In this document: piece by piece, positions 1-64,000 of the stretch
How the letters are laid out: each line of letters starts with the position of its first letter
Position numbering within the stretch: position 1 is the stretch's first letter
NCBI RefSeq assembly: GCF_009663395.1
Contig: NZ_QKNW01000001.1
Location: forward strand, 1,116,001-1,180,000
Source: Halosegnis longus
GTDB taxonomy: Archaea > Halobacteriota > Halobacteria > Halobacteriales > Haloarculaceae
DNA: 64,000 nucleotides
Direction of reading: 5' to 3'
The notes under the pieces: model-generated
The model's database searches: none
What the model was told of the DNA's origin: nothing
The model's input: only the letters and a program-made list of their open reading frames with translations
Translations under genes and position numbers: made by a program

Positions 1-50
1 ACCGTCGTTACGTCCGTCGGTTCTAGGAATGGGGGAGACGAGAGGGTCAA

Positions 51-78
51 ACCCCCACCCCGTCGTTTCGGGTGGAAC
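51..78 (-). repeat. Origin recognition box (ORB), minus orientation
   Basis: Read on the minus strand this has the haloarchaeal ORB form: a TTCCAC half followed by GAAACGA and a G-rich tail. It matches the plus-strand box at 306-333 at 26 of 28 positions. The G-rich tails of both boxes point away from each other's start in the inverted arrangement typical of Orc1/Cdc6 binding. Binding itself is inferred from the family. Confidence 0.8.
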
Positions 79-122
79 ACGAATCATACCCGGGGTGGGG
101 GGGTCGGAACGCGTCGAACTAG

Positions 123-187
123 GCCTAGACAAGCCGGTATCTTTAATATAGATACCGGGTAACCAGACCCGTACTAGACAAAGCGGT
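123..187. other. AT-rich palindrome and direct repeat between the ORBs (candidate DNA unwinding element)
   Basis: A perfect inverted repeat, CCGGTATCT / AGATACCGG, occupies 134-142 and 150-158 around the AT-only heptamer TTAATAT. It is flanked by a direct repeat of about 15 bp containing TAGACAA and CGGT (123-137 and 173-187). It is the most AT-rich spot between the two ORBs, so it is the natural candidate for duplex opening. It could instead be a promoter or operator for an orc gene left of the window. Confidence 0.55.
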
Positions 188-305
188 CTGTCGAGTGGGG
201 TTGTGGTTGTTTCGTTGTGGCTATCGTCGTCTTCGTCGTTTAGGAGCCTTCTACTGCCGGTATCCTATTTCACCGCTATTCGCGGGTGGGGTGGGCAGCT
301 GGCGG

Positions 306-333
306 GTTCCACTCGAAACGAAGGGGTGGGGGT
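306..333 (+). repeat. Origin recognition box (ORB), plus orientation
   Basis: Shows the ORB core TTCCAC.CGAAACGA followed by a GGGGTGGGGGT tail. It is the inverted partner of the box at 51-78 (26 of 28 identical), about 230 bp away. A further G-rich run lies just upstream (284-293). Confidence 0.8.
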
Positions 334-617
334 CGGCGGCCGGCTTCCCCGATCGGTTCGAACGTCGGGCGTGGCCGTCGACAGTTTCGTCTCACAGATT
401 CGCTACGGAGTAGCGACATCCCTGCTGACTGTCCCTTTTGCTCTCGCCATCATCCATTCGAAGTCGTCCGCCGCTTGACCGACGAGCGACAGCCGCACGT
501 CTGACAGCGCGCCGTGAACAAGCAGCTCGGGTGAGTGTCGAAAAGGGCCATCCCCACTCTCCGGGCGACCGCTTCGGGTCGACTCGGCTAGCGTGCGCGC
601 CCGTGGTACAAGTACAG

Positions 618-707
618 GGCACGAAAGTATACGGCACGAAAGTATACGAGCCGAAAGTACACAGGCCGAAAGTATACGAGCCGAAAGTACACAGGCCGAA
701 AGTACAC
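618..707 (+). repeat. Six tandem copies of a 15-bp repeat between origin and arvA
   Basis: Units begin at 618, 633, 648, 663, 678 and 693. The first two are identical (GGCACGAAAGTATAC). The other four vary in the first four bases and at one T/C position, while CGAAAGTA is constant in all six. The exact 15-bp phasing is about one and a half helical turns. Open frames across it are only the repeat translated and have no other gene-like character. Possible roles are protein-binding iterons linked to the origin or a regulatory array for arvABC. Confidence 0.85.
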
Positions 708-980
708 GAGACGAGAAGCGCCCGACCGGAACGGCTACGACGACTAGACGAGACGCGAGAACAGACCAGACGTGCAACCAGACGTAAGCGAAGGCGGTGA
801 ATCCGACGGAGAAACGACGCGCGCGGCTCTGGAACGTCGGGCACGTTCGACCGGAACACGGCCGACAGACCGCGGGCAGACGGCAGTTTGACACCTGTTG
901 TCTGACACAAGCTTAAGTGCGCGTAGCGAAGTGATACGGACAGAGCGGCCCACGTCACAGACGGGCTGTCGGAGGAACGG

Positions 981-1622
981 ATGGGACTACTCACCAATAT
1001 CAAATCAAGCATCTCCACGGTGACGTCGAGTCTGTTCGCCGGGTCGGAGCCGAAGCGAATCGGTATCTATGGCCCGCCGAACGCAGGCAAGACGACACTC
1101 GCGAACCGTATCGCCCGCGACTGGACCGGCGACGCCATCGGTCCCGAGAGCCACGTGCCACACGAGACGCGCCGCGCTCGCCGCAAGGAGAACGTCGAAA
1201 TCAAACGCGACGGCCGCACCGTCTCCATCGACATCGTCGACACGCCGGGTGTCACGACCAAAATCGACTACGAGGAGTTTCTCGAACACGACATCGAGAA
1301 GGAAGACGCCGTCCGCCGGTCCCGCGAGGCCACGGAGGGCGTCGCCGAGGCGATGCACTGGCTGCGTGAAGACGTCGACGGCGTCATCTACGTGCTCGAC
1401 GCCACGACCGACCCGTTCACGCAGGTGAACACGATGCTCATCGGCATCATCGAGAGCCAAGACCTCCCGGTTCTCATTCTCGCCAACAAGACGGACCTCG
1501 AGGACGCGTCGGTCAAGCGCATCCGCGACGCGTTCCCCCAACACGAGACGATTCCGCTCTCCGCACTGGAGGGTGACAACATGGACGAAGTGTACGACAA
1601 AATCGCGGAGTACTTTGGATAA
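981..1622 (+). CDS. arvA: Vesiculating small GTPase ArvA (OapA), Era/Ras-like
   Basis: A 213-residue P-loop GTPase. Visible motifs are G1 GPPNAGKT (31-38), G3 DTPG (87-90), G4 NKTD (169-172) and a G5-like SAL (194-196). In Haloferax the homologue is known both as origin-associated protein OapA and as ArvA, the GTPase reported to drive extracellular vesicle formation; I carry that role over by homology and synteny. The ATG at 981 follows a Shine-Dalgarno-like GGAGGA at 971-976. Its stop overlaps the next start by one base, so arvABC reads as one operon starting beside the origin. Confidence 0.88.
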   Translation: MGLLTNIKSSISTVTSSLFAGSEPKRIGIYGPPNAGKTTLANRIARDWTGDAIGPESHVPHETRRARRKENVEIKRDGRTVSIDIVDTPGVTTKIDYEEFLEHDIEKEDAVRRSREATEGVAEAMHWLREDVDGVIYVLDATTDPFTQVNTMLIGIIESQDLPVLILANKTDLEDASVKRIRDAFPQHETIPLSALEGDNMDEVYDKIAEYFG

Positions 1623-1999
1623 TGCCCGAATCACAACGCTCCGACGACGGCGTCCAAATCGACATGATCAGCGCCGAGCGGATGGACGGACTCCGCACGA
1701 TGGAGAAAATCCGGCTCATCCTCGACAGCGTCCACGAGGGGAACATCGTCATCCTGGAGAAGGGACTCGACCCCGACGAGGAGTCGAAGCTCATCGAGGT
1801 GACGATGTCCGAGATCTCGCCAGACGGCTTCACTGGCATCGAAATCGAGACCATCCCGACCGGCGAGGAGACCGGTCTGTTCGGGAAGCTGATTGGCAAA
1901 TCCTCGAAGGGGAAACTGACGGTCATCGGGCCGGCAAACCGCATCGAGACGCTGCACAAAGACGAGAACCTCATCAGCACCCTCATCCACGACCAGTAG
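1622..1999 (+). CDS. arvB: ArvB/OapB, DUF2073 family protein
   Basis: A 125-residue soluble protein of the archaeal DUF2073 family, which is nearly always encoded directly after the Era-like GTPase. The start ATG shares its A with the TAA stop of arvA (TAATG), suggesting translational coupling. There is no enzymatic motif and no membrane segment. In Haloferax it is required together with ArvA and ArvC for normal vesicle production; the molecular role (effector or regulator of the GTPase) is not settled. Confidence 0.85.
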   Translation: MPESQRSDDGVQIDMISAERMDGLRTMEKIRLILDSVHEGNIVILEKGLDPDEESKLIEVTMSEISPDGFTGIEIETIPTGEETGLFGKLIGKSSKGKLTVIGPANRIETLHKDENLISTLIHDQ

Positions 2000-3190
2000 A
2001 TGCCCCACCAGTGCACCGCCTGTGGCTACACGTTCGCCGACGGCTCGAAGGAGATGCTCGGCGGCTGTCCCGAGTGTGGCGGCAACAAGTTCCAGTTCCA
2101 GCCCGACGGCCAGGGGTTCGACGACCCCGAAGAGTCTGACAACCCGCCCGAGTCGGCCGACCCCGGCGGTACCGCGTCCACGGTCGGACGCGCCGCGACG
2201 AAGGTCCGTGATTTCGTCTCCGGAGATGAACGCCCCGACGAGCGCGACAACCCCGACGACTCCGGCGACGCCACTCCCGGGGACTCCGACGACGCCGCTC
2301 CCGAGGACGACCGGACGGATGCGCCCTCACCCGGCGAGCCGACGGATACGACTCCACCGAGCGCGTCGACTACTACCCCGACGGACGAATCGACTACTAC
2401 GTCGACGGACGACTCCACCCGAAACGAGGGGGAATCGACGCCGGCGACCGGGGCAGACGCCGACGACGGGGACATGCCGAGTGCCGACGCTCCGTGGCCC
2501 GATTCCTCCGACGCGGCCGATCCCATCCGACGCGGTGGGCTCAACGAGGACGGTTCGGCCGCTGTCGACGACGCTACTCAGGACGATTCGGACGCGACAC
2601 CAACTGCGACCGCCGACGAGACAGCCGAGACCGCGGCCGACCCGACCGTCGACGAGTCGACCCCGGACGAACCCACTTCCCAGGAGTCCGACACCGACGC
2701 CGACATCATCGACGCTGACGCTGCTATGGAGTCCGACAGCGAGGACCGCGCACAGGCGAGTGCTCGCTCGGACATCGTCTCCGACGAGGAGCTTCCCGAC
2801 GCCGGCGGGACAGACGACACCGAAGCGACAGATTCTATCGAACAGTCGACCGACCGCGCCGAACAGTCGGTCGACGGCTCCGAACAACCGACCGACCGCC
2901 CGGAACAGCCGGACGAGGCCGACGGATTGGTCGACGGCGACGACCGTCCCAGTCCGTCCGACGGTCGAGTCGTCTCCGAGCCGAGCGAGGACGAGACGGA
3001 CATGGCCGAGCTTCGCGAACAGCTCAACGACCAGTTCGAGTCCATCAAAATCGTCGAGCCGGGCCAGTACGAGCTGAACCTGATGGAGCTGTACGACCGC
3101 GACGAGTACATCATCGCGCTGCGCGAGAACGGCCGGTACGTCATCCAGATGCCCGAGGAGTGGCTCGGCGACCGCGACATCGGCGAGTAG
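2000..3190 (+). CDS. arvC: ArvC/OapC zinc-ribbon protein with long acidic linker
   Basis: A 396-residue protein starting directly after the arvB stop. The N-terminus is a zinc ribbon with C5, C8, C23 and C26. Residues of about 40-330 are a disordered Asp/Glu/Ser/Thr/Pro-rich linker with low-complexity runs. The last ~65 residues (from about 332, MAELREQLN onward) form a compact, well-conserved-looking domain ending in an acidic tail. This order, zinc ribbon plus acidic linker plus C-terminal domain, is that of OapC/ArvC. The linker is where homologues vary most in length, so size alone is not informative. It probably acts with ArvA and ArvB at the membrane during vesiculation. Confidence 0.85.
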   Translation: MPHQCTACGYTFADGSKEMLGGCPECGGNKFQFQPDGQGFDDPEESDNPPESADPGGTASTVGRAATKVRDFVSGDERPDERDNPDDSGDATPGDSDDAAPEDDRTDAPSPGEPTDTTPPSASTTTPTDESTTTSTDDSTRNEGESTPATGADADDGDMPSADAPWPDSSDAADPIRRGGLNEDGSAAVDDATQDDSDATPTATADETAETAADPTVDESTPDEPTSQESDTDADIIDADAAMESDSEDRAQASARSDIVSDEELPDAGGTDDTEATDSIEQSTDRAEQSVDGSEQPTDRPEQPDEADGLVDGDDRPSPSDGRVVSEPSEDETDMAELREQLNDQFESIKIVEPGQYELNLMELYDRDEYIIALRENGRYVIQMPEEWLGDRDIGE

Positions 3191-3276
3191 CGCCCGCTTT
3201 CTGCTCTGTCTCCCTCGCCCCGCGCCGCGTGCGGGAACTGAAGACTTTAACCACTCGCACGCAGAGTCTCGACATA

Positions 3277-3363
3277 ATGAGTGATGCTACGAAGGTCGTC
3301 TTGGGTACCGTCGGCGTCGCCGCGCTCGCCTCGCTCGCGGTCATCGCCGTCCTCGTCGCCTGA
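3277..3363 (+). CDS. 28-residue single-pass membrane miniprotein
   Basis: An ATG-started frame of 28 codons. A short polar head (MSDATK) is followed by about 20 uninterrupted hydrophobic residues ending at the C-terminus, enough for one membrane helix. TATA-like AAGACTTTAA sits at 3241-3250, about 27 bases before the ATG, so the mRNA may be leaderless. It lies between arvC and an uncharacterised gene that starts 9 bases after its stop. Function unknown; resembles in size and build the miniprotein at 36506-36592. Confidence 0.6.
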   Translation: MSDATKVVLGTVGVAALASLAVIAVLVA

Positions 3364-3372
3364 GGATTCCCG

Positions 3373-4173
3373 ATGTTCACCGACCACGAGTTGGACTCGA
3401 CGCTCGCTGCCGTCCGTGAGCAGCACGCACCCGGAGCGGTCGTGCTCGACGCCGAACAGGACTTCGAGACGCTCGACCCGGCCGTCGCAGAGCAGTTGGG
3501 GCTGCGCGCGGACAGCCTCGACTTATTCGAGTACGACCCGCGTTGGGTGCCCGAAGACGCGCCCGACGCCTTACACGAACTCGCGAGCGACGCGTTCACC
3601 GTCGGCGCGCCCGGCGACGGCGGCGTGACGTGGACCCGCCAGACCGACCCGCCGTTCGTCTTCATCAAACCGCGGACCACCGGCTCGCCGGACGCGTTCG
3701 TCGACTTTCTCGTCGCGACGGCGCTCGTCGAAATCGGGACCGGCGTTCCGGAGCAGTTCTTCGGCTTCTTCGGCGCGCGCTACCGCGAGTTCGCCGAGCG
3801 GTCGCCGCTGTCGCCGGTCGACACCTACCAGCTCGCGGCCGCGCTGTACGAGGCGTACAAGGGCGTCCACACGCGGGATATCTTCGCCGGCTGGGAAGAC
3901 GAGCATCCGGACCTCTACGCCCAGTGGGTCGACGCCGGCGAGCGGCTGAAGCCGCGACTCGACAGCCTCTCGACGGAGCTCGCACAGAATCAGACGAGCT
4001 TCGCGGCGGCGGCCGAACTCGCGTGTGCGGCGGTCAAACACGCCGGAGACGGCGGTATCGAGCTACCGGCTCCGTTCAGCGCGCTCGCGACGGAGGCGTA
4101 CGCCGACCACGGGAGCGAGTACGCACTCCAGTGGGCGACGCGAACGTTCGACGCGCTGGGCGTCGAAGACTAG
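3373..4173 (+). CDS. Uncharacterised haloarchaeal protein (possibly DUF7089 family)
   Basis: A 266-residue soluble acidic protein with no transmembrane segment and no catalytic motif I recognise. It is rich in helix-forming stretches (about 105-235) with several aromatic residues. It follows the small membrane protein by 9 bases and may be co-transcribed with it. Its stop overlaps the stop of the convergent gene on the other strand in the palindrome CTAG. I associate it loosely with the haloarchaeal family DUF7089; a profile search would decide. No function is proposed. Confidence 0.75.
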   Translation: MFTDHELDSTLAAVREQHAPGAVVLDAEQDFETLDPAVAEQLGLRADSLDLFEYDPRWVPEDAPDALHELASDAFTVGAPGDGGVTWTRQTDPPFVFIKPRTTGSPDAFVDFLVATALVEIGTGVPEQFFGFFGARYREFAERSPLSPVDTYQLAAALYEAYKGVHTRDIFAGWEDEHPDLYAQWVDAGERLKPRLDSLSTELAQNQTSFAAAAELACAAVKHAGDGGIELPAPFSALATEAYADHGSEYALQWATRTFDALGVED

Positions 4174-4748
4174 AAATCGGCGGTGACGGTGCCGTCCTCG
4201 CTCAACTCGATGACGGCCTCGAAGAGGTCGCGGTAGCCGGCGACCACGTCGGCGTCGTGGACCTCCTCCGCGAGGTGGAACAGGCCGACGGCGTCGTACT
4301 CGACGAGCAGGTCGAGAATCGCCTCCACCGCCTCGCGGGCGTTCTCCTCGTCGGCGTAGTAGGCGAGTTCCGTGATGGAATCGAAGGAGACGCGAAGCTT
4401 CCCCTCGTGATTTTCGAGGAACCACTCCACCTTCTGGACGAGGGCGTCGGTGTCGTCGGGGGCGGAGATGTAGTGGACGCTCTCGGAGGTGCGCCGCGAG
4501 TAGCCACGCTCCACGGAGAGCGTGTCGAGGATGTCAGTCGTCTCGCGGTCCACCTCGTAGTAGTCGAGCTTCTGTGCCACCTCGCGTGCGGTGGTTCTGG
4601 TGGAGACGACGAGCCGGTGGTCCGTGTCGGTCTTCAGGAAGTCGGTGTCGATACGGTCCGTCTCTCCCGTCGACGGGTGGACGAGCAGGATGCCAGTTCC
4701 ACCGGAAATCGTCGCGGGTGCGTTCTCGATAGCGAGGTCGTACTCCAT
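4170..4748 (-). CDS. HTR-like / KaiC-type P-loop-less ATPase fold protein (DUF7090-like)
   Basis: A 192-residue protein. The N-terminal stretch with SGGTGILLVHPSTG and the layout of alternating strands and helices recall the RecA/KaiC-like proteins that haloarchaeal annotations call 'HTR-like'. A canonical Walker A lysine (GKT/S) is missing, so ATP hydrolysis is doubtful. It is transcribed divergently from the small membrane protein at 4828, and its stop overlaps that of the upstream convergent gene by four bases. Family call is from memory of similar haloarchaeal proteins and should be taken as provisional. Confidence 0.65.
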   Translation of the reverse strand: MEYDLAIENAPATISGGTGILLVHPSTGETDRIDTDFLKTDTDHRLVVSTRTTAREVAQKLDYYEVDRETTDILDTLSVERGYSRRTSESVHYISAPDDTDALVQKVEWFLENHEGKLRVSFDSITELAYYADEENAREAVEAILDLLVEYDAVGLFHLAEEVHDADVVAGYRDLFEAVIELSEDGTVTADF

Positions 4749-4827
4749 ACCCTCCGTGGGAGTGGCTCCGTCTTAAATCTCGAAGGTCCGCCACAACGGT
4801 TTTCGCCCGGCGGTCGTACTCTCTCGC

Positions 4828-5016
4828 GTGAACGAACAGCGACAGCGGGCGCTCGGTGTGTGGTCGATGCTGGTCGTCGCCTTCCTCGTCGTCGGTGGCG
4901 TCCTCGCCGCACGGAACGCGTTCGACCCGGCGTTCGTCGCGCTCTACTGGAGTCCAATCGCCGGAGCCGCGCTCGTCGGGATTCTCCCGCGCCCGTGGGA
5001 GGCGCTGCCGGCCTGA
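4828..5016 (+). CDS. Small two-helix membrane protein
   Basis: Sixty-two residues from a GTG start. After a short charged N-terminus there are two hydrophobic segments (about 9-28 and 36-54) separated by a short loop, so a helical hairpin in the membrane is likely. It is divergent from the HTR-like gene and convergent with a membrane protein whose stop begins one base later. No family recognised. Confidence 0.6.
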   Translation: MNEQRQRALGVWSMLVVAFLVVGGVLAARNAFDPAFVALYWSPIAGAALVGILPRPWEALPA

Positions 5017-5017
5017 G

Positions 5018-5449
5018 TCAGAAGACCGTATCGGCCGTCGCCGCCCCGACGACGGAGAAGATCGCGCCGATGGCGATGGCGCGCGCGCCGGCCGCGAGCT
5101 GGTCACCCGCCTCGACGCCGAACTCGGCGAAGAACGTCCCCGGCGCGTCGAACACGAGTGCAAGAATGGCGACCGAGCCGAACGAAACGAGCATGAGCGA
5201 GACGAACCGAACCGGAACGCCGGCCACCTCCCGCTCGCGGTCGGGGTCGCGGTCGCTGTCGGCCTTGTACAGTGCGCCGTAGCCGATGGCGAAGACGAGA
5301 AACACCGCGAGCGCGCCCTGAAGCGCGCTCATCTCGCTGGCGAGTTGCCACACCTCCGCCGTGACGACGAACGGGCCGGCGAGCAGGAAGCCGCCGACAA
5401 CCTGCTGGGCGATATCGGTGAGTCGGAACCGCCGGCGCGAACTGACCAT
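5018..5449 (-). CDS. DUF2391 family integral membrane protein
   Basis: A 143-residue protein from the ATG at 5449. Four hydrophobic segments are visible (about 18-33, 42-58, 78-98 and 118-140), with a charged DSDRDPDRERE loop between the second and third. The pattern fits the DUF2391/TIGR02587 integral membrane family. A longer in-frame extension would run into the divergent methyltransferase gene and is rejected. Substrate or role unknown. Confidence 0.72.
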   Translation of the reverse strand: MVSSRRRFRLTDIAQQVVGGFLLAGPFVVTAEVWQLASEMSALQGALAVFLVFAIGYGALYKADSDRDPDREREVAGVPVRFVSLMLVSFGSVAILALVFDAPGTFFAEFGVEAGDQLAAGARAIAIGAIFSVVGAATADTVF

Positions 5450-5531
5450 ACTCTGAGTCACCGTCGGCCGGCTAAAATCCAGCGTTCCCCCCGAACGCAC
5501 GGCTGAAGTGGACTCCCGCCCTCGCGCCGGT

Positions 5532-6218
5532 ATGAGCGTCAGCGACGAGTTCGATGCGTGGGCCGCCGACGGCCGGGACAAGGGAATGGAGGAGCGCCAC
5601 TGGCACACCGCGAAACACGTCCTCTCGCGGATGCCCGTCGAGGCCGGCGACACCGTCCTCGACTTGGGGACGGGCAGCGGCTACCCGCTGCGCGCGCTCG
5701 CGGACACGAAGGATATCGGTCGCGGCTACGGACTCGACGGCGCGCCGGAGATGGCACGCAACGCCCGCGAGTACACCCGCGAGGCCGGCCACGACAACAT
5801 CGGCTTCGTCGTCGGCGACTTCGGTTCGCTCCCCTTCGCCGACGACAGTATCGACCACGTCGTCACGATGGAGGCGTTCTACTACAGCAGCGACCCACGG
5901 GAAACGCTCCGGGAGGTCGCCCGCGTGCTCCGACCGGGCGGCACCTTCCACTGTGCCGTGAACTACTACGAGGAGAACGTCCACAGCCACGAGTGGCAGG
6001 AGAACATCGCTATCGACATGACACGCTGGGACGCGAGCGAGTACCGCGCGGCGTTCCGCGAGGCCGGCCTCGCCGTCGCCACGCAGGACAACATCGCCGA
6101 CGAGGAGATCGAAATTCCACCCGCAGCCCACTTCCCGACCGACGACTGGGAGTCGCGCGAGGCGATGGTCGAACGGTATCGCACCTACGGCACCCTGCTC
6201 ACCGTCGGCGTCGCCTGA
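5532..6218 (+). CDS. Class I SAM-dependent methyltransferase
   Basis: A 228-residue Rossmann-fold methyltransferase. Motif I VLDLGTGSGYP lies at about 46-56, the acidic end of strand 2 is in GYGLDGAPEMA, and a VVGDFGSLPFADDSID stretch matches motifs II/III, with a LREVARVLRPGG post-motif. The substrate is not evident; the overall form is that of the UbiE/COQ5-like Methyltransf_11 group. The ATG at 5532 is preferred to an upstream in-frame ATG at 5508 because it begins the conserved region and leaves space for a promoter shared with the divergent DUF2391 gene. Confidence 0.85.
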   Translation: MSVSDEFDAWAADGRDKGMEERHWHTAKHVLSRMPVEAGDTVLDLGTGSGYPLRALADTKDIGRGYGLDGAPEMARNAREYTREAGHDNIGFVVGDFGSLPFADDSIDHVVTMEAFYYSSDPRETLREVARVLRPGGTFHCAVNYYEENVHSHEWQENIAIDMTRWDASEYRAAFREAGLAVATQDNIADEEIEIPPAAHFPTDDWESREAMVERYRTYGTLLTVGVA

Positions 6219-6251
6219 TTCGCTCCTAACTGTCTCGCCCGACGCTCTCGG

Positions 6252-6812
6252 CTACGCGTCCGGCAGCTTCTCGCCCGCCTCGATCGGCACGTCGAGCCAG
6301 TTTTCCTCCGGGGGGAGCGGGCACGCGAACGCGTCGTTGTACGCGCAGAAGGGGTGGTACGCGAGGTTGAAATCCAAGACGACGGTGTCCGCGGCCGTCA
6401 CCTCGCCGTCGACCTCGAACTCCATGTATCGGCCCGCCCCGTACGTCTGCTGGCCGGTCGTCTTGTCGCGGAACGGAACGAACAGCGAGTCGCCATCCTG
6501 ATTCACGCCGCTGTACGCGACGAGCGTTCGCTCCTCGCCGGCGAGTTCGAAGGTGAGCCGGGCGACGCGCTCGTATTCCTGTTCGGTCTCGACGGTCGTC
6601 TCCATCGTGATGGTGTCGTCGCTGTCGATGGGGTCGATGTTCGCCTCGACGCGGTAGGCCGGGTCCGGCTCGAAGTAGGACAGCCCGTCGAAGGCGTCGC
6701 GCTGGTCTTCCGGTATCGGCGACTGGCGCTCCGTCGCGAAGAAGTCGTCTTTGTGGTCGCGGTGCCCCTCGAGTTCGGCTCGCCACTGCTGTTCGTCGAA
6801 GTTCGTGCTCAT
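6252..6812 (-). CDS. DUF1684 domain protein
   Basis: A 186-residue soluble protein. The C-terminal part holds the family hallmark: DFNLAYHPFCAYND followed by a CPLPPEENWLDVPIEAGEK block, which is typical of DUF1684 proteins in bacteria and haloarchaea. The conserved Tyr-His-Pro and Cys suggest a metal or ligand site, but no reaction is established. It lies convergent to the methyltransferase with a 33-bp gap. Confidence 0.85.
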   Translation of the reverse strand: MSTNFDEQQWRAELEGHRDHKDDFFATERQSPIPEDQRDAFDGLSYFEPDPAYRVEANIDPIDSDDTITMETTVETEQEYERVARLTFELAGEERTLVAYSGVNQDGDSLFVPFRDKTTGQQTYGAGRYMEFEVDGEVTAADTVVLDFNLAYHPFCAYNDAFACPLPPEENWLDVPIEAGEKLPDA

Positions 6813-6960
6813 GGATTCGGGTTCGGTTCGTGGACTGAAGGCTGTTGTGACCGACTCGAAGCCGATTACTTCGGCATCCTTGCCGTCGTGAGCTGTTTGA
6901 ATGCCTCGGAGGTATGTGTTTCTGAGTTTGGCTCCGTCGGTGAGTACGGCTTCAAAGCCC

Positions 6961-7056
6961 CGGGCGTGTCGCGGTCGCTCCGTGACATATCGGTCGCTCG
7001 CGTTGCTCGCTCCCGATAGTGGTCACGGAGCCGACCACGCGGACGCGACACGCCCG
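6961..7056. repeat. Long interrupted inverted repeat
   Basis: Three nested pairs of arms match perfectly: CGGGCGTGTCGC (6961-6972) with 7045-7056, CTCCGTGAC (6978-6986) with 7022-7030, and TATCGG (6988-6993) with 7013-7018. The loop is the repetitive TCGCTCGCGTTGCTCGCTC. Such a cruciform-capable unit is larger than needed for a terminator. Confidence 0.75.
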
Positions 7057-7087
7057 TCTGGGCAAGACGCTGCGCGTCTTGCTGACC

Positions 7088-7113
7088 CTGAAGTCTGCCA
7101 CGGCAGACTTCAG
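7088..7113. repeat. Perfect 12-bp hairpin
   Basis: Arms CTGAAGTCTGCC (7088-7099) and GGCAGACTTCAG (7102-7113) with a two-base loop, 5 bases after another hairpin (GCAAGACGC, 7062-7070 with 7074-7082). There is no T-run behind it, so it is not a standard terminator. Confidence 0.8.
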
Positions 7114-7300
7114 GACCCCTTTCAGTCCCCCCGACAGTACCGTCCACGAGCCTCCCCAACCGACTCACTCACTGCGTTCGCTCGTCCACTGTCAGAGCAC
7201 GCTCTGACAAGCCGTCGCTCGGTGCCCTCGCGACGACCTCGCGCTGACTCGCGCGACAAGCGCGCTCGGGCCACGCCACCGCACTGCGTCGCTCGATTGA

Positions 7301-7366
7301 GCAGCCAAGGCGGTGGCCTGACGCACCGCTCGCCGTGCGAGCGTGTGCGTCGTGGGGAAAGGTTGG
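7301..7366 (+). repeat. Dispersed intergenic repeat, copy A
   Basis: Shares a core of about 65 bp with the reverse complement of 20514-20578. Shared blocks include GTGGCCTGACGCACCGC, GCGTGTGCGTCG and GGTTGG, in the same order. The GACGCAC and GTGCGTC blocks can pair to form a hairpin. Both copies sit in non-coding DNA. Confidence 0.75.
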
Positions 7367-7598
7367 TGCGGTCGCGGTGCGGTTTCCCCTGAGCCAAGCA
7401 CCGAGGGTGGTCGCGGTGCTGTCGAACTCATCGTAACCAACACCGTGCCGGTCCCGAGACCAAGCAATGAGAGTGGTCGCGGGATTATCGAGGTCGAACG
7501 AAACACCACCGCACCAGCGAAAGTTCCCCGAACACCACAATCCAGCCCACACAGTCGGAACCGCTAACTGACGCAGGGTCACAGACACGAACAATCAG

Positions 7599-9107
7599 AT
7601 GCAGCTACCCGACGCCGCGGTCGCCCTGCTCGAATCCGCGAGCGCGACCGACGCCAAATCAATCGAACAGCTCGCCACCGACACCGACGAGAAACCCGAG
7701 ACGCTCACCGGGGCCGCCTTCGACCTCGAAGCCGACGGGCTCGTCGCCATCGAGGAACGCGTCGAGGTGTCGCTCGAACTCACCGACGAGGGGGAACAGT
7801 ACCGCGCGCACGGGCTCCCGGAGCTTCGACTCTACCGCGCCGCGGCCGACGCCGGCGCAGCAGACGACCCCGTCCCGATGGGACAGGTCGTCGGTGCCTC
7901 CGGACTCGAAGGCCCCGAAGTCGATATCGCTCTGATGAACTTCGCGCGCAAGGGGCTCGGCTCCATCGACTCGGGCGAACTGTCCGTGAACGCCGACGCA
8001 GAGGTCGATTCCGACGCCGAGCGCGCGGCGCTCGATGCTATCGCGGACGACGACGCCGACGGTCTCGACGACGACACCGTCGACCGACTCGTCGAGCGCG
8101 GACTCGTGGAACGGCGCGAGCAGACCAACCGGTTCGTCACGCTCACCGACGACGGCGTGACGGCGCTCATGGAAGGCGTCGAGACGGCAGCGACGGTCGG
8201 CCAGCTCACGCCGGAGCTGCTCACCTCCGGCGAGTGGGAGGACGTGGAGTTCGCCGAGTACAACGTCGAGGCCGACGCCGAACCCGTCACCGGCGGGAAG
8301 ACGCACATCCTGCGACAGACAGCCGAGTCGGTGAAGGACACCCTCGTCGGGATGGGGTTCCAGGAGATGCAGGGGCCACACGCCGACGCCGACTTCTGGA
8401 TCAACGACGCGCTGTTCATGCCCCAGGACCACCCCGCGCGCACCCACTGGGACCGGTTCACCCTCGACACCGACCCGATGACGGACCTCCCGGACGACCT
8501 CGTGGGTCGGGTGGAGGACGCCCACCGCAACGGCGTTGGTCCCGACGGCGAAGGGTATCACTCGCCGTGGTCGCGTGAGTTCGCCGAGGAGGTCGCGCTC
8601 CGGGGTCACACCACCTCGCTGTCGATGCGGTATCTCTCGGGCGAGGAAATCGGCGACCTCGAGCCGCCACAGCGGTTCTTCTCCGTCGAGAAGGTGTATC
8701 GCAACGACACCCTCGACGCGACGCATCTGCTGGAGTTCTTCCAAATCGAGGGGTGGGTGATGGCCGAAGACCTCTCCGTGCGCGATTTGATGGGCACCTT
8801 CGAGGAGTTCTACGCCCAGTTCGGGATTACGGACATCGAGTTCAAGCCCCACTACAATCCGTACACGGAACCGAGCTTCGAGCTGTTCGGTACCCATCCG
8901 ACGACGGGTGAAATCGTCGAAATCGGGAACTCGGGTATCTTCCGCGAGGAGGTGCTCTCGCCGCTGGGCGTCGAGTGTGACGTGATGGCGTGGGGACTCG
9001 CGCTCGAACGACTCCTGATGCTCATGTACGGGTTCGAGGATATCCGCGACGTACACGGGACCTTGTGTGACCTCGACCTGCTGCGGAACGTGGAGGTGCT
9101 CGCGTAA
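7599..9107 (+). CDS. pheS: Phenylalanyl-tRNA synthetase alpha subunit
   Basis: A 502-residue class II synthetase subunit that charges tRNA-Phe as an alpha2-beta2 enzyme. The first ~200 residues are the helical/winged N-terminal region typical of archaeal and eukaryotic PheS. The catalytic domain follows from about 230, with motif 2 in FSVEKVYRND plus FFQIEGWVM, the FELFGTHPTTGE strand, and motif 3 in MAWGLALERLLML near the C-terminus. Length fits the archaeal form. The stop TAA overlaps the pheT ATG by one base, so the two subunits are translationally coupled. Confidence 0.97.
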   Translation: MQLPDAAVALLESASATDAKSIEQLATDTDEKPETLTGAAFDLEADGLVAIEERVEVSLELTDEGEQYRAHGLPELRLYRAAADAGAADDPVPMGQVVGASGLEGPEVDIALMNFARKGLGSIDSGELSVNADAEVDSDAERAALDAIADDDADGLDDDTVDRLVERGLVERREQTNRFVTLTDDGVTALMEGVETAATVGQLTPELLTSGEWEDVEFAEYNVEADAEPVTGGKTHILRQTAESVKDTLVGMGFQEMQGPHADADFWINDALFMPQDHPARTHWDRFTLDTDPMTDLPDDLVGRVEDAHRNGVGPDGEGYHSPWSREFAEEVALRGHTTSLSMRYLSGEEIGDLEPPQRFFSVEKVYRNDTLDATHLLEFFQIEGWVMAEDLSVRDLMGTFEEFYAQFGITDIEFKPHYNPYTEPSFELFGTHPTTGEIVEIGNSGIFREEVLSPLGVECDVMAWGLALERLLMLMYGFEDIRDVHGTLCDLDLLRNVEVLA

Positions 9108-10804
9108 TGCCCGTCGTCGAAATCGACCCCGACGAGCTACGAGAGTTGGCGGGCCACGACAAGTCGGACGAGGAGCTGCAATCGGACCTGTTCGGACTCG
9201 GCCTGGAGTTCGAAGGCGAAACCGAAGACGGGGAGTTCCAGTTGGAGTTCGCTCCCGACCGCCTCGACCGGCTCTCCGTCGAGGGTATCGCGCGGTCGCT
9301 CCGCTACCAGTACGGCGACGTGCGCGGCGTCTACGTCCCCTCGACGAACGACGCCGAGTGGCGCGTCGAGGTGGAGGACGTGCCAGAGGACCGACCGTAC
9401 GTGACCGCCGCGGTCGTCCGCGGCGTCGACATGACGGAGGGGAAACTGGAGTCGCTCATCCAGCTACAGGAGAAACTCCACGCGACGATGGGGCGCAAGC
9501 GCGCGAAGGGCGCAATCGGCGTCCACGACCTCGCGATGGTGAAAGGCGGAGCCTTCGAGGGTGACGACCGCGGGAAGACCATCACCTATACTGGTATCGA
9601 CCCGGACGGCGACAGTTTCGTGCCGCTCGATGCCGACACGGAGATGACGCCCGCAGACGTGCTCGAGGACCACCCCGTCGGCGAGACGTACGCCGACCTC
9701 GTCGCAGAGTACGAGAGCTACCCGGCGATTTACGACGATATCGGGCTGTTCTCGTTCCCGCCGGTCATCAACGGAAAGCGGACGGAGGTCGACGAGGGGT
9801 CGCGCGACCTCCTCGTCGAGATGACGGGCACCGACCAGTGGACCATCGACCGGATGCTCGCCATCGTCTGTTACGCGCTCGACGCCCGCGGCGGCCGCAT
9901 CGAGGAGGTCGACATCGCCTACCCGGACCGCGAGACGGTTCGCCCGGACCTCCAGACGCGGACGAAGTCGGTCGCACACGACCGCATCGAGTCGACGCTG
10001 GGTATCGACCTCGCGGTCGAGGAGACCATCGACCTGTTCGAGCGGTCGGGACTCGGCGTCGAACACGACGACGGGAGCTACGAGGTGGAGATTCCGCCCT
10101 ACCGGACGGACGTGCTCCACCCGATGGACCTGGTGGACGACGTGGGTCGCGCCTACGGCTTCAACGACCTCGAACCGCGGTATCCCGACGTGTCGACGGT
10201 CGGGGGCCGCCACGACCGCTCGAAGTTGGAGCGGGCCGCCCGCGAGACGCTCGTCGGACTCGGCTTCGAGGACCTGTTGAACTTCCACATGATCTCCGAG
10301 CGGGAGAACTACGAGCGGATGGGCGTCGACCCCGGAAGTGACGCCTTCGGCGGGCAACGTCCGGTCCACATTGAGGGACCGTACAGCGAGGACTACACGA
10401 TGCTCCGGACGTGGGCGCTCCCGTCGCTCGCGATGGTCCTAGAGAACAACACCCACCGGGCGTATCCGCAGGACATCGCCGAGGTCGGCTTCGCGGCCGC
10501 GCGCGACGACGCGGAATCGAGCGGCGTCGCGGAACGGCGCACGGTCGCGGGCGCGCTCGCACGCGCGGACTCGTCGTACGAGGACGCGAAGGCACGACTC
10601 CAGACGATCGCTCGAAACTTCGGCGTCGAGCTGGAGACGCCGGCGACGACACACCCCTCCTTTATCGACGGCCGCGCGGCGTCGGTCGTCATCGACGGGG
10701 AGCCGGTCGGGGTCGTGGGCGAACTCCACCCCCGCGTGCTCGTCGAACACGACCTCGAAGTGCCGGTCACGGCCTTCGAGTTCGACCTCACGGCGCTCCG
10801 TTAA
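9107..10804 (+). CDS. pheT: Phenylalanyl-tRNA synthetase beta subunit
   Basis: A 565-residue beta subunit of the short archaeal/eukaryotic type. It has the B1/B3-B4 editing region (with IGVHDLAMVKGG at about 145-156), the B5 domain and the inactive class II-like domain (EVGFAA, then GELHPRVLVEHDLEVPV near the end). The bacterial tRNA-binding and anticodon-binding extensions are absent, as expected for archaea. It starts inside the pheS stop. Its own stop forms the palindrome TTAA with the convergent pyrD stop. Confidence 0.97.
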   Translation: MPVVEIDPDELRELAGHDKSDEELQSDLFGLGLEFEGETEDGEFQLEFAPDRLDRLSVEGIARSLRYQYGDVRGVYVPSTNDAEWRVEVEDVPEDRPYVTAAVVRGVDMTEGKLESLIQLQEKLHATMGRKRAKGAIGVHDLAMVKGGAFEGDDRGKTITYTGIDPDGDSFVPLDADTEMTPADVLEDHPVGETYADLVAEYESYPAIYDDIGLFSFPPVINGKRTEVDEGSRDLLVEMTGTDQWTIDRMLAIVCYALDARGGRIEEVDIAYPDRETVRPDLQTRTKSVAHDRIESTLGIDLAVEETIDLFERSGLGVEHDDGSYEVEIPPYRTDVLHPMDLVDDVGRAYGFNDLEPRYPDVSTVGGRHDRSKLERAARETLVGLGFEDLLNFHMISERENYERMGVDPGSDAFGGQRPVHIEGPYSEDYTMLRTWALPSLAMVLENNTHRAYPQDIAEVGFAAARDDAESSGVAERRTVAGALARADSSYEDAKARLQTIARNFGVELETPATTHPSFIDGRAASVVIDGEPVGVVGELHPRVLVEHDLEVPVTAFEFDLTALR

Positions 10805-11856
10805 GCGAGGTCAGCGCCGACCGCGTCCTCGATAGAATCGAAACCGTCACGCTCCAACAGGTCGAGCAGCCCCTGATTGATGTCGCGCGCGACCGTCGGT
10901 CCCTCGTAGACGAGGGCGGTGTACAGTTGGACCACGCTCGCGCCCGCGCGAATCTTCTCGTAGGCTCCTTCCGCGTCGGCGATACCGCCGACGCCGACGA
11001 CGGGCACGTCGGTCCGTTCCGCGACGAACCGTATCATCTCCGTGGCTTCGCCCTCGATCGGTGCACCGGAAAGCCCGCCTTCCTGTACCGACTTCGGCGA
11101 TTCGAGCGACGCGGGGCGGCGAACGCTCGTGTTCGTCGCGACGACGCCGTCCAGGCCGAGGTCGTTCACCACGTCGAGTGCCGACTCGACGGCCTCGGGG
11201 GCGAGGTCGGGCGAGAGCTTGAGGAGCAGGGGAGAGGCCCCGGCATCCTGGAGGGTGGAGAGAATCTCCTCGAGCGGGTCGCGGTCCTGTAGCTCGCGGA
11301 GTCCGGGCGTGTTCGGGGAAGAGACGTTCACCACGAAGTAGTCGCCGCCCGCGCGCGTGCGCTCGAAGGAGTAGAGGTAATCGTCGGCCGCCTCCGCCAA
11401 CGGCGTGGACTTCGACTTCCCGATGTTGACGCCGACCGGAACATCCACGTCGGTGTCGGCGAGCCGCGGGCCGATGGTGTCCGCGCCGTGGTTGTTGAAG
11501 CCCATGCGGTTGACGATGGCGCGGTCCTCGCGGAGTCGGAACATTCGGGGTCTGGAGTTTCCCGGCTGCCGTTCGGCGGTGACGCCGCCGACCTCGAGGT
11601 GGCCGAAGCCGAGCGCGGCGAGAGCGGGCGGAATCTCGGCGTTCTTATCGAAGCCCGCCGCGACGCCCACCGGGTTCGGGAAGGTCTGGTCGAACGCCTC
11701 GACTTCGAGCCGCGAGTCGGTGACGGTGAGCCGGTCCGCGACGGGGTCGACGAGCCGCGTCTCCTGTCCGTATTCGAGGACGGCGTGACCGAGCCGGTGG
11801 GCGGTCTCGGCCGGGAGCGCGAACAGCGCCGGCTTCACGAGGTCGTAGAGGTTCAC
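10801..11856 (-). CDS. pyrD: Dihydroorotate dehydrogenase, class 2 (quinone-linked)
   Basis: A 351-residue FMN enzyme oxidising dihydroorotate to orotate in pyrimidine synthesis. Features seen: an N-terminal amphipathic segment (about 1-30) like that which docks class 2 enzymes on the membrane, PNPVGVAAGFDKNAE (FMN binding), RMGFNNHG, NVSSPNTPGLR with the catalytic serine, TNTS, and GVGGI with a C-terminal phosphate-binding stretch. The class 2 form implies quinone as electron acceptor. The partial pyrC-like gene at the right end of the window belongs to the same pathway but is far away. Confidence 0.95.
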   Translation of the reverse strand: MNLYDLVKPALFALPAETAHRLGHAVLEYGQETRLVDPVADRLTVTDSRLEVEAFDQTFPNPVGVAAGFDKNAEIPPALAALGFGHLEVGGVTAERQPGNSRPRMFRLREDRAIVNRMGFNNHGADTIGPRLADTDVDVPVGVNIGKSKSTPLAEAADDYLYSFERTRAGGDYFVVNVSSPNTPGLRELQDRDPLEEILSTLQDAGASPLLLKLSPDLAPEAVESALDVVNDLGLDGVVATNTSVRRPASLESPKSVQEGGLSGAPIEGEATEMIRFVAERTDVPVVGVGGIADAEGAYEKIRAGASVVQLYTALVYEGPTVARDINQGLLDLLERDGFDSIEDAVGADLA

Positions 11857-11897
11857 GAATGTATGCGAGAGACGGAGCGAGAAAGGCGATGCGGTCG

Positions 11898-12095
11898 TTA
11901 AAAGTCGTGTTCGACGTCGTCGGTGTCCGCCTTCTGGATGATTATCTTCCCGTCGCGAACCCGGACGAACACCTCGTCTCCGATGTCAAGTCCGGCGACG
12001 GCGAGCTCGTCCTCGTGGAGATTCACGTGGACGTTGTGGTACTCGCCGTTCTCGTCTTTGGCGCCACTCGGAGAGAGCTTCTTCTTGCGAACCAT
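11898..12095 (-). CDS. Small AbrB/SpoVT-like haloarchaeal protein
   Basis: Sixty-five residues from the ATG at 12095; an upstream in-frame extension is unlikely because the basic MVRKKKLSPSG start fits the family better. The core pattern, VNLHEDELAVAGLDIGDEVFVRVRDGKIIIQKA, split here by its motifs, has the 'swapped-hairpin' AbrB look: loop, G-D-E-V strand, then a short strand ending in a basic residue. Such proteins bind DNA as dimers, but the basic N-terminus could also bind RNA. Transcribed in the same direction as pyrD, 41 bp upstream of it. Confidence 0.75.
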   Translation of the reverse strand: MVRKKKLSPSGAKDENGEYHNVHVNLHEDELAVAGLDIGDEVFVRVRDGKIIIQKADTDDVEHDF

Positions 12096-12283
12096 CGCGG
12101 TGTTGGCTGTGATTCCCGCCACGAGACACATAAGTGTACCGTGGTCGCGCACGGTCGGTGCTGTCCGTGTCTCCGTCCCCGGTGGTCGGCTCCGATACCA
12201 CCGCGAGAATCGGGTGCTGTCACCCGATTCCGGGGATACGCTTAAGATACACCCTGTTCACATCTCACATGGAGGTAACAACT

Positions 12284-12589
12284 ATGGCAGACGACAAGCG
12301 GAACTTCGCACTGCGCGAGTCGAGCGGCGAGGAAAGTAGTGTCTTCTCCGGACGCACCCCGCGACAGGCTGCCCTCAAGGCTGCCCGTCGGCTCACGCCG
12401 GCCAGCAGCGAGGACGCGGCCGACCGCACGGAGCTGCGGCTGCGCGAGAAGGGAACGACCAAGGTACACATCTACGAGGGCTGGGCCTGGGAGGAGAACG
12501 CTCCCGATGATAAGCCCGACTGGATGCCCGACGATATCACGGAGGCGAACGTCTCCAAGCAGGGTATCGAGCATCTCGACGAGATCTAG
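12284..12589 (+). CDS. Chromosomal (non-histone) protein MC1
   Basis: A 101-residue member of the MC1 family, the small architectural DNA-bending protein of methanosarcinas and haloarchaea. It shows the family core: FALRESSGEE, VFSGRTPRQAALKAARR, ELRLREKGTTKVHIYEGW and PDWMPDDITEANV. Haloarchaeal MC1 is more acidic than the methanogen protein, as here. A strong Shine-Dalgarno GGAGGT at 12271-12276 precedes the ATG at 12284; the ATG at 12269 would place that site inside the gene. TATA-like TTAAGATA lies at 12242-12249. Confidence 0.93.
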   Translation: MADDKRNFALRESSGEESSVFSGRTPRQAALKAARRLTPASSEDAADRTELRLREKGTTKVHIYEGWAWEENAPDDKPDWMPDDITEANVSKQGIEHLDEI

Positions 12590-12804
12590 TGCGGCTCTCT
12601 TTCTCCGTGGAATCACGACACGTATAGACCGTCCGCGCGTACAGACGTGTGCGCGGCACTCATCCGGCCCGACCGACCGTGCGAGCGTGGGATGAGGGTC
12701 CGACCTCCAGCCGCGCGACACTCTACACGGCGAGCCGCGGCTATCTTGCCCTGTTGTACACACATCGGGTGGCGTGAAACCGCATGACGTGGCGGGGTCG
12801 AGAC

Positions 12805-12850
12805 GACGGGGTTAAGTGTACAACTCCCATCAAATGAAATGTGAACGACG
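12805..12850 (+). promoter_or_regulatory. rRNA promoter P1 (candidate)
   Basis: GGGGTTAAGTG with a TATA-like core near 12812, followed about 25 bases later by ATGTGAACGACG, the sort of start-site sequence that recurs after the other units. It differs most from the repeated units downstream. Confidence 0.55.
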
Positions 12851-12939
12851 TGGCGCAGGCCGCCGAGGCCTGCCCCGCTCGCTGACCACCGTTTCGGTGG
12901 TCCGCGGTCCGACTCGGTCGGGTCGCGAAGACAAGCTCG

Positions 12940-13150
12940 ATTCGACGCCCTTATACGTAACAGGCGACTCGGGTTGGATAAGAGGTCGCCCCGCCTTCGG
13001 CGGGAAACGGCCCTACTCCAATCCGACGCCCTTATGTACGAACGGCCGCTCGAATTGGATACGCTCGCACCCATCTCCGATGGGCTGTGACAGCACGCAT
13101 CCAATCCGACGCCCTTATACGTAACAGGGCGCTCGGATGGAATGCACACG
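12940..13150 (+). promoter_or_regulatory. Tandem rRNA promoters P2-P4
   Basis: Three repeated units share CGACGCCCTTAT(A/G) followed by a GCTCGG/ACTCGG block and a GGATRNG-like start. TATA cores begin at 12951, 13032 and 13115, that is 81 and 83 bp apart. Units P2 and P4 are nearly identical over the box (GACGCCCTTATACGTAACAG). Multiple spaced promoters before 16S are usual in halobacteria and give high, growth-controlled rRNA synthesis. Confidence 0.85.
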
Positions 13151-13195
13151 ACGTGATTGAGTCGGCCTTCGACGGTCGACTCGTCCCGGGGCGAT

Positions 13196-13230
13196 GTACT
13201 TCACAGGGTTTATACCCTGTCGCGAAGTAC
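13196..13230 (+). promoter_or_regulatory. Palindromic TATA / leader hairpin upstream of 16S
   Basis: Nested arms GTACTTC (13196-13202) with GAAGTAC (13224-13230), and CAGGGT (13204-13209) with ACCCTG (13214-13219), enclose TTAT. The DNA contains a TATA box (TTTATA) inside a palindrome, so it may be a fifth promoter. The transcript from P1-P4 would instead fold this as a hairpin. Confidence 0.55.
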
Positions 13231-13296
13231 AGTTAGTTCCCGAAGGAAATGAGGATTCGACCCCTGCGGTCCGCCGTACACGATCGAATCTGATGT

Positions 13297-13311
13297 TAGC
13301 CCTGATGGTTC
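13297..13311 (+). other. 5' strand of 16S processing stem
   Basis: TAGCCCTGATGGTTC is the exact complement of 14957-14971 on the far side of the 16S. Pairing continues with small bulges into 13312-13322 (GGTGACACCCGG) against CCGGGCACC before 14957. This gives the bulge-helix-bulge target of the archaeal splicing endonuclease, which releases pre-16S. Confidence 0.85.
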
Positions 13312-13417
13312 GGTGACACCCGGTATGGTGTCACCGACCGATCCCACATATACAGATAGCGATTCATGCACATTCGTTAGAATGTGTTCCCGCCTAACCC
13401 TCCCCACCAGGGGAGAC

Positions 13418-14884
<1,467 letters not shown>

Positions 14885-15020
14885 AAAGACCGGGACCAGA
14901 GCTCTGCTCTGGCCCACCTTCGTGGGTTCGGTCGGCGACGCCGACCGGGCACCTTGGAACCATCAGGGCTACGATTGCGGCTGTCCGCTACGTTCGTTAG
15001 CGGGCCGTCGCGGTCGAGTT
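14885..15020 (+). other. 16S-tRNA spacer with 3' strand of 16S processing stem
   Basis: Contains the 15-base complement of the leader stem at 14957-14971, a GC-rich hairpin close to the 16S end (CCAGAGC/GCTCTGG near 14894-14912), and a short linker to tRNA-Ala. No gene. Confidence 0.85.
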
Positions 15021-15092
15021 GGGCCCATAGCTCAGTGGTAGAGTGCCTCCTTTGCAAGGAGGATGCCCGGGGTTCGAATCCCCGTGGGTCCA
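15021..15092 (+). tRNA. tRNA-Ala (TGC)
   Basis: A 72-nt cloverleaf without encoded CCA: acceptor GGGCCCA/TGGGTCC, D-arm with AGCTCAGTGGTAGAGT, anticodon arm CCTCC-TTTGCAA-GGAGG (anticodon TGC at the centre), and T-arm CGGGG-TTCGAAT-CCCCG. Its place in the 16S-23S spacer is the standard archaeal one. Confidence 0.98.
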
Positions 15093-15283
15093 TGTACAAG
15101 ACGAATCGTGCCCCTTATATGGGTCACCGTATTCGTCCGATGTACGACCGATGCACCACTCCGTGAAAGCGCGGGTGGGAAGGGTAGATGCACGCACTGG
15201 GGTTGCACCCAGGCGCTGCGAATGATACCGTGTGTACGTGCAATCCAGGCGCTCACTGGACCCGTTCACTGTGCTCAGTGATC
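15093..15283 (+). other. tRNA-Ala to 23S spacer with 5' strand of 23S processing stem
   Basis: 15234-15280 is complementary, with one internal bulge region, to 18196-18242 beyond the 23S. Paired blocks are CGTGCAATCCAG, TGGACCCGTTCAC and CTCAGTG. This forms the bulge-helix-bulge used to excise pre-23S. Nothing else is recognised. Confidence 0.85.
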
Positions 15284-18190
<2,907 letters not shown>

Positions 18191-18261
18191 CATCGCACTG
18201 AGACCCGTGAACGGGTCCAGGCGTTTACTGGATTGCACGCACACATTTGGTTAGCTACCCA
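18191..18261 (+). other. 23S-5S spacer with 3' strand of 23S processing stem
   Basis: 18196-18242 pairs with 15234-15280 (see the 5' strand). The remaining ~20 bases lead into the tRNA-like element that precedes 5S. Confidence 0.8.
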
Positions 18262-18303
18262 CCGACGATGGTCTTCATCGTGGTTCGATTCCACGAGTCG
18301 GCA
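18262..18303 (+). ncRNA. tRNA-like element at the 5' side of 5S rRNA
   Basis: Outer stem CCGAC (18262-18266) with GTCGG (18297-18301) encloses a small hairpin (GATG-GTCTT-CATC) and a perfect T-arm, CGTGG-TTCGATT-CCACG at 18279-18295. It ends two bases before the 5S start. In Haloferax volcanii the 5S precursor carries a tRNA-like structure here that tRNase Z recognises to form the 5S 5' end; this element matches that. It lacks an anticodon arm and is not a tRNA. Confidence 0.82.
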
Positions 18304-18425
18304 TTAAGGCGGCCATAGCGGCGGGGTCACTCCCGTACCCATCCCGAACACGGAAGATAAGCCCGCCAGCGTTCCGGCGAGTACTGGAGTACGCGAGTCT
18401 CTGGGAAATCCGGTTCGCCGCCTGC
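18304..18425 (+). rRNA. rrf: 5S ribosomal RNA
   Basis: A 122-nt 5S gene. Terminal helix TTAAGGCGGC / GCCGCC, loop sequence CCCGTACCCATCCCGAACACGG, and the GAAGATAAGCCCGCCAGCGTTC block are standard for halophilic archaea. It ends about 12 bases before the operon terminator. Confidence 0.96.
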
Positions 18426-18436
18426 CATTCATTCAA

Positions 18437-18468
18437 AGCCCACCAGTATTGTGCTGGTGGGCTTTTTT
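18437..18468 (+). terminator. rRNA operon terminator
   Basis: Perfect 10-bp stem AGCCCACCAG (18437-18446) / CTGGTGGGCT (18454-18463), seven-base loop, then a run of T (18463-18468). This is a strong intrinsic-type terminator directly after 5S. Confidence 0.88.
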
Positions 18469-18499
18469 CATTTACCGTGCGGCGATGCCGCACGTCCGA

Positions 18500-18522
18500 C
18501 CGGCGAGCCGCTGGCTCGCCGG
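18500..18522. repeat. Perfect 10-bp hairpin before tRNA-Cys
   Basis: CCGGCGAGCC (18500-18509) and GGCTCGCCGG (18513-18522) around GCT. No T-run follows, so it is not an obvious terminator. It is followed at 18527-18537 by the TATA-like CTATACTTAAC that probably serves tRNA-Cys. Confidence 0.7.
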
Positions 18523-18563
18523 ACCGCTATACTTAACCACGGGAGTACGTTACCCTCATCTGC

Positions 18564-18637
18564 GCCAAGGTGGCAGAGTGGCCTTACGCGGTCGCCTGCA
18601 GAGCGACTACACGCCGGTTCGAATCCGGCCCTTGGCT
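18564..18637 (+). tRNA. tRNA-Cys (GCA)
   Basis: A 74-nt cloverleaf: acceptor GCCAAGG/CCTTGGC with discriminator T, anticodon arm GTCGC-CTGCAGA-GCGAC (anticodon GCA), T-arm GCCGG-TTCGAAT-CCGGC. A TATA-like box ACTTAA sits about 30 bases upstream (18530-18535), after the rRNA terminator, so it likely has its own promoter. No encoded CCA. Confidence 0.97.
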
Positions 18638-18807
18638 TTCTCCCCTCCCCTCGATATCCAACGCGACCAGCCGCGGTCACAACAGGCTCTTGAGTTCGTT
18701 TCAACCCCTGAACGCCGCAGTGGCCACACTCACAGCCCCGAGTCTCGCGTTTTGAGTAGTGACACCGGGACCGACGGGTCAAAGCGTGTGCCGCCCGCAG
18801 CGTCCGT

Positions 18808-20037
18808 ATGCAACTCGACTTCCTCGGTGGCGCACGGGAGGTCGGCCGGAGTGCGGTCCTCGTCGACGAGACGCTGTTGCTCGACTACGGAGCGAAGCCG
18901 ACGACGCCACCGTCGTGGCCCCTCAACTGCACGCCGGAGGCGGTCGTCGTCTCGCACGGCCATCTCGACCACGTCGGCGGTGTGCCCGCGCTGCTCTCAG
19001 GTGATGCTCCGCCCTCAATTCACTGGACACCGCCGACGCACGAACTGGCCCGACTGCTTGCACGTGACACGCTCAAGCTCCACGGCGGGACGCCGCGGTG
19101 TCCGTTCACGGACAACGACGTTGCGCGACTCGGTGAGCAGTCCGTCGAACACAGCTATCGAGAGCCGTTCACCGTTGCGGGCTACGAAATCACCCTCTAC
19201 GACGCGGGGCATATCCCGGGGAGTGCCCACGTCCTCGTCGACGACGGCGAGACGCGACTCCTGTACACCGCCGACTTCCACACCGACGACCAGCGGCTCG
19301 TCTCCGGAACCAGCGCACGTCCGGACGCGGACGTGGTGATCTGTGAATCGACGTACTCCGACGTGGCCCACGACCGACGCGACTCGGTCGAACAGCGGTT
19401 CGTCCAGTCGCTCCGCGAGACCACCGTCCGCGGGGGGACGGTCGTCGTCCCCGCCTTCGCCATCGGGCGCACTCAGGAAGTTCTGCTCGTGTGTAACGCA
19501 CACGGTCTCGACACCTACGTCGACGGGATGGGTGTCGAGGTGTTAGATATGCTCACCCGTCATCCGGCGTACGTCCGAGACGTGGATGCGCTCCGCGGTG
19601 CACGAACCAATGCTCGGGTGGTGACGGGCCGTGACGGACAGCGCCGCCGTATCGCGGACGAACAGACGGTGATTGTCACGACGAGCGGGATGCTCAACGG
19701 CGGGCCGGCGATGACGTACGTGCCCGCAATCGCGGACTCGCCGCTGAATCTGGTCGCGTTCTCCGGGTATCAGGTCGAGGGAACGCCCGGCCGTGAGCTG
19801 TTGGAACGTGGAAGCGCCCACATCGACGGGCGACAGCTCCGCGCGTCCGCCCGCCGGGAGTTCTTCGACTTCTCGGCACACGCCGACCACGACGGACTTC
19901 GCTCGTTCCTGTCGAGCTACGAGGACAGCACCGTTCTCGTGAACCACGGCGATCGGTGTGTGGCTTTCGCGGCGGAACTACGCGAGGACGGCTACGCGGC
20001 GCGCGCGCCCGAACTCGGCGCGACGATACAGCTATAG
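18808..20037 (+). CDS. aCPSF2-type beta-CASP metallo-beta-lactamase ribonuclease
   Basis: A 409-residue beta-CASP nuclease acting on RNA 3' ends or as a 5'-3' exonuclease. Metal-binding motifs are visible in order: SHGHLDHVGG (about 50), DAGHIPGSAH (about 130), ADFH, then the beta-CASP part with ESTYSD, PAFAIGRTQE and the C-terminal SAHADHDGL. There are no N-terminal KH domains, which separates it from aCPSF1 and fits aCPSF2. It lies downstream of tRNA-Cys on the same strand but is separated by 170 bp. RNA processing near an rRNA/tRNA cluster is suggestive only. Confidence 0.9.
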   Translation: MQLDFLGGAREVGRSAVLVDETLLLDYGAKPTTPPSWPLNCTPEAVVVSHGHLDHVGGVPALLSGDAPPSIHWTPPTHELARLLARDTLKLHGGTPRCPFTDNDVARLGEQSVEHSYREPFTVAGYEITLYDAGHIPGSAHVLVDDGETRLLYTADFHTDDQRLVSGTSARPDADVVICESTYSDVAHDRRDSVEQRFVQSLRETTVRGGTVVVPAFAIGRTQEVLLVCNAHGLDTYVDGMGVEVLDMLTRHPAYVRDVDALRGARTNARVVTGRDGQRRRIADEQTVIVTTSGMLNGGPAMTYVPAIADSPLNLVAFSGYQVEGTPGRELLERGSAHIDGRQLRASARREFFDFSAHADHDGLRSFLSSYEDSTVLVNHGDRCVAFAAELREDGYAARAPELGATIQL

Positions 20038-20319
20038 CTACTGCTGTGCGTTTTCGACGGCGTCGGCCTCGGATTCGAGCGCCGCAGCGAGCGTGCGCGC
20101 CTGCTCGGGGGTGAGCCGGAGCCGGTCGGCGTGGGTGTCGAGCGTTTCGAGCGTGGTGTTGTCGAGTTCGAGTGCGAACTCCACGTGGTCGGGGTTCTTT
20201 CGGGGTGAGGTGACGTTCACCGTGGCGTACGCCTCCTCGTCGAAGTCGTGGCCCTCGGCTTCGGCGTCCACGAGGTCCAGCGTCGTGTACGCGTTGACGC
20301 GCATGATTCGGTCTGCCAT
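20038..20319 (-). CDS. DUF6360 family protein
   Basis: A 93-residue acidic protein from the ATG at 20319. The pattern MADRIMRVNAYTT, a central EEAYATVNVTSP strand, then a C-terminal helix LTPEQARTLAAALESEAD fits haloarchaeal DUF6360. No catalytic residues are evident. An in-frame extension to 20544 runs through non-coding repeat sequence and is rejected. Its stop abuts the convergent aCPSF2 stop with no overlap. Confidence 0.75.
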   Translation of the reverse strand: MADRIMRVNAYTTLDLVDAEAEGHDFDEEAYATVNVTSPRKNPDHVEFALELDNTTLETLDTHADRLRLTPEQARTLAAALESEADAVENAQQ

Positions 20320-20661
20320 ACGCTCCGTTGGTGGGTGCCCGGCGTAAGCGTGGCGTCTCTGGCCATCGTCCTCGCGTCGCTGTCGGTGAGTCACGCGCTG
20401 GCTCCGTCCTCGACTCCGTGACAGACCTGATCGCTTGGCCCCAAAGACAGCACTGCGACCGCCGGCGGTTGTGTTGCTCCCGCTCGCTGGCTCGCGGTCT
20501 GTCGACCGCGCGCCCAACCCTCCCCCGCGACGCACACGCGCCACGGGCGCGGTGCGTCAGGCCACTGCCTCGGTTGTTTGCACGGGAGAACGGGCAGCCG
20601 TCGACAGCGTTGCGACTGTGGAAGCGAAAACGCGAGCGAAGAGAGAAATCGAGGGGCGTCC
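20320..20661. other. Non-coding region with a dispersed repeat
   Basis: About 340 bases between the DUF6360 start and the nitrite reductase 3' end. It holds the inverted copy of the intergenic repeat (20514-20578) and a block resembling the GGTCGCGGTGCTGTC motif near 7407 (on the minus strand near 20439-20456). No gene is supported. The DUF6360 promoter must lie at its left end. Confidence 0.7.
20514..20578 (-). repeat. Dispersed intergenic repeat, copy B (inverted)
   Basis: The reverse complement aligns with 7301-7366 over its full length. Identical blocks GTGGCCTGACGCACCGC, GCGTGTGCGTCG and GGTTGG keep their order; the hairpin loop differs by about two bases. The copies lie 13 kb apart. 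Confidence 0.75.
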
Positions 20662-22449
20662 TCAGTCGTCCGAGGGGAGGGGTTCGCCCTGGCCGTTCGT
20701 CGGCGCGGGACTGGAACCCATGTCGTCGTCCTCGGCGTACGGATACCACGTCATCTTCGTGTTGTGCATGTACGGGTCCGTGTAGCTGGTCTCTTCCGGC
20801 TCGACGAGTCCGTTCAGCGCCTCCTCGTCGTGGCGCGCGATGAACTCGCGGAAGCTCTCGCCGTCCTCGCGGGCGTCCGCGAAGAAGTCAACGAGGTTCT
20901 GGATGTAGCCGGGCACCTCGTCCGCGGCGACGCGCATCTCGACCCAGTCGGCGAACTGCGGATTCTCGCCGAGGCCGCCGCCGAGACCGATGTCGAACGC
21001 CTCGACCGGCTCGCCGTCCTTGCGGGTCTTCATCCCGCGCAGGGACACGTCGGCGATCTGCGGCTGGGCACAGGAGGCCGTACAGCCCGACAGGTGGGTG
21101 TGGAAGTTGGTCATCCCCTCGGGCACGTCGATGTTGTCCTGCATCCAGCGGCCGTAGCGGACCATCCGGTTTTTGGTCTCGACGATGGACAGCGAGCAGT
21201 ACTCCGTGCCGGTACAGGCGATGGAGCCGCGCATGAAGACGCCCGGCTCGGGGGAGTGGTACTCCAGCAAGTCCTCCTCGAGGAACTCGTCGATGCGGTC
21301 GGAGTCCACGTCGGTGACGATGACGTTCTGTCGCTGCGTGAGTCGGACCTCGCCGGAGCCGTACTCATCGGCGAGGTGGGCGAGCTCGCGCGTTTCCTCG
21401 GCGGACATCCGGCCGACGAGCACGGAGAGACCGACGTAGTAGTTGCCGTCGGGCTGCTCGTGGACGCCGACGTGGTCGGCGTGGCCCTCCCCGTCGTCGT
21501 GGTTGTGGCCGGCGTTGTAGGTGTACTCGTCGCGGAGGTCCTCGCCCGCGGTCCGGAGTTCGCCATCGACGAACTCCTCTTCGAGGACGCGGCGGAACTT
21601 CTCGGTGCCCCACTCGTCGACGAGGAACTTGATGCGGGCGTTGAAGCGGTTCTCGCGGTCGCCGTGCTCGCGGAACAGCGCGGAACACGACGCGGCGATG
21701 TCGGGTGCCTCTTCCGGCGTGACGAACACGTCGATGGAGCGGGCGAGTCGCGGCTCCTTGCGCGAGAGCCCGCCGCCGACGCGGATGTTGAATCCCTTCG
21801 TCTCCTCGCCGTCGATGACCTTCACCGCCGGCTCGAAGGCGAGGTCGTTGATGTCGCCCTGACCGCAGCCCTCAGAACAGCCCGTGACGGAGACCTTCCA
21901 CTTGCGCGGGAGATTCGCGTAGTCGTCGTTGCCTTTGAACGTCTCGTTGAGCTCCTCGGCGACGGGCCACGCGTCGATGAACTCGTTTTTGTCCTTCCCG
22001 GCGACGGGACAGCCCACGATGTTCCGCCAGGAGTCACCACACGCCTGCTGGGTGGAGAGGCCGACCGATTCGAGCCGGTCCCAGATCTCCGGAATATCCT
22101 CCAGCTTGATCCAGTGGAGCTGAATCGACTGACGTGTCGTCCAGTCACAGACCGCGCCGCCGAACTCCGGGTTGTCGGCGGGGCCGCGGGCGAAGTCGTC
22201 GGCCACGTCGGCGACGACCTCCAGCTGGCCCGGCTCGAGCACGCCGTTTGGCGTGCCGATTCGCATCATGAAGTAGCTCTCTTGGCCCTTCCGCTGGTGG
22301 TACAGTCCCCACCATTTGAAGCGCTCGAACCACGCGTCGTGTTCGTCGTCCGGAATCGATTCCCAGCCCTCCTCGGCGAACTCGTAGATACGCTCGCGAA
22401 CCTCGTTCCCGTAGGCTTCGTCTTTCCAACCCTCGACTTTCGTCGGCAT
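20662..22449 (-). CDS. nirA: Ferredoxin-dependent nitrite/sulfite reductase
   Basis: A 595-residue siroheme/[4Fe-4S] reductase giving ammonia from nitrite (or sulfide from sulfite) with ferredoxin as donor. Two ferredoxin-like half repeats each precede a siroheme domain. Cluster/siroheme cysteines appear as CTGTEYC and, about 40 residues on, CTASC; a first-half VTGCSEGCGQGD stretch is also present. Haloarchaeal orthologues are usually assigned to assimilatory nitrite reduction, but no nitrate reductase or transporter is nearby, so sulfite is possible. The ATG at 22449 begins MPTKVEGWKDEAYG; a longer upstream frame is rejected. Confidence 0.88.
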   Translation of the reverse strand: MPTKVEGWKDEAYGNEVRERIYEFAEEGWESIPDDEHDAWFERFKWWGLYHQRKGQESYFMMRIGTPNGVLEPGQLEVVADVADDFARGPADNPEFGGAVCDWTTRQSIQLHWIKLEDIPEIWDRLESVGLSTQQACGDSWRNIVGCPVAGKDKNEFIDAWPVAEELNETFKGNDDYANLPRKWKVSVTGCSEGCGQGDINDLAFEPAVKVIDGEETKGFNIRVGGGLSRKEPRLARSIDVFVTPEEAPDIAASCSALFREHGDRENRFNARIKFLVDEWGTEKFRRVLEEEFVDGELRTAGEDLRDEYTYNAGHNHDDGEGHADHVGVHEQPDGNYYVGLSVLVGRMSAEETRELAHLADEYGSGEVRLTQRQNVIVTDVDSDRIDEFLEEDLLEYHSPEPGVFMRGSIACTGTEYCSLSIVETKNRMVRYGRWMQDNIDVPEGMTNFHTHLSGCTASCAQPQIADVSLRGMKTRKDGEPVEAFDIGLGGGLGENPQFADWVEMRVAADEVPGYIQNLVDFFADAREDGESFREFIARHDEEALNGLVEPEETSYTDPYMHNTKMTWYPYAEDDDMGSSPAPTNGQGEPLPSDD

Positions 22450-22535
22450 AGTACTGCCATGTCCCTCACGCCTATAGATGCCACGCGCTCCGTCAAGCCT
22501 CCCCCCTGCTCCAGTAAACCAGCAACAATTGCCTA

Positions 22536-22868
22536 CTATTCCGTGGCGAGTCGCCGGCGTCTGTCCGGGACGTGAACGCTGCTCGGTACGACCGACCGGA
22601 ACTCGCCGGTGTCGGGGTCGGCCCGGCCGAGTTCGAGCCAGTCGGTGACCCCGTCGGTGCCGCAGCCGATACACTGGCCGGCGATACGGGCCTCGACGCG
22701 GCCACAGGCGACGCTCACCTCGACGAACCCCTCCGCGAGGAAGTCGGTCGGCTCGCAGTCGCAGATGTCGCTGCGCGCGAGCTGCCAGAGGTCAGAGACG
22801 TTCACCTCGCGGCTGTCGTTGACGCTGACCCACGCGCCGTCGTCGAGCTGGTGGATTGCGGTGACCAT
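22536..22868 (-). CDS. Uncharacterised cysteine-containing protein upstream of nirA
   Basis: A 110-residue protein on the nirA strand, 86 bp upstream of it. It holds five cysteines in two places: CDCEP (about 37-39) and the later CGRVEARIAGQCIGCG stretch, which could bind zinc or an iron-sulfur cluster. There is no membrane segment. The ATG at 22868 is chosen; a GTG two codons upstream is possible. Proximity to the siroheme reductase hints at a linked role, but nothing in the sequence proves it. Family not recognised. Confidence 0.65.
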   Translation of the reverse strand: MVTAIHQLDDGAWVSVNDSREVNVSDLWQLARSDICDCEPTDFLAEGFVEVSVACGRVEARIAGQCIGCGTDGVTDWLELGRADPDTGEFRSVVPSSVHVPDRRRRLATE

Positions 22869-23027
22869 ACCCACCAGAACGCCCCGACGGGCGTAAACAC
22901 GACGTTCGTGACGCCGTGGTGACGCCGGATGCGTGCATATCCGCCCGCAGTCTCCGTGTTTCGACCCGCTTCCGCCGACACAGAAACAAGCAACAAAATC
23001 CGCGACCCGGCAGCACAGGAGAGTGTT

Positions 23028-23102
23028 ATGTTCGTAGCTGTGCTTATGGTGTGGTGGTGCCTTCTACTACACAGTGAGTCGTTCAATGAGTACCAGTGGT
23101 GA
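23028..23102 (+). CDS. Possible 24-residue Trp/Leu-rich leader or micropeptide
   Basis: An ATG frame ending TGG TGA eight bases into the spacing before the next ATG (23108). It encodes a hydrophobic stretch with three Trp (VWW, and QW at the end) and uses codons such as CTA and CTT that its neighbours avoid. It could be a leader peptide coupled to the next gene, a small membrane peptide, or chance in an untranslated leader. Confidence 0.3.
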   Translation: MFVAVLMVWWCLLLHSESFNEYQW

Positions 23103-23107
23103 GCGTC

Positions 23108-23263
23108 ATGAGTAAGACAGACGAAGAGAGCCGCGCCGACCGATACGACGACGTCGACACGAGCCACCTCGACAGCGTCGAGGACGGCTGCGGCTGTACC
23201 GAGATTTGGGAGCACACGAGCGAGCGGGAGGAGGCCGAGGAGTCCGACGCCGACGACGAGTGA
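23108..23263 (+). CDS. Small acidic protein with a CGC motif
   Basis: Fifty-one residues from ATG 23108 to TGA 23263. It is highly charged (MSKTDEESRADRYDD start, acidic tail), with a single central motif VEDGCGCTEIWEH at about 25-37 where two cysteines and a histidine could bind a metal. A short hairpin (CTGCG/CGCAG, 23264-23280) followed by a T-run near 23287 looks like its terminator. Function unknown. Confidence 0.6.
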   Translation: MSKTDEESRADRYDDVDTSHLDSVEDGCGCTEIWEHTSEREEAEESDADDE

Positions 23264-23318
23264 CTGCGCTCCGTTCGCAGGCGGGATTTTTGATAGTGGC
23301 CCTGCTACCCGTGAGTGA

Positions 23319-23975
23319 ATGACACCGGATGAGGGCCCCTCGACCGAGACCGACCCGGCGAGCCGCGCGTCGCCGGTCGGCGAGCCGGTCATCCGGCGGA
23401 ACGTCACGGACGACGCCGCGCGCTTCGACCCGACCGACGCTGAGAGTCTCGCCGAGGCCGCCGACGTGGTTCGGCGCTTCGCCGAGAACACCGCCGGCGG
23501 CGCTGACAACGTCTACATGCTCCGTGGTGCGGCGGCGTGTGCTGCACTCGTTCGCGGCGAGGGGTCGTACAAGGCCGCCGCCGAGCGCGCCGGCGGCGAG
23601 GCGACCGTCTCGTTCATCCGCAAGTGGGCGCGCGTCCACGACCTGCCGCGGTCGGTGCGCCGGTACGTCGCGCTCGGCGAAATCGCTCCGACCGCGGCCA
23701 AACACATCGCCCGCCTCTCGGGCGAGGCGCGCTTTCTCTTGGCGTGGGCCGTCCTCGACCACGGGCTGACGGTGCGTGAGGTGCGTACCGTCGCCTCGGT
23801 GGTCAACGACGGGGCGACCGTCGAGGCCGCACTGGCCGACGCAGGGGTCGAACTCGGCCGCATCGAGCTATCGCTTCCCGCCGACCTGTACCGACGGCTC
23901 CGCCGGACGGCGGCTCTGTCGGACCGCGACCCCGACGACGTGGTCGTGGAAGCGCTGTCGACGTACTTCGAGTGA
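23319..23975 (+). CDS. Haloarchaeal DUF7119-like protein with ParB-like HTH region
   Basis: A 218-residue protein. After a disordered N-terminus (about 1-45), the middle (about 60-160) is helical and recalls the HTH and following helices of ParB/KorB-type proteins, with ALGEIAPTAAKHIARL like the 'G.I...HAR.L' signature of ParB. The last ~35 residues (LSLPADLYRRLRRTAALSDRD) resemble a ribbon-helix-helix/CopG C-terminus. No N-terminal ParB CTPase box (GERRxR) is seen, so a chromosome-partition role is not claimed. I link it tentatively with DUF7119. Confidence 0.65.
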   Translation: MTPDEGPSTETDPASRASPVGEPVIRRNVTDDAARFDPTDAESLAEAADVVRRFAENTAGGADNVYMLRGAAACAALVRGEGSYKAAAERAGGEATVSFIRKWARVHDLPRSVRRYVALGEIAPTAAKHIARLSGEARFLLAWAVLDHGLTVREVRTVASVVNDGATVEAALADAGVELGRIELSLPADLYRRLRRTAALSDRDPDDVVVEALSTYFE

Positions 23976-24023
23976 CCGCGCGCATCGAAACTATTTACCC
24001 CGAGATTGTCCTACCGTGTTGCA

Positions 24024-24097
24024 GGGCCGATAGCTCAGCCCGGCAGAGCGTCTGGCTTTTAACCAGACGGCCATGGGTTCAAATCCCATTCGGCCCG
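24024..24097 (+). tRNA. tRNA-Lys (TTT)
   Basis: A 74-nt cloverleaf: acceptor GGGCCGA/TCGGCCC with discriminator G, D-arm TAGCTCAGCCCGGCAGAGC, anticodon arm TCTGG-CTTTTAA-CCAGA (anticodon TTT), T-arm ATGGG-TTCAAAT-CCCAT. TATA-like CTATTTAC lies at 23990-23997, about 27 bases upstream. No encoded CCA. Confidence 0.97.
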
Positions 24098-24148
24098 TCC
24101 TGACTTCGAGCCGGTAGTTTATCCCCGAAGCCGAACAACTCTCGCCAG

Positions 24149-25567
24149 ATGAGTACCGCGCCGGTTCCCGAACTCGCAGAGACGGCCACGGCCTGTGCCG
24201 ACCGACTCCACGCCGCCGAGAGCGTGCTGGTCGCCTCCCACATCGACGCCGACGGACTGACGAGCGCCGCCGTCGCCGATACCGCCCTCGAACGCGCGGG
24301 TATCGAACACGAACAGGTGTTCTTCGAGCAGCTGGACGCCGAACACATCGACCGGATTGCGGCCACAGAGCACGAGACGGTTCTGTTCACCGACTTCGGC
24401 TCGGGGCAGTTAGACGATATCGTCCCACACGAACGAGCGGGCGCGTTCACTCCGATCATCGCCGACCACCACCAGCCCGCAGACGCGGACACCGAGTTCC
24501 ATCTGAACCCGCTGCTCGTCGGGCTGAACGGTGCCCGCGAACTCTCGGGTGCGGGGGCGGCGTACGTGCTCGCCCGGGCGCTCGAACGCGACGGCGTCGA
24601 CAACCGCGACCTCGCCGCGACGGCGGTCGTCGGCGCGGTCGGCGACATGCAGGATTCCGGGGGTGAACTCCACGGCGCGAACGCCGCCCTCGTCGAGGAG
24701 GGCGTCGCCGCCGGCGCTCTCGCCGAGGCGAAGGACCTCGCCGTCTACGGCAAACAGACCCGTCCGCTCCCCAAACTACTGGAGTACGCCACCGACACCT
24801 ACGTTCCCGGCATCTCGAACTCCTACTCGGGTGCGGTTGAGTTTCTCGACGGACTCGACGTTGCGTGTCGCGACGACGACGAGGAGTGGAAACGGTGGGT
24901 GGACCTGACCGACGACGAGCGCCAGAGCGTCGCGAGCGCGCTCGTCCGCCACGCGGTCTCTCGGGGCGTTCCGGCCTCGAAAATCGAGCGGCTCGTCGCT
25001 ACCACCTACACCCTGACCGACGAGCCCGAGGGGACGGAACTCCGTGACGCCTCCGAGTTTTCCACCCTGCTCAACGCGACGGCCCGGTACGACCGCGCCG
25101 ACGTGGGTCTCGCCGTCTGTCTGGGCGACCGCACCGGTGCGCTGGAGACCGCCCGGAAACTGCTCCGCACCCACCGTCGGAACCTCTCGGAGGGGCTGAC
25201 GTGGGTGAAAGACAACGGCGTCACCGACGCCGGAAACCTCCAGTGGTTCGACGCCGGCGATGAGATTCGCGCCACCATCGTCGGTATCGTCGCCGGGATG
25301 TCGATGGGCGTCGACGGCGTCGACCGCGCGAAGCCCGTCGTCGCCTTCGCCCGCGAGAGCGAGACGGAGACGAAGGTCTCCTCTCGCGGGACGGGTGCGC
25401 TCGTCCGGCAGGGGCTCGACCTGTCGGTCGTGATGGGTGAGGCGAGCGAAGCGGTCGGCGGTGGCGGTGGTGGCCACGACGTTGCCGCCGGCGCGACGAT
25501 TCCGGCCGGCGAGGAAGAACAGTTCATCGACCGCGCAGACGCCATCGTCGGCGACCAGCTCGGATAG
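24149..25567 (+). CDS. DHH-family RecJ-like single-strand exonuclease
   Basis: A 472-residue DHH/DHHA1 phosphoesterase of the archaeal RecJ-like group, acting on single-stranded DNA or RNA; one relative (GAN) binds the replicative GINS complex. Motif I SHIDADGLTSAA (about 28-39), motif II FTDFGSGQ, motif III ADHHQP (about 108-113) and motif IV GAVGDMQDSGG are visible. The C-terminal DHHA1 domain ends in GGGGGGHDVAAGATIP. Haloarchaea carry several RecJ paralogues, so which one this is cannot be told from reading. It starts 51 bp after tRNA-Lys. Confidence 0.9.
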   Translation: MSTAPVPELAETATACADRLHAAESVLVASHIDADGLTSAAVADTALERAGIEHEQVFFEQLDAEHIDRIAATEHETVLFTDFGSGQLDDIVPHERAGAFTPIIADHHQPADADTEFHLNPLLVGLNGARELSGAGAAYVLARALERDGVDNRDLAATAVVGAVGDMQDSGGELHGANAALVEEGVAAGALAEAKDLAVYGKQTRPLPKLLEYATDTYVPGISNSYSGAVEFLDGLDVACRDDDEEWKRWVDLTDDERQSVASALVRHAVSRGVPASKIERLVATTYTLTDEPEGTELRDASEFSTLLNATARYDRADVGLAVCLGDRTGALETARKLLRTHRRNLSEGLTWVKDNGVTDAGNLQWFDAGDEIRATIVGIVAGMSMGVDGVDRAKPVVAFARESETETKVSSRGTGALVRQGLDLSVVMGEASEAVGGGGGGHDVAAGATIPAGEEEQFIDRADAIVGDQLG

Positions 25568-25716
25568 CACAGTGAAAGTGATTCGATTCGAGATAAACCG
25601 ACCGACTGAAGCCGGATTCGACGGGAAGCAGAGGGGTCGAATCGGCGGCGAACAGCGTCGCCGGCGGAGAGCGCACAATCCGGCTGTTTTTGGTTCGAGC
25701 GAGCAAGTGTGAGGAA

Positions 25717-26040
25717 ATGAGTCTCGACGCGGCCACCTTCGAGGAGCAGAAGTACGTCGACTTCTTCCCGAAGCTCCAGCAGGCGTACAAGAGCGCGTTC
25801 AACACGATGAACGAGCAGTACGACTCCACCTACGTCCACGCCATCGACCAGACCATCCTCAACGAGTCCGAACCCGTCTTCGAGGACGGCCAGTTCCACA
25901 TCGAACTCCCCGCCGACCCCGAGACGCGCATCGACGGCGTCGTCGACATCGACGACGACCGGCTGGCCGAACTGCTGGAGGAGTACACCGCCACCATCGA
26001 GACCGAACTGTGTCGGCTCTTCGAGGTCGAGCAGCCCTAG
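25717..26040 (+). CDS. DUF5783 family protein
   Basis: A 107-residue acidic protein. The conserved opening KYVDFFPKLQQAYK, then FNTMNEQYDSTYVHAIDQ and ILNESEPVFEDG match the haloarchaeal DUF5783 family as I know it. There is no membrane segment or catalytic signature. The ATG at 25717 has a GAGG four bases upstream (25711-25714); an earlier in-frame start (25690) is less likely. Separated by 150 bp from recJ; function unknown. Confidence 0.78.
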   Translation: MSLDAATFEEQKYVDFFPKLQQAYKSAFNTMNEQYDSTYVHAIDQTILNESEPVFEDGQFHIELPADPETRIDGVVDIDDDRLAELLEEYTATIETELCRLFEVEQP

Positions 26041-26086
26041 CACACGCAGGGACAAGGCCTAAGCGTGGTGGCAAACAAGAGAGTGT

Positions 26087-26449
26087 ATGAGCACGGAGTC
26101 TGCCGACGGCGACGACCTGAACGACCGTATCACGAACTTCCTGCGCCGCAACTTCCCGCAGATTCAGATGCACGGCGGGAGCGCAGCCATCCAGAACATC
26201 GACCGCGAGGAGGGGTCGGTGACCATCCAACTGGGCGGTGCCTGTTCCGGCTGTGGCATCTCTCCGATGACGATTCAGGCCATCAAGTCCCGGATGACCA
26301 AGGAAATCCCCGAGATTTCGACGGTGCACGCCGAGACGGGAGCGGCCTCCGGTGCCGGCGACGGCATGGGCGGTGGCAACGTCTCGCCGTCGTTCCCCGG
26401 TGAAAGCTCGTCGTCCGGAGACGACGAAGGCCCGCAGGCTCCCTTCTAA
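26087..26449 (+). CDS. NifU-like iron-sulfur cluster scaffold
   Basis: A 120-residue protein with the NifU C-terminal (Nfu) domain: IQMHGGSAAIQNI, VTIQLGGACSGCGISP with C53 and C56 as the cluster-binding CxxC, and MTIQAIKSRM. Nfu proteins assemble and hand over [4Fe-4S] clusters. The last ~35 residues are a Gly/Ser-rich acidic tail. Clients in this window could include the siroheme reductase, the Rad3-like helicase and the ferredoxin, but that is only general inference. Confidence 0.9.
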   Translation: MSTESADGDDLNDRITNFLRRNFPQIQMHGGSAAIQNIDREEGSVTIQLGGACSGCGISPMTIQAIKSRMTKEIPEISTVHAETGAASGAGDGMGGGNVSPSFPGESSSSGDDEGPQAPF

Positions 26450-26524
26450 CGCCGACTCCTTCGTGTTTTCACCCGCTGTGAGCGACAGCAGTGGAGCTAA
26501 CCACCTGCCCGACGGAGGGGACAC

Positions 26525-27712
26525 GTGACCCGACGCAGTGACCGACTCGCGCTCGCGGCGGTCGTGTTCACCGTGTTGTTCTCGCAGGTGCTCCTGTATC
26601 CGGGCGTTCCGCAGTTGGTCGAATCGCTCGGCGGGAGCGGCGAACTCGACGCGAGCACGCCCTTCCTCGCCGCGGAGTTTGCGGGCTTCGTTCTCTTCGC
26701 CGGCGTCTGGGGAGCGCTGTCGGACCGCGCCGGCGAACGCGGCCGATTCATCTCCGCGGGCGCGGCCGGTGGTGCGCTCGCGTACGTCGCGCTCGCGTTC
26801 GCTCCCTCGATTCCGTTCTGGCTCGTCCTCGTCGTGCGGTTCGTCGGCGGCGCGTTCACCATCGGCGCGTTCTCGCTCGCCATCGCGACGCTCATGGACT
26901 TCGGCGGCGGCAACGGCCGCAACATGGGTGCGGCGGGCATCGCTATCGGGCTTGGAACGGGTCTCGGCGCGCCACTCGGCGGCCAGCTCTACCGGCTCGG
27001 TCCCCGCGTTCCGCTCGCGGTCGGTGGCGGGCTGTTAGTCGTCGTCGCGCTCGCCGGCCTCCGACTCCGGGAGCAGGCGACCGCGGGCGGTGGAACGGGG
27101 AGCCGACTGCTCGCCGTCGCGCGATCGCTGGCCGACGAGCCGACGCTTTCCGTCCCGTTCGCCTTCGGCTTCGCCGACCGGTTCACGGCGGGCTTTTTCG
27201 CCCTCGTCGGCGTCGACTACTTCCAGACGGAGTTCGGGCTCGACCCGGCCGCGACGGGCGCGCTGTTGGGCTGTTTCTTCCTCCCGTTCGCACTTCTCCA
27301 GTATCCGTTCGGCGTGCTCTCTGACCGCGTCGGCCGGGTCGGTCCCATCGCCGCCGGCTCGTTCGCCTACGGGGTCGTCATCGTCGCCGTCTCGCTTGCT
27401 CCCTCCGTGACCGCCGTCGCGGGGACGATGATACTGGTCGGGGCCTTCGGCGCGCTGTGTGCGCCGGCGACACTCGCGCTCGTCAACGATATCGCGCCCG
27501 CCGACGAGCGCGGCACGGCCACGGGCGGGTTCAACATCGTCGGCTCGCTCGGCTTCCTCGCCGGCAGCGTCGTCGGCGGTGGACTGGCGACTCAGTTCGA
27601 CTACACCACCGCGTTTCGGGTGGCCGGCGGGGCGGAGATACTGCTCGCGCTCGTGTTGTTACCCTTCTTGCTTCGACTCGAAACGGGGGGGTCGGACACG
27701 TTCGACCGGTAG
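26525..27712 (+). CDS. Major facilitator superfamily transporter
   Basis: A 395-residue membrane protein from a GTG start with about twelve hydrophobic segments in two six-helix halves. The loop after helix 2 has the MFS motif A form, WGALSDRAGERGR (about 60-72), repeated in the second half as GVLSDRVGRVGP. These motifs are typical of drug/proton antiporters and sugar or metabolite permeases; the substrate cannot be read off. Stands alone between nfu and the aminotransferase. Confidence 0.88.
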   Translation: MTRRSDRLALAAVVFTVLFSQVLLYPGVPQLVESLGGSGELDASTPFLAAEFAGFVLFAGVWGALSDRAGERGRFISAGAAGGALAYVALAFAPSIPFWLVLVVRFVGGAFTIGAFSLAIATLMDFGGGNGRNMGAAGIAIGLGTGLGAPLGGQLYRLGPRVPLAVGGGLLVVVALAGLRLREQATAGGGTGSRLLAVARSLADEPTLSVPFAFGFADRFTAGFFALVGVDYFQTEFGLDPAATGALLGCFFLPFALLQYPFGVLSDRVGRVGPIAAGSFAYGVVIVAVSLAPSVTAVAGTMILVGAFGALCAPATLALVNDIAPADERGTATGGFNIVGSLGFLAGSVVGGGLATQFDYTTAFRVAGGAEILLALVLLPFLLRLETGGSDTFDR

Positions 27713-27764
27713 GGAGTTTCGTCGGTATCACAACGACCTTGGCTCTCCGTTGTGAGACGCAGAT

Positions 27765-28874
27765 ATGACGAAGAAACAGGAGTACACCGACGACTACCCC
27801 GACAAGCGGCTCTACCTCCCCGGCCCGACCGAAGTGCGCGAGGACGTCATCGAGGAGATGGCACAGCCGATGTTCGGCCACCGGATGGACCGGATGACCG
27901 ACCTCTACACCACGATCGTCGAGGACACCAAGACGTTCCTCGACACCGACGACGACGTCATCGTCCTCTCGGCGTCGGGCACGGAGTTCTGGGAGGCGAC
28001 CACGCTGAACCTCGTGGACGACCGCGCGCTCGCGCTCACCTGCGGCAGCTTCAGCGAGCGACAGGCCAACGTCGCCGAGCGGCTCGGCAAGGACGTCGAC
28101 CGACTCGAACACGACTGGGGCGAGGCCGTCAAGCCCGACGAGGTGCGCGAGGCGCTGGAAGCAGACGAGGAGGGCTACGACGCCGTCCTCGCCGTGATGA
28201 ACGAGACCTCGACGGGTGTGCGCAACCCAATCGAGGAAATCGGCGACGTGGTGAAGGAGTATCCGGACACGTTCTTCGTCGTCGACGCAATTTCGTGTCT
28301 CGGCGGCGACTACATCGACATCGAGGGCCACGGCATCGACGCCATCTTCACCTCCACGCAGAAGGCGTTCGGCATGCCGCCGGGCCTCGCGGTCTGTACC
28401 GTCAGCGAGGCGGCCTACGAGCACGAGGTCGATTCCGACTCGGCTTCGTGGTACGGCGGCTTCCAGCGCTGTCTCGACTACTACGACCGCAAGGGACAGA
28501 CTCACTCGACGCCCGCCATCCCGCTCATGCTCGCGTACCGCAAGCAGATGCAACATATGCTCGCGGAGGGCCACGCCGCCCGAGACGACCGCCACCGACA
28601 GATGGCCGAGTACACCCGCGAGTGGGCAAGAGAGCACTTCGACACCTTCGCCGAGGAGGGGTACGAGTCACAGACGGTCACCTGCATCGAGAACACGCAG
28701 GGGATCGACGTGGCCGCCACCATCGAGCAGGTCAGCGAGGAGTACGACTTCGTCTTCTCGAACGGCTACGGCGACATCGGCGAGGAGACGTTCCGTATCG
28801 GCCACATGGGCGAGCACACGCTGGAGACCATCAAGGAGCTCACCGACGCTATCGAGGACGTCGCCGACCTCTAA
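27765..28874 (+). CDS. Class V aminotransferase (alanine-glyoxylate/serine-pyruvate type)
   Basis: A 369-residue PLP enzyme. It has LPGPTEVRE at the start, the SASGTEFWEA phosphate-binding loop (about 66-75), NETSTGVRNP, VVDAISCLGG with the cofactor-contacting Asp, and FTSTQKAFGMPPG with the Schiff-base lysine (about 206). The fold and motifs are those of alanine-glyoxylate/serine-pyruvate aminotransferases; archaeal members vary in donor and acceptor. A single-copy gene with no obvious partner; the 53-bp gap after the MFS gene holds its promoter. Confidence 0.9.
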   Translation: MTKKQEYTDDYPDKRLYLPGPTEVREDVIEEMAQPMFGHRMDRMTDLYTTIVEDTKTFLDTDDDVIVLSASGTEFWEATTLNLVDDRALALTCGSFSERQANVAERLGKDVDRLEHDWGEAVKPDEVREALEADEEGYDAVLAVMNETSTGVRNPIEEIGDVVKEYPDTFFVVDAISCLGGDYIDIEGHGIDAIFTSTQKAFGMPPGLAVCTVSEAAYEHEVDSDSASWYGGFQRCLDYYDRKGQTHSTPAIPLMLAYRKQMQHMLAEGHAARDDRHRQMAEYTREWAREHFDTFAEEGYESQTVTCIENTQGIDVAATIEQVSEEYDFVFSNGYGDIGEETFRIGHMGEHTLETIKELTDAIEDVADL

Positions 28875-28917
28875 ACACGACAGAAGACACATACCCCCCC
28901 GGTAGTAATTTTTTGCT

Positions 28918-29337
28918 GTGGACATCTCTCGCCGCACCACGCTCGCTGCACTCACCGCTGGAGTCACAACCGGAATCGCCGGCTGTAACTCGCTCACCTT
29001 CGGCGGCAAACAGGAGTACACGCCCGTCGTGCTGGAGAACAACCACGACGCGCCACATATGATGGCGTTCACCATCGTCTCCATCCCGGACAACCCGAAC
29101 GGCGGCTTCACCGTCGGCACGAGCGACGCATGGTACGTGACGCCGGGCGATTCACACAGCTTTCCCGAGGCAATTCCCGTCGGCGACGTATCACCTGCTT
29201 CGATGACGGTGATGGTCGTGTTGGAAGACGAGACGGCAAAGCGAGCCCGCTTCCAGATGGACGGTCCCGACGACGCACCACACATCACCGTCACCGAAGC
29301 CGGCGATATCACGGTCAAAACGCGGATGCAGGGGTGA
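28918..29337 (+). CDS. Predicted Tat-exported lipoprotein
   Basis: A 139-residue protein from a GTG start. SRRTTLAAL at 4-12 is a twin-arginine signal and TGIAGC a lipobox with C23 as the lipidated residue. The mature part (beta-rich, about 35-139) looks like a small immunoglobulin-like or cupredoxin-like domain but lacks copper ligands in the expected pattern. A TATA-like GTAGTAATTTTTT lies directly upstream (28901-28913) and the start is probably leaderless. No function recognised. Confidence 0.7.
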   Translation: MDISRRTTLAALTAGVTTGIAGCNSLTFGGKQEYTPVVLENNHDAPHMMAFTIVSIPDNPNGGFTVGTSDAWYVTPGDSHSFPEAIPVGDVSPASMTVMVVLEDETAKRARFQMDGPDDAPHITVTEAGDITVKTRMQG

Positions 29338-29391
29338 CGTACAAGCACCTAGAGAAGTCGCTCTTTACTGTAGATAGCTAACGGAGGCTGA

Positions 29392-29571
29392 ATGGACGAC
29401 CTGCTGGACGATATCGACGAGGACGCCACGGCCGCACTGGAGACGGCTGAGAACCCGGAGACTCGGTATCATCTCCGCGAGATACGCCAGCGACTCGTAC
29501 AGGTGCGCGAACAGCAGGCGCAGGCTGGAGCCGAGACGCCACAGTCTGCGTCGCCCCAGTCGCCCGACTGA
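29392..29571 (+). CDS. Small helical protein before ligA
   Basis: Fifty-nine residues. An acidic start (MDDLLDDIDEDATAALE) is followed by a Gln/Arg-rich helix (about 30-47) and a short Ser/Pro tail. A Shine-Dalgarno GGAGG at 29383-29387 supports the ATG at 29392. It ends 48 bp before ligA on the same strand and may share its transcript. Function unknown. Confidence 0.6.
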   Translation: MDDLLDDIDEDATAALETAENPETRYHLREIRQRLVQVREQQAQAGAETPQSASPQSPD

Positions 29572-31761
<2,190 letters not shown>

Positions 31762-31843
31762 GTGTCCGTTAGCCAGAGACGAGCGAGCGGTTCACCGAGT
31801 CGGCCGACGGGAGGCGCGACTGCGGTTTGGAACAAAAGCGCGC

Positions 31844-32005
31844 TTACGAACGGTCGATGTCGAGTTCTTCCTGGAGGTCCTCCAGCCACCCCTCGTCGTT
31901 GAGCTCCTCCAGCCGGTCGCGGAAGTGGGACTCACAGAGTCCGACCTTGAGCTGGTCCTTCTCGACCGCGACGGCGGCGTCTGCATCGCAGTAGTGACAC
32001 TGCAT
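31844..32005 (-). CDS. DUF6757 family zinc-binding miniprotein
   Basis: Fifty-three residues. C3 and C6 (MQCHYC) with C24 and H27 (LCESHF) form a likely zinc site, followed by a charged helix (RDRLEELNDEGWLEDLQEELD). This matches the haloarchaeal DUF6757 family. It lies 32 bp downstream of the PHP gene on the same strand and may be co-transcribed. Function unknown; short zinc proteins of this type are often regulators or protein partners. Confidence 0.78.
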   Translation of the reverse strand: MQCHYCDADAAVAVEKDQLKVGLCESHFRDRLEELNDEGWLEDLQEELDIDRS

Positions 32006-32037
32006 ACACCGACGTACGCGGCCGGTCGTGAAAACGG

Positions 32038-32841
32038 CTACGGGTGTGGCAGTTCTGTTGCGGCGAGAAACCGGTCGTACGCCGTCGGGGTCATCCCCGC
32101 CACGCCGAGCGTGTGGTCGTGGGCGTCGCTCCCCCCGGTCGGGAGCAGGTCGAACGTCTCGATGGCCTCGGCCAACAGATCGGGGTCGGGGTCGATATCG
32201 TCGGCGTAGGGGTACCAGCGTTCGACGGCGTCGAGGCGTTCACACAGTTCGAGTGCGGCGTGGGGGTCGTCGTAGCGGAACGGGTGGGCGAGGCCGACGA
32301 GCGCGCAGGCGTCGTCGAGCAGCTCGCGGCCGGTCTCGAAGTCTGGCACGTCGCGGGCGACGAAACACGGCCCGTCGTCGCCGATGTACCGGTCGAACAC
32401 GTCGTTCACCGAGAAGTCGGTTACCTCGGCGACGGCCCGCGCGATGTTCGGGCGGCCAAGTCCCGGGCGCGCCTCGATGTCGAGGTCGACGCCGAGTTCG
32501 GCTTCCAGATTCTCGATGATCTGCCGGCCCCGCTGGACGCGGTCGGCCTGTATCCGCTCGGTCTCGCGTTCGAGTTCCATCGTCGGCTCGACGCCGTAGC
32601 CGAGCAAGTCGACGCGTTGGCCGTCGGTCTCGACGCGGAGCTCGATGGCGTGAATCAGCCGGACGCCGTCGCGATACTCCCACGGCGTGTCGAGATTCGG
32701 GTGGAGGCGGTCGTGGTCGGTGATTGCGACCACATCGAGATCCGCGGCCTTCGCCGCGACCGGCACGTCATCCAGGGTCATCTCACCGTCCGAGTTCGTC
32801 GTGTGGGCGTGGAGGTCCGCGACGAGGGGGCCGTCGGTCAT
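32038..32841 (-). CDS. PHP domain phosphoesterase
   Basis: A 267-residue PHP-superfamily protein. Metal ligands are visible in order: DLHAHTTNSDG (about 9-19), ITDHDRL (about 42-48), HAIEL, and later GLAHPFR and GGSDAHDH near the C-terminus. Relatives hydrolyse phosphoesters such as 3',5'-nucleoside bisphosphates, oligoribonucleotides or histidinol phosphate; the substrate here is open. The ATG at 32841 begins MTDGPLVADLHAHT; an upstream in-frame ATG at 32856 adds only five residues. Divergent from a DUF5789 gene. Confidence 0.88.
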   Translation of the reverse strand: MTDGPLVADLHAHTTNSDGEMTLDDVPVAAKAADLDVVAITDHDRLHPNLDTPWEYRDGVRLIHAIELRVETDGQRVDLLGYGVEPTMELERETERIQADRVQRGRQIIENLEAELGVDLDIEARPGLGRPNIARAVAEVTDFSVNDVFDRYIGDDGPCFVARDVPDFETGRELLDDACALVGLAHPFRYDDPHAALELCERLDAVERWYPYADDIDPDPDLLAEAIETFDLLPTGGSDAHDHTLGVAGMTPTAYDRFLAATELPHP

Positions 32842-32887
32842 ACGACACGTACGCACACCACCACCATACCAGTTCGGCCTTAGTGGT

Positions 32888-32939
32888 CCTTAATGAATTA
32901 CCAGTGTGGAACCGTGACTATACACAACGTTCATTAAGG
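32888..32939. promoter_or_regulatory. Split inverted repeat between divergent genes
   Basis: CCTTAATGAA (32888-32897) and TTCATTAAGG (32930-32939) are perfect reverse complements 32 bp apart. They lie between the divergent PHP and DUF5789 starts; the right arm is 29 bases before the ATG at 32969 and overlaps its promoter zone (TTTATGTTGTA follows). A paired operator for one regulator acting on both genes is plausible. Confidence 0.5.
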
Positions 32940-32968
32940 TTCCTGGTTGTTTATGTTGTATGCGATGT

Positions 32969-33247
32969 ATGGCCGACGTTGACGCGAACTTGGACGCACA
33001 CAGCTACCCGGCGACGGCGAGTGAACTCATCGAGGCGTACGGCGAGACCGAACTCGAACTCCAGAACGGCTCGGAGACCTTCGGCGAAGCCCTGGGCCGA
33101 CTCGGCGAGACGACCTACGAGGACGCCGACGCCGCCAAGACCGCCGTGATGTCCGTCGTCTCGGAGGGCGCAATCGGCCGGAAAGGATACTCGGACCGCG
33201 ACGCGCCGACCGTCGGCGGGATGGGGCCGTCCCCGGTCAGCTTCTAA
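32969..33247 (+). CDS. DUF5789 family protein (copy 1)
   Basis: A 92-residue acidic protein: SYPATASELIEAYGETELELQNGSE, split here by its conserved parts, then a helical middle and a Gly/Pro tail ending GGMGPSPVSF. The 'YPATASEL...YGETELEL.NG.ET' pattern is that of haloarchaeal DUF5789; a second copy lies at 43106. The ATG at 32969 or the one at 32960 could be used; a TATA-like TTTATGTTGTA just upstream (32950-32960) favours a very short or absent leader. Function unknown. Confidence 0.75.
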   Translation: MADVDANLDAHSYPATASELIEAYGETELELQNGSETFGEALGRLGETTYEDADAAKTAVMSVVSEGAIGRKGYSDRDAPTVGGMGPSPVSF

Positions 33248-33403
33248 GCGATACAGTCGGCCGTTTTCACGTATTTTTTCTCACCGGTAGCGCTGCCGAC
33301 GTTCAAATACCATACCGCCACAGTCCCGGCGTGACGTAGGAGTCGCGGCGACGGGCCACGGCGGGAGCACGGCCCACCTGTCGCCGAGCGGTCGGGCCGT
33401 CTG

Positions 33404-34399
33404 TCAATCCAGCCACTCGATAGCCGCGCCCATCTCGAACGGGAGCCGCCCGACGCGGTACCCCTCGACGTGACCGTCCGGGCGCGCCCGGAAGACGACG
33501 GTCGGCTCGTGGGCCACCTGCGGCTGTTCGCCGGCGACGGCCGCCCACTCGTCGTCCCGAAACGAGGAACAGTCGACGAACAGCACCGCCGACGGGTGGG
33601 CCGCGAGCTGGTCGCGGGTCTTCGCGTCGGCCGTCTCGCGCACGGCAGCCACGGGCGTGTCGGCGCGGTCGCGTTTGGTCGGCGGTCGCGGTCGCGTCAC
33701 CTCGACTAACTGCTCGCCCTCGACGAGGAAGTCGAGGGCGTGGCCGCTGTCGAGGTCGATCTCCGGCTCGAAGGCGAGGTCGGCGTCGGCCAGCAGCTTC
33801 GCGACGATGAACTCACCCATCGTCGCGGCCATCCGGCCCACGTCCAGCCCCTCGCTCGTCCCGAGCTTCGAGGCCATCGTGTAACGGTACTCGTCGAGCG
33901 CGCCCGTCGAGAGGAGTCGCTCGAAGAAGGCGAGTCCCTCCTCGGGCGTCGCATCCGGGAAGCCGCCGGCGTGCTCGGCGAAGAAGCGCCGCGTCGTGTC
34001 CCGGCCGTCCTTCGAGAGGAAGACGGGGAGGAAGAACCACGCGACGTGGTCGTAGCCCGCCAACAACGGGTCGACGAGTTCGAACCGGGCGAGTAGCTCC
34101 CGCTGTGCCCACCGCGCGACGGGGTAGGGAACTTCGGTGAAATCCTGCTTGTTCGTGCGCCACAGCGCCTCCGGCGTCGTGGTGTTGCCCATCCAGTAGG
34201 CGTGGGAGTTCCAGCAGAACAGCGCGAAGTCGCCGTTGTCCATCTCCAGTCGACAGGCCTCGTAGCCGGCCGGCGGATCGAACCACGGCGTCTCCATCCG
34301 CGCACCGAACGATTCCTCCAGCGGCGCGAGCAGTCGGTCGCGGACCCGCTGGTCCGACCACGACTCGTTCGACACACGGAAGCGAAGCGGGCCTGCCAC
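33404..34399 (-). CDS. DUF5784 family protein
   Basis: A 331-residue soluble protein of a haloarchaeal family I know as DUF5784. Conserved-looking blocks are the aromatic-rich DFALFCWNSHAYWMGN (about 57-72), VAWFFLPVFLSKDGRDTTRR, and a C-terminal part with DLDSGHALDFLVEGEQLVEVTRP that resembles a restriction-endonuclease-like (PD-DxK-type) core: an acidic residue, then E-x-V on a strand. A nuclease role is only a possibility. Divergent from DUF5786 with a 98-bp gap. Confidence 0.7.
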   Translation of the reverse strand: MAGPLRFRVSNESWSDQRVRDRLLAPLEESFGARMETPWFDPPAGYEACRLEMDNGDFALFCWNSHAYWMGNTTTPEALWRTNKQDFTEVPYPVARWAQRELLARFELVDPLLAGYDHVAWFFLPVFLSKDGRDTTRRFFAEHAGGFPDATPEEGLAFFERLLSTGALDEYRYTMASKLGTSEGLDVGRMAATMGEFIVAKLLADADLAFEPEIDLDSGHALDFLVEGEQLVEVTRPRPPTKRDRADTPVAAVRETADAKTRDQLAAHPSAVLFVDCSSFRDDEWAAVAGEQPQVAHEPTVVFRARPDGHVEGYRVGRLPFEMGAAIEWLD

Positions 34400-34497
34400 A
34401 TCTTCCCCTCGGCCTCCGCGGGTTTACTCTTGTCCCGCGGCTCGTGTGAACAGTACCCACACATTTTAGTAGACACAATTGCAACGGTTGTTCATCC

Positions 34498-34671
34498 ATG
34501 GGAATGGGAAACTTTGACGAGGCAGAACACGAGCGCCGCGAGGCGAAACACTCCAACGTCGACGCGACGAGCGACGACACCCGAACCCAGTATCGCGGCA
34601 GCGTGAGCTACGATTCCGGTGAATCGACCGAGGCGCTGCTCGACCAGTTCGAGCAGATGAAATCTGACTGA
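34498..34671 (+). CDS. DUF5786 family protein
   Basis: Fifty-seven residues. A glycine-rich start (MGMGNFDEAEHE), a variable middle, then the family ending: GSVSYDSGESTEALLDQFEQMK. This matches haloarchaeal DUF5786. TATA-like ATTTTAGTAGA lies about 30 bases upstream (34463-34473). It precedes the Rad3-like helicase by 90 bp on the same strand. Function unknown. Confidence 0.72.
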   Translation: MGMGNFDEAEHERREAKHSNVDATSDDTRTQYRGSVSYDSGESTEALLDQFEQMKSD

Positions 34672-34760
34672 GTCGTCTCTCCTTCCGGTCCATCTACCTT
34701 CGGTAGCGGTGGCCACGTCCCGACCGAGTCCTTTACCGCCCCCGCGACGAACCACCTGAC

Positions 34761-36509
34761 GTGAAACCCGCGCGGATGCTGTCGGAGTTCCCTGCCCCAT
34801 CCTTTCGTGGCGCACAGGAGCAGGCGCTCGAAGATATCCGCGACGCCTTCGACGCCGGCAACGATGTCGTCCTCGTGCGCGCCCCCACCGGCTCCGGCAA
34901 GTCGCTCCTCGCCCGCGCCATCGCGGGCTGCGCGAAGACGCCCGGCGAGACCGACCACGTCGAATCCTTTGGGGCCTACTACACCACGCCGCAGGTCTCC
35001 CAACTCGACGACGTGGCCGGCGACGACCTGCTCGATGATTTCTCCATCATCCGCGGAAAGGGTAACTACGACTGCATCCTCCCCGGTGAGACGGACACCC
35101 CCGTCACCGAAGCACCGTGTGCCCGCGAAACCGGCTTCGACTGCCCCGTCAAACACCGGTGTCCGTATTTCTCCGACCGCGCTATCGCCTCGAACCGCAA
35201 CATCGCCGCGATGACGCTCGCGTACTTCATGCAGACGGCCGGCTCGGACGTGTTCGGCAAGCGCGACGTGGTCGTCATCGACGAGGCACACGGGCTCGCG
35301 GAGTGGGCCGAGATGTACGCGACCATCGACCTCTCTCCCCACCGGGTCCCGGTCTGGGACAGCTGTGAACCGCCCGCGGTCGACGGGCTGACCGACGTGG
35401 AAGGGTACGCCGAGCGCCTGTTGCGCGTCTGTGGCCGGCGACAGGAGGAGTTGCGCGCCGAAACCGAACTCACCCGCCGTGAGGTGGCAGAACGCGACCG
35501 ACTCTCCGAACTCGTCCGCGAACTCCAGTGGTTCATCGAGGACGCGAGCGACCCCGAGTCCCCGACGACGTGGGTCATCGACCAGCCCGACGGGGCCGGC
35601 TCCGCCATCACGGTAAAACCGATGGACCCCGCCCGCTATCTCCACCACACCGTCTGGGAGCGTGGCAACAAGTTCGCGCTCTTGTCGGCGACGATTCTCA
35701 ACAAGGAAGCGTTCTGTGCGAGCGCCGGACTCGCCCCCGACAACGTCGCGCTCGTCGACGTGCCACACACCTTCCCGCTGGAGCACCGCCCGCTGTACGA
35801 CGTGACCTGCGGGAAGATGACCTACGACCACCGCGACGAGACGCTCCCGAAGGTCGCCCGCACCATCGTCCGGCTGATGCAGCGCCACCCCGACGAGAAA
35901 GGGCTGATTCACGCCCACAGCTACGCCATCGCCGACGAACTTGTCACGCTGTTAGACGAGATGGGCGTCGGCGGGCGCGTCCGAACCCACGACGCCGACA
36001 GCCGCGACCAAGCCCTGCTCGGGTGGAAGGGCGAGGACTCCAATGCCGTCTTCGTCTCGGTGAAGATGGAGGAGGCGCTGGATTTGAACGGTGACCTGTG
36101 TCGATGGCAGGTGGTGTGTAAGGCTCCGTATCCGAACACGCGCGACTCCCGGGTGGCCCGGCGACTGGAGGACGACCAGTGGGCGTGGTACTTCCGGACG
36201 GCGCTACGGACGGTGATTCAGGCCGCCGGCCGGGTCGTGCGCGCCCCCGACGACTACGGCGCGACGTATCTGGCCGACTCCTCGCTGCTCGACGTGTTCG
36301 ACCGCGCCCGGGCGGACACCCCCGCGTGGTTCCGCGAACAGATCGACGCGATGGAACAGCCGAATCTGCCGGCGTTCGACCCCGGTGGGGCCAACGCCGG
36401 CGCGGCACCGACGCGCAACTACGGCTCTGACTCCGAGGGACCCGACGACACCGCGCGGTCGCAGTCGCTGTCCGACCACCCGCTCGGCGACGTGTGGGGG
36501 ACCGACTAG
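34761..36509 (+). CDS. Rad3/XPD-like superfamily 2 DNA helicase with iron-sulfur domain
   Basis: A 582-residue helicase from a GTG start. Walker A APTGSGKS (about 40-47) and DEAH-box VIDEAHGL are visible. Between them sit four cysteines (NYDC, APC, FDC, HRC) spaced like the [4Fe-4S] cluster of XPD/FancJ/DinG enzymes. The helicase C-terminal domain ends with QAAGRVVRAPDD (motif VI, QxxGRxxR). Such enzymes unwind DNA 5'-3' in repair or during replication restart. Haloarchaea have several Rad3-like paralogues. The stop TAG lies within CTAG shared with the convergent miniprotein. Confidence 0.9.
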   Translation: MKPARMLSEFPAPSFRGAQEQALEDIRDAFDAGNDVVLVRAPTGSGKSLLARAIAGCAKTPGETDHVESFGAYYTTPQVSQLDDVAGDDLLDDFSIIRGKGNYDCILPGETDTPVTEAPCARETGFDCPVKHRCPYFSDRAIASNRNIAAMTLAYFMQTAGSDVFGKRDVVVIDEAHGLAEWAEMYATIDLSPHRVPVWDSCEPPAVDGLTDVEGYAERLLRVCGRRQEELRAETELTRREVAERDRLSELVRELQWFIEDASDPESPTTWVIDQPDGAGSAITVKPMDPARYLHHTVWERGNKFALLSATILNKEAFCASAGLAPDNVALVDVPHTFPLEHRPLYDVTCGKMTYDHRDETLPKVARTIVRLMQRHPDEKGLIHAHSYAIADELVTLLDEMGVGGRVRTHDADSRDQALLGWKGEDSNAVFVSVKMEEALDLNGDLCRWQVVCKAPYPNTRDSRVARRLEDDQWAWYFRTALRTVIQAAGRVVRAPDDYGATYLADSSLLDVFDRARADTPAWFREQIDAMEQPNLPAFDPGGANAGAAPTRNYGSDSEGPDDTARSQSLSDHPLGDVWGTD

Positions 36510-36592
36510 AAGATGGAGACGGCAGCGGCCGCAATCGAGGAGCCACCCATCAACAGCACCATGACGATGGCGATAATCTGGCTTCTGTCCAT
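36506..36592 (-). CDS. 28-residue membrane miniprotein
   Basis: MDRSQ followed by about 22 hydrophobic residues to the C-terminus: one membrane helix, the same length and build as the miniprotein at 3277-3363 but on the other strand. Its stop overlaps the helicase stop in the palindrome CTAG. No family recognised; candidates of this size are easily missed by gene finders. Confidence 0.6.
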   Translation of the reverse strand: MDRSQIIAIVMVLLMGGSSIAAAAVSIF

Positions 36593-36675
36593 ACACGAGA
36601 CGACGTAGCGAGCCGAATAGATGTATCGGCTCCGTCGGACGCGGAGTTTAAACGCGAGAACGGCCCACATCGGGT

Positions 36676-37797
36676 ATGAGCGATGCTCGCCAGTTTTGTC
36701 CCCGGTGTGGCGACCCGGTGGCCCGCCCCGACGACGCCGACCTCCCGGGCGGTGCCCGCGACCCCGACGCCATCCTCTGTGACGACTGCTACTTCGAGGA
36801 TTTCGAGTTGGTCGACGCCCCCGAGCGCATCGAGGTGTTGGTCTGTTCACAGTGTGGCGCGGTCCAGCGGGGCAACCGCTGGGTGGACGTGGACGCCGAG
36901 GACTACACCGATATCGCAATCGACGAGACCGCGGAGTCGCTCGGCGTCCACGTCGACGCCCGCGAGGTGACGTGGGGCGTCGAACCCGAACAGGTCGACC
37001 AGAACACCATCCGGATGCACGCCACCTTCACCGGCTTCATCCGCGACACCCCGCTACAGGAGGAGGTGACGGTCCCCGTCTACATCGCCCGCGGCACCTG
37101 TGACCGCTGTGGGCGCATCGCCGGCGACTACTGGAACGCGCTCGTGCAGGTCCGGGGCACGAACCGGACGCCGACGACCGAGGAGATGGACCGCGCCGAG
37201 ACCATCGCCCGCGAGTACATCGCCGAGCGCGAGGCGACGGGCGACCGCAACGCCTTCATCACCAGCGCGAAGCGGGGGGACAGCGGGCTGAATCTGAAGA
37301 TCTCGGCAAACCAGATGGGCGAGGCAATCGCCCACCGCATCGTCAGAGAGTTCGGCGGCTCCGTCTCTGCCGCAGAGACGCTCACCACCGAGGACGGCGA
37401 CGGCAACGAACTCTACCGGGTCACCTTCGTCGCCCGCCTCCCGGAGTTCACCCCCGGCGACGTGGTCGACTTCGACGACGGCGACGGCCCGGTGCTCGTG
37501 ACGAGCGCCCACGGGAATCTGAAGGGCGTCCGCGTCGAGACGGGCGAGCGCTACGAGGCCAGCCACGAGGAAGGCATCGCGCCCGACGGCCGCAAGCTCG
37601 GCGACCGCGCCGACGTCGAGCAGACGACCCTCGTCGCGGTGGAGGACGACCGCGCCGTCCAGGTGCTGGACCCCGAGACGTTCGAGTCGAAGACCGTCCC
37701 GCGGCCCGACTACATGCACGCCGACGCGACCGAGGTGCCGGTGCTCCGCTCGCGGGCCGGACTCCACGTTCTGCCGACCGAGGACGCCGATGTCTGA
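36676..37797 (+). CDS. NMD3-like ribosome-associated zinc protein
   Basis: A 373-residue archaeal NMD3. Two zinc fingers are formed by four CxxC pairs: CPRC (about 8), CDDC (about 35), CSQC (about 57) and CDRC (about 140), followed by an eIF5A-like/SH3-like domain (FTPGDVVDFDDGDGPVLV). In eukaryotes NMD3 escorts the 60S subunit; in archaea it binds the large subunit and its role is less clear. The next gene, taw2, begins 8 bases before its stop, so the two are translationally coupled. Confidence 0.93.
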   Translation: MSDARQFCPRCGDPVARPDDADLPGGARDPDAILCDDCYFEDFELVDAPERIEVLVCSQCGAVQRGNRWVDVDAEDYTDIAIDETAESLGVHVDAREVTWGVEPEQVDQNTIRMHATFTGFIRDTPLQEEVTVPVYIARGTCDRCGRIAGDYWNALVQVRGTNRTPTTEEMDRAETIAREYIAEREATGDRNAFITSAKRGDSGLNLKISANQMGEAIAHRIVREFGGSVSAAETLTTEDGDGNELYRVTFVARLPEFTPGDVVDFDDGDGPVLVTSAHGNLKGVRVETGERYEASHEEGIAPDGRKLGDRADVEQTTLVAVEDDRAVQVLDPETFESKTVPRPDYMHADATEVPVLRSRAGLHVLPTEDADV

Positions 37798-38767
37798 GCT
37801 GGCGGTCGTCGTCCCGCGCGCGGAGACGGAGTCGGTGCTCGATTCGCTCGCCGCCGCCGGACTCTACGACGACACGCGCTCGATTCAGCCCCACGGCGAG
37901 GGCGTCGCAATCCCAGTCACCGACGCACCCGACGGCTACGAGACGGTCCGCGTGGACCTGCCACCGCGCAACCGCGATCTCCGGGAGCTGCTTGCGGGTC
38001 GCGGCTGGAGCGACGCCGACCTCGACCGCCTGCCGACCTCGTGGGCGGTCGTCGGCTCCTGTCTGCTCGTACAGGGCGACGACTTCCCCGACCCGGCCGC
38101 CGTCGGCGACGCGCTGCTCGAACTCCACGGCGAGGCCGACACCGTCCTCGTCTCCCACGGCATCGCGGGCGACCAGCGCGAACCCGACGTGGAGGTCATC
38201 GCCGGCACCGGCGACACGGAAGTAGTTCACACCGAACACGGGACGAAGTACGCACTCGACCTCGCGCGGGTGATGTTCTCGCCGGGGAATCAGGCCGAGC
38301 GCGCCCGGATGGGCGAGGTCGTCGCCGCGGGCGAACGCGTCTTCGATATGTTCGCCGGCATCGGCTACTTCACGCTCCCGATGGCCCGCGCCGGCGCGGA
38401 CGTGACGGCCGCCGAAATCAACCCCGAGGCGTACCGGTATCTCGTCGAGAACGCCGTCCTCAACGGCGTCCAAGACAGGCTCTCGGCGTTTCGCGCCGAC
38501 TGCCGGGACGTGGACGTGCTCGCCGACCGCGTCGTGATGGGGTACTACGACGCCCCCGACTACCTCGACACCACGCTCGCCGCACTCGATTCGGGCGTCG
38601 TCCACCTCCACGCCACCGCCCCGACGGACGACCCGTGGACGGAGCCGGTCGCCGCGCTCGAAGCCGCCGCAGGCGAGCGTCTCGTCGAGATACTCGACCG
38701 CCGGGTCGTCAAGAGTCACGCACCGGGCGTCGACCACGTCGTCGTCGACGCACGAATCGGGGAATAG
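37790..38767 (+). CDS. taw2: Taw2/TYW2-like wyosine-pathway transferase (Trm5 family)
   Basis: A 325-residue Trm5/TYW2-family enzyme modifying tRNA-Phe position 37. The SAM site is VFDMFAGIGYF (about 184-194) and the acidic loop AAEINPEAY. After strand 4, where Trm5 methyltransferases have N-L/P-P, this protein has MGYYDAPDYL. MGY at this place marks the TYW2/Taw2 subgroup, which transfers the aminocarboxypropyl group of SAM instead of methyl. So Taw2 is preferred to Trm5. It overlaps nmd3 by 8 bases. Confidence 0.85.
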   Translation: MSELAVVVPRAETESVLDSLAAAGLYDDTRSIQPHGEGVAIPVTDAPDGYETVRVDLPPRNRDLRELLAGRGWSDADLDRLPTSWAVVGSCLLVQGDDFPDPAAVGDALLELHGEADTVLVSHGIAGDQREPDVEVIAGTGDTEVVHTEHGTKYALDLARVMFSPGNQAERARMGEVVAAGERVFDMFAGIGYFTLPMARAGADVTAAEINPEAYRYLVENAVLNGVQDRLSAFRADCRDVDVLADRVVMGYYDAPDYLDTTLAALDSGVVHLHATAPTDDPWTEPVAALEAAAGERLVEILDRRVVKSHAPGVDHVVVDARIGE

Positions 38768-38817
38768 ACCCGACGTCGAAGCGTTTAATCGCTGACCGCG
38801 AGTCGTTGTAGGCGAGC

Positions 38818-39729
38818 ATGACCAAGGTCAGCATCATCGGTGCTGCGGGAACGGTCGGCGCCGCCGCCGGCTACAACATCGCACTGCGCGACATCGCGGA
38901 CGAACTCGTCTTCGTCGACATCCCCGACATGGAGGAGAAGACCGTCGGGCAGGCGGCCGACACCAACCACGGCATCGCCTACGACTCCAACACCGTGGTC
39001 CGGCAGGGCGACTACTCGGCCACCGAGGGGTCGGACGTGGTCGTCATCACGGCCGGCATCCCGCGCAAGGAGGGGCAGACCCGCATCGACCTCGCGGGCG
39101 ACAACGCGCCCATCATGGAGGACATCGGCTCGTCCATCGCGGAGTACAACGACGACTTCGTGTCGATTACCACCTCGAACCCGGTGGACCTGCTGAACCG
39201 CCACCTCTACGAGACGGGCGACCGCGACCGCCACAAGGTCATCGGCTTCGGCGGCCGACTCGACTCCGCGCGGTTCCGCTACGTCCTCGCGGACCGCTTC
39301 GACGTCCCGGTCAAAAACGTCGAGGCGACGATTCTCGGCGAGCACGGCGACGCACAGGTCCCCGTCTTCTCGAAGGTACGCGTCGACGGCCGCGACCCCG
39401 ACTTCGAGGGCGAGAAGGAGGAAATCCTCTCGGACCTACAGGAGTCGGCGATGGACGTGATTTCGCGCAAGGGCGCGACCCAGTGGGGGCCGGCGACGGG
39501 CGTGGCCCACATGGTCGAGGCCGTGTTGAACGACACCGGTGCAGTGTTGCCGGGGTCGCTCGCGCTCGACGGCGAGTACGGCTACGAGGACACCGCCTTC
39601 GGCGTCCCGGTCAAGCTCGGCTCGGACGGCATCGAGGAGGTCGTCGAGTGGGACCTCGACGAGTACGAGCAGAATCTGATGGACGAGGCTGCCGAGAAGC
39701 TCTCCGACCAGTACGACAAAATCGCCTAA
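38818..39729 (+). CDS. mdh: Malate dehydrogenase (LDH-like)
   Basis: A 303-residue NAD-dependent malate dehydrogenase of the lactate-dehydrogenase-like, halophilic tetrameric type. NAD loop [11 protein letters not shown] (8-18) with Asp in FVDIPD; the substrate-loop Arg in [10 protein letters not shown], where Arg rather than Gln sets malate specificity; TTSNPVD; and GEHGDAQVP with the catalytic His. Very acidic surface. It lies 50 bp after taw2 but with its own AT-rich start region (GCGTTTAATCGC at 38779-38790), so it is likely transcribed alone. Confidence 0.95.
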
Positions 39730-39762
39730 CTGCAAGCGGTCCGTTTCGACGGTCGTTCGGGC

Positions 39763-39852
39763 TTACTCGTCGCGGTCGTCCTCTTGGACGCTCGCGCCGA
39801 CGAAGCCGGCCCACTCCTCGACGCGCCGGTTACGGTCTTCTGACTGTGACAT
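39763..39852 (-). CDS. 29-residue acidic miniprotein
   Basis: MSQSEDRNRRVEEWAGFVGASVQEDDRDE in two parts: a polar N-terminal half and an acidic end. The evidence for a gene is the promoter: on the minus strand a clear TATATA (39869-39876) sits about 20 bases before the ATG at 39852, the spacing of a leaderless haloarchaeal mRNA. The stop lies 34 bp from the convergent mdh stop. Function unknown. Confidence 0.55.
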   Translation of the reverse strand: MSQSEDRNRRVEEWAGFVGASVQEDDRDE

Positions 39853-39893
39853 ATCCGCATATCCCACAGCATGGTATATAACGGTTGTGCCGG

Positions 39894-40145
39894 TCAGACC
39901 ACCCGCTCGTCGCCGTCGTAGATTCTGATGGCGTCGACCGGACACGACCGCGCGGCGAACTTCGCGTCCAACTCCGCCTCGCTCGGGAGCTCCTGCACCC
40001 GCACGTCTGCCCCCCAGTCGGCGTCGCTCGCCTCGCCGTCCGTCAGGACGGCCTTGCCGGCGTCGTTGTCCTCGACGAGCCCCTCCCACTCGGCGGTACA
40101 CTGGAACATCCCGATACAGGTGTCGCGGTCGTACTCGATGCGCAT
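39894..40145 (-). CDS. Ferredoxin, probable [3Fe-4S] type
   Basis: An 83-residue small ferredoxin. The iron ligands appear as CIGMFQC (C10 and C16, a C-x5-C pattern) and SCPVDAI near the C-terminus, with no further cysteines. Three ligands in this form are typical of [3Fe-4S] ferredoxins of the P450-partner kind, not of the plant-type [2Fe-2S] ferredoxin that haloarchaea use as the main carrier. An acidic insertion (about 27-60) separates the two ligand regions. Partner unknown; no P450 is nearby. Confidence 0.85.
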   Translation of the reverse strand: MRIEYDRDTCIGMFQCTAEWEGLVEDNDAGKAVLTDGEASDADWGADVRVQELPSEAELDAKFAARSCPVDAIRIYDGDERVV

Positions 40146-40242
40146 ACGCTTCGTGGGCACGTGAAGACAAAGAGCATAGCGGCGACGGGGACCGTCGCGG
40201 CAGGGGGGATGGTTTAAACCGAATCGCGCGCTAGCGAGCACA

Positions 40243-42540
40243 ATGGAAGTGTCCGACGTACCCGCGGTGCCGGAGTGGCTTCCCGGCCATCTCGACGCCG
40301 ACGGGGTCGAGTCGCTGTATCCGCCACAGGCGGCGGCCGTCGAGGCCGGCGTCACGGAAGGCGAGTCGCTCGTCGCCTCGATTCCGACCGCCTCGGGGAA
40401 GACGCTCATCGCCACGCTCGCCATGCTCTCTGCGGTCAAGCGGGGCGGGAAGGCGCTGTACATCGTCCCCCTCCGCGCGCTCGCCTCCGAGAAGAAGGCA
40501 GAGTTCGAGCAGTTCGAACAGTACGGCGTCGACGTGGGCGTCTCCACGGGCAACTACGACTCCGACGGCGAGTGGCTCGCGAAGAAAGACATCATCGTCG
40601 CCACCTCCGAGAAGGTGGACTCGCTCGTGCGCAACGGCGCGCCGTGGCTCGCCCAACTCGACTGCGTGGTCGCCGACGAGGTCCACCTCGTCGACGACCC
40701 GACGCGCGGCCCGACCCTCGAAGTGACGCTCGCGAAGCTCCGGTCGCGCAATCCGGGGCTCCAGATCGTCGCGCTGTCCGCGACCATCGGCAACGCCGGC
40801 GAACTCGCCGACTGGCTCGACGCCGAACTCGTCGACTCCTCGTGGCGACCCATCGACCTCCGGAAGGGCGTCCACTTCGGGCAGGCGCTCCACTTCGACG
40901 ACGGAACACAGGAGCAACTCAGCGTCCAGGGCAACGAGAAGCCGACCGCCGCAATCGTCCGCGACACGCTTCGGGACACGGTCGAGGACGGCGAGACGGT
41001 CGAGGAGGGCGGCTCGACGCTCGTCTTCGTCAACTCCCGCCGGAACGCCGAGGCCGCGGCGCGGCGGCTCGCCAACGTCGTGAGCCCGGAACTCGACGGC
41101 GACGAACTCGCCGCCCTGGCCGACGTGGCCGACGAGATTCGAGACGTGAGCGACACCGAGACGAGCGACGACCTCGCGGACGCGGTCGAGAAGGGCGCGG
41201 CCTTCCACCACGCCGGTCTCTCGCCGGACCACCGCGAACTCGTGGAGGCGGCCTTCCGGGACCGACTCGTCAAGTGCGTCTGTGCGACGCCGACGCTCGC
41301 GGCCGGGGTGAACACGCCGTCGCGGCGCGTCGTCGTGCGCGACTGGCGGCGCTACTCCGGTGACGCCGGCGGGATGCAGCCGCTGTCCGTGCTCGAAGTC
41401 CACCAGATGATGGGACGCGCCGGCCGGCCGGGGATGGACCCCTACGGCGAGGCGCTGTTGCTCGCGAGCAGCCACGACGAACTCGACGAGCTGTTCGAGC
41501 GGTACGTGTGGGCCGACCCCGACCCGGTGGAGTCGAAGCTGGCCGCCGAGCCGGCGATGCGGACCCACCTGCTCGCGACCGTCGCCTCCGGCTTCGCCGA
41601 CTCGCGGGAGACGCTGTTGTCGTTCCTCGACGGCACGCTCTATGCGGCCCAGACCGACGAGCAGGGGCGGCTCGAACGCGTCGTCGACGACATGCTCGCG
41701 TATCTCGAGCGCAACGACTTCATCGAGCGGAGCCGGGACGGTGACACCGAACGGCTGACGGCGACGAACCTGGGCCACACCGTCTCCCGGCTGTATCTCG
41801 ATCCGATGAGCGCGGCGACCATCATCGACGGCATCGCCGACGCCGACGACCCGTCCGCGCTCGGACTCTACCATCTCGTTTCGCGCACGCCGGACATGTA
41901 CCAGCTGTATCTGCGGTCGGGCGAGCGCGAACAGTACACGCAGGTCGCGTACGACCACGAGACCGAGCTACTGGGCACACAGCCCTCGGAGTTCGAGGAG
42001 TCGCGCTTCGAGGACTGGCTGGCGGCGCTCAAGACGGCCAAGCTGCTCGACGACTGGGCCAGCGAGACCGACGAGGACCGCATCACCGACCGCTACGGCG
42101 TCGGTCCCGGCGATATCCGCGGGAAGGTCGACACCGCCGAGTGGCTGCTGGGCGCGGCGGAGTCGCTGGCCGGCGAGCGCGGCTTCGGCAACGTGCAGGC
42201 GATTCGCGAGGCGAAAAAGCGGGTCCAGTACGGGGTCCGACAGGAGCTCATCGACCTCGCGGACGTGCGCAACGTCGGGCGCAAGCGCGCGCGGCGACTC
42301 TACGAGGCCGGCATCGAGAGCCGCGACCAACTCCGGAACGCGGACAAGTCGGTCGTGCTCGCCGCGCTCCGCGGCCGCGAACGCACCGCGGAGACGGTGC
42401 TCGAACACGCCGGCCATCCGAACCCGGAGATGACGGACGTGACGCCCGACCCCGACGCCGAGCCGGTGGTCGCGACCGACACGAGCGGCTCGAGCGAGTC
42501 GGCCGAGGAAAACGACCAGTCGAGTCTCGGTGATTTCTGA
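40243..42540 (+). CDS. hel308: Hel308-type DNA helicase
   Basis: A 765-residue superfamily 2 helicase (Hel308/Hjm, related to PolQ and HELQ) that acts on stalled forks 3'-5'. Walker [11 protein letters not shown] (about 47-56), Walker B with DEVH ([10 protein letters not shown]), motif [12 protein letters not shown], motif IV region [11 protein letters not shown], and motif [12 protein letters not shown]. The C-terminal winged-helix, ratchet and a helix-hairpin-helix domain ([17 protein letters not shown]) follow. The stop overlaps the cgi121 ATG (TGATG). The acidic tail of about 30 residues is haloarchaeal. Confidence 0.95.
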
Positions 42541-43055
42541 TGGAGCTGGTCGAAGGGGTCGCGACGGTCGGCGGCGAGCGATTTCCGGATACCGACGCCT
42601 TCGTCGACCAACTCGCGGACATCGGTGCGGAGTATGCGGTAACGGTCCAGGCGTTCGACGCTCGCTACGTCGTCGGTGAACAGCACCTCGCGCGCGCGGT
42701 GACGCTCGCGGACCGTGAGCGTGCCCGCGGCAACGCCATCGCCCGCGACCGCGCCGTCGAGATACTGCTGTACGCGGCGGGACGCCGCCAGATTCGCCGG
42801 GCGCTCGACATCGGCGTGAGCGAGGGCGAGACGCCGGCAGTCGTCCTCGTCGCGAGCGACGGACCGACCGGCGACGAGACGAGGGCCAGCGAGGCGGTCG
42901 CACAACTGCTCGCAGACCAGCAGACGCTCGGCGAGTACGACCCCGACCGGGTGCGGGCGTTCTTCGACATCGGCGACCCGGAACTGGCAGCGACGGACGC
43001 GACGCTCGCGGACCTCGTCTTGGAGCGGGTCGCGCTGCTCGTCGTCGAGCGATAG
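42540..43055 (+). CDS. cgi121: KEOPS complex subunit Cgi121
   Basis: A 171-residue Cgi121, the KEOPS subunit that recruits tRNA for threonylcarbamoyl-adenosine (t6A37) modification. The family pattern is seen: QAFDARYVVGEQHLARAV, RDRAVEILLYAAGRRQI and an end of the RVALLVVER type. It starts inside the hel308 stop codon, an arrangement also seen in other haloarchaea. This links a DNA repair helicase and a tRNA-modification factor in one transcript. Confidence 0.88.
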   Translation: MELVEGVATVGGERFPDTDAFVDQLADIGAEYAVTVQAFDARYVVGEQHLARAVTLADRERARGNAIARDRAVEILLYAAGRRQIRRALDIGVSEGETPAVVLVASDGPTGDETRASEAVAQLLADQQTLGEYDPDRVRAFFDIGDPELAATDATLADLVLERVALLVVER

Positions 43056-43105
43056 CCCCGGCCGTTTAATTTTCCGGGGGACGAACGTCGGTGTGGTGAT
43101 TGCGA

Positions 43106-43426
43106 ATGGGTGACACGCCTTCGGACGAACCGGAACATCGCCAGCACGAGCGCGCCGAACACGTCGAGCGAATTCTCGAGGCCACGGAGACGGCGACGGC
43201 CGAACAGGCGTATCCGGCGAGCAGCGACGAACTCGTCGCACAGTACCGCGCGACGGAGCTGGACCTCGCCAACGAAACGGAGACGCTAGAGGACGCGTTC
43301 GACCGGCTGGCCGACGAGTACGCGGAGTTCGCGTCGCCGGCAGAGGCGCGCGAGGCGCTCACCGCCGAAATAACGCGGGATGAACGGTTCGACGAGGCGT
43401 TCACCGACGAGCCGGCTCAACAGTAG
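43106..43426 (+). CDS. DUF5789 family protein (copy 2)
   Basis: A 106-residue paralogue of the gene at 32969. After a charged N-terminal extension, YPASSDELVAQYRATELDLANETE and a following helix repeat the pattern of copy 1 ('YPA..SEL...Y..TEL.L.N..ET'). The ATG at 43106 is preferred to a TTG two codons upstream. Its stop lies inside the 3' end of the convergent small gene (overlap 10 nt). Function unknown. Confidence 0.72.
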   Translation: MGDTPSDEPEHRQHERAEHVERILEATETATAEQAYPASSDELVAQYRATELDLANETETLEDAFDRLADEYAEFASPAEAREALTAEITRDERFDEAFTDEPAQQ

Positions 43427-43575
43427 TCGGCGAGTACGGGTGCGTCGTCGGTCGGCATCGAGAGCCACGCGTCGTCCCGGGACACGTCCGCAATAAGGTA
43501 CGTGTCACCGTCGACGGCAGCCATCACTTCGCCGTGTGCACCTGCACTCCCGGCAACCGCTGAGTCCGGAGCCAT
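43417..43575 (-). CDS. Small haloarchaeal protein (DUF7556-like)
   Basis: Fifty-two residues: MAPDSAVAGSAGAHGEVMAAV, split here, then DTYLIADVSRDDAWLSMPTDD and an end DYC. The block 'YLIADVSRDDAWL' recurs in a haloarchaeal family I recall as DUF7556. On the minus strand a TATA-like TTATATA (43595-43601) lies about 22 bases before the ATG, fitting a leaderless transcript. Overlaps the convergent DUF5789 gene by 10 bases. Function unknown. Confidence 0.68.
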   Translation of the reverse strand: MAPDSAVAGSAGAHGEVMAAVDGDTYLIADVSRDDAWLSMPTDDAPVLADYC

Positions 43576-43882
43576 GCTTGTTAGTAGTTAACACGAGGTA
43601 TATAAGCCTGGCGAAATGCGGGACGGTAGCACACGTCGGGGTTTTCTCCGATTCGATAAAGCCTCCCGCGAAGGTTGGAATTCCGGTTGCTATCGGTGAA
43701 AACTGTGGACGACCGGCGAGCCATTCGCGGTTCTGTGTCATAGAGTCACACAATTCGGGATGAACACGCGAAAACCGCTATAGACGGGCTGTGGATGCCG
43801 TTGTCTCCACTATAGACGTATGTACGTCACTTGCTGGCATTGCGGTAAGTTTAACCACATCCAATATGTACAATCGTTCGAA
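43576..43882. promoter_or_regulatory. Non-coding region with dpp operon promoter and candidate operators
   Basis: About 300 bases between the divergent small gene and the peptide ABC operon. Near the operon: a direct repeat CTATAGACG (43778-43786 and 43810-43818, 32 bp apart) and a palindrome GACGTA-TG-TACGTC (43815-43828). The TATA-like AGTTTAACC at 43847-43855 sits about 30 bases before the ATG at 43883. The repeats are placed where a regulator could block or assist TFB/TBP binding. The left end holds the minus-strand promoter. Confidence 0.6.
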
Positions 43883-45757
43883 ATGGCTGAAGACAGCGAA
43901 TTCAAGCGCCGCCGGTTCCTGCAAGCGACCGGTGCTGCCGCCCTGACTGCAAGTGTTGCTGGTTGTTCGAGTGACGGTGGAGACGCCACTGCCACCGACT
44001 CCGGTGGCGACGGCGGAGACGGTGGCGACGACGGAACGGCCACCCCCGAGCCCTTCGACGGTCTCGACGCCTACCCGTACTCGCCCAACGAGACTGACGT
44101 TCAGAGCGCAATCGAGGTCATGGAGGAGGCCGGCTACGGTCCCGACAACACCTTCGAGCTCGACTGGCTCCAGTACACGAGCCCGACGTGGCTGGAGATG
44201 GCGAATACCATCCGCTCGCGCCTCCAGCAGGCCCACATCGAGATGAACATCAGCGAGGCATCCTTCTCGGAACTGCTCAGCACGACCGAGCAGGGTGACC
44301 ACGAGGCGTACACGCTCGGCTGGATCGCCGACTACCCGGCACCGCAGAACTTCCTCCAGCTCATCAACCCCGAAAACACCGTCTACGACGCGGAAGGGAC
44401 GACGCCGAACGGCGCACGCCTCTTCTGGTCCGAGGACGCGATGGTGGATTCGAGCGTCACCCAGTACATGAACGACGCCTACTCCATGATTACGGGCAAC
44501 CCGGGCACCTCCGACGAGGCCCAGCAGGCCCGCGACGACGCTGTCCCGATGATGGAGGAGGCCCTCTGGGAGTCGGCAGCCCTCATCCCGCTGTACAGCA
44601 GCGTCACGGAGTCGATGTGGTACGACTACGTCGACTTCAACCCCGCAGGCGGTATGGGACCGTCCCGCGCCAAGACGAACAACTCCGTCAACGCCATCGA
44701 GGGCCGCGACCGACTCAGCGGCACGTCGGCCACCCTCAGCACGCTCGACCCCGTCGCCTCCGGTGACACGGCGAGCGGTGCCAAGATCATGAACATGTTC
44801 GATGCGCCGCTCAACTACTTCAACGGCGAGGCGCAGGTCAGCAACCTCCTCGTCGAGGATTACGAGCTGAGCGACGACCTCACCACGTACACCTTCACGC
44901 TGAAGGAGGGTGTACAGTTCCACGAGGACTACGGCGAAGTCACGGCCGCGGACATGGTCTACTCGCTGCGCCGTCTCGCAGAGTCGTCCAACTCCTCGAA
45001 CAGCTCCTTCCTCACCGGCGACCTCAACGTCGTCCGAGAGGAGAACGACAACGGCGAGGTCGTGCCGGAGTCGATGGCCGTTGAGCAGACGGGCGAGTAC
45101 ACGTTCACGATGGAACTCGAAGAGCCGTTCGCGTACGCGCTCGAAATCATGGCCTACTCCGCCTTCTCCGCCGTGCCGGAGGGCATCGTGGGCGACATCG
45201 AGGGCTACGAGGGCGAGATGAGCTACGAAGAGTTCTCGCTCAACAACCCGGTCGGCAGCGGTCCGTTCCAGTTCGTCGAGTGGAATTCCGGCAACGGTGG
45301 CAACTTCACCTACGACACCTTCGACGACTACCACGGCGAGCCGGCCTCCTTCGACGGTATCGACCTGCAGATCCTGACGGACACGAACGCCATCTTCAAC
45401 CGCTTCATCAACGGGAACGCGGACACCGGTGGCGTCCCGACCTCCCAGTACGACCCGGACCTCGTCTCCGTCGAGGAGACCCAGGGCGCACAGGAGCTCG
45501 GTACCTACGGTCCCGTCGAGGAGAACGGCGTCACCTACCAGTACGCCCGCACGCCGACCATCAACACCTACTACGTCGGCTTCAACCTCGAGGAGGTTCC
45601 CCAGCCGGTCCGTGAGGCGATGGCGTACGTCATCAACCGCGAACAGTTCGTTCAGGAGGTCTTCCTCTCGCGCGGTTCCCCGTCGTACCACCTCACCCCG
45701 GCCCCGATCTGGCCCGGTGGCGGCGAGGCGTACCGCAGCCACTGGCAGGGCAACTAA
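43883..45757 (+). CDS. dppA: Peptide-type ABC importer binding lipoprotein with permuted domain order
   Basis: A 624-residue SBP_bac_5-like protein. RRRFLQATG (9-17) is a Tat signal, AGC a lipobox with C28, and 29-58 an acidic Gly/Asp linker. The order after that is abnormal. Residues 61-272 (AYPYSPNETDVQSAIEVMEEAGYG to the SVNAIE end) match the family's usual C-terminal third, with GWIADYPAPQNFL. Residues 273-624 match the usual N-terminal part: LSTLDPVASGDT (LDP at 288-290), TYTFTLKEGVQFH, AADMVYSLRR, GSGPFQF, VREAMAYVINRE, ending at HLTPAPIWPGGG where the C-terminal third would normally continue. Total length equals a normal protein. An in-frame upstream ATG (43820) lacks a signal peptide and is rejected. 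Confidence 0.85.
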   Translation: MAEDSEFKRRRFLQATGAAALTASVAGCSSDGGDATATDSGGDGGDGGDDGTATPEPFDGLDAYPYSPNETDVQSAIEVMEEAGYGPDNTFELDWLQYTSPTWLEMANTIRSRLQQAHIEMNISEASFSELLSTTEQGDHEAYTLGWIADYPAPQNFLQLINPENTVYDAEGTTPNGARLFWSEDAMVDSSVTQYMNDAYSMITGNPGTSDEAQQARDDAVPMMEEALWESAALIPLYSSVTESMWYDYVDFNPAGGMGPSRAKTNNSVNAIEGRDRLSGTSATLSTLDPVASGDTASGAKIMNMFDAPLNYFNGEAQVSNLLVEDYELSDDLTTYTFTLKEGVQFHEDYGEVTAADMVYSLRRLAESSNSSNSSFLTGDLNVVREENDNGEVVPESMAVEQTGEYTFTMELEEPFAYALEIMAYSAFSAVPEGIVGDIEGYEGEMSYEEFSLNNPVGSGPFQFVEWNSGNGGNFTYDTFDDYHGEPASFDGIDLQILTDTNAIFNRFINGNADTGGVPTSQYDPDLVSVEETQGAQELGTYGPVEENGVTYQYARTPTINTYYVGFNLEEVPQPVREAMAYVINREQFVQEVFLSRGSPSYHLTPAPIWPGGGEAYRSHWQGN

Positions 45758-45858
45758 ACTCACCCTGTCCCCGTAGTATCGACATATTCAACCATTCGGA
45801 ATACTCATCCACTCGCAAGCATTGCGTCTAACAATCGCACGATAACCACTCTCCAGAC

Positions 45859-45972
45859 ATGACACGCAACGAACGACACGCGTCTCCCGCAGGTCCCCGC
45901 AACGCGCACACGCCGGTGGCGAGACACGTAGACCGGCACCCCGACCGGACGGACGGTGACACAACAGCATGA
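45859..45972 (+). CDS. Possible 37-residue coupled leader peptide before dppB
   Basis: An ATG frame in the 211-bp dppA-dppB gap that ends TGA in an ATGA overlap with the dppB start (45969). The product is His/Arg/Asp/Pro-rich and unlike its neighbours in charge. Translational coupling is the only hint of use; it may equally be chance. Confidence 0.25.
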   Translation: MTRNERHASPAGPRNAHTPVARHVDRHPDRTDGDTTA

Positions 45973-47072
45973 ACAAGCTGGTGTATCTCGCGAAGCGAAT
46001 TGCGCTCGCGATACCTGTCGTCCTGTTCGGGCTCACGATGGCCTTTCTCATCCTGTACGCCGGTCCGCTCGACCCGGTGTACAGTATCCTCGGCCGCAAG
46101 GCGAGTGAGGCAGATATCCAGCGACTGCTCGTCGATCTCGGCTACCGGTACCCGAACGGCCAGGAAGTGCCCCTGTGGGACCAGTACCGCATGGTGATGA
46201 CCGACCTGTTCACGCTCAACTTCGGCCAGTCGTGGGTCGTCCAGCGCGGTCGCCCGATTATCGACCTCATCGGTGCACGCATGTCGGCGACCATCTGGCT
46301 CGGTTGGTGGTCCGTGGTCATCGCACTGCTCGTGGGAATTCCGCTCGGACTGTTTGCGGGGCTCCGCGCGAACACGTTCAGCGATTACTTCGCGTCTGCG
46401 GGCGGAATTCTCTGGCGTGCCATGCCGAACTTCTGGCTCGCGGTCATCCTCTCCGGCCTGCTGTCTGCGGGTGGCGCGCTCTCCTTCTACCGCGATTGGG
46501 GGGCCGACTACGGCCTTGCGACGAAGGTCGTCGGGACGCCACCGGAGGTGAACAACCTCTTCAATCCGATACCGCTGTTCGACGGGATCCCCGTACTCGA
46601 GATGCTGTTCCTCCCGATTCCCGAACTCCACAACATGGCCGTCGCGTTCAAGTGGATTCTCCCTGGCGCGCTCGTGTTGGGGTCGGCGTCGATGGGTAAC
46701 GAGGTCCGTATCGCCCGAACCGCCGTCTTGGAAAGTATCAACTCGAAGTACGTCGAGACCGCACGCGCGAAGGGCCTCTCCGCGCGCCGGATCGTATTCA
46801 AACACGTCGGGCGCAACGCGATGATTCCGCTGTTGCCGGTTATCATGGGTGAGTTCTACCTGCTCATCGGCGGGTCGGTGCTCGTCGAGGCTATCTTCGG
46901 TATCAACGGACTGGGGAGTCTGTATCTCAGAGCCATCTTCCAGACGGACATCCCCGTCATCATGACGCTCACGTTCATCTTCACCATCATCCTCGTGGTG
47001 TTCAACATCACCCAGGACCTGCTGTACACGATCGTCGACCCGCGTATCTCGCTCGACGAGGTCGAGGGGTAA
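45969..47072 (+). CDS. dppB: Peptide-type ABC importer permease (DppB-like)
   Basis: A 367-residue inner permease. The N-terminal helix (about 10-32) and five later hydrophobic segments fit DppB/OppB. The cytoplasmic EAA loop that docks the ATPase is YVETARAKGLSARRIVFKH (about 258-276). A periplasmic-side insertion between the early helices (about 34-85) and one between helices 3 and 4 (about 175-220) make it longer than the ~310-340 residues of bacterial DppB. It follows dppA after 211 bp and leads directly to dppC. Confidence 0.92.
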   Translation: MNKLVYLAKRIALAIPVVLFGLTMAFLILYAGPLDPVYSILGRKASEADIQRLLVDLGYRYPNGQEVPLWDQYRMVMTDLFTLNFGQSWVVQRGRPIIDLIGARMSATIWLGWWSVVIALLVGIPLGLFAGLRANTFSDYFASAGGILWRAMPNFWLAVILSGLLSAGGALSFYRDWGADYGLATKVVGTPPEVNNLFNPIPLFDGIPVLEMLFLPIPELHNMAVAFKWILPGALVLGSASMGNEVRIARTAVLESINSKYVETARAKGLSARRIVFKHVGRNAMIPLLPVIMGEFYLLIGGSVLVEAIFGINGLGSLYLRAIFQTDIPVIMTLTFIFTIILVVFNITQDLLYTIVDPRISLDEVEG

Positions 47073-47078
47073 CTTATC

Positions 47079-48617
47079 ATGTCAGATACAAATACTTCGA
47101 ACGACTCGTACGACGGCGACCAGTCGTCGCTCACCTCGCGTCTCGCCGCGAACCCGCGGCCGGCGCTCCGGTGGGCTGCCGTCGCCGCCGTTCTGCTCGT
47201 CGTCGAGTTCGGCGCGTTCGTCGGCGGCACGCTGACCGTCCTCCACGCGCTGGTGCTCGGCGTCACCGGGCTAATCGCTGCGACACTCGGTCTCACCATC
47301 TCGAAAGGCATCGAGACCAGCATCAACGAGGTTCAGGCGTCGGTACTCTCACAGATCGACAGCGTCCGGAGCACCGCACAGGGGATTCCGACGCTGCTCA
47401 GCCGGGAGACGATTCCGAACCAGGGCCACCGGCTCGGTCCGGACGGCCCGTGGGCGGAGACGTTCATGGGACTCGAACCGCGGCTCGCGTGGCTGCTCCG
47501 CGTCACGCTCATCGTCGTCTACGCGTTCATCGTCGCCTACTGGCTGTTCCGCGGCTGGGACATCTTCCGCATCTACTACCGACAGGCGGACTGGACGCCG
47601 ACCGACGACATCATCAACCGACTCCGCAGCCACCGCTGGGGCGTGTTCGGCGTCGTCATCATCCTCCTGTTTCTCACGATGGCGCTGTTCGGGCCGGCGC
47701 TCGGCCCGACGACCGTCGAATCGAACATCCAGTCGCCGTACGGACACTACGTCGAGTACTACTCCAACGAGACCGGACAAGTCGAAAACACAACCGTCGG
47801 AAACGCCAACTTCAACTCCAAGTCGAAGGGTGCCGGCACGAACGTGGGGCCGATGAGCTACGACAGCTTCGACCGGTTCCATCCGTTCGGGACACTCACC
47901 AACGGGCGTGACCTGTTCACGTTCATGATGGGCGGTGCCCGGACAACGATTACCGTCGTCGGTATCGCTATCGGACTGAGTGCGGGCATCGCGGCCGCGC
48001 TGGGCATGATATCGGCCTTCTACAGCGGCACCGTGGACCTGGGCGTCCTCACCGTGGCTGACGGGATTACTTCCGTCCCGCAGCTGCTCTTGCTCATCAT
48101 GGTGAGTGCAGTGTTCGCCGGCCACTGGATAACGAACGTGCTCAACGGCGGGTTCTTACTCGCGATACTGTTCGGCCTCACCGGCTGGCCGGGGCTGTGG
48201 CGCGCCGTCCGTGGCCCGGCCTTACAGGTCGCACAGGAGGAGTGGGTCGACGCCGCGGAGAGCTTCGGCCAACGGCCAGCGCTTATCATGTGGAAACACA
48301 TGTTCCCGTACGTGGTCGGCTATCTCCTCGTCTACGCGTCGATGTCGGCCGGTGGTATCATCATCGCGATGTCGGCGCTCTCGTTCCTCGGGAACGGACT
48401 CGGCGTGACCGCACCGACGCCGGCGTGGGGTCGCGCTATCGACCTCGGACAGAACTACGTCTCCACGCCGTCGTGGCACATCTCCCTGATTCCGGGGCTG
48501 ATGATCGTCGCGCTCGTCACGGGTGCGAACGCGCTCGGCGACGGACTGCGTGACGCCATCGACCCAGAGACCGACACCGGCGACGGTGAGCAGGCGGCCG
48601 CAGGAGGTGGTGCGTGA
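47079..48617 (+). CDS. dppC: Peptide-type ABC importer permease (DppC-like) with N-terminal extension
   Basis: A 512-residue permease, against about 280-300 in bacteria. The DppC core lies at about 185-495, with the EAA loop EEWVDAAESFGQRPALIMWKH split here around its Gly. In front of it is an extra ~180 residues: two adjacent hydrophobic segments (about 31-50 and 53-74), an amphipathic stretch, and another helix (about 137-157). A periplasmic loop insertion (about 208-255) carries Asn-rich sequence. The role of the extension is unknown; haloarchaeal DppC proteins often carry one. It starts 6 bp after dppB. Confidence 0.9.
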   Translation: MSDTNTSNDSYDGDQSSLTSRLAANPRPALRWAAVAAVLLVVEFGAFVGGTLTVLHALVLGVTGLIAATLGLTISKGIETSINEVQASVLSQIDSVRSTAQGIPTLLSRETIPNQGHRLGPDGPWAETFMGLEPRLAWLLRVTLIVVYAFIVAYWLFRGWDIFRIYYRQADWTPTDDIINRLRSHRWGVFGVVIILLFLTMALFGPALGPTTVESNIQSPYGHYVEYYSNETGQVENTTVGNANFNSKSKGAGTNVGPMSYDSFDRFHPFGTLTNGRDLFTFMMGGARTTITVVGIAIGLSAGIAAALGMISAFYSGTVDLGVLTVADGITSVPQLLLLIMVSAVFAGHWITNVLNGGFLLAILFGLTGWPGLWRAVRGPALQVAQEEWVDAAESFGQRPALIMWKHMFPYVVGYLLVYASMSAGGIIIAMSALSFLGNGLGVTAPTPAWGRAIDLGQNYVSTPSWHISLIPGLMIVALVTGANALGDGLRDAIDPETDTGDGEQAAAGGGA

Positions 48618-49673
48618 TGGCCGACGAACCGGTCTTGTCCGTCTCCAACCTCCAGACGGTGTTCCACACCGACAAGGAGACCATCCGCGCCGTCGACGGC
48701 ATCTCCTTCGACGTACACGAGGGGGAGACCGTCGGTATCGTCGGCGAATCCGGCTCCGGAAAGTCGGTCACCGCTCGCTCCATCATGGGTATCGTCGAAA
48801 GCCCCGGCGAGGTTCTCCCCGGCTCATCGATAAAGTTCAACGGCCGAGAGCTGACGGAGCTGTCGGACAAGGAGTACCGAGAGGTTCGCGGCAGCGGTAT
48901 CGGGATGGTGTTCCAGGACCCCCAACAGTCGCTGAATCCGGTGTACACCATCGGCAACCAGATTCGGGAGTCGCTTCGTATCAATCAGGGCCTTCGCGGC
49001 GAAGAGGCACGCCAGGAGGCAATCGAACTGCTCGAAGCGGTCGCGATTCCCGACGCGGCCCGGCGACTGGACGAGTATCCCCACGAGTTCTCCGGCGGGA
49101 TGCGCCAGCGCGCCGTCATCGCGATGATGCTCGCGTGTGACCCCGAGTTCCTCATCTGCGACGAGCCGACGACGGCACTCGACGTGACCATCCAGGCGCA
49201 GATTCTCGAACTCCTCGACGAGCTACAGGAAGAGCGGAACCTCTCGATTCTGTTCATCACCCACGACATGGGTGTCATCGCCGAAATCGCGGACCGGGTG
49301 AACGTGATGTACGCCGGCCAGATTATCGAGTCGGCCCCCGTCGAGGATCTGTTCGCGAATCCGAAACACCCCTACACCGAGGGGCTGTTGGGTGCGATTC
49401 CCGGCCAGCAGGCCGACGGTGAGTCGCTGCGGACCATCGAGGGCGACGTGCCGACGCCCAACGAGGAGGCGACGTACTGTCGGTTCGCGCCCCGGTGTCC
49501 GGAGGCGTTCGACGCGTGTGACGCGGTCGCGCCCGCACACGTCAGCGTCGGTGAGGACCCGGACCACACCGCGGCGTGTCTGTTGTACCCCGAAGAGCAG
49601 ACCGAGGAGGCGCGGGTCAGCCACCACCGGTCGCTCGGAGCGAAGTCGCGTGAACGACCCGCAGGTGATGTGA

Positions 49674-49681
<8 letters not shown>
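48617..49681 (+). CDS. dppD: Peptide-type ABC importer ATPase (DppD-like)
   Basis: A 354-residue ATPase. Walker A GESGSGKS (about 40-47), Q-loop FQDPQQSLNP, signature FSGGMRQR, Walker B ICDEPTTALD and H-loop ITHD. The C-terminal oligopeptide-transporter domain holds four cysteines (CRFAPRC, later CD and CLLY) where DppD enzymes may bind a [4Fe-4S] cluster. A Shine-Dalgarno AGGAGGTGG (48602-48609) supports ATG 48617; a GTG one codon upstream is possible. It overlaps dppC by one base and dppF by 8. Confidence 0.93.
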
Positions 49682-51000
<1,319 letters not shown>

Positions 51001-51008
<8 letters not shown>

Positions 51009-51393
51009 TCGCTGGCTGCGTCTCGTCGAGTTCGCCGTCTGGGTCGCCGCCGTGACGGCTGTCGTCGTCGCCGTCGCCGCCGTGCCGTCGTTTCTGCTCG
51101 GCACCGGCCTGTTGACGCTGAAGTACGTCCTGTTCGTGGTCGGCGTGTTGCTGTTCGGCTTCGGGAGCATCGCCATCCAGCCGAAGCGCCCGCGGCGTGA
51201 CAGCGAACTCGTCACGACGGAGTCCGCAGACGAGTACGACTTCGAAGCGCGACTGCAGGAACTACCGCCCCTCGCCGGTCGCCGACTGCCGTTCGACGAC
51301 CGCGTCGGTCGCGACATGAAGGTGTTCGCGCTCGGACTGGCCGTGCTCGCGGTGTCGGCGCTGTTAGAGTACGGCTTCGGCGTCGTTCGGTAG
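51001..51393 (+). CDS. Small membrane protein at the end of the dpp operon
   Basis: A 130-residue protein from a GTG inside the dppF 3' end. There are two adjacent hydrophobic segments (about 6-30 and 35-56), a charged middle (PKRPRRDSELVTTESADEYD) and a last helix (about 103-123). It is co-translated with dppF, so it may be an accessory subunit of the importer or simply share its promoter. No family recognised. Confidence 0.65.
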
Positions 51394-51434
51394 ATACGCA
51401 CACCATTTATCCGTGCGGCTATCCGTCTCCACGT

Positions 51435-52085
51435 ATGGTCGAGACGAACCCCGACGAAAATCCGGACGCGCACGACCGCGCGGCCCGCGGGACCGACGCC
51501 GTCAAGGACGCATGGCAGCGGACCATCGAAGACACCCGAGCGATGGCTGCCGACCGCGAGGAGGCCGGCTACGAGACGCTCGTGTTGTTCGCCGACGACA
51601 CGGCCCCGGCCATCCCCGAACACGGCGACGACGATGACGACAGCTGGGGCTTCTCGTATCTCCTCCCGAAGAGCGACCGCGCCGAGTTCGCCGACTTCGT
51701 CGCCGACGCGGAGTTCGACGAGACGGGCGTGTATCAGGCGCGAGAGCAGGGTGACGTGTTCATGGTCGTGGAGTGTATCGACATGGACGCCGAGCGCGTC
51801 CTCTTCATCGCCAGCGCCTACAAGATGCGCACCGCCGTCGACCTGGTTCGGACCGCGATGGACCGCGACGAGATGTACACCCACGTCCGTGACCTGAACG
51901 GCGATATCGTCGACACCATCCACCACGACGACCCGTCGGGCTTCTTCCCGAACCCGGACGAGTACTACGCCTTCGAGCCGGAACAGCTCAACCAGATGCC
52001 CGGCGGACTCCCGGGCCAGGACCCGGACGACGAGCCGGCCCCAGAGAGCGACGACGACGCGGCCAGCTCCGAGGACGACGCCTAA
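51435..52085 (+). CDS. Uncharacterised haloarchaeal protein with acidic tail
   Basis: A 216-residue soluble protein. The N-terminal half is a helical, acidic stretch; the middle (about 65-145) has a folded look with SYLLPKSDRAEFADFV and MDAERVLFIASAYKM; the last ~30 residues are an Asp/Ser/Glu-rich tail. TATA-like ACCATTTATC lies at 51402-51411. I do not recognise its function. Lies between the dpp operon and the CBS gene, same strand. Confidence 0.68.
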   Translation: MVETNPDENPDAHDRAARGTDAVKDAWQRTIEDTRAMAADREEAGYETLVLFADDTAPAIPEHGDDDDDSWGFSYLLPKSDRAEFADFVADAEFDETGVYQAREQGDVFMVVECIDMDAERVLFIASAYKMRTAVDLVRTAMDRDEMYTHVRDLNGDIVDTIHHDDPSGFFPNPDEYYAFEPEQLNQMPGGLPGQDPDDEPAPESDDDAASSEDDA

Positions 52086-52158
52086 TTTTGCGATTCGGGG
52101 CGGTGACCGTTCCCCCGGAAGTGTAAGGTCTTAGTACCGCGCCCACGGCGTTCGGGGT

Positions 52159-53004
52159 ATGAACGTCGCAGACGCCATGACGCCGCGTGAGTCGCTCGTG
52201 ACCGCGGTCGTTCCGGGTTCACGGACGGACGTGCTCGACCGACTCCAGGACGACGAGTTCTCGTCGATTCCAGTCGTGAACGAGGAGACCGGCGCGTTCC
52301 GCGGGCTCGTCTCCCGCGAACAGCTCATCGCCAACCCCGAAGAGGACCAACTCGCCTTACTCGCCGAGGAGGTGCCGACGATCGGACCGGACGCCGACCT
52401 GAGCGAGGCGGCTCGCATCCTCCGTGAGGGCGACCAGCGCCGGCTCCCCGTCGTCGAGGACGGCGAACTGGTGGGACTCGTCACCATCACCGACCTCGTG
52501 CGCGCCGTCGCCGAGGGGGACGTGGCGGTCGACACGACCGCGGACCTGCTGATGGAGACGAGCGTCAACGCCGTCTACCAGGCGACGCCGCTCACCATCG
52601 CCGAGCGCGAACTCGCCTTCGCCGAGGAGCCGTACGGCGTCGTCCTCGACCCGGAGGGGACGCCGACGGGGATGCTCACCGAGGTCGACGTGCTCGACGT
52701 GGCCCGCATCGTCGAGGGTGAGGAGTCGACCGGCGACTCGATTGCCGACGACGACGACGACTGGAAGTGGGAGGGTATCAAGGCGGTCGGCTCGCGGTAT
52801 CTCCCCACCCGAAACGTCCAGATTCCCGCCGAGCCGGTCGAGATGTTCATGACCGACTCGCTCATCACCGTCGGCCGATCCGAGTCGGCGACGGAGATCG
52901 CACAGCTGTTCATCACCGAGGATATCGAGCAGGTGCCGGTCATGTCGGGCGACACGCTCGTCGGTATCGTCCGCGACGCCGACCTGCTGGAGGCGATTGC
53001 GTGA
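52159..53004 (+). CDS. CBS-domain protein with four CBS repeats
   Basis: A 281-residue protein made of two CBS pairs (about 1-130 and 130-281). Each repeat shows the strand-helix pattern ending in 'LVGLVTITDLVRA' or 'TLVGIVRDADLLEA'. Such modules bind adenine nucleotides or SAM and report energy state, usually within larger enzymes or as stand-alone sensors. The glyS start GTG lies four bases before its stop, so it is coupled to the synthetase; whether it controls it is unknown. Confidence 0.88.
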   Translation: MNVADAMTPRESLVTAVVPGSRTDVLDRLQDDEFSSIPVVNEETGAFRGLVSREQLIANPEEDQLALLAEEVPTIGPDADLSEAARILREGDQRRLPVVEDGELVGLVTITDLVRAVAEGDVAVDTTADLLMETSVNAVYQATPLTIAERELAFAEEPYGVVLDPEGTPTGMLTEVDVLDVARIVEGEESTGDSIADDDDDWKWEGIKAVGSRYLPTRNVQIPAEPVEMFMTDSLITVGRSESATEIAQLFITEDIEQVPVMSGDTLVGIVRDADLLEAIA

Positions 53005-54767
53005 GCGAACTGGAGACCGTCGCCGAACTCGCCAAGCGCCGCGGCTTCTTCTTCCAGACCGCAGAATCGTACGGCGGCGTCGGCGGCTTCTTCACCTACG
53101 GTCCCCAAGGGTCTGCGCTCAAGCGCAACGTCGAGGACAGATGGCGCGACCGGTTCGTCACCCGCGCCGGCAACATGGAGGTGTCAGCGCCGGACGTGAT
53201 GCCCGAACCCGTCTTCGAGGCCTCCGGCCACCTCGACGGCTTCGACGACATGATCGTCGAGTGTCCCGAGTGTGACGCCTCCCACCGCGCAGACCACCTC
53301 GTCGAGGACAACTCCGAGCACGAGGACGCCGAGGCCCTCGGCATCGAGCGGGTCGCCGACCTGCTGGGCGAACTCGACATCGCCTGTCCCGACTGTGGCA
53401 CCCCGCTCGGCGGCGAGTCGGTCGAGGAGTTCAACCTCATGTTCGGCACCGACATCGGTCCCGGCTCCTCACAGCCCGGCTATCTCCGCCCGGAGACCGC
53501 ACAGGGTATCTTCACCGAGTTCCCGCGGCTGAAGGAGTACGCCCGCGGCCAGCTCCCGTTCGGCGTCGCGCAAATCGGTGACGCCTACCGGAACGAAATC
53601 GCCCCGAGACGCGGGCTTATCCGCGTGCGCGCCTTCACGCAGGCCGAACTCGAACAGTTCATCGACCCCGCCGAGGACGAACCGGACATCGACTCCGTGG
53701 CCGACGTGGAACTGCCACTCTACTCCGCCGCGGCACAGGCGGGCGACGGACAACAGGAGACCTACACCGTCCGCGAGGCGGTCGAGGAGGGCGTCATCGA
53801 GTCGGAGTGGATCGCCTACTACCTCGGGCTCGCGCGCGACTGGTACGAGACCATCGGCATCGACATGGACCGCTTCCGCTACCGCCAGCACAAGGCGGGC
53901 GAGCGCGCCCACTACGCCGCCGACTGTTGGGACGCCGAGACGGAACTCGACGGCGAGTGGGTCGAGGTGACCGGCTTCGCGTATCGCAGCGACTACGACC
54001 TCACCAACCACGCCGAGGCGACCGGGGACACGTTTACCGTGTTCAAACAGTACGACGAGCCGCAGACGGTCGAGCGCCCGAGCGTCGACCCCGACATGGC
54101 GACCCTCGGCCCGGAGTTCGGTGGGCAGGCCGGCGCGGTCGCCGACGCGCTCGAATCGCTGGCCGCCACTGACCCGGACGCCTTCGACGGCGACACCGTC
54201 ACGGTCGAGGTCGACGGCGAGTCGGTCGAGGTGGACACCGACGTGGCGAACTTCGCGGTGGAGACCGTCACCGAGGCGGGCGAACACATCACGCCACACG
54301 TCGTCGAGCCGTCGTTCGGTATCGGCCGGCTGTTCTACTCCGTGCTCGTCCACAGCTACGAGACCGACGAGGTGGACGGCGAGGAACGAACCTACCTCTC
54401 CTTACCGGCCGAACTCGCGCCGACGTTCGCGTGTGTCGTCCCGCTGGTCTCGAACGAGCCGGCGCTGGTCGAGCAGGCCGAGCAGACGCGCGAACAGCTT
54501 CGAGAAGCGGGGCTGGCCGTCGCCTACGACGAGTCGGGCGCTATCGGTCGCCGCTACCGCCGACAGGACGAAATCGGTACGCCCGTCTGTGTCACCGTCG
54601 ACCACGAGACCATCGAGGAAGAGCCGACGAGCGTCACCGTCCGCGACCGCGACACCACGGCCCAGGCGCGTGTCCCGGTCGACGAACTACAGGAGTGTCT
54701 GCTCGCGCTCCGTGCCGGCACCGACTTCGCCGACCTGCTCGAGCGCGACACCGTCACCCCACTGTAG
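53001..54767 (+). CDS. glyS: Glycyl-tRNA synthetase
   Basis: A 588-residue class II homodimeric glycyl-tRNA synthetase of the archaeal/eukaryotic alpha2 type. Motif 1 region with GGFFTYGPQG, a zinc-ribbon insertion (CPEC then CPDC, about 92-130), motif 2 RNEIAPRRGLIRVRAF (with QIGDAYRNEI), motif 3 near FGIGRLFYSVL, and the anticodon-binding domain at the end. The GTG at 53001 begins MSELETVAELAKRRG; an in-frame extension to 52767 overlaps the CBS gene and is rejected. Overlap GTGA with the CBS stop. Confidence 0.96.
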   Translation: MSELETVAELAKRRGFFFQTAESYGGVGGFFTYGPQGSALKRNVEDRWRDRFVTRAGNMEVSAPDVMPEPVFEASGHLDGFDDMIVECPECDASHRADHLVEDNSEHEDAEALGIERVADLLGELDIACPDCGTPLGGESVEEFNLMFGTDIGPGSSQPGYLRPETAQGIFTEFPRLKEYARGQLPFGVAQIGDAYRNEIAPRRGLIRVRAFTQAELEQFIDPAEDEPDIDSVADVELPLYSAAAQAGDGQQETYTVREAVEEGVIESEWIAYYLGLARDWYETIGIDMDRFRYRQHKAGERAHYAADCWDAETELDGEWVEVTGFAYRSDYDLTNHAEATGDTFTVFKQYDEPQTVERPSVDPDMATLGPEFGGQAGAVADALESLAATDPDAFDGDTVTVEVDGESVEVDTDVANFAVETVTEAGEHITPHVVEPSFGIGRLFYSVLVHSYETDEVDGEERTYLSLPAELAPTFACVVPLVSNEPALVEQAEQTREQLREAGLAVAYDESGAIGRRYRRQDEIGTPVCVTVDHETIEEEPTSVTVRDRDTTAQARVPVDELQECLLALRAGTDFADLLERDTVTPL

Positions 54768-55328
54768 ATGGCACACGAGGTCCAGCGGCGACTCGTCCAC
54801 GCCTCGGGCGGAGTGTTCCCGCTGGCGTACGTCGCTGACCTCTACTCGTATCGCGTCCTCCAGTACGGCTTCGCTGCCGGCGTTCTCGCCGTCGCTGTCC
54901 TCGAAACCCTCCGTCTGTCCGGCGTCGTCAACTGGGCGCTGTTCGACCGACTCACCCGCGAGTACGAACAGGAGAACGTCGCCGGCTACGCGCTGTACGT
55001 CGTCTCTATCGCCGTCGTCCTGTGGCTGTTTTCGCCGGCGATTGCCATCCCCGCCACGCTCATGCTGGCCTTCGGCGACCCGATTTCGGGGCTGCTCGGC
55101 TCGGACGAGCGCCGGCGCGTCAAGCAGTCGTTCGTCCTCCTCGTGATGTTCGCCGTCTGTACCCTGCTCGCGCTCCCCTTCGTTGGGACGTACGCCGCCG
55201 TCGCCGGGGCCGTCGCCGCAACCCTCGCGGACGGCGCGACCCCGACGGTCGCGGGCTACGTCATCGACGACAACCTCACGATTCCGCCTGCTGCGGCCGT
55301 CGCGATGCTGGCCGTCATGGGGCTGTAG
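54768..55328 (+). CDS. SEC59-like lipid (dolichol/diacylglycerol-type) kinase
   Basis: A 186-residue membrane protein with about five or six hydrophobic segments. The motif GDPISGLLGS (about 104-113) matches the CTP-binding loop of the SEC59/DGK1/VTE5 family, whose members phosphorylate dolichol, diacylglycerol or phytol. In haloarchaea a polyprenol or archaeal lipid intermediate is the likely substrate. The ATG follows the glyS stop directly. Substrate is inference. Confidence 0.75.
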   Translation: MAHEVQRRLVHASGGVFPLAYVADLYSYRVLQYGFAAGVLAVAVLETLRLSGVVNWALFDRLTREYEQENVAGYALYVVSIAVVLWLFSPAIAIPATLMLAFGDPISGLLGSDERRRVKQSFVLLVMFAVCTLLALPFVGTYAAVAGAVAATLADGATPTVAGYVIDDNLTIPPAAAVAMLAVMGL

Positions 55329-55368
55329 GGACACAGCGCTTTTTCCTCCCGACGGTCTCTACTCCGGT

Positions 55369-55998
55369 ATGAGCGACTTCGACCGCGAGGCCGAACGCGA
55401 GAAACTCCGCGAGAAGTACGAACAGGACAGAGCAAAACGCGAACAGTCGGAGCGCCTCTCCGAACTCCTGCTCAAGGGCGCGACGATGACGGACAAACAC
55501 TGCGACGAGTGTGGCGACCCCATCTTCCGGTGGGACGGCCAGGAGTTCTGCCCGACCTGTCAGCAGGCGGGCGGGGCGGAAGCCGCCACACAGAACACCC
55601 AGCAACAGCCACCCGACCAAGCACAGCCCGACGCGAGCGAGGAGCCGTCCGTCGAGGTCGAACCCGAATCGCAGACCGAGCAAGCCGTGGAGCCGACGGA
55701 GCGGGCGGAGCCACAGCCGCGACAGTCGACGGACTCACAGCCGCGACAGCCGACCGAACCACAGCCAAAACAGCCGACGGACCCGCAGCCGCGACAGCCG
55801 ACCCAGCCCTCCGAGCCGGCGACCCACGCGCCGCCGACGGACGCGGGCGACCTCGCGGCCGCACGCGCGTCGCTCGAACGCACCCTCGCGACGCTCTCCC
55901 GACAGGCCGAACAGGCCGACACGCTCTCGGAGACGCGAAAATACCTCGCCGGCGCGAAGGAGGCCGCCGAGGCGCTCGACGCCGCAGAACAGATTTAA
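55369..55998 (+). CDS. SSSCA1/p27-like zinc-ribbon protein with octapeptide repeats
   Basis: A 209-residue protein. The N-terminal helix and zinc ribbon (CDEC about 45, CPTC about 63) match the Sjogren's syndrome/scleroderma autoantigen p27 family. Residues of about 110-150 hold four tandem units of the form P-Q-P-R-Q-P-T-(D/E/Q) encoded by 24-bp repeats (about 55706-55810). The C-terminus is a helical acidic region. The stop TAA forms TTAA with the hef stop on the other strand. Function in archaea is unknown. Confidence 0.78.
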   Translation: MSDFDREAEREKLREKYEQDRAKREQSERLSELLLKGATMTDKHCDECGDPIFRWDGQEFCPTCQQAGGAEAATQNTQQQPPDQAQPDASEEPSVEVEPESQTEQAVEPTERAEPQPRQSTDSQPRQPTEPQPKQPTDPQPRQPTQPSEPATHAPPTDAGDLAAARASLERTLATLSRQAEQADTLSETRKYLAGAKEAAEALDAAEQI

Positions 55999-58463
55999 CC
56001 CGCGTACTCGCTCCCGACGACCTCGCGCACCCGCTGTGCGGTGACGGGACCGACGCCCTCGACTTCTTGCAGCTCCTCCTCGCTCGCCGTCATCACCGCC
56101 TCGACGCTGCCGAAGGATTCGAGCAGCGCGCGCGCCGTCACCGGCCCGACCTCCGCGACCGAACTGACGACGTACTCCTGTTGTTCGTCCAGCGTCTTGT
56201 TCGACTTCTCGCCGTGGACGCGCACCTCGCGGTCGCTCTCCTCCTGTTCGCGGCGGGCGATGACGTCGAGCAGGTTCGCCGTCCCCCGTTCGTCCTCGGT
56301 GAAGAGGACGCTCGCGCCGAAGTCGACGGCGAGCGAGGCGAGCGCGCCCCGAATCGCGTTCGGGTGGACGTTGCGCTTCCCGTAGAGGTTCTCCCCCTCG
56401 ACGATGACGACCGGGCGCGCGTAGTTGCGGACCGCGTCGCCCACCTGCTCGAACATCGAGCGGTCCTCGCCGAGCAAGGTGTCGAGGAAGTCGTCCACGC
56501 TCTTGCGCTCGACGACGACGCGGTCCGAGAGCACGTAGTCGCCGACGGCAAGCGTCTCCAGTCGCGTCTCGATGCCGTCGCGCTTCGAGAGGTCGCGCGC
56601 GATGGTCGAATCGAGTTCGCGCTGGTCGGCGACGATTTCGACGCCCGACTCGTCGGTTCCGGCGACGGCGGCCACGCCGTCGCTGTCTTCGTCTCCGTCG
56701 GGTGCATTGCCGTCTTCGGTCGCCGACTCCTCTGACGGCTCCCGCTCGCCGGCGAACGAATCTAACCCGGCCTGTCCGTCGCTCTCGGCTTCACCCTCGT
56801 CTGCCGACTCGTCGTCGTCGCTGTCGCCCGCAGCTTCCTCTGCGGTCGTCGCCGAGTCCGTCGCTCCGCCGCTCTCCTCGAAGCTCCCCAGCGACTCCTG
56901 GCTCAGTTCGGATTCGAGTTCGCTCGTCATCCCCTTCAGCGAGCGTAGCTCCTCTTCCATCTGTTTCTCCTCGTTTTGTGCCATCCAGAAGAACGCCTCG
57001 TCGCGGGTGTCGTTCGCGATCAAGACGACGACCTTCCCCTCCGACGCGCGGCCGGTTCGGCCCTTCCGCTGGATGGACCGCACGCCCTTCGGCACCGGCT
57101 CGTAGAACAAGACGAGGTCCACGTCCGGTACGTCCAGCCCCTCCTCCGCGACGCTGGTGGAGACGAGCACCTCGAACTCGCCGGCCCGGAAGGCGTCGAG
57201 CGTCTCCTTCTGTTCGTTTTGCGTCATCCCGTCGGAGCCTTCCTTGTCGCCCTGACCGACGAACCGCCGCGCGTCGAACGACTCGTTCAGGAACTCCGTC
57301 AGGGTCTCTGCCGTGTCGCGGCTCTCGGTGAAGACGATGGCGCGCGAGCCATCCTCCAGGCCGAACGTCTCGGCCAGCAGAATCCGCGTCTTCCGGAACT
57401 TCGGGTGAAGCCCGTCGAAGCTCTCGGCGAGTCGCATCGCCTCCTTCACCTTCGGCTCGGAGACGAACCGCTGGCTCGCCTTCGAAGCGCCCGACGAGCG
57501 GGCCTGCTCGCGCTGGCGCTCGAAGTATCGGCGGAGCGATTCGACGGACTGCGTCTCGACGAGTTCGGTCGCCCGCCGGAGCTTCATCACCTCCGCGTGG
57601 GCGGACATCCCCTTGTAGCCCGAGGAGTCGTCGTTGTTGATGAGCCGCTGGAGCTGTGCGCGTATCTTGTTCAAATCGCGCTGGCTCATGTTCGGGTCCG
57701 TCGAGTTCGTCACGCCCAGCTCCTTCAGCTTCGTGAGCCGCTCTGTGATGACCTCGTTGAGCGCGTCTCGAATCGCGAGCACGTCGTCGGGCAAGTCGAC
57801 GTGTTGCCAGTCCACCTCCGTCCGGTAGGTGTGTTTCTCCACGTCCGCGTCGGCGTCGGTCATCACCTCCACCTCCACCAGGCCGAGGTTCTCACACACC
57901 GTCAGAATCTCCTCCTCGTCGCCGCCGGGGCTCGCACTCATCCCGGTGACGAGCGGCTCCTCCGCGTCGGCGTGGTACCGCTCGGCGATGTAGTTGTACG
58001 CGTAGTCGCCGGTCGCGCGGTGACACTCGTCGAACGTGATGTGTGTCACGTCCGCGAGCGAGATGCGGTTGCCGACGAGGTCGTTCTCGACGACCTGCGG
58101 GGTGGCCATCACGATGCGGGCCGACTCCCACAGTTCGGCGCGGTCGTCGGGGCGCACGTCGCCGGTGAAGACGACGATGTCGTCGTCGGCCACCTCCAGC
58201 GCCTCGCGATAGAAGTCGGCGTGCTGTTGGACGAGCGGCTTCGTCGGCGCGAGCATCAGCGAGGTGCCGCCGTACTCCGCGAGCCGGTGGGCCGTCACGA
58301 GACAGGAGACTGTCGTCTTCCCGAGTCCGGTCGGGAGACAGACCAGCGTGTGGGTTTTCGACGCGGCGTCGGCCAACTGGGTCTGGTAGGCTCTGTCTTC
58401 GAGAAAGCACTGGCTCACCAGTGGCCGGTCGAGATACTCCACGTCGGCGTCTGCGGCCGCCAT
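55995..58463 (-). CDS. hef: Hef helicase-nuclease (FANCM/XPF-like)
   Basis: An 822-residue Hef. The N-terminal helicase has Walker A CLPTGLGKTT (about 41-50), DECH-box FDECHRATGD, and the second domain with IQRKGRTGR. After an acidic linker (about 560-620) comes the ERCC4 nuclease with VERKSVDDFLDTLL (the V-ERKxxxD motif), and two helix-hairpin-helix motifs at the end (VGPVTARALLESFGS and VEGVGPVTAQRV). It processes stalled forks. The ATG at 58463 (MAAADADVEYLD) is chosen over an upstream in-frame start. Confidence 0.95.
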   Translation of the reverse strand: MAAADADVEYLDRPLVSQCFLEDRAYQTQLADAASKTHTLVCLPTGLGKTTVSCLVTAHRLAEYGGTSLMLAPTKPLVQQHADFYREALEVADDDIVVFTGDVRPDDRAELWESARIVMATPQVVENDLVGNRISLADVTHITFDECHRATGDYAYNYIAERYHADAEEPLVTGMSASPGGDEEEILTVCENLGLVEVEVMTDADADVEKHTYRTEVDWQHVDLPDDVLAIRDALNEVITERLTKLKELGVTNSTDPNMSQRDLNKIRAQLQRLINNDDSSGYKGMSAHAEVMKLRRATELVETQSVESLRRYFERQREQARSSGASKASQRFVSEPKVKEAMRLAESFDGLHPKFRKTRILLAETFGLEDGSRAIVFTESRDTAETLTEFLNESFDARRFVGQGDKEGSDGMTQNEQKETLDAFRAGEFEVLVSTSVAEEGLDVPDVDLVLFYEPVPKGVRSIQRKGRTGRASEGKVVVLIANDTRDEAFFWMAQNEEKQMEEELRSLKGMTSELESELSQESLGSFEESGGATDSATTAEEAAGDSDDDESADEGEAESDGQAGLDSFAGEREPSEESATEDGNAPDGDEDSDGVAAVAGTDESGVEIVADQRELDSTIARDLSKRDGIETRLETLAVGDYVLSDRVVVERKSVDDFLDTLLGEDRSMFEQVGDAVRNYARPVVIVEGENLYGKRNVHPNAIRGALASLAVDFGASVLFTEDERGTANLLDVIARREQEESDREVRVHGEKSNKTLDEQQEYVVSSVAEVGPVTARALLESFGSVEAVMTASEEELQEVEGVGPVTAQRVREVVGSEYAG

Positions 58464-58524
58464 TACCTGCGATTGTTCGTTCTCGTGAATAAGGGTTCGC
58501 GTAGCGCGGTGAATGTAAAACGAG

Positions 58525-60405
58525 TCAGTCGCTCTCGTTGATGACGCGCGACTCGAAGTCCTCGGGCAGCGATTCGAGGTCGCCGGCCTGCACGCTCCAG
58601 AGGTCGGCGTACAGTCCACCCTCCGCGAGCAGCGTCTCGTGGTCGCCGCGTTCGGTCACTTCCCCGTCTTCCATGACGAGAATCTCGTCGGCCCCTTTCA
58701 CCGTCGAGAGCCGGTGGGCGATGGCGAACGTCGTCCGGTTCGCGGACAGGGAATCGAGCGACTTCTGGATGAGATACTCCGTCTCGGTGTCGACCGCACT
58801 CGTCGCCTCATCGAGGACGAGCAGTTCGGGGTCCTGCAGGACGACGCGCGCGATGGCGATACGCTGGCGCTGGCCGCCCGACAGCTTCACGCCCCGCTCG
58901 CCCACCCGAGTCTCGTACCCGTCCGGGAACGACCGGATGAACTCGTCGGCTTCGGCGGCCGTCGCGGCCTCGCGCACCTGCCGGTCGCTCGCGTCGAAGT
59001 CGCCGTACCGGATGTTGTCGGCGATGGTGCCGTCGAAGAGGAACGTCTCCTGGCCGACGTAGCCGATGTGACTCCGGAGCGATTCGAGTGTCACGTCCCG
59101 GATGTCGTGGTCGTCGACCCGAATCTCGCCGTCGGTCACGTCGTACATCCGGAGCAGGAGCTTGAGCATCGTCGACTTGCCCGCACCGGTGGGGCCGACG
59201 AGCGCGACCGTCTCGCCCGGGGCCGCCTCGAAGCTCACGCCGTCGATGACCGTCTCGGAATCGTCGTACGCGAAGCTCACGTCGTCGTAGACGACCTCTC
59301 CGTCCACGTCGGTGAGTTCGGTGCCGTCCTCGGGGTCGTCGACCTCGACGGGAATGTCCATCAGGCCGAAGACGCGCTCGGAGGAGGCCTTCGCGTTCTC
59401 GTACTGGTCGATGATGTTCGACACCTCGGCCAGCGGCGTCGCGAACCGCTGTGAGAGGAACAGGAAGGAGACGAACGTCCCGACCTGGAGCTGGCCGGTC
59501 GTACCCGGCGGCGCGCCGACGAACAGCCAGTAGCCGCCCACGAGGAAGGTGAGCGAGAAGGAGACGCCGGCGAGCAGTTCCATCCCCGGCCGGTAGAAGT
59601 ACGAGAGCCGGAGCATCGACATCGTGTCCTCGAACAGCTGTTTCGAGGAGCCACGGACGCGTTCGGCCTCGTAGGACTCACTCGCGGTCGTCTTCGTCAG
59701 TTCGATGCCCGCAATCGAGTTCTCCAGTCGCGTGTTGAGCTTTCCCATTGAGGAGCGGCGGGCCGCGTACAGCGGCTCGGCCCGCTTCATGAACCAGTAG
59801 GTGAACGCGGCCATCACGGGTGCGACGAGCAGGGTGACGACCGCGAGATACGCGTTCTCGAGAAAGAGCACGATACCGATACCGAGCAACATCGCGCCGA
59901 GCCGGACCGCGCCGGTGAGCGCGTTGTCCAGAAACATCTCCAGATTCTCCGTGTCCGAGGAGAGAATCGACATCGTCTCGCCGGTCTGTTTGTCGTCGAA
60001 GAAGGACATATCCAGCCGGCTCATCTTCTCGAAGCAGTCCACCCGGACGGCGTGCATCACGCCGTGGGCGAACTCGTTGGCGGCGACGCCGTACACGTAG
60101 GTAAAGATGCCCGTCAGGAGGAACGCGCCGCCGATGAACGCGACCGAGAGCCAGAACAGCGGCTCCTGGCCGGTCGGCAACAGCGACCCCGGCACGAGCG
60201 GGAGCGAGTACGTCTGCCCGTTGAGTCGGTTCACGGCCGCGCCGAGCACGAGCGGCGGCGCGAGCGAGGCGAACTGCGCGAGCAGGTTGGCGACGACCCC
60301 GAGCGCGAACCAGCCGTACCGTGGTTCGCCGTAGGCCGCGAACAGCCGCCGCATCGGTTGGTCCACGTCCGCGCGGTAGCGGTCGAAGACGCTCTCGTCT
60401 GTCAT
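58525..60405 (-). CDS. ABC exporter half-transporter (MsbA/MDR-like)
   Basis: A 626-residue fusion of a six-helix type IV ABC exporter domain (about 25-345) and an ATPase. Walker A GPTGAGKST (about 405), Q-loop GYVGQETFLFDGT, signature LSGGQRQR, Walker B LLVLDEATSAVD and H-loop IAHRLST. It dimerises to export lipid-like or drug-like compounds. The ATG at 60405 (MTDESVFDRY) is chosen; a longer upstream frame overlaps an unrelated gene region. Lies 61 bp upstream of hef on the same strand. Confidence 0.93.
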   Translation of the reverse strand: MTDESVFDRYRADVDQPMRRLFAAYGEPRYGWFALGVVANLLAQFASLAPPLVLGAAVNRLNGQTYSLPLVPGSLLPTGQEPLFWLSVAFIGGAFLLTGIFTYVYGVAANEFAHGVMHAVRVDCFEKMSRLDMSFFDDKQTGETMSILSSDTENLEMFLDNALTGAVRLGAMLLGIGIVLFLENAYLAVVTLLVAPVMAAFTYWFMKRAEPLYAARRSSMGKLNTRLENSIAGIELTKTTASESYEAERVRGSSKQLFEDTMSMLRLSYFYRPGMELLAGVSFSLTFLVGGYWLFVGAPPGTTGQLQVGTFVSFLFLSQRFATPLAEVSNIIDQYENAKASSERVFGLMDIPVEVDDPEDGTELTDVDGEVVYDDVSFAYDDSETVIDGVSFEAAPGETVALVGPTGAGKSTMLKLLLRMYDVTDGEIRVDDHDIRDVTLESLRSHIGYVGQETFLFDGTIADNIRYGDFDASDRQVREAATAAEADEFIRSFPDGYETRVGERGVKLSGGQRQRIAIARVVLQDPELLVLDEATSAVDTETEYLIQKSLDSLSANRTTFAIAHRLSTVKGADEILVMEDGEVTERGDHETLLAEGGLYADLWSVQAGDLESLPEDFESRVINESD

Positions 60406-60483
60406 TACCACGTCTGCGAAACGGCCCCGATTAGGGGTTGTGTTTCCACGACCACTCAAGTGCGGGCCACGCCACACTCCGGT

Positions 60484-60756
60484 ATGGACGCGGCCGCCCT
60501 CGTTGACCGACTCGACCGCTTCGGCGGGAGCGACGCCGAACGCAGAGCCGTCGCCAGACAGGCGCGCGACCTCGCCGACTCGGGGGCCTTCGCCGCCGAC
60601 GAGGGGTACGAGCTCACGCCGGCGGTCGTCGTTGAGCATCTCGCGGACGCCCCCGACGGCGGTCCGGCAGACCGCTGGAACTGGTGGCTCGGCTCGCTGG
60701 AGGCCGCACACGGCGCGTACCGCCGGTTTCAGGTCGAACGCTGGCAGGAGCGGTGA
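60484..60756 (+). CDS. Small uncharacterised helical protein
   Basis: A 90-residue protein. Almost entirely helical by composition, with an aromatic-rich C-terminal half (DRWNWWLGSLEAAHGAYRRF, broken here into its conserved-looking pieces). ATG 60484 follows a TATA-poor gap after the divergent exporter. No family recognised. Confidence 0.62.
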   Translation: MDAAALVDRLDRFGGSDAERRAVARQARDLADSGAFAADEGYELTPAVVVEHLADAPDGGPADRWNWWLGSLEAAHGAYRRFQVERWQER

Positions 60757-60801
60757 GCCGTCGACGGATGGCTTTTTGCTGGCACCGCTCCGAGCCGAAG
60801 T

Positions 60802-61236
60802 ATGGACATCGAGACGGTGCTCGCGCCGGTCGACGGGAGCGACGAGTCGCTGGCCGCCGCCGAGTACGGCCTCGCGGTCGCGGACGCCTACGACGCCTCC
60901 GTCCACGCGCTGTACGTCATCGGCGAGGAGTCGACGGCGGGGCTGAAGGCCGGCGAAATCGAGGAACAGGAGGTCGCCGCCGCCTCCACCGCCTTCATCG
61001 ACGAGATTCGCGCCCGCGCCGGCGACGTGCCCGTCGAGCAGTCGACCACGCACGGCTTCTCGGCCGCGCGGCTCTCACAGCATCCGGGCAGCGTCATCCT
61101 CGACGCCGCCGAGGAAGTCGACGCCGACTTCCTCGTCGTCCCGCGAGAACCGCTCGCCGGCGACCCGACGGCCGTCATCGAGAAGGCGACCGAGTACGTC
61201 ATCGCGTACGCCTCACAGCCCGTCTTATCGGTGTAG
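60802..61236 (+). CDS. Universal stress protein (UspA family)
   Basis: A 144-residue UspA-fold protein. It begins with a VLAPVDGSDES strand-loop (about 6-16), has a middle DASVHALYVIG strand, and ends FLVVPREPLAGDPTAV and ASQPVLSV. The ATP-type loop G-x2-G-x9-G is not clear here (PREPLAGDP), so it may not bind ATP. Separated by 36 bp from the next gene on the same strand. Confidence 0.88.
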   Translation: MDIETVLAPVDGSDESLAAAEYGLAVADAYDASVHALYVIGEESTAGLKAGEIEEQEVAAASTAFIDEIRARAGDVPVEQSTTHGFSAARLSQHPGSVILDAAEEVDADFLVVPREPLAGDPTAVIEKATEYVIAYASQPVLSV

Positions 61237-61272
61237 GCGAACGCTTTTTCACGCCACGCGCGTCCTCCGGGT

Positions 61273-61761
61273 ATGGACGAGTCGACAGCCGCCAACATCG
61301 AGTACGTCGTCGGCGAGGGCATCGTCGAGGGAATCACGGCAAACTGGGAGTCGCTGCTCGCGACCGCCGCCGACGTCGCCGCCGAACTCGACCGCGAGAC
61401 CATCGTCTGTGAGCCGACCGACGTGACCGTCGTTCCGGCGGCCGACCAGTTCGGGCTCACGGCCGTCGTCGACGACGAGACGTTCAGCCGCCTCGACGCG
61501 CTCGACGCCGACGCGTTCGAACCGACCCACGTCGCCCGCGCCGAGAGCGACGGTCTCGTGCTCTTACTCGTCGTCTTCGAGTCGGACGAACAGGCCGTCG
61601 TCCTCCCGCTGTACTACGAGCGCACCGCAGACGCCGAGGGTGTGTTGCGCGACCACGACGAGCTCCCGATTCGGGTCCGGAGTCTCACGGCGCTCGAACC
61701 GGTCTCCTTTCTGCTCGAGTCACCCGAGTACGTCTTCCCCGAGACGCCCCTCGACGACTAG
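61273..61761 (+). CDS. Uncharacterised haloarchaeal protein
   Basis: A 162-residue soluble acidic protein. The second half (about 85-160) alternates strands and helices, including VLLLVVFESDEQAVVLPLYY. It is convergent with DUF5806 with the stops sharing CTAG. No family or function recognised. Confidence 0.68.
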   Translation: MDESTAANIEYVVGEGIVEGITANWESLLATAADVAAELDRETIVCEPTDVTVVPAADQFGLTAVVDDETFSRLDALDADAFEPTHVARAESDGLVLLLVVFESDEQAVVLPLYYERTADAEGVLRDHDELPIRVRSLTALEPVSFLLESPEYVFPETPLDD

Positions 61762-62369
61762 TCGTCGCCGACCTCGTGGACGTGGCCGCACTCGGGACAC
61801 GTCACCTCGTCGTGGCGCAGGCCGGCAGACCGGTCGCGCACCTCGCGCATCACCTCCGAGATTCTGTCCTCGGCGTCGAGTTCCTCGTCGACCGTCAGCT
61901 CAACTCCTTCCACTTCGAGCAGGAACTTCGCCACCTCCGTCACCTCGTACATCAGATCGTCCAGCTCCTCGGCGGTGAAGAAGTCACACATCGCGCCGTA
62001 GAGGAACGTTGCACCGGCCTTCTGCACCTTCTCCTCGAAGGAGGCCCGCGCCTGGTTCACGGCCTGCGGGGAGTAGGTGTCCGTCATGAATGGAACGAGC
62101 TCGGGCAGATTCTCGCCGATTTTCGTCATCTCGACGCCCGTCTCGGTGCGGAAGTCGGCACACAGCCGGGCGATGGCCCACTCGCGGGCGGTGATGTATG
62201 TGCGGTCGCGCAGGAACTCGTTCGCGCGGTCGTAGGTCGCGCCGTCGATCTTCGAAAAGCGGGCGTACTCCTGTACGTCCTCGGGCACGTCCGCGTCTTC
62301 CGGCTCCTCGCGCTCGGCTTCGACGCGTTCGACCGCCGGCGTCGGCTCCTCCTCGGGCGTCTCTGTCAT
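61758..62369 (-). CDS. DUF5806 family protein with zinc-ribbon tail
   Basis: A 203-residue protein of the haloarchaeal DUF5806 family. An acidic N-terminus (about 1-35) precedes a helical core (TYITAREWAIARLCADFRTETG and MCDFFTAEELDDLMYEVTEVAKF, in parts), and the last 15 residues carry CPECGHVH, a probable zinc site. The stop forms CTAG with the convergent gene. Function unknown. Confidence 0.75.
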   Translation of the reverse strand: MTETPEEEPTPAVERVEAEREEPEDADVPEDVQEYARFSKIDGATYDRANEFLRDRTYITAREWAIARLCADFRTETGVEMTKIGENLPELVPFMTDTYSPQAVNQARASFEEKVQKAGATFLYGAMCDFFTAEELDDLMYEVTEVAKFLLEVEGVELTVDEELDAEDRISEVMREVRDRSAGLRHDEVTCPECGHVHEVGDD

Positions 62370-62420
62370 GGCTGAAACTCCAGTACGACGGCGAAAAAGC
62401 GTGTCGCCCGCCCGCCGCAG

Positions 62421-62759
62421 TTATCGACGCTCGCGGTTTAGCTCTCGCTCGATTGAGTCGGTCGCCTCGTCGTCGGTCTCTATCAGCCGTTCGAGTCGGT
62501 GTTCGAACTCCTCGTCGGTCAGTTCGCCGTCGGCGTACCGGCGCTTGAGCCGGTCGACCGGGTCCTCGGGCGTCTCCGCTCCCTCTTCCTCCTCGTCGTC
62601 GGTGAGAATCCCGACGAGCGGCAGGACGACGGCGAAGCCGACGACCCAGACAATCCAGAACCACTCGACACCCAGAAAGAGGGCCGTCATGCCGAGACCC
62701 AAAATCAGGAACACGGTCACGCCGGCGATGTCCTCTCGCGCGTTCGAGACGACTCCCAT
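62421..62759 (-). CDS. Two-helix membrane protein with SHOCT domain
   Basis: A 112-residue protein. Two hydrophobic segments (about 12-28 and 32-50) lead into an acidic linker and the C-terminal SHOCT domain: RLKRRYADGELTDEEFEHRLERL. SHOCT modules are common C-terminal helices of short membrane or phage-related proteins and are thought to mediate oligomerisation. It is divergent from the UspA gene that begins at 62841. Confidence 0.82.
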   Translation of the reverse strand: MGVVSNAREDIAGVTVFLILGLGMTALFLGVEWFWIVWVVGFAVVLPLVGILTDDEEEEGAETPEDPVDRLKRRYADGELTDEEFEHRLERLIETDDEATDSIERELNRERR

Positions 62760-62840
62760 AACTGGGTCTCCGTAGCTCGGAACAAAAAGCTCGTGCTCAC
62801 CGCCGGGACTCTTTTAAGACCTCCAGGCGTCACCGACCCC

Positions 62841-63209
62841 ATGAACGTCCTGCTTGGCATCGGCGGGAGCGAGGACTCCTTTCGCGCCCTCGATAAGACA
62901 ATCGACCGGGCACAGGAGGCCGGCGACTCGCTGACCGTCGCCATCCTCGAGAACCCCGACTCCGACCCCGACCCCGACGACCTCGCCGAGCGCGCACGCG
63001 CGGCACTCGACGACGCCGGGCTCGACCCCGACGTGCACATCCTCGAAGGCCACGCCGGCAGCCAACTCGTCGAGTTCGCAGAGCGCGAGGGGTACGAACT
63101 CATCGTCCTCGGGGGCGGTGAGACCAGCCCGCTCGGGAAGGTCCAGCTCGGCTCCATCGCGGAGTTCGTCCTGTTGAACGCCACTGTCTCGGTCACCTTG
63201 GTCCGATGA
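62841..63209 (+). CDS. Universal stress protein (UspA family), compact
   Basis: A 122-residue UspA protein, shorter than the copy at 60802. It starts NVLLGIGGSEDS and ends with the ATP-binding type loop GGGETSPLGKVQLGSIAEFVL (G-x2-G-x9-G/S-like) followed by ATVSVTLV. The ATG at 62841 begins this; longer in-frame starts run into the divergent SHOCT gene. The GNAT gene starts four bases before its stop (ATGA), so the two are coupled. Confidence 0.85.
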   Translation: MNVLLGIGGSEDSFRALDKTIDRAQEAGDSLTVAILENPDSDPDPDDLAERARAALDDAGLDPDVHILEGHAGSQLVEFAEREGYELIVLGGGETSPLGKVQLGSIAEFVLLNATVSVTLVR

Positions 63210-63751
63210 GTCGCATCTACCCCGACGAGGTCGCCGGACCGTACGACCCGCCCCCGCGCTCGTTCACCGACAAGGCCGGCCGCGACATCCAGATTCGCCG
63301 CTTCGACGACGACATGGCGGCGCTCGTCTCGATGTATCTCGACTTCGACCCCGACGACCGCGCCCAGGGGATCCCCCCGACGACCGACGAGCAGATTCGC
63401 GAGTGGCTCGACACCATCGTCACCGAGGAGGGCGTCAACGTCATCGCGTGGCACGACGGCGACGCCGTCGGCCACGCCACCCTCGTCCCGGACTTCGATG
63501 ACAACGAGGGGACGGAGGGACTCGACGAGTTCGAGCTCGCCATCTTCGTCCTCGCGGAGTACCAGGAGTCGGGCATCGGCTCACAGCTCATCACCGCGCT
63601 GCTCGGGGCCGGCCGCGAGGCAGAAATCGACCGGGTGTGGCTCACCGTCGAGCGGTGGAACCACGCCGCCGTCGCGCTGTACGAGAAGGTCGGCTTCGAG
63701 CCGTCCGACACCGGCAGCTTCGAGCTGGAGATGGGCGCGAAGCTACGCTGA
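63206..63751 (+). CDS. GNAT family N-acetyltransferase
   Basis: A 181-residue acetyltransferase. The acetyl-CoA loop is in VLAEYQESGIGSQLITALLG (Q/R-x-x-G-x-G/A form, about 114-130), followed by VWLTVERWNHAAVALYEKVGFE, the usual fourth motif. The acceptor is unknown. Coupled to the UspA gene (start within its stop). The 3' end overlaps the convergent amidohydrolase by 9 bases. Confidence 0.88.
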   Translation: MSRIYPDEVAGPYDPPPRSFTDKAGRDIQIRRFDDDMAALVSMYLDFDPDDRAQGIPPTTDEQIREWLDTIVTEEGVNVIAWHDGDAVGHATLVPDFDDNEGTEGLDEFELAIFVLAEYQESGIGSQLITALLGAGREAEIDRVWLTVERWNHAAVALYEKVGFEPSDTGSFELEMGAKLR

Positions 63752-64000
63752 CCGGACGTTTTCGCCGGCGCGCGACCCGAACTCGCCGTCCTCGTACACG
63801 ACCGACCCGCGCACCAGCGTCAGCGACGGGAACACGCCGTCCATCCCCTCGAAGGGCGTCCACTCGCAGTTCGTATGGAGGGCGTCGCCGCGAATCGCTC
63901 GCGGCTCCGTCCCGACGAGCACGAGGTCGGCGTCGTTGCCTTCCTCGATTCTTCCCTTCCGGTCGAGCCCGAACACGTCGGCCGGAGTCGCCGCCGTGAG
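63743..64000 (-). CDS. pyrC: Dihydroorotase/amidohydrolase, C-terminal part (cut by window edge)
   Basis: The last 85 codons of a gene running off the right edge. TPADVFGLDRKGRIEEGNDADLVLV, in parts, and ALHTNCEWTPFEGMDGVFP followed by VRGSVVYEDGE are the C-terminal signature of dihydroorotase-like amidohydrolases: the last metal-barrel strands and the beta-sandwich return. Dihydroorotase is preferred over allantoinase or dihydropyrimidinase, mainly for the C.W.P.EG block. It overlaps the GNAT gene by 9 bases. Confidence 0.8.
   Translation of the reverse strand, partial: LTAATPADVFGLDRKGRIEEGNDADLVLVGTEPRAIRGDALHTNCEWTPFEGMDGVFPSLTLVRGSVVYEDGEFGSRAGENVRSA

Follow-up and report, generated by a model that had tools for sequence, protein, structure and literature searches.

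The chromosomal origins closest to the one described here are those of Halobacterium NRC-1 (the orc7 origin), Haloarcula hispanica (oriC1-cdc6A), and Haloferax volcanii (oriC1), which share with it an adjacent Orc1-type gene, inverted ORBs with G-strings around an AT-richer stretch, a conserved gene neighbourhood, and a change in skew. The published model places inverted ORBs, equipped with a halophile G-string, beside an orc/cdc6 gene, and an earlier origin survey searched the intergenic regions beside such genes (both PMC3528665). In Haloarcula hispanica, the extended G-string is described as essential for oriC1 activity, and a G-rich inverted repeat as an enhancer of oriC1 that is non-essential (PMC3936714). 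The Halobacterium NRC-1 origin has a 33-bp inverted repeat around 189 bp (PMC1906834), compared with a spacer of 221 bp here. Inverted GC skew is given as typical of haloarchaea in a figure legend (PMC2841640), and the neighbouring operon oapABC was renamed arvABC after work on vesicle formation (PMC10927574). Following this published work, we expect that Orc1 would bind the two inverted ORBs with their G-strings and load MCM helicase within their AT-richer 221-bp spacer, whereupon replication forks would depart from oriC1 in both directions.

Initiator boxes are also described at other sites. In Haloarcula hispanica, oriC2D, a 722-bp intergenic region next to cdc6E, includes 11 ORBs outside the origin proper, for which initiator titration has been proposed; in Escherichia coli, the DnaA boxes of datA and of the dnaA promoter exert feedback from a chromosomal locus and from the initiator gene itself (PMC3936714). 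Both bear a likeness to a second element that we describe below, an inverted ORB pair inside polD1, the gene for DP1. That element is unlike oriC2D in being one inverted pair in coding sequence, up to 129 kb from oapB, and it differs from the datA/dnaA system, whose initiator and boxes are unrelated to those of haloarchaea, where we infer the function only.

The window, by which we mean the whole 64,000-nt stretch of DNA analysed (C1:1116001-1180000), belongs to a genome of 2.77 Mb in three contigs, whose OapB shares 99% identity with that of Halosegnis rubeus. The locus at its start is, we are confident, oriC1, the ancestral origin of haloarchaeal chromosomes, represented by its right-hand part in a genome near that species. 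The divergent orc1 and oapABC are separated by 1,427 bp, and this gap is the complete origin; window base 1 falls inside it, and the window edge splits the origin, with only the right-hand part of the gap contained in the window. Its features, in window coordinates, are as follows:

51 to 81, minus strand: left ORB of oriC1 with extended G-string, core at 57-77.
303 to 333, plus strand: right ORB of oriC1 with extended G-string, core at 307-327.
82 to 302, no strand: inter-ORB region, candidate duplex unwinding region, 55.2% GC.
134 to 158, no strand: palindrome between the ORBs, from the repeat search and relatives.
92 to 103, plus strand: G-rich tract on the inner side of the left ORB, direct with respect to 284-295.
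284 to 295, plus strand: G-rich tract on the inner side of the right ORB, from reading of the sequence.
610 to 714, plus strand: tandem array of 15-bp repeats, about seven in number, between the right ORB and oapA, from the repeat search.
981 to 1622, plus strand: oapA (arvA), small GTPase.
1622 to 1999, plus strand: oapB, Pfam OapB at 5.4e-42.
2000 to 3190, plus strand: oapC, Pfam OapC at 1.9e-26.
2413 to 2433, plus strand: weak ORB-like word in oapC, 2 mismatches, possibly chance.

An earlier, sequence-only reading of this DNA had proposed a probable origin from two 28-nt boxes (51-78 and 306-333) in opposite orientation and complementary at 26/28 positions, and these are as it claimed. The repeat search lengthens them to arms of 31 nt (51-81 and 303-333), complementary at 28/31 positions (90%) around a spacer of 221 nt. 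Shuffled and simulated sequences support the pair: with up to 3 mismatches, the box has 2 matches in the 64-kb window and 0 in 100 shuffles, while a search for inverted pairs of 31-nt arms (28/31 or better, within 400 nt) returned the origin pair as the sole match in the window and 0 in 5 order-1 simulated windows. Across the whole genome, the ORB core has 14 matches at up to 3 mismatches, against 0 for the reversed pattern. Both window ORBs carry the extended halophile G-string. The palindrome that had been noted between them is real (12-nt arms, 92%), and the region around it is AT-richer, although modestly so: the spacer between the ORB arms has 55.2% GC versus 65.5% for the whole window. 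The palindrome arms are kept in the two closest relatives (L040 and L041) and were not found in relatives L042-L045. None of the six closest relatives that were checked (L040-L045) showed the tandem repeats at 610-714, which are apparently recent.

The genes and the strand bias around these boxes agree with an origin. An orc gene had been expected immediately left of base 1, and orc1 (C1:1113910-1115553, minus strand) lies 448 bp away, divergent from oapABC; it encodes a 547-aa Orc1-type initiator that passes the NCBIfam ORC1 equivalog cut-off (651.6 versus 501 bits). To the right of the ORBs, Pfam identifies OapB and OapC, and the first gene is a small GTPase, which confirms the operon named earlier as oapABC/arvABC. 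GC skew, which had been suggested as a check, changes sign at the origin: over 404 kb in 10-kb bins, it is positive in 20/20 bins on the left and negative in 17/21 on the right, where the last bin is 4 kb and the bin with the rRNA operon is one of the four exceptions. This bias is opposite to bacterial polarity and agrees with the inverted skew of haloarchaea. The sequence-only reading had named the lack of a nearby orc gene and of a skew change as what would speak against an origin; an orc gene and a skew change are both there. A complete rRNA operon (16S, 23S, 5S, and two tRNAs) occupies window positions 13418-18637; its start lies 13 kb from oriC1, and its transcription runs away from the origin.

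Every feature of haloarchaeal oriC1 that can be tested from this sequence was found except one, the G-rich inverted repeat, which is non-essential. In Haloarcula hispanica the G-rich tracts are inverted (PMC3936714), whereas the two tracts of the window (92-103 and 284-295) share a strand and are direct, and a repeat of the Haloarcula hispanica type is absent between the window ORBs. The arrangement is otherwise widely conserved. In a survey of 80 OapB loci taken from named genomes, Orc1 is encoded upstream, by the cut-off, in 63; the remaining 17 lack it, some of them because the contig ends. An inverted ORB pair lies between orc1 and oapA at 62 of the 63 loci, spaced 180-318 nt start to start and with the G-string on both boxes at 57/62; at the exception, L114, the pair is wider. 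The window origin is an ordinary one, a further example of a well-described origin. Two side observations may be added. Another ORB pair, direct in orientation, with 49 nt from one box to the other and some 5 kb away from oriC1, is common to two Haladaptatus genomes (G006, C1:1807180 and 1807229; G007, C1:2754280 and 2754329). About 3 kb left of the window lies an ORF (L024:2-2953, minus strand) that we take to be PolD large-subunit-like, and which continues into a cysteine-led stretch, presumably resembling the start of an intein.

The same genome (G000) holds further Orc1/Cdc6-like genes:

C1:1100023-1101063 (L123): Orc1/Cdc6-like gene, same contig as orc1 and 13 kb to its left.
C1:1576192-1577271: Orc1/Cdc6-like gene.
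C2:79907-81034: Orc1/Cdc6-like gene.
C3:58857-59975: Orc1/Cdc6-like gene.
C2:12201-13160: Orc1/Cdc6-like gene.
C2:49605-50558: Orc1/Cdc6-like gene, below the TIGR02928 cut-off.

Because of these genes, oriC1 need not be the sole or main origin in use, and, with one of them so close to orc1, a single origin need not set the fork direction window-wide; the earlier placement of a likely replication start here holds, but its extension to the leading-strand direction of the whole window need not. The additional genes, together with the dormant origins reported in Haloferax mediterranei (PMC4595724), also lend some weight to the idea that the locus is a conserved orc1/oap regulatory region with a dormant origin, and that another orc gene drives replication. 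We consider this very improbable, since the sign change in skew sits at the window locus.

The ORBs of this genome are not confined to oriC1. An inverted ORB pair (C1:1042146 and C1:1042203) lies 75 kb from oapB within an ORF that NCBIfam identifies, at 947 bits, as the small subunit of DNA polymerase II (PolD), DP1. Its G-rich ends face outward, as at oriC1, but 36 nt separate the boxes, neither of which has the extended G-string. A pattern with this exact gap matches 211/392 Halobacteriales genomes in 57/95 genera, with 0 matches for a control pattern; in a draw of 392 genomes from the phylum, it gave 35 matches, all among the 81 Halobacteriales, and 0/311 in genomes from other orders. All 30 of the 30 pattern loci examined are DP1, with the pair always in the 5' part of the gene and in the same frame. 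DP1 genes were also collected by protein search, so that selection was not by DNA; the searches matched 96/96 and 59/60 genomes, and among the best 30 loci of each (n = 60), the pair is found at a spacing of 54 or 57 in 55/60 genes with up to 5 mismatches and in 49/60 with up to 3. Two of the 60 (L230 and L234) have a good left box and a poor partner at a different spacing, and three (L233, L235, and L236) have no pair. The spacings in L211, L220, L227, L247, L266, L271, and L261 are 54, 75, or 78 nt, variants that amount to whole-codon changes between the boxes, and in G017, G046, and G380 (L281, L287, and L286) the right box is perfect and the left box is lost. In a review, DP1 is described as lying near oriC1 in Haloferax volcanii, in a text whose relevant part makes no mention of ORBs within DP1 (PMC7776575). 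We did not find the DP1 pair and the orc1 start box discussed below in the literature searched, which included few subscription papers, and their absence from print is a possibility only.

An inverted repeat in a conserved gene may be read at the level of protein, RNA, or DNA. The pair might simply be the visible part of two protein motifs, with the likeness to ORBs incidental, and some residues are indeed constant or nearly so (P, V, S, G and P, E, T, G). Three lines of evidence led us to reject this reading, which we regard as scarcely credible: (i) The ORB motif dictates third codon positions, including those of codons whose residue varies. At six box codons, the third base that the ORB demands occurs in 54/54 unique pairs, compared with 3.9 to 15.5 expected from the codon use of the individual genes. 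Eight residues (V, S, A, T, P, I, G, and R) are encoded by the right box's first codon, which precedes CCA and ends in T in 54/54 (3.9 expected), while the codon preceding GGG encodes seven residues and ends in G in 54/54 (29.8 expected); GTT, CCA, and GGA codons are the rule in the boxes and rare elsewhere in the same genes. (ii) Synonymous recoding of 60 genes, ten times each (600 sequences), yields best pairs with 4 to 16 mismatches and none with 3 or fewer, a level reached by 50/60 real DP1 genes in this comparison. (iii) Third positions have an entropy of 1.67 bits in the flanks but 0.5-0.6 bits in the boxes, and an alignment of 51 genes anchored on the boxes shows an almost unconstrained linker (mean amino-acid entropy 3.0 bits), unlike the boxes. 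A hairpin in the DP1 mRNA would likewise present inverted repeats, here with a 36-nt loop, but the variable positions should then covary from box to box. They do so at position 8 only (40 versus 26.7 in shuffles), the others being near shuffle level, which makes an RNA hairpin most unlikely, and we rejected it.

We consider it probable that Orc1 binds the DP1 pair. A bearing on its function comes from gene position, which we compared in 74 genomes with DP1 and oapB positions and a DP1 sequence; five oapB positions (G002, G006, G009, G010, and G011) were estimated from ORB coordinates. DP1 lies within 12 kb of oapB in 54/74 genomes (8.4 kb in G440 and, mid-contig, 6.3 kb in G186, for example). 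Where DP1 is no more than 130 kb from oapB, 56/66 genomes have a pair with up to 3 mismatches, compared with 0/8 where DP1 is further off or on another contig (Fisher 2.9e-06, with the 130-kb cut chosen post hoc; at a 100-kb cut, 55/65 near versus 1/9 far). The eight far cases comprise distances of 147.6, 225 (G264), 308, and 444 kb, with contigs taken as closed, and four genomes with DP1 on another contig; they represent about four independent events because four share one genus and two another. In G317 (308 kb), a decayed pair of 4 mismatches still keeps the old spacing. In genus g12, the pair of G293, where DP1 is at 5.6 kb, is fair (3 mismatches, spacing 78), whereas in G008, G012, G013, and G349 DP1 is on a different contig and the pair is gone. 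The pair is also lost or weak in 10/66 genomes despite DP1 being near the origin, and it is therefore not universally required.

ORBs recur at orc1 itself. An ORB-like box (up to 5 mismatches) lies near the orc1 5' end in 59/63 loci, versus 2/63 for the reversed motif, and in 47/63 it ends 3-13 nt before an in-frame start. In the window's genome, this box is at C1:1115566-1115586, 12 nt before the ATG, and lacks the extended G-string; a second weak box at C1:1115749 is kept in the two closest relatives. Orc1 may thus bind its own start site and repress orc1, autoregulation being the natural inference from such a position. More generally, ORBs are dense near the origin. We counted cores with up to 2 mismatches on the oriC1 contig of 14 genomes (our own and 13 reached via named loci, mostly complete, not randomly sampled, and partly related), leaving out 15 DP1-internal matches: there are 32 over 0.64 Mb (49.7 per Mb) at 2-25 kb from oriC1, 3.3 per Mb at 25-100 kb, 2.7 per Mb at 100-300 kb, and 11 over 35.69 Mb (0.31 per Mb) beyond 300 kb. 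Isolated ORB-like words with 2-3 mismatches that occur in coding regions around the origin (window 2413-2433 and 27672-27692; C1:1187572) may be due to chance and were not counted as elements.

Two roles for the DP1 pair deserve weighing. The pair may be an Orc1 titration site, copied early after oriC1 fires, such that the two new copies would bind Orc1 and damp re-initiation, in a way comparable to datA acting on DnaA or to the role proposed for oriC2D. Its retention near oapB and degradation far from it, the contrast within genus g12, and the density of ORB cores around oriC1 all favour this proposal, as does the lack in the DP1 boxes of the extended G-string reported as essential for oriC1 activity in Haloarcula hispanica (PMC3936714). 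We put it forward tentatively, because the pair consists of two boxes only and is not the many-box cluster that characterizes titration loci, because the far cases reduce to so few independent events, and because several genomes have lost the pair with DP1 still near. Alternatively, the pair could be an operator in polD1, at which bound Orc1 would repress or time DP1 transcription. Its constant place and frame in the 5' part of the gene and the comparable box before the orc1 start codon fit such a role. An operator, however, should travel with its gene, and the pair has decayed in 8/8 genomes with a relocated DP1, which leads us to consider an operator rather unlikely. We think that titration is the most likely role, that of a polD1 operator the next, and a structural or other role comes after these. 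Orc1 bound at the orc1 start box and at the DP1 pair would feed back on orc1 expression and on free Orc1.

On balance, we see about even grounds for and against the fuller proposal that the polD1 coding sequence holds a cis-acting replication-control element, an inverted ORB pair that resembles the origin, has a 36-bp spacer, and is kept at the nucleotide level in much of the order while polD1 is linked to oriC1, which, with the ORB at the orc1 start and the dense ORBs within 25 kb, would form an Orc1 feedback circuit. The control that limits the number of firings per origin in archaea is poorly understood, and origin surveys restricted to intergenic regions would overlook the DP1 pair. It offers a concrete cis element, removable by synonymous recoding and lost when polD1 leaves the origin, and it could be part of the reason that polD1 remains near oriC1 in most of the haloarchaea examined.

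Follow-up and report, generated by a model that had tools for sequence, protein, structure and literature searches.

A dispersed repeat of Halosegnis longus forms the core of a composite palindromic element with places shared between species

REP and REPIN repeats, which are associated with RAYT, are dispersed intergenic hairpins with inverted arms around a spacer. Among haloarchaea, the PATEs of Haloquadratum walsbyi are described, in the sections of the report used here (PMC3119063), as elements without target duplication that carry palindromes near their ends and also occur as terminal-only forms. For the IS200/IS605 elements, the relevant part of a review (PMC5371812) presents insertion as directed by replication. 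In Haloferax volcanii, furthermore, genome copies are reported to undergo efficient gene conversion with one another, in the portion of the study drawn on here (PMC11276520).

Within the window, i.e. the whole stretch of 64,000 nucleotides analysed from the Halosegnis longus genome, the original prediction noticed a 66-bp intergenic repeat at 7301-7366 with an inverted second copy at 20514-20578, its stems persisting while the hairpin loop changed. Both observations held, with the core of copy 1 located at 7301-7366 (+) and that of copy 2 at 20514-20576 (-), mutually inverted and about 13 kb apart. The two copies have a 7-bp outer stem GACGCAC/GTGCGTC and one bulged T in common, and the hairpin tip changes from GCTCGCCGTGCGAGC in copy 1 to GCGCCCGTGGCGC in copy 2. 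A DNA search of the window's genome with copy 2 returned 22 matches, 7 of which were weak and 15 of which had E values of 1.4e-28 to 1.1e-9, and the exact gapped pattern of the repeat occurred 6 times compared to 0 for the reversed control; chance likeness of the two copies is thus excluded. These 66 bp belong to a larger, composite element that is non-coding, measures roughly 350-600 bp and has them as its core; it comprises a head hairpin, a palindromic middle, the core hairpin and a tail, so that the predicted extent captured a real core and was too narrow: copy 1 spans about 6932-7482, upstream of a gene at 7599-9107 that we take from its protein sequence to be pheS, and copy 2 consists of the core with a degraded tail, the latter read by eye. 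The features of both copies are as follows.

6932..6976 (+): head unit (H) of copy 1, containing CAAAGCCCCGGGCGTGTCGCGGTC; matched by BLAST with a manually built head consensus (E 9e-13)
6953..7123 (+): head hairpin of copy 1, in which CAAAG plus GGGCGTGTCGC pairs with GCGACACGCCC plus CTTTC, with nested hairpins inside; read from the sequence
7057..7115 (+): optional nested two-hairpin module of copy 1, missing from many other copies; 12-copy alignment
7116..7300 (+): palindromic middle of copy 1, CCCCTTTCAGTCC, then CCTCCCCAACC... up to the core; BLAST with the consensus of the middle (7116-7187) gave E 3e-25
7301..7366 (+): core of copy 1, placed at 7299-7368 by the covariance model (E 2.5e-15)
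7320..7351 (+): core hairpin of copy 1, its 3' arm carrying a single bulged T
7368..7426 (+): tail (T) of copy 1, matched by BLAST with a manually built tail consensus (E 1e-18)
7453..7482 (+): second tail unit of copy 1, partial and in tandem; E 2e-5
20514..20576 (-): core of copy 2, placed at 20512-20579 by the covariance model (E 6e-16)
about 20416..20463 (-): degraded tail of copy 2, by eye, not found by BLAST

The length of the element is too short for a transposase gene, which, like the palindromes near both ends (head hairpin and core hairpin), is in keeping with a PATE. Optional modules occupy identical slots across copies in an alignment of 12 of 15 copies, from which L007, L009 and L019 were left out as truncated, and each copy has one or more tails. 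Judged by eye, the body ends loosely resemble ACCGCACCGC...CCTCCCC inverted. At the pyrE-side place (1,253,743 in the window's genome, C8:245,019 in Halosegnis rubeus) the left arm is an inverted tail, not a head; H. rubeus has the interior of this place, most of which the window's genome lacks. DNA related to the middle also occurs alone elsewhere in the genus. Thus the original prediction had seen a small part of a larger composite element: it caught the repeat and overlooked the composite and its head-plus-tail forms, as well as how alleles are reshuffled between places and how copies are oriented with respect to replication.

BLAST on fetched stretches revealed 17 core copies in the window's genome and 17 in H. 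rubeus F17-44; the genome-wide covariance search that had been suggested gave 18 matches (one weak, E 0.002) and 17, respectively. All core copies of the window's genome lie on the main chromosome contig C1 (2.45 Mb), with none on the smaller replicons C2 and C3 among the matches listed. A wider DNA query revealed further places in the window's genome, and all 21 places examined there are intergenic according to a simple codon-score gene finder. The genes that flank the copies are unrelated, and tandem, convergent and divergent arrangements all occur. The proposal of a dispersed haloarchaeal repeat family that is non-coding and has compensated hairpins is supported.

A sequence search matched 3 of 39 related genomes, all of the window's genus, and the covariance model, whose E-values are rough, matched 5 of 116 family genomes: the two above, a third Halosegnis genome (G004) with 4 matches and genomes of two other genera with three matches, all weak (2 in G013 and 1 in G020, E 0.0013). 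In G004, G013 and G020 the stems differ, and for the most part the copies again have GGCC, the bulged T, the closing pairs and either GGGGNAGGGTTGG or a closely similar tract; the copy at 410,113, the poorest fit in G004, is without GGCC. A pattern search of genome contigs yielded 72 stretches, 12 from H. rubeus and 60 from unrelated taxa, which we took as chance. Neither the core pattern nor the head motif was found in viral contigs (0 each). Viral carriage suggested by a 3' tract pattern in 5 contigs was rejected, as four of them share one unrelated context and the fifth has no hairpin. Phage records gave no match and plasmid records three partial matches, in Halorussus. No description of the element was found in the literature searched, a body that excludes subscription journals and ISfinder. 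As a separate observation, haloarchaea widely carry GGACTGAAAGGGG ... GGGGCTTTC hairpins whose stems are specific to each copy (examples L209-L238); their exact 13-mer occurred in 36 of 59 genomes, with 130 copies in G001 and 69 in G005, and had one match among all reversed controls. In G004, a long tandem array (L241) with a unit near GTCCGGCTACTGTTCCG lies upstream of a related middle-type palindromic repeat.

The arms of the core hairpin match beyond shuffled controls. Among 34 core copies (33 distinct), 98.2% of the cells of the 12-pair core helix are standard pairs (mean of 87.8% when shuffled), with a covariation score of 0.278 compared to 0.100; related rows can exceed shuffles, and the excess over slid versions is partly due to the structure having been derived from the same sequences. 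The two outer-stem alleles, with 13 and 20 distinct rows, always match arm to arm at both switching positions. Moreover, in 14 copies from five genomes 96.7% of core stem cells pair (79.3% when shuffled), and 7 of 11 core pairs change on both sides. Hairpin-templated correction during replication would also keep arms matched without selection. The wobble cells comprise 4 G-T or T-G against 1 C-A in the core stem and 1 G-T against 4 A-C or C-A in the head stem, whose arms were compared for 22 out of the 23 head segments extracted, with one skipped. They give no consistent strand; RNA is therefore not favoured over DNA, and we rejected a one-strand RNA read from wobble pairs.

The places of the element are largely shared between the two species. 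Judged by flanking proteins (median identity 95% at paired places), 18 of 21 places in the window's genome pair with H. rubeus places, 17 by both flanks and 1 by one; a further place, by an SRP54-like gene, pairs with a truncated H. rubeus copy, and for those at 488,740 and 1,136,510 no counterpart was found in the few H. rubeus stretches compared. Across 13 ortholog core pairs, the true counterpart ranked only 3 to 15 among the 17 H. rubeus copies (9, 6, 15, 10, 6, 3, 10, 4, 8, 5, 10, 3 and 6), so that in sequence a core resembles its counterpart scarcely more than it does copies at other places. Both outer-stem alleles also occur with both of the commonest tips, though the tip sits inside the stem. 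These ranks and combinations show alleles reshuffled between places, probably by gene conversion among dispersed copies. An inversion of about 6.6 kb was also observed between the two genomes (H. rubeus C8:318,577-325,909, C1:1,331,694-1,338,312 in the window's genome); its breakpoints carry a full element and a head-tail form, respectively, in H. rubeus and neither form in the window's genome.

Short forms, in which the head is joined directly to the tail, were found at 1,299,645 and 1,682,456 in the window's genome, at C6:273,116, C9:255,161 and C8:325,804 in H. rubeus, and once in genome G003. At what we presume to be a uridine kinase gene the element is full in the window's genome and short in H. 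rubeus; at a presumed L10e gene it is short in the window's genome and has the core in H. rubeus. Several places are truncated or without a core in one of the two species, and individual copies appear dispensable. The letters at the short-form junctions would fit deletion between short repeats (for example GCGGTC, CGCGGT). We also considered GCGGTC flanking the interior as a target-site duplication and rejected it, since the varied junctions fit short-repeat deletion better. Conversely, head-plus-tail could be the older form, with the interior inserted later; the single G003 place read carries only that form.

The copies further show a bias in direction. The sampled GC skew switches sign at 1,113,988, the position of the main orc1/cdc6 match, and 16 of the 17 core copies are directed away from this gene if the terminus is placed at about 2.10-2.18 Mb, as the skew suggests; a terminus opposite the origin lowers the count to 15, the copy at 2,194,280 being consistent only with the skew-placed terminus. 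When coreless places are included, 19 of 22 composite places point away, the exceptions being 1,136,514, 1,253,743 and 1,659,753. The fraction of 16 in 17 has a binomial probability of 0.00027 against one half and of 0.002 against the rate for genes, 194 of 324 of which (60%) point away according to the same simple gene finder. With both switch points left free, 106 of 4000 random sign sets (2.7%) fit as well, and the polarity of the core copies is only moderate. Agreement with the sign of the local GC skew was seen for 14 of the 17 core copies; the copy at 1,136,514 opposes it, the skew disagrees at 1,306,760 and is near zero at 1,989,277. Of the middle-only copies (578,101, 1,662,961 and 1,738,510), 1 of 3 fits the orientation rule. 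On the same contig, C1:1,567,200-1,587,199 has a low G+C content (0.571 compared to about 0.67) and a second chromosomal orc1/cdc6-like match, and is perhaps an integrated element.

Mobility was examined through transposases, insertion traces and known families. The Y1 transposase (Y1_Tnp) had 0 matches in the window's genome, for which we rejected present Y1-driven mobility on this basis, and 2 in H. rubeus; TnpB matched in all six genomes of the genus, above the cut-off in five. The best similarity of the modules to 30 TnpB loci (a part of the TnpB matches of the genus) and 4 Y1 loci, to which the comparison was limited, had an E value of 0.044 compared to 0.068 for the reversed control, and we discarded IS605/PATE kinship by end similarity on this basis. 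No donor element, transposase, clean insertion boundary or clean empty site was found, nor were the target-site duplications that the original prediction asked to look for. The element is absent upstream of pheS in G003, G004 and G001, yet the G003 site gave no exact junction. The suggestion of a non-autonomous element or a conserved structural motif consequently stands as to the compensated hairpins and finds no support as to present or recent mobility, with no target-site duplication seen, 18 of 21 places shared with H. rubeus and no Y1 match. Repeats in the window and 8 related loci had no gathering-score match in Rfam 15, and copy 1 just weak, chance-level ones.

The reading we favour, with about even confidence, is that of an old, composite, transposase-free palindromic element that spread in the ancestor shared with H. 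rubeus and is now stationary. It would have spread once over the main chromosome, with its head-to-tail strand exposed as lagging-strand template, and its copies would accordingly face away from the origin. The interiors would later have been rewritten by gene conversion among the dispersed copies, hairpin-templated correction or selection would keep the arms matched, and deletion between short repeats flanking the interior (for example GCGGTC, CGCGGT) would leave head plus tail. Against this reading stand the negative results for a transposase, a donor element, a target-site duplication and a clean insertion boundary, the moderate polarity with its three exceptions, the middle-only copies that do not follow it, and a core frame that recurs on different stems in other genera, more than expected of neutral debris. 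The core may have a function. A merely local or segmental duplication, as two copies 13 kb apart might suggest and as the original prediction named as its own undoing, is practically negligible, being refuted by the 17 core copies genome-wide with their unrelated flanking genes. We hold it quite unlikely that the element is a PATE in the sense of an IS200/IS605 element, core-deleted or non-autonomous, that a Y1 transposase mobilises: the near-end palindromes, the lack of a visible target duplication and the terminal-only forms match the cited sections on PATEs (PMC3119063), and the replication-following orientation recalls what the review extract says of IS200/IS605 (PMC5371812), but the window's genome has no Y1_Tnp match and the modules showed no similarity to the 30 TnpB and 4 Y1 loci above the reversed control.

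Two further readings are functional. A conserved structured RNA or cis-acting RNA motif, transcribed head-to-tail or in reverse, could account for the strong core pairing and covariation and for the retention, in several genera with changed stems, of a frame consisting of the bulged T and GGGGNAGGGTTGG, but it is rather unlikely given wobble cells without a consistent strand (4 against 1 in the core, 1 against 4 in the head), the missing gathering-score Rfam match for the window repeats and 8 related loci, and flanking genes in every arrangement. A replication-polar DNA element, serving as a fork, segregation or nucleoid landmark, would explain why 16 of the 17 core copies are directed away from orc1, above the gene rate, why places and orientation are kept between species while the sequence is reshuffled, and why none is listed on the two smaller replicons; the places truncated or coreless in one species, the three orientation exceptions, the just moderately significant polarity and the absence upstream of pheS in G003, G004 and G001 make it unlikely. 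Rather improbable in our estimate, too, is a core acting as a putative protein-recognised nucleic-acid hairpin kept across haloarchaeal genera, in Halosegnis marking conserved, fork-pointing chromosomal sites that homogenising recombination resupplies with intact hairpins; its frame would consist of invariant closing pairs, the 3' tract GGGGNAGGGTTGG and the bulged T, with the stem free to change.

The cross-genus core frame is the part most worth pursuing, and should it and the polarity prove functional, the element would represent a chromosome landmark of a kind new to archaea. Since addresses and direction are conserved between species and letters are reshuffled among addresses, the element may serve as a natural tracer of gene conversion between distant haloarchaeal sites. 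It also offers a case in which to test whether selection or hairpin-templated correction is what keeps hairpin arms matched.

Taken together, the element shares with REP/REPIN repeats the intergenic dispersed hairpins and, at the pyrE place, inverted arms around a spacer; it differs from the REPIN/RAYT system in that the window's genome has no Y1 transposase match. In behaviour it resembles the PATEs and SMRs, and the kinship test is negative. Like the SMRs of H. walsbyi, as far as the cited sections describe them (PMC3119063), it consists of short, transposase-free palindromic units nested in other elements; SMR-A units, of about 110 bp, are there said to have prominent inverted terminal repeats and to insert into PATEs, whereas our element shows just a loose inverted similarity of its body ends, by eye. 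With PATEs, in the same sections (PMC3119063), it shares the missing transposase, palindromes near the ends, no target duplication seen, a heterogeneous sequence, terminal-only forms and nesting with other small repeats. It departs from them in ends unlike the tested IS605-type loci, in having fewer copies, and in places that are shared between species while alleles are reshuffled between places.

Follow-up and report, generated by a model that had tools for sequence, protein, structure and literature searches.

Circular permutation of a dpp-operon binding lipoprotein in Halosegnis longus and its apparent recurrence among haloarchaea

In the 64,000-nucleotide stretch of Halosegnis longus DNA analyzed here (the window), the lipoprotein gene that heads a dpp-type operon carries the motifs of the last third of its binding domain in front of those that normally come first, raising the question of whether the gene is a genuine circular permutant of a substrate-binding protein (SBP) and, if so, how such an order arose. 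A sequence-only reading had placed the open reading frame (ORF) at 43883-45757 and had assigned to it a Tat signal and a lipobox ending in Cys28, and the ORF, the KRRRFL motif, and the cysteine are all located accordingly. The ORF runs from an ATG at 43883 to a stop codon at 45755-45757, with a further in-frame ATG at 43820, and is made up as follows.

43883..45757, + strand: gene for a circularly permuted SBP_bac_5 (DppA/OppA-like) lipoprotein of 624 aa, from the ORF, profile order, and orthologues
43883..43966, + strand: Tat signal peptide (KRRRFL) and lipobox ending in Cys28, from sequence and alignment
43967..44071, + strand: acidic Gly/Asp/Thr-rich lipoprotein linker, residues 29-63, ending in FDGLDA before YPYSPN, from sequence
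44072..44674, + strand: canonical C-terminal third, now first, residues 64-264, circular columns ~344-538, Pfam columns 258-362
44330..44332, + strand: Asp150 in GWIADYP, aligned with OppA Asp419, from sequence alignment
44675..44725, + strand: fused old C- and N-ends, residues 265-281, from junction alignment
44726..45754, + strand: canonical N-terminal two thirds, now last, residues 282-624, Pfam columns 2-259

The residues R9, R10, F12, L13, A26, G27, and C28 are invariant in alignment A1, and among them are the twin arginines and the lipobox cysteine; the Pfam TAT_signal score of the protein is 15.1 bits, under the cut-off of 22.7 (hmmscan). On the opposite strand, an ORF of 661 codons (43778-45763, −) spans the whole SBP gene, as expected from high G+C codon usage, and is not taken as a gene.

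The order of the two parts is settled by profile alignment. When the halves are compared separately with Pfam SBP_bac_5 (PF00496) by hmmscan, residues 66-163 of the first match columns 258-362 (E 4.9e-13) and residues 319-618 of the second match columns 2-259 (E 2.4e-46), so that the model coordinates are swapped and the protein departs from the collinear order of the profile, the second part of which stands first; the family score is 205.3 bits, above the gathering cut-off of 32.4. A doubled (circular) profile was built by aligning 21 canonical haloarchaeal relatives and concatenating the alignment with itself (547 columns per turn), such that a canonical protein gives one turn from column 1 and a circular permutant one unbroken turn from elsewhere. 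The window protein aligns as a single unbroken full turn, covering columns 342-888 of 2 × 547 with 651 bits. Its permuted domain measures 561 residues versus a median of 557 in the canonical relatives, in keeping with the earlier remark that the two halves sum to a normal length. The same reading had the chain ending right after PGGG...QGN, where a YPY module normally comes, and in canonical relatives PGGG...HAEESYPYGYN is indeed continuous at the precise point where the window protein stops and starts. In the three-frame translation of the region downstream of the stop codon (45758-45968), there is no recognizable remnant of the displaced part. Borne out by both the profile order and the full-turn alignment, the window SBP is a circular permutant of SBP_bac_5, as first proposed from last-third motifs preceding early ones, although two boundaries given then require correction: the permuted part begins with YPYSPN at residue 64 rather than at residue 61, and the point equivalent to the canonical start falls at about residue 278 rather than at about 273.

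A genome search returned matches that are collinear with the window protein over its full length, at 97, 66, 62, 62, 60, 50, and 47% identity, and a full-length match with the window order is present in 26 of the 392 genomes sampled from the haloarchaeal order. Named carriers include Halosegnis rubeus, Halolamina, Haloquadratum walsbyi, Halorhabdus, Halonotius, Halobacterium salinarum DSM 3754, Halorubrum distributum, Halapricum, and Halosimplex. The 39 ORFs of the window type start between columns 331 and 343, mostly at 340-342, and the 34 canonical ORFs at about column 1; of the 39 window-type orthologues, 37 have a junction of 40 residues, counted from column 525 to column 14. Among 148 genomes of the phylum outside the order, no full-turn match was obtained, and the out-of-order hits span only approximately profile positions 230-615. 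Judged from these sequences, the window arrangement is that of an old, widespread haloarchaeal clade.

Two simpler accounts of the swapped order have to be weighed against this record. The first, that a canonical gene was rearranged during assembly or scaffolding, is the alternative that the sequence-only reading had itself named; nothing was found in its favor, and we give it practically no credence: orthologues with the same order were found in many independent genomes, which rules out an artefact, and order, junction, and operon are identical in independently assembled genomes from 97 down to 47% identity, including H. salinarum and complete Halosimplex chromosomes. The other account, that the permuted gene is a decaying or nonfunctional copy in whose place a canonical paralogue functions, might draw on the second, canonical-order SBP_bac_5 protein found in several genomes (for example, G002, G008, and G025), but in the genome of the window itself nothing else matches the SBP apart from one signal-peptide hit, and the gene is intact over many genera, where it heads an intact importer operon. 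Moreover, both halves are under strong purifying selection. Against the 97% relative, the mature part has a dN of 0.015 and a dS of 0.191, and the 33 junction codons carry three silent changes and no amino-acid change; the values against the 66% relative point in the same direction but are less reliable at such a distance. Decay is rejected on this selection and conservation and is very improbable.

The SBP gene is followed by a complete set of importer genes.

45969..47072, + strand: dppB-like permease (BPD_transp_1)
47079..48617, + strand: dppC-like permease
48614..49681, + strand: dppD-like ATPase (ABC_tran and oligo_HPY)
49674..51008, + strand: dppF-like ATPase

The order SBP-dppB-dppC-dppD-dppF is found in almost every sufficiently long locus, whether its SBP is canonical or has any of three cut points, and in a few loci the SBP stands alone within the stretch read. 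Since this order is common to canonical and permuted loci, the permutation affected the leading SBP gene and left the rest of the operon as it was. A DUF7529 gene lies after dppF (window 51435-52085), and many loci, canonical as well as permuted, have a relative of it after the operon; in three loci from Haloquadratum and Halorubrum (L035, L053, and L061), the permuted operon has another dpp-type operon, of lower similarity, immediately upstream.

With regard to function, the GWIADYP motif of the window protein aligns with GWCADY of OppA, placing Asp150 at the position of OppA Asp419, which we take to contact the amino terminus of the ligand, and the aspartate of GW[IGV]ADYP is kept in all 39 window-type proteins. 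Given this conserved aspartate and the dpp operon, peptide import is supported as the predicted function; the score against the DppA equivalog NF043070 is 72 bits, below its cut-off of 1005. The protein would be exported by its Tat signal, anchored by lipid at Cys28, and folded as the usual two-lobed binding protein, with a short loop connecting the old ends and a surface loop carrying the new ones; it would bind peptides in the usual cleft and deliver them to the neighboring DppBCDF importer, a fold and a ligand that we infer. Both AlphaFold models (pLDDT 46 from a shallow 24-sequence alignment and 33 from the single sequence) are too poor to use. Tat export carries folded proteins, and the Tat-lipobox signal therefore implies a chain folded before export; this, together with the long flexible lipoprotein linker, plausibly makes new chain ends tolerable. 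Haloarchaeal SBPs, as described for Haloferax volcanii, nearly all have such a signal (PMC2841640).

The window's cut point is one of several. The doubled profile sorted 99 ORFs into 34 canonical proteins, 39 cut at column 342, 24 cut at about column 462, and two cut at column 110. The column-462 proteins are SBPs of the same operon (loci L010, L014, L016, L018, L090, L121-L137, L139, and L140), and in their main clade the binding-site aspartate is replaced by serine within WSW (GWIWSW), which suggests another ligand for these proteins. The column-110 form (L054:4710-6758, L087/L138) reads as a permutant of a permutant. A second, more distant SBP_bac_5 family, numbered on its own circular profile of 555 columns, has cuts at 358 (six ORFs) and 330 (four ORFs) among 21 canonical relatives, and the permutants inspected have their old ends fused and a Tat/lipobox signal in front (loci L029, L091-L093, L109, L111, L113-L115, and L118).

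Trees indicate that these forms have more than one origin. In an SBP tree for which every protein was first rotated to canonical order, the first family needs four architecture changes: the window type arises once, with the column-110 type nested inside its clade, and the column-462 type arises twice, as one large clade and as the protein from genome G020, a single origin for all column-462 proteins being rejected (AU p = 0.0004). An independent tree of concatenated DppB, C, D, and F proteins, themselves unpermuted, gives the same picture except for L055, a divergent window-type locus that sits loosely on a long branch near the base. The second family needs three origins, and a single one is rejected (AU p = 5e-7), but long branches make this count less firm. 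In total, there have apparently been about seven separate permutation events, four of which rest on two independent gene sets; some of the steps could be reversals to canonical order, each of which would still be a permutation.

A possible trace of how such an order can arise is found in the column-110 proteins of Haloglomus irregulare (L054) and genome G406 (L087), in which the former window-type C-end YQEHWQG is followed by YDGGDTGGSGFDGLSG and then by YPYSPN. No insert is present at this position in the canonical proteins encoded in the same operon; one canonical relative, the distant L027, has a longer loop there that is unrelated. The insert resembles the Gly/Asp-rich linker that precedes YPY in window-type proteins, which reads ...DGTATPEPFDGLDA|YPYSPN in the window, ...GGEGFQGLDS|YPYG in L075, and ...NEEFTGLDS|YPYSP in L067. 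The simplest reading of these sequences is that the column-110 form descends from the window form and keeps an internal lipoprotein-linker relic as the footprint of tandem duplication and deletion: two window-type genes would have stood in tandem, the second copy would have lost its signal and retained part of its linker, and the outer parts would have been deleted.

Permutation by duplication is a described route (PMC3320104), and it may be extended to the window's own event, in which a canonical gene would have been duplicated in tandem and in frame, with the redundant outer parts then deleted and the signal and linker of the first copy kept; the same process would have been repeated across haloarchaeal SBP_bac_5 genes. 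The sequence-only reading had proposed just this course, with the outer ends lost and the export signal kept, and it gains from the relic in the nested Haloglomus/G406 permutant, but it finds no direct trace at the window's junction, where no linker relic is recognizable. Two other accepted routes (PMC3320104) are fission into two genes followed by re-fusion in reverse order and transfer of the C-terminal third to the front by cut-and-paste, and the loci read contain no duplicated intermediate (no SBP ORF of more than 850 aa); nevertheless, an internal relic such as that of the column-110 form is to be expected if a whole lipoprotein gene was duplicated, and no half-genes were met incidentally; such routes are rather unlikely. 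The window gene is very probably a genuine, fixed circular permutant of a family-5 SBP that would serve the adjacent DppBCDF and that most likely arose by in-frame tandem duplication and deletion. Whether permutation is adaptive is a further matter. If the lipid anchor or the chain ends came to lie on another lobe, docking, ligand choice, or folding might change and be selected, and the roughly seven origins in two related families, the two arrivals at the column-462 cut, and the Asp-to-Ser change in its main clade would fit; however, the aspartate change is also present in some canonical-order relatives and was therefore not caused by permutation, and Cys-to-domain linker lengths overlap between the architecture types, so this reading seems rather doubtful. 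A broader account, in which recurrent and sometimes convergent permutation (about seven events at several cuts, one of them re-permuted) was enabled by Tat pre-folding on long linkers and in some cases selected for anchor repositioning, is conceivable but less likely than not.

Naturally occurring circular permutants tend to be regarded as the outcome of one ancient event each. In the present case, one family in one archaeal class appears to offer a series of independent permutations at different cuts within the same operon and transporter; un-permuted relatives are available for comparison, and one lineage preserves a putative molecular fossil of how permutation came about. Several questions thereby become accessible to direct test: at which positions a two-lobed binding protein can accept new termini, whether the demands on chain order are looser under Tat export, and whether the placement of the anchor makes a difference to ABC importers. 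To annotation tools, permuted SBPs show up as no more than split or partial domains, and a permuted SBP is present in model organisms, Halobacterium salinarum among them. In the open-access literature searched, no account of family-5 or haloarchaeal binding proteins as circular permutants was found, and an earlier description elsewhere is possible.

Compared with DppA/OppA (SBP_bac_5, PF00496; cluster C), both halves of the window protein are homologous over their full length, the aspartate of GWxADY (OppA Asp419) is kept, and the gene heads a dppBCDF operon, whereas the two parts stand in the opposite order; likewise, in sequence relatives of solved structure, the window's second part is N-terminal and its first part lies towards the C-terminus, which is the canonical order. 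Canonical haloarchaeal Dpp SBPs, such as that of Haloarcula japonica (L056), share the operon, the domain length, and about 45% identity per segment but start at circular column 1 rather than 342. The column-462, column-110, and second-family forms are also permuted SBP_bac_5 Tat lipoproteins with fused old ends, differing in that their new ends lie elsewhere and that their origins appear mostly independent. Beyond this family, natural circular permutation in saposin/swaposin and DNA methyltransferases has been attributed to duplication and truncation (PMC3320104). In contrast to these, the window SBP is a secreted lipoprotein whose signal must stay in front, and one haloarchaeal lineage appears to retain an internal linker relic.
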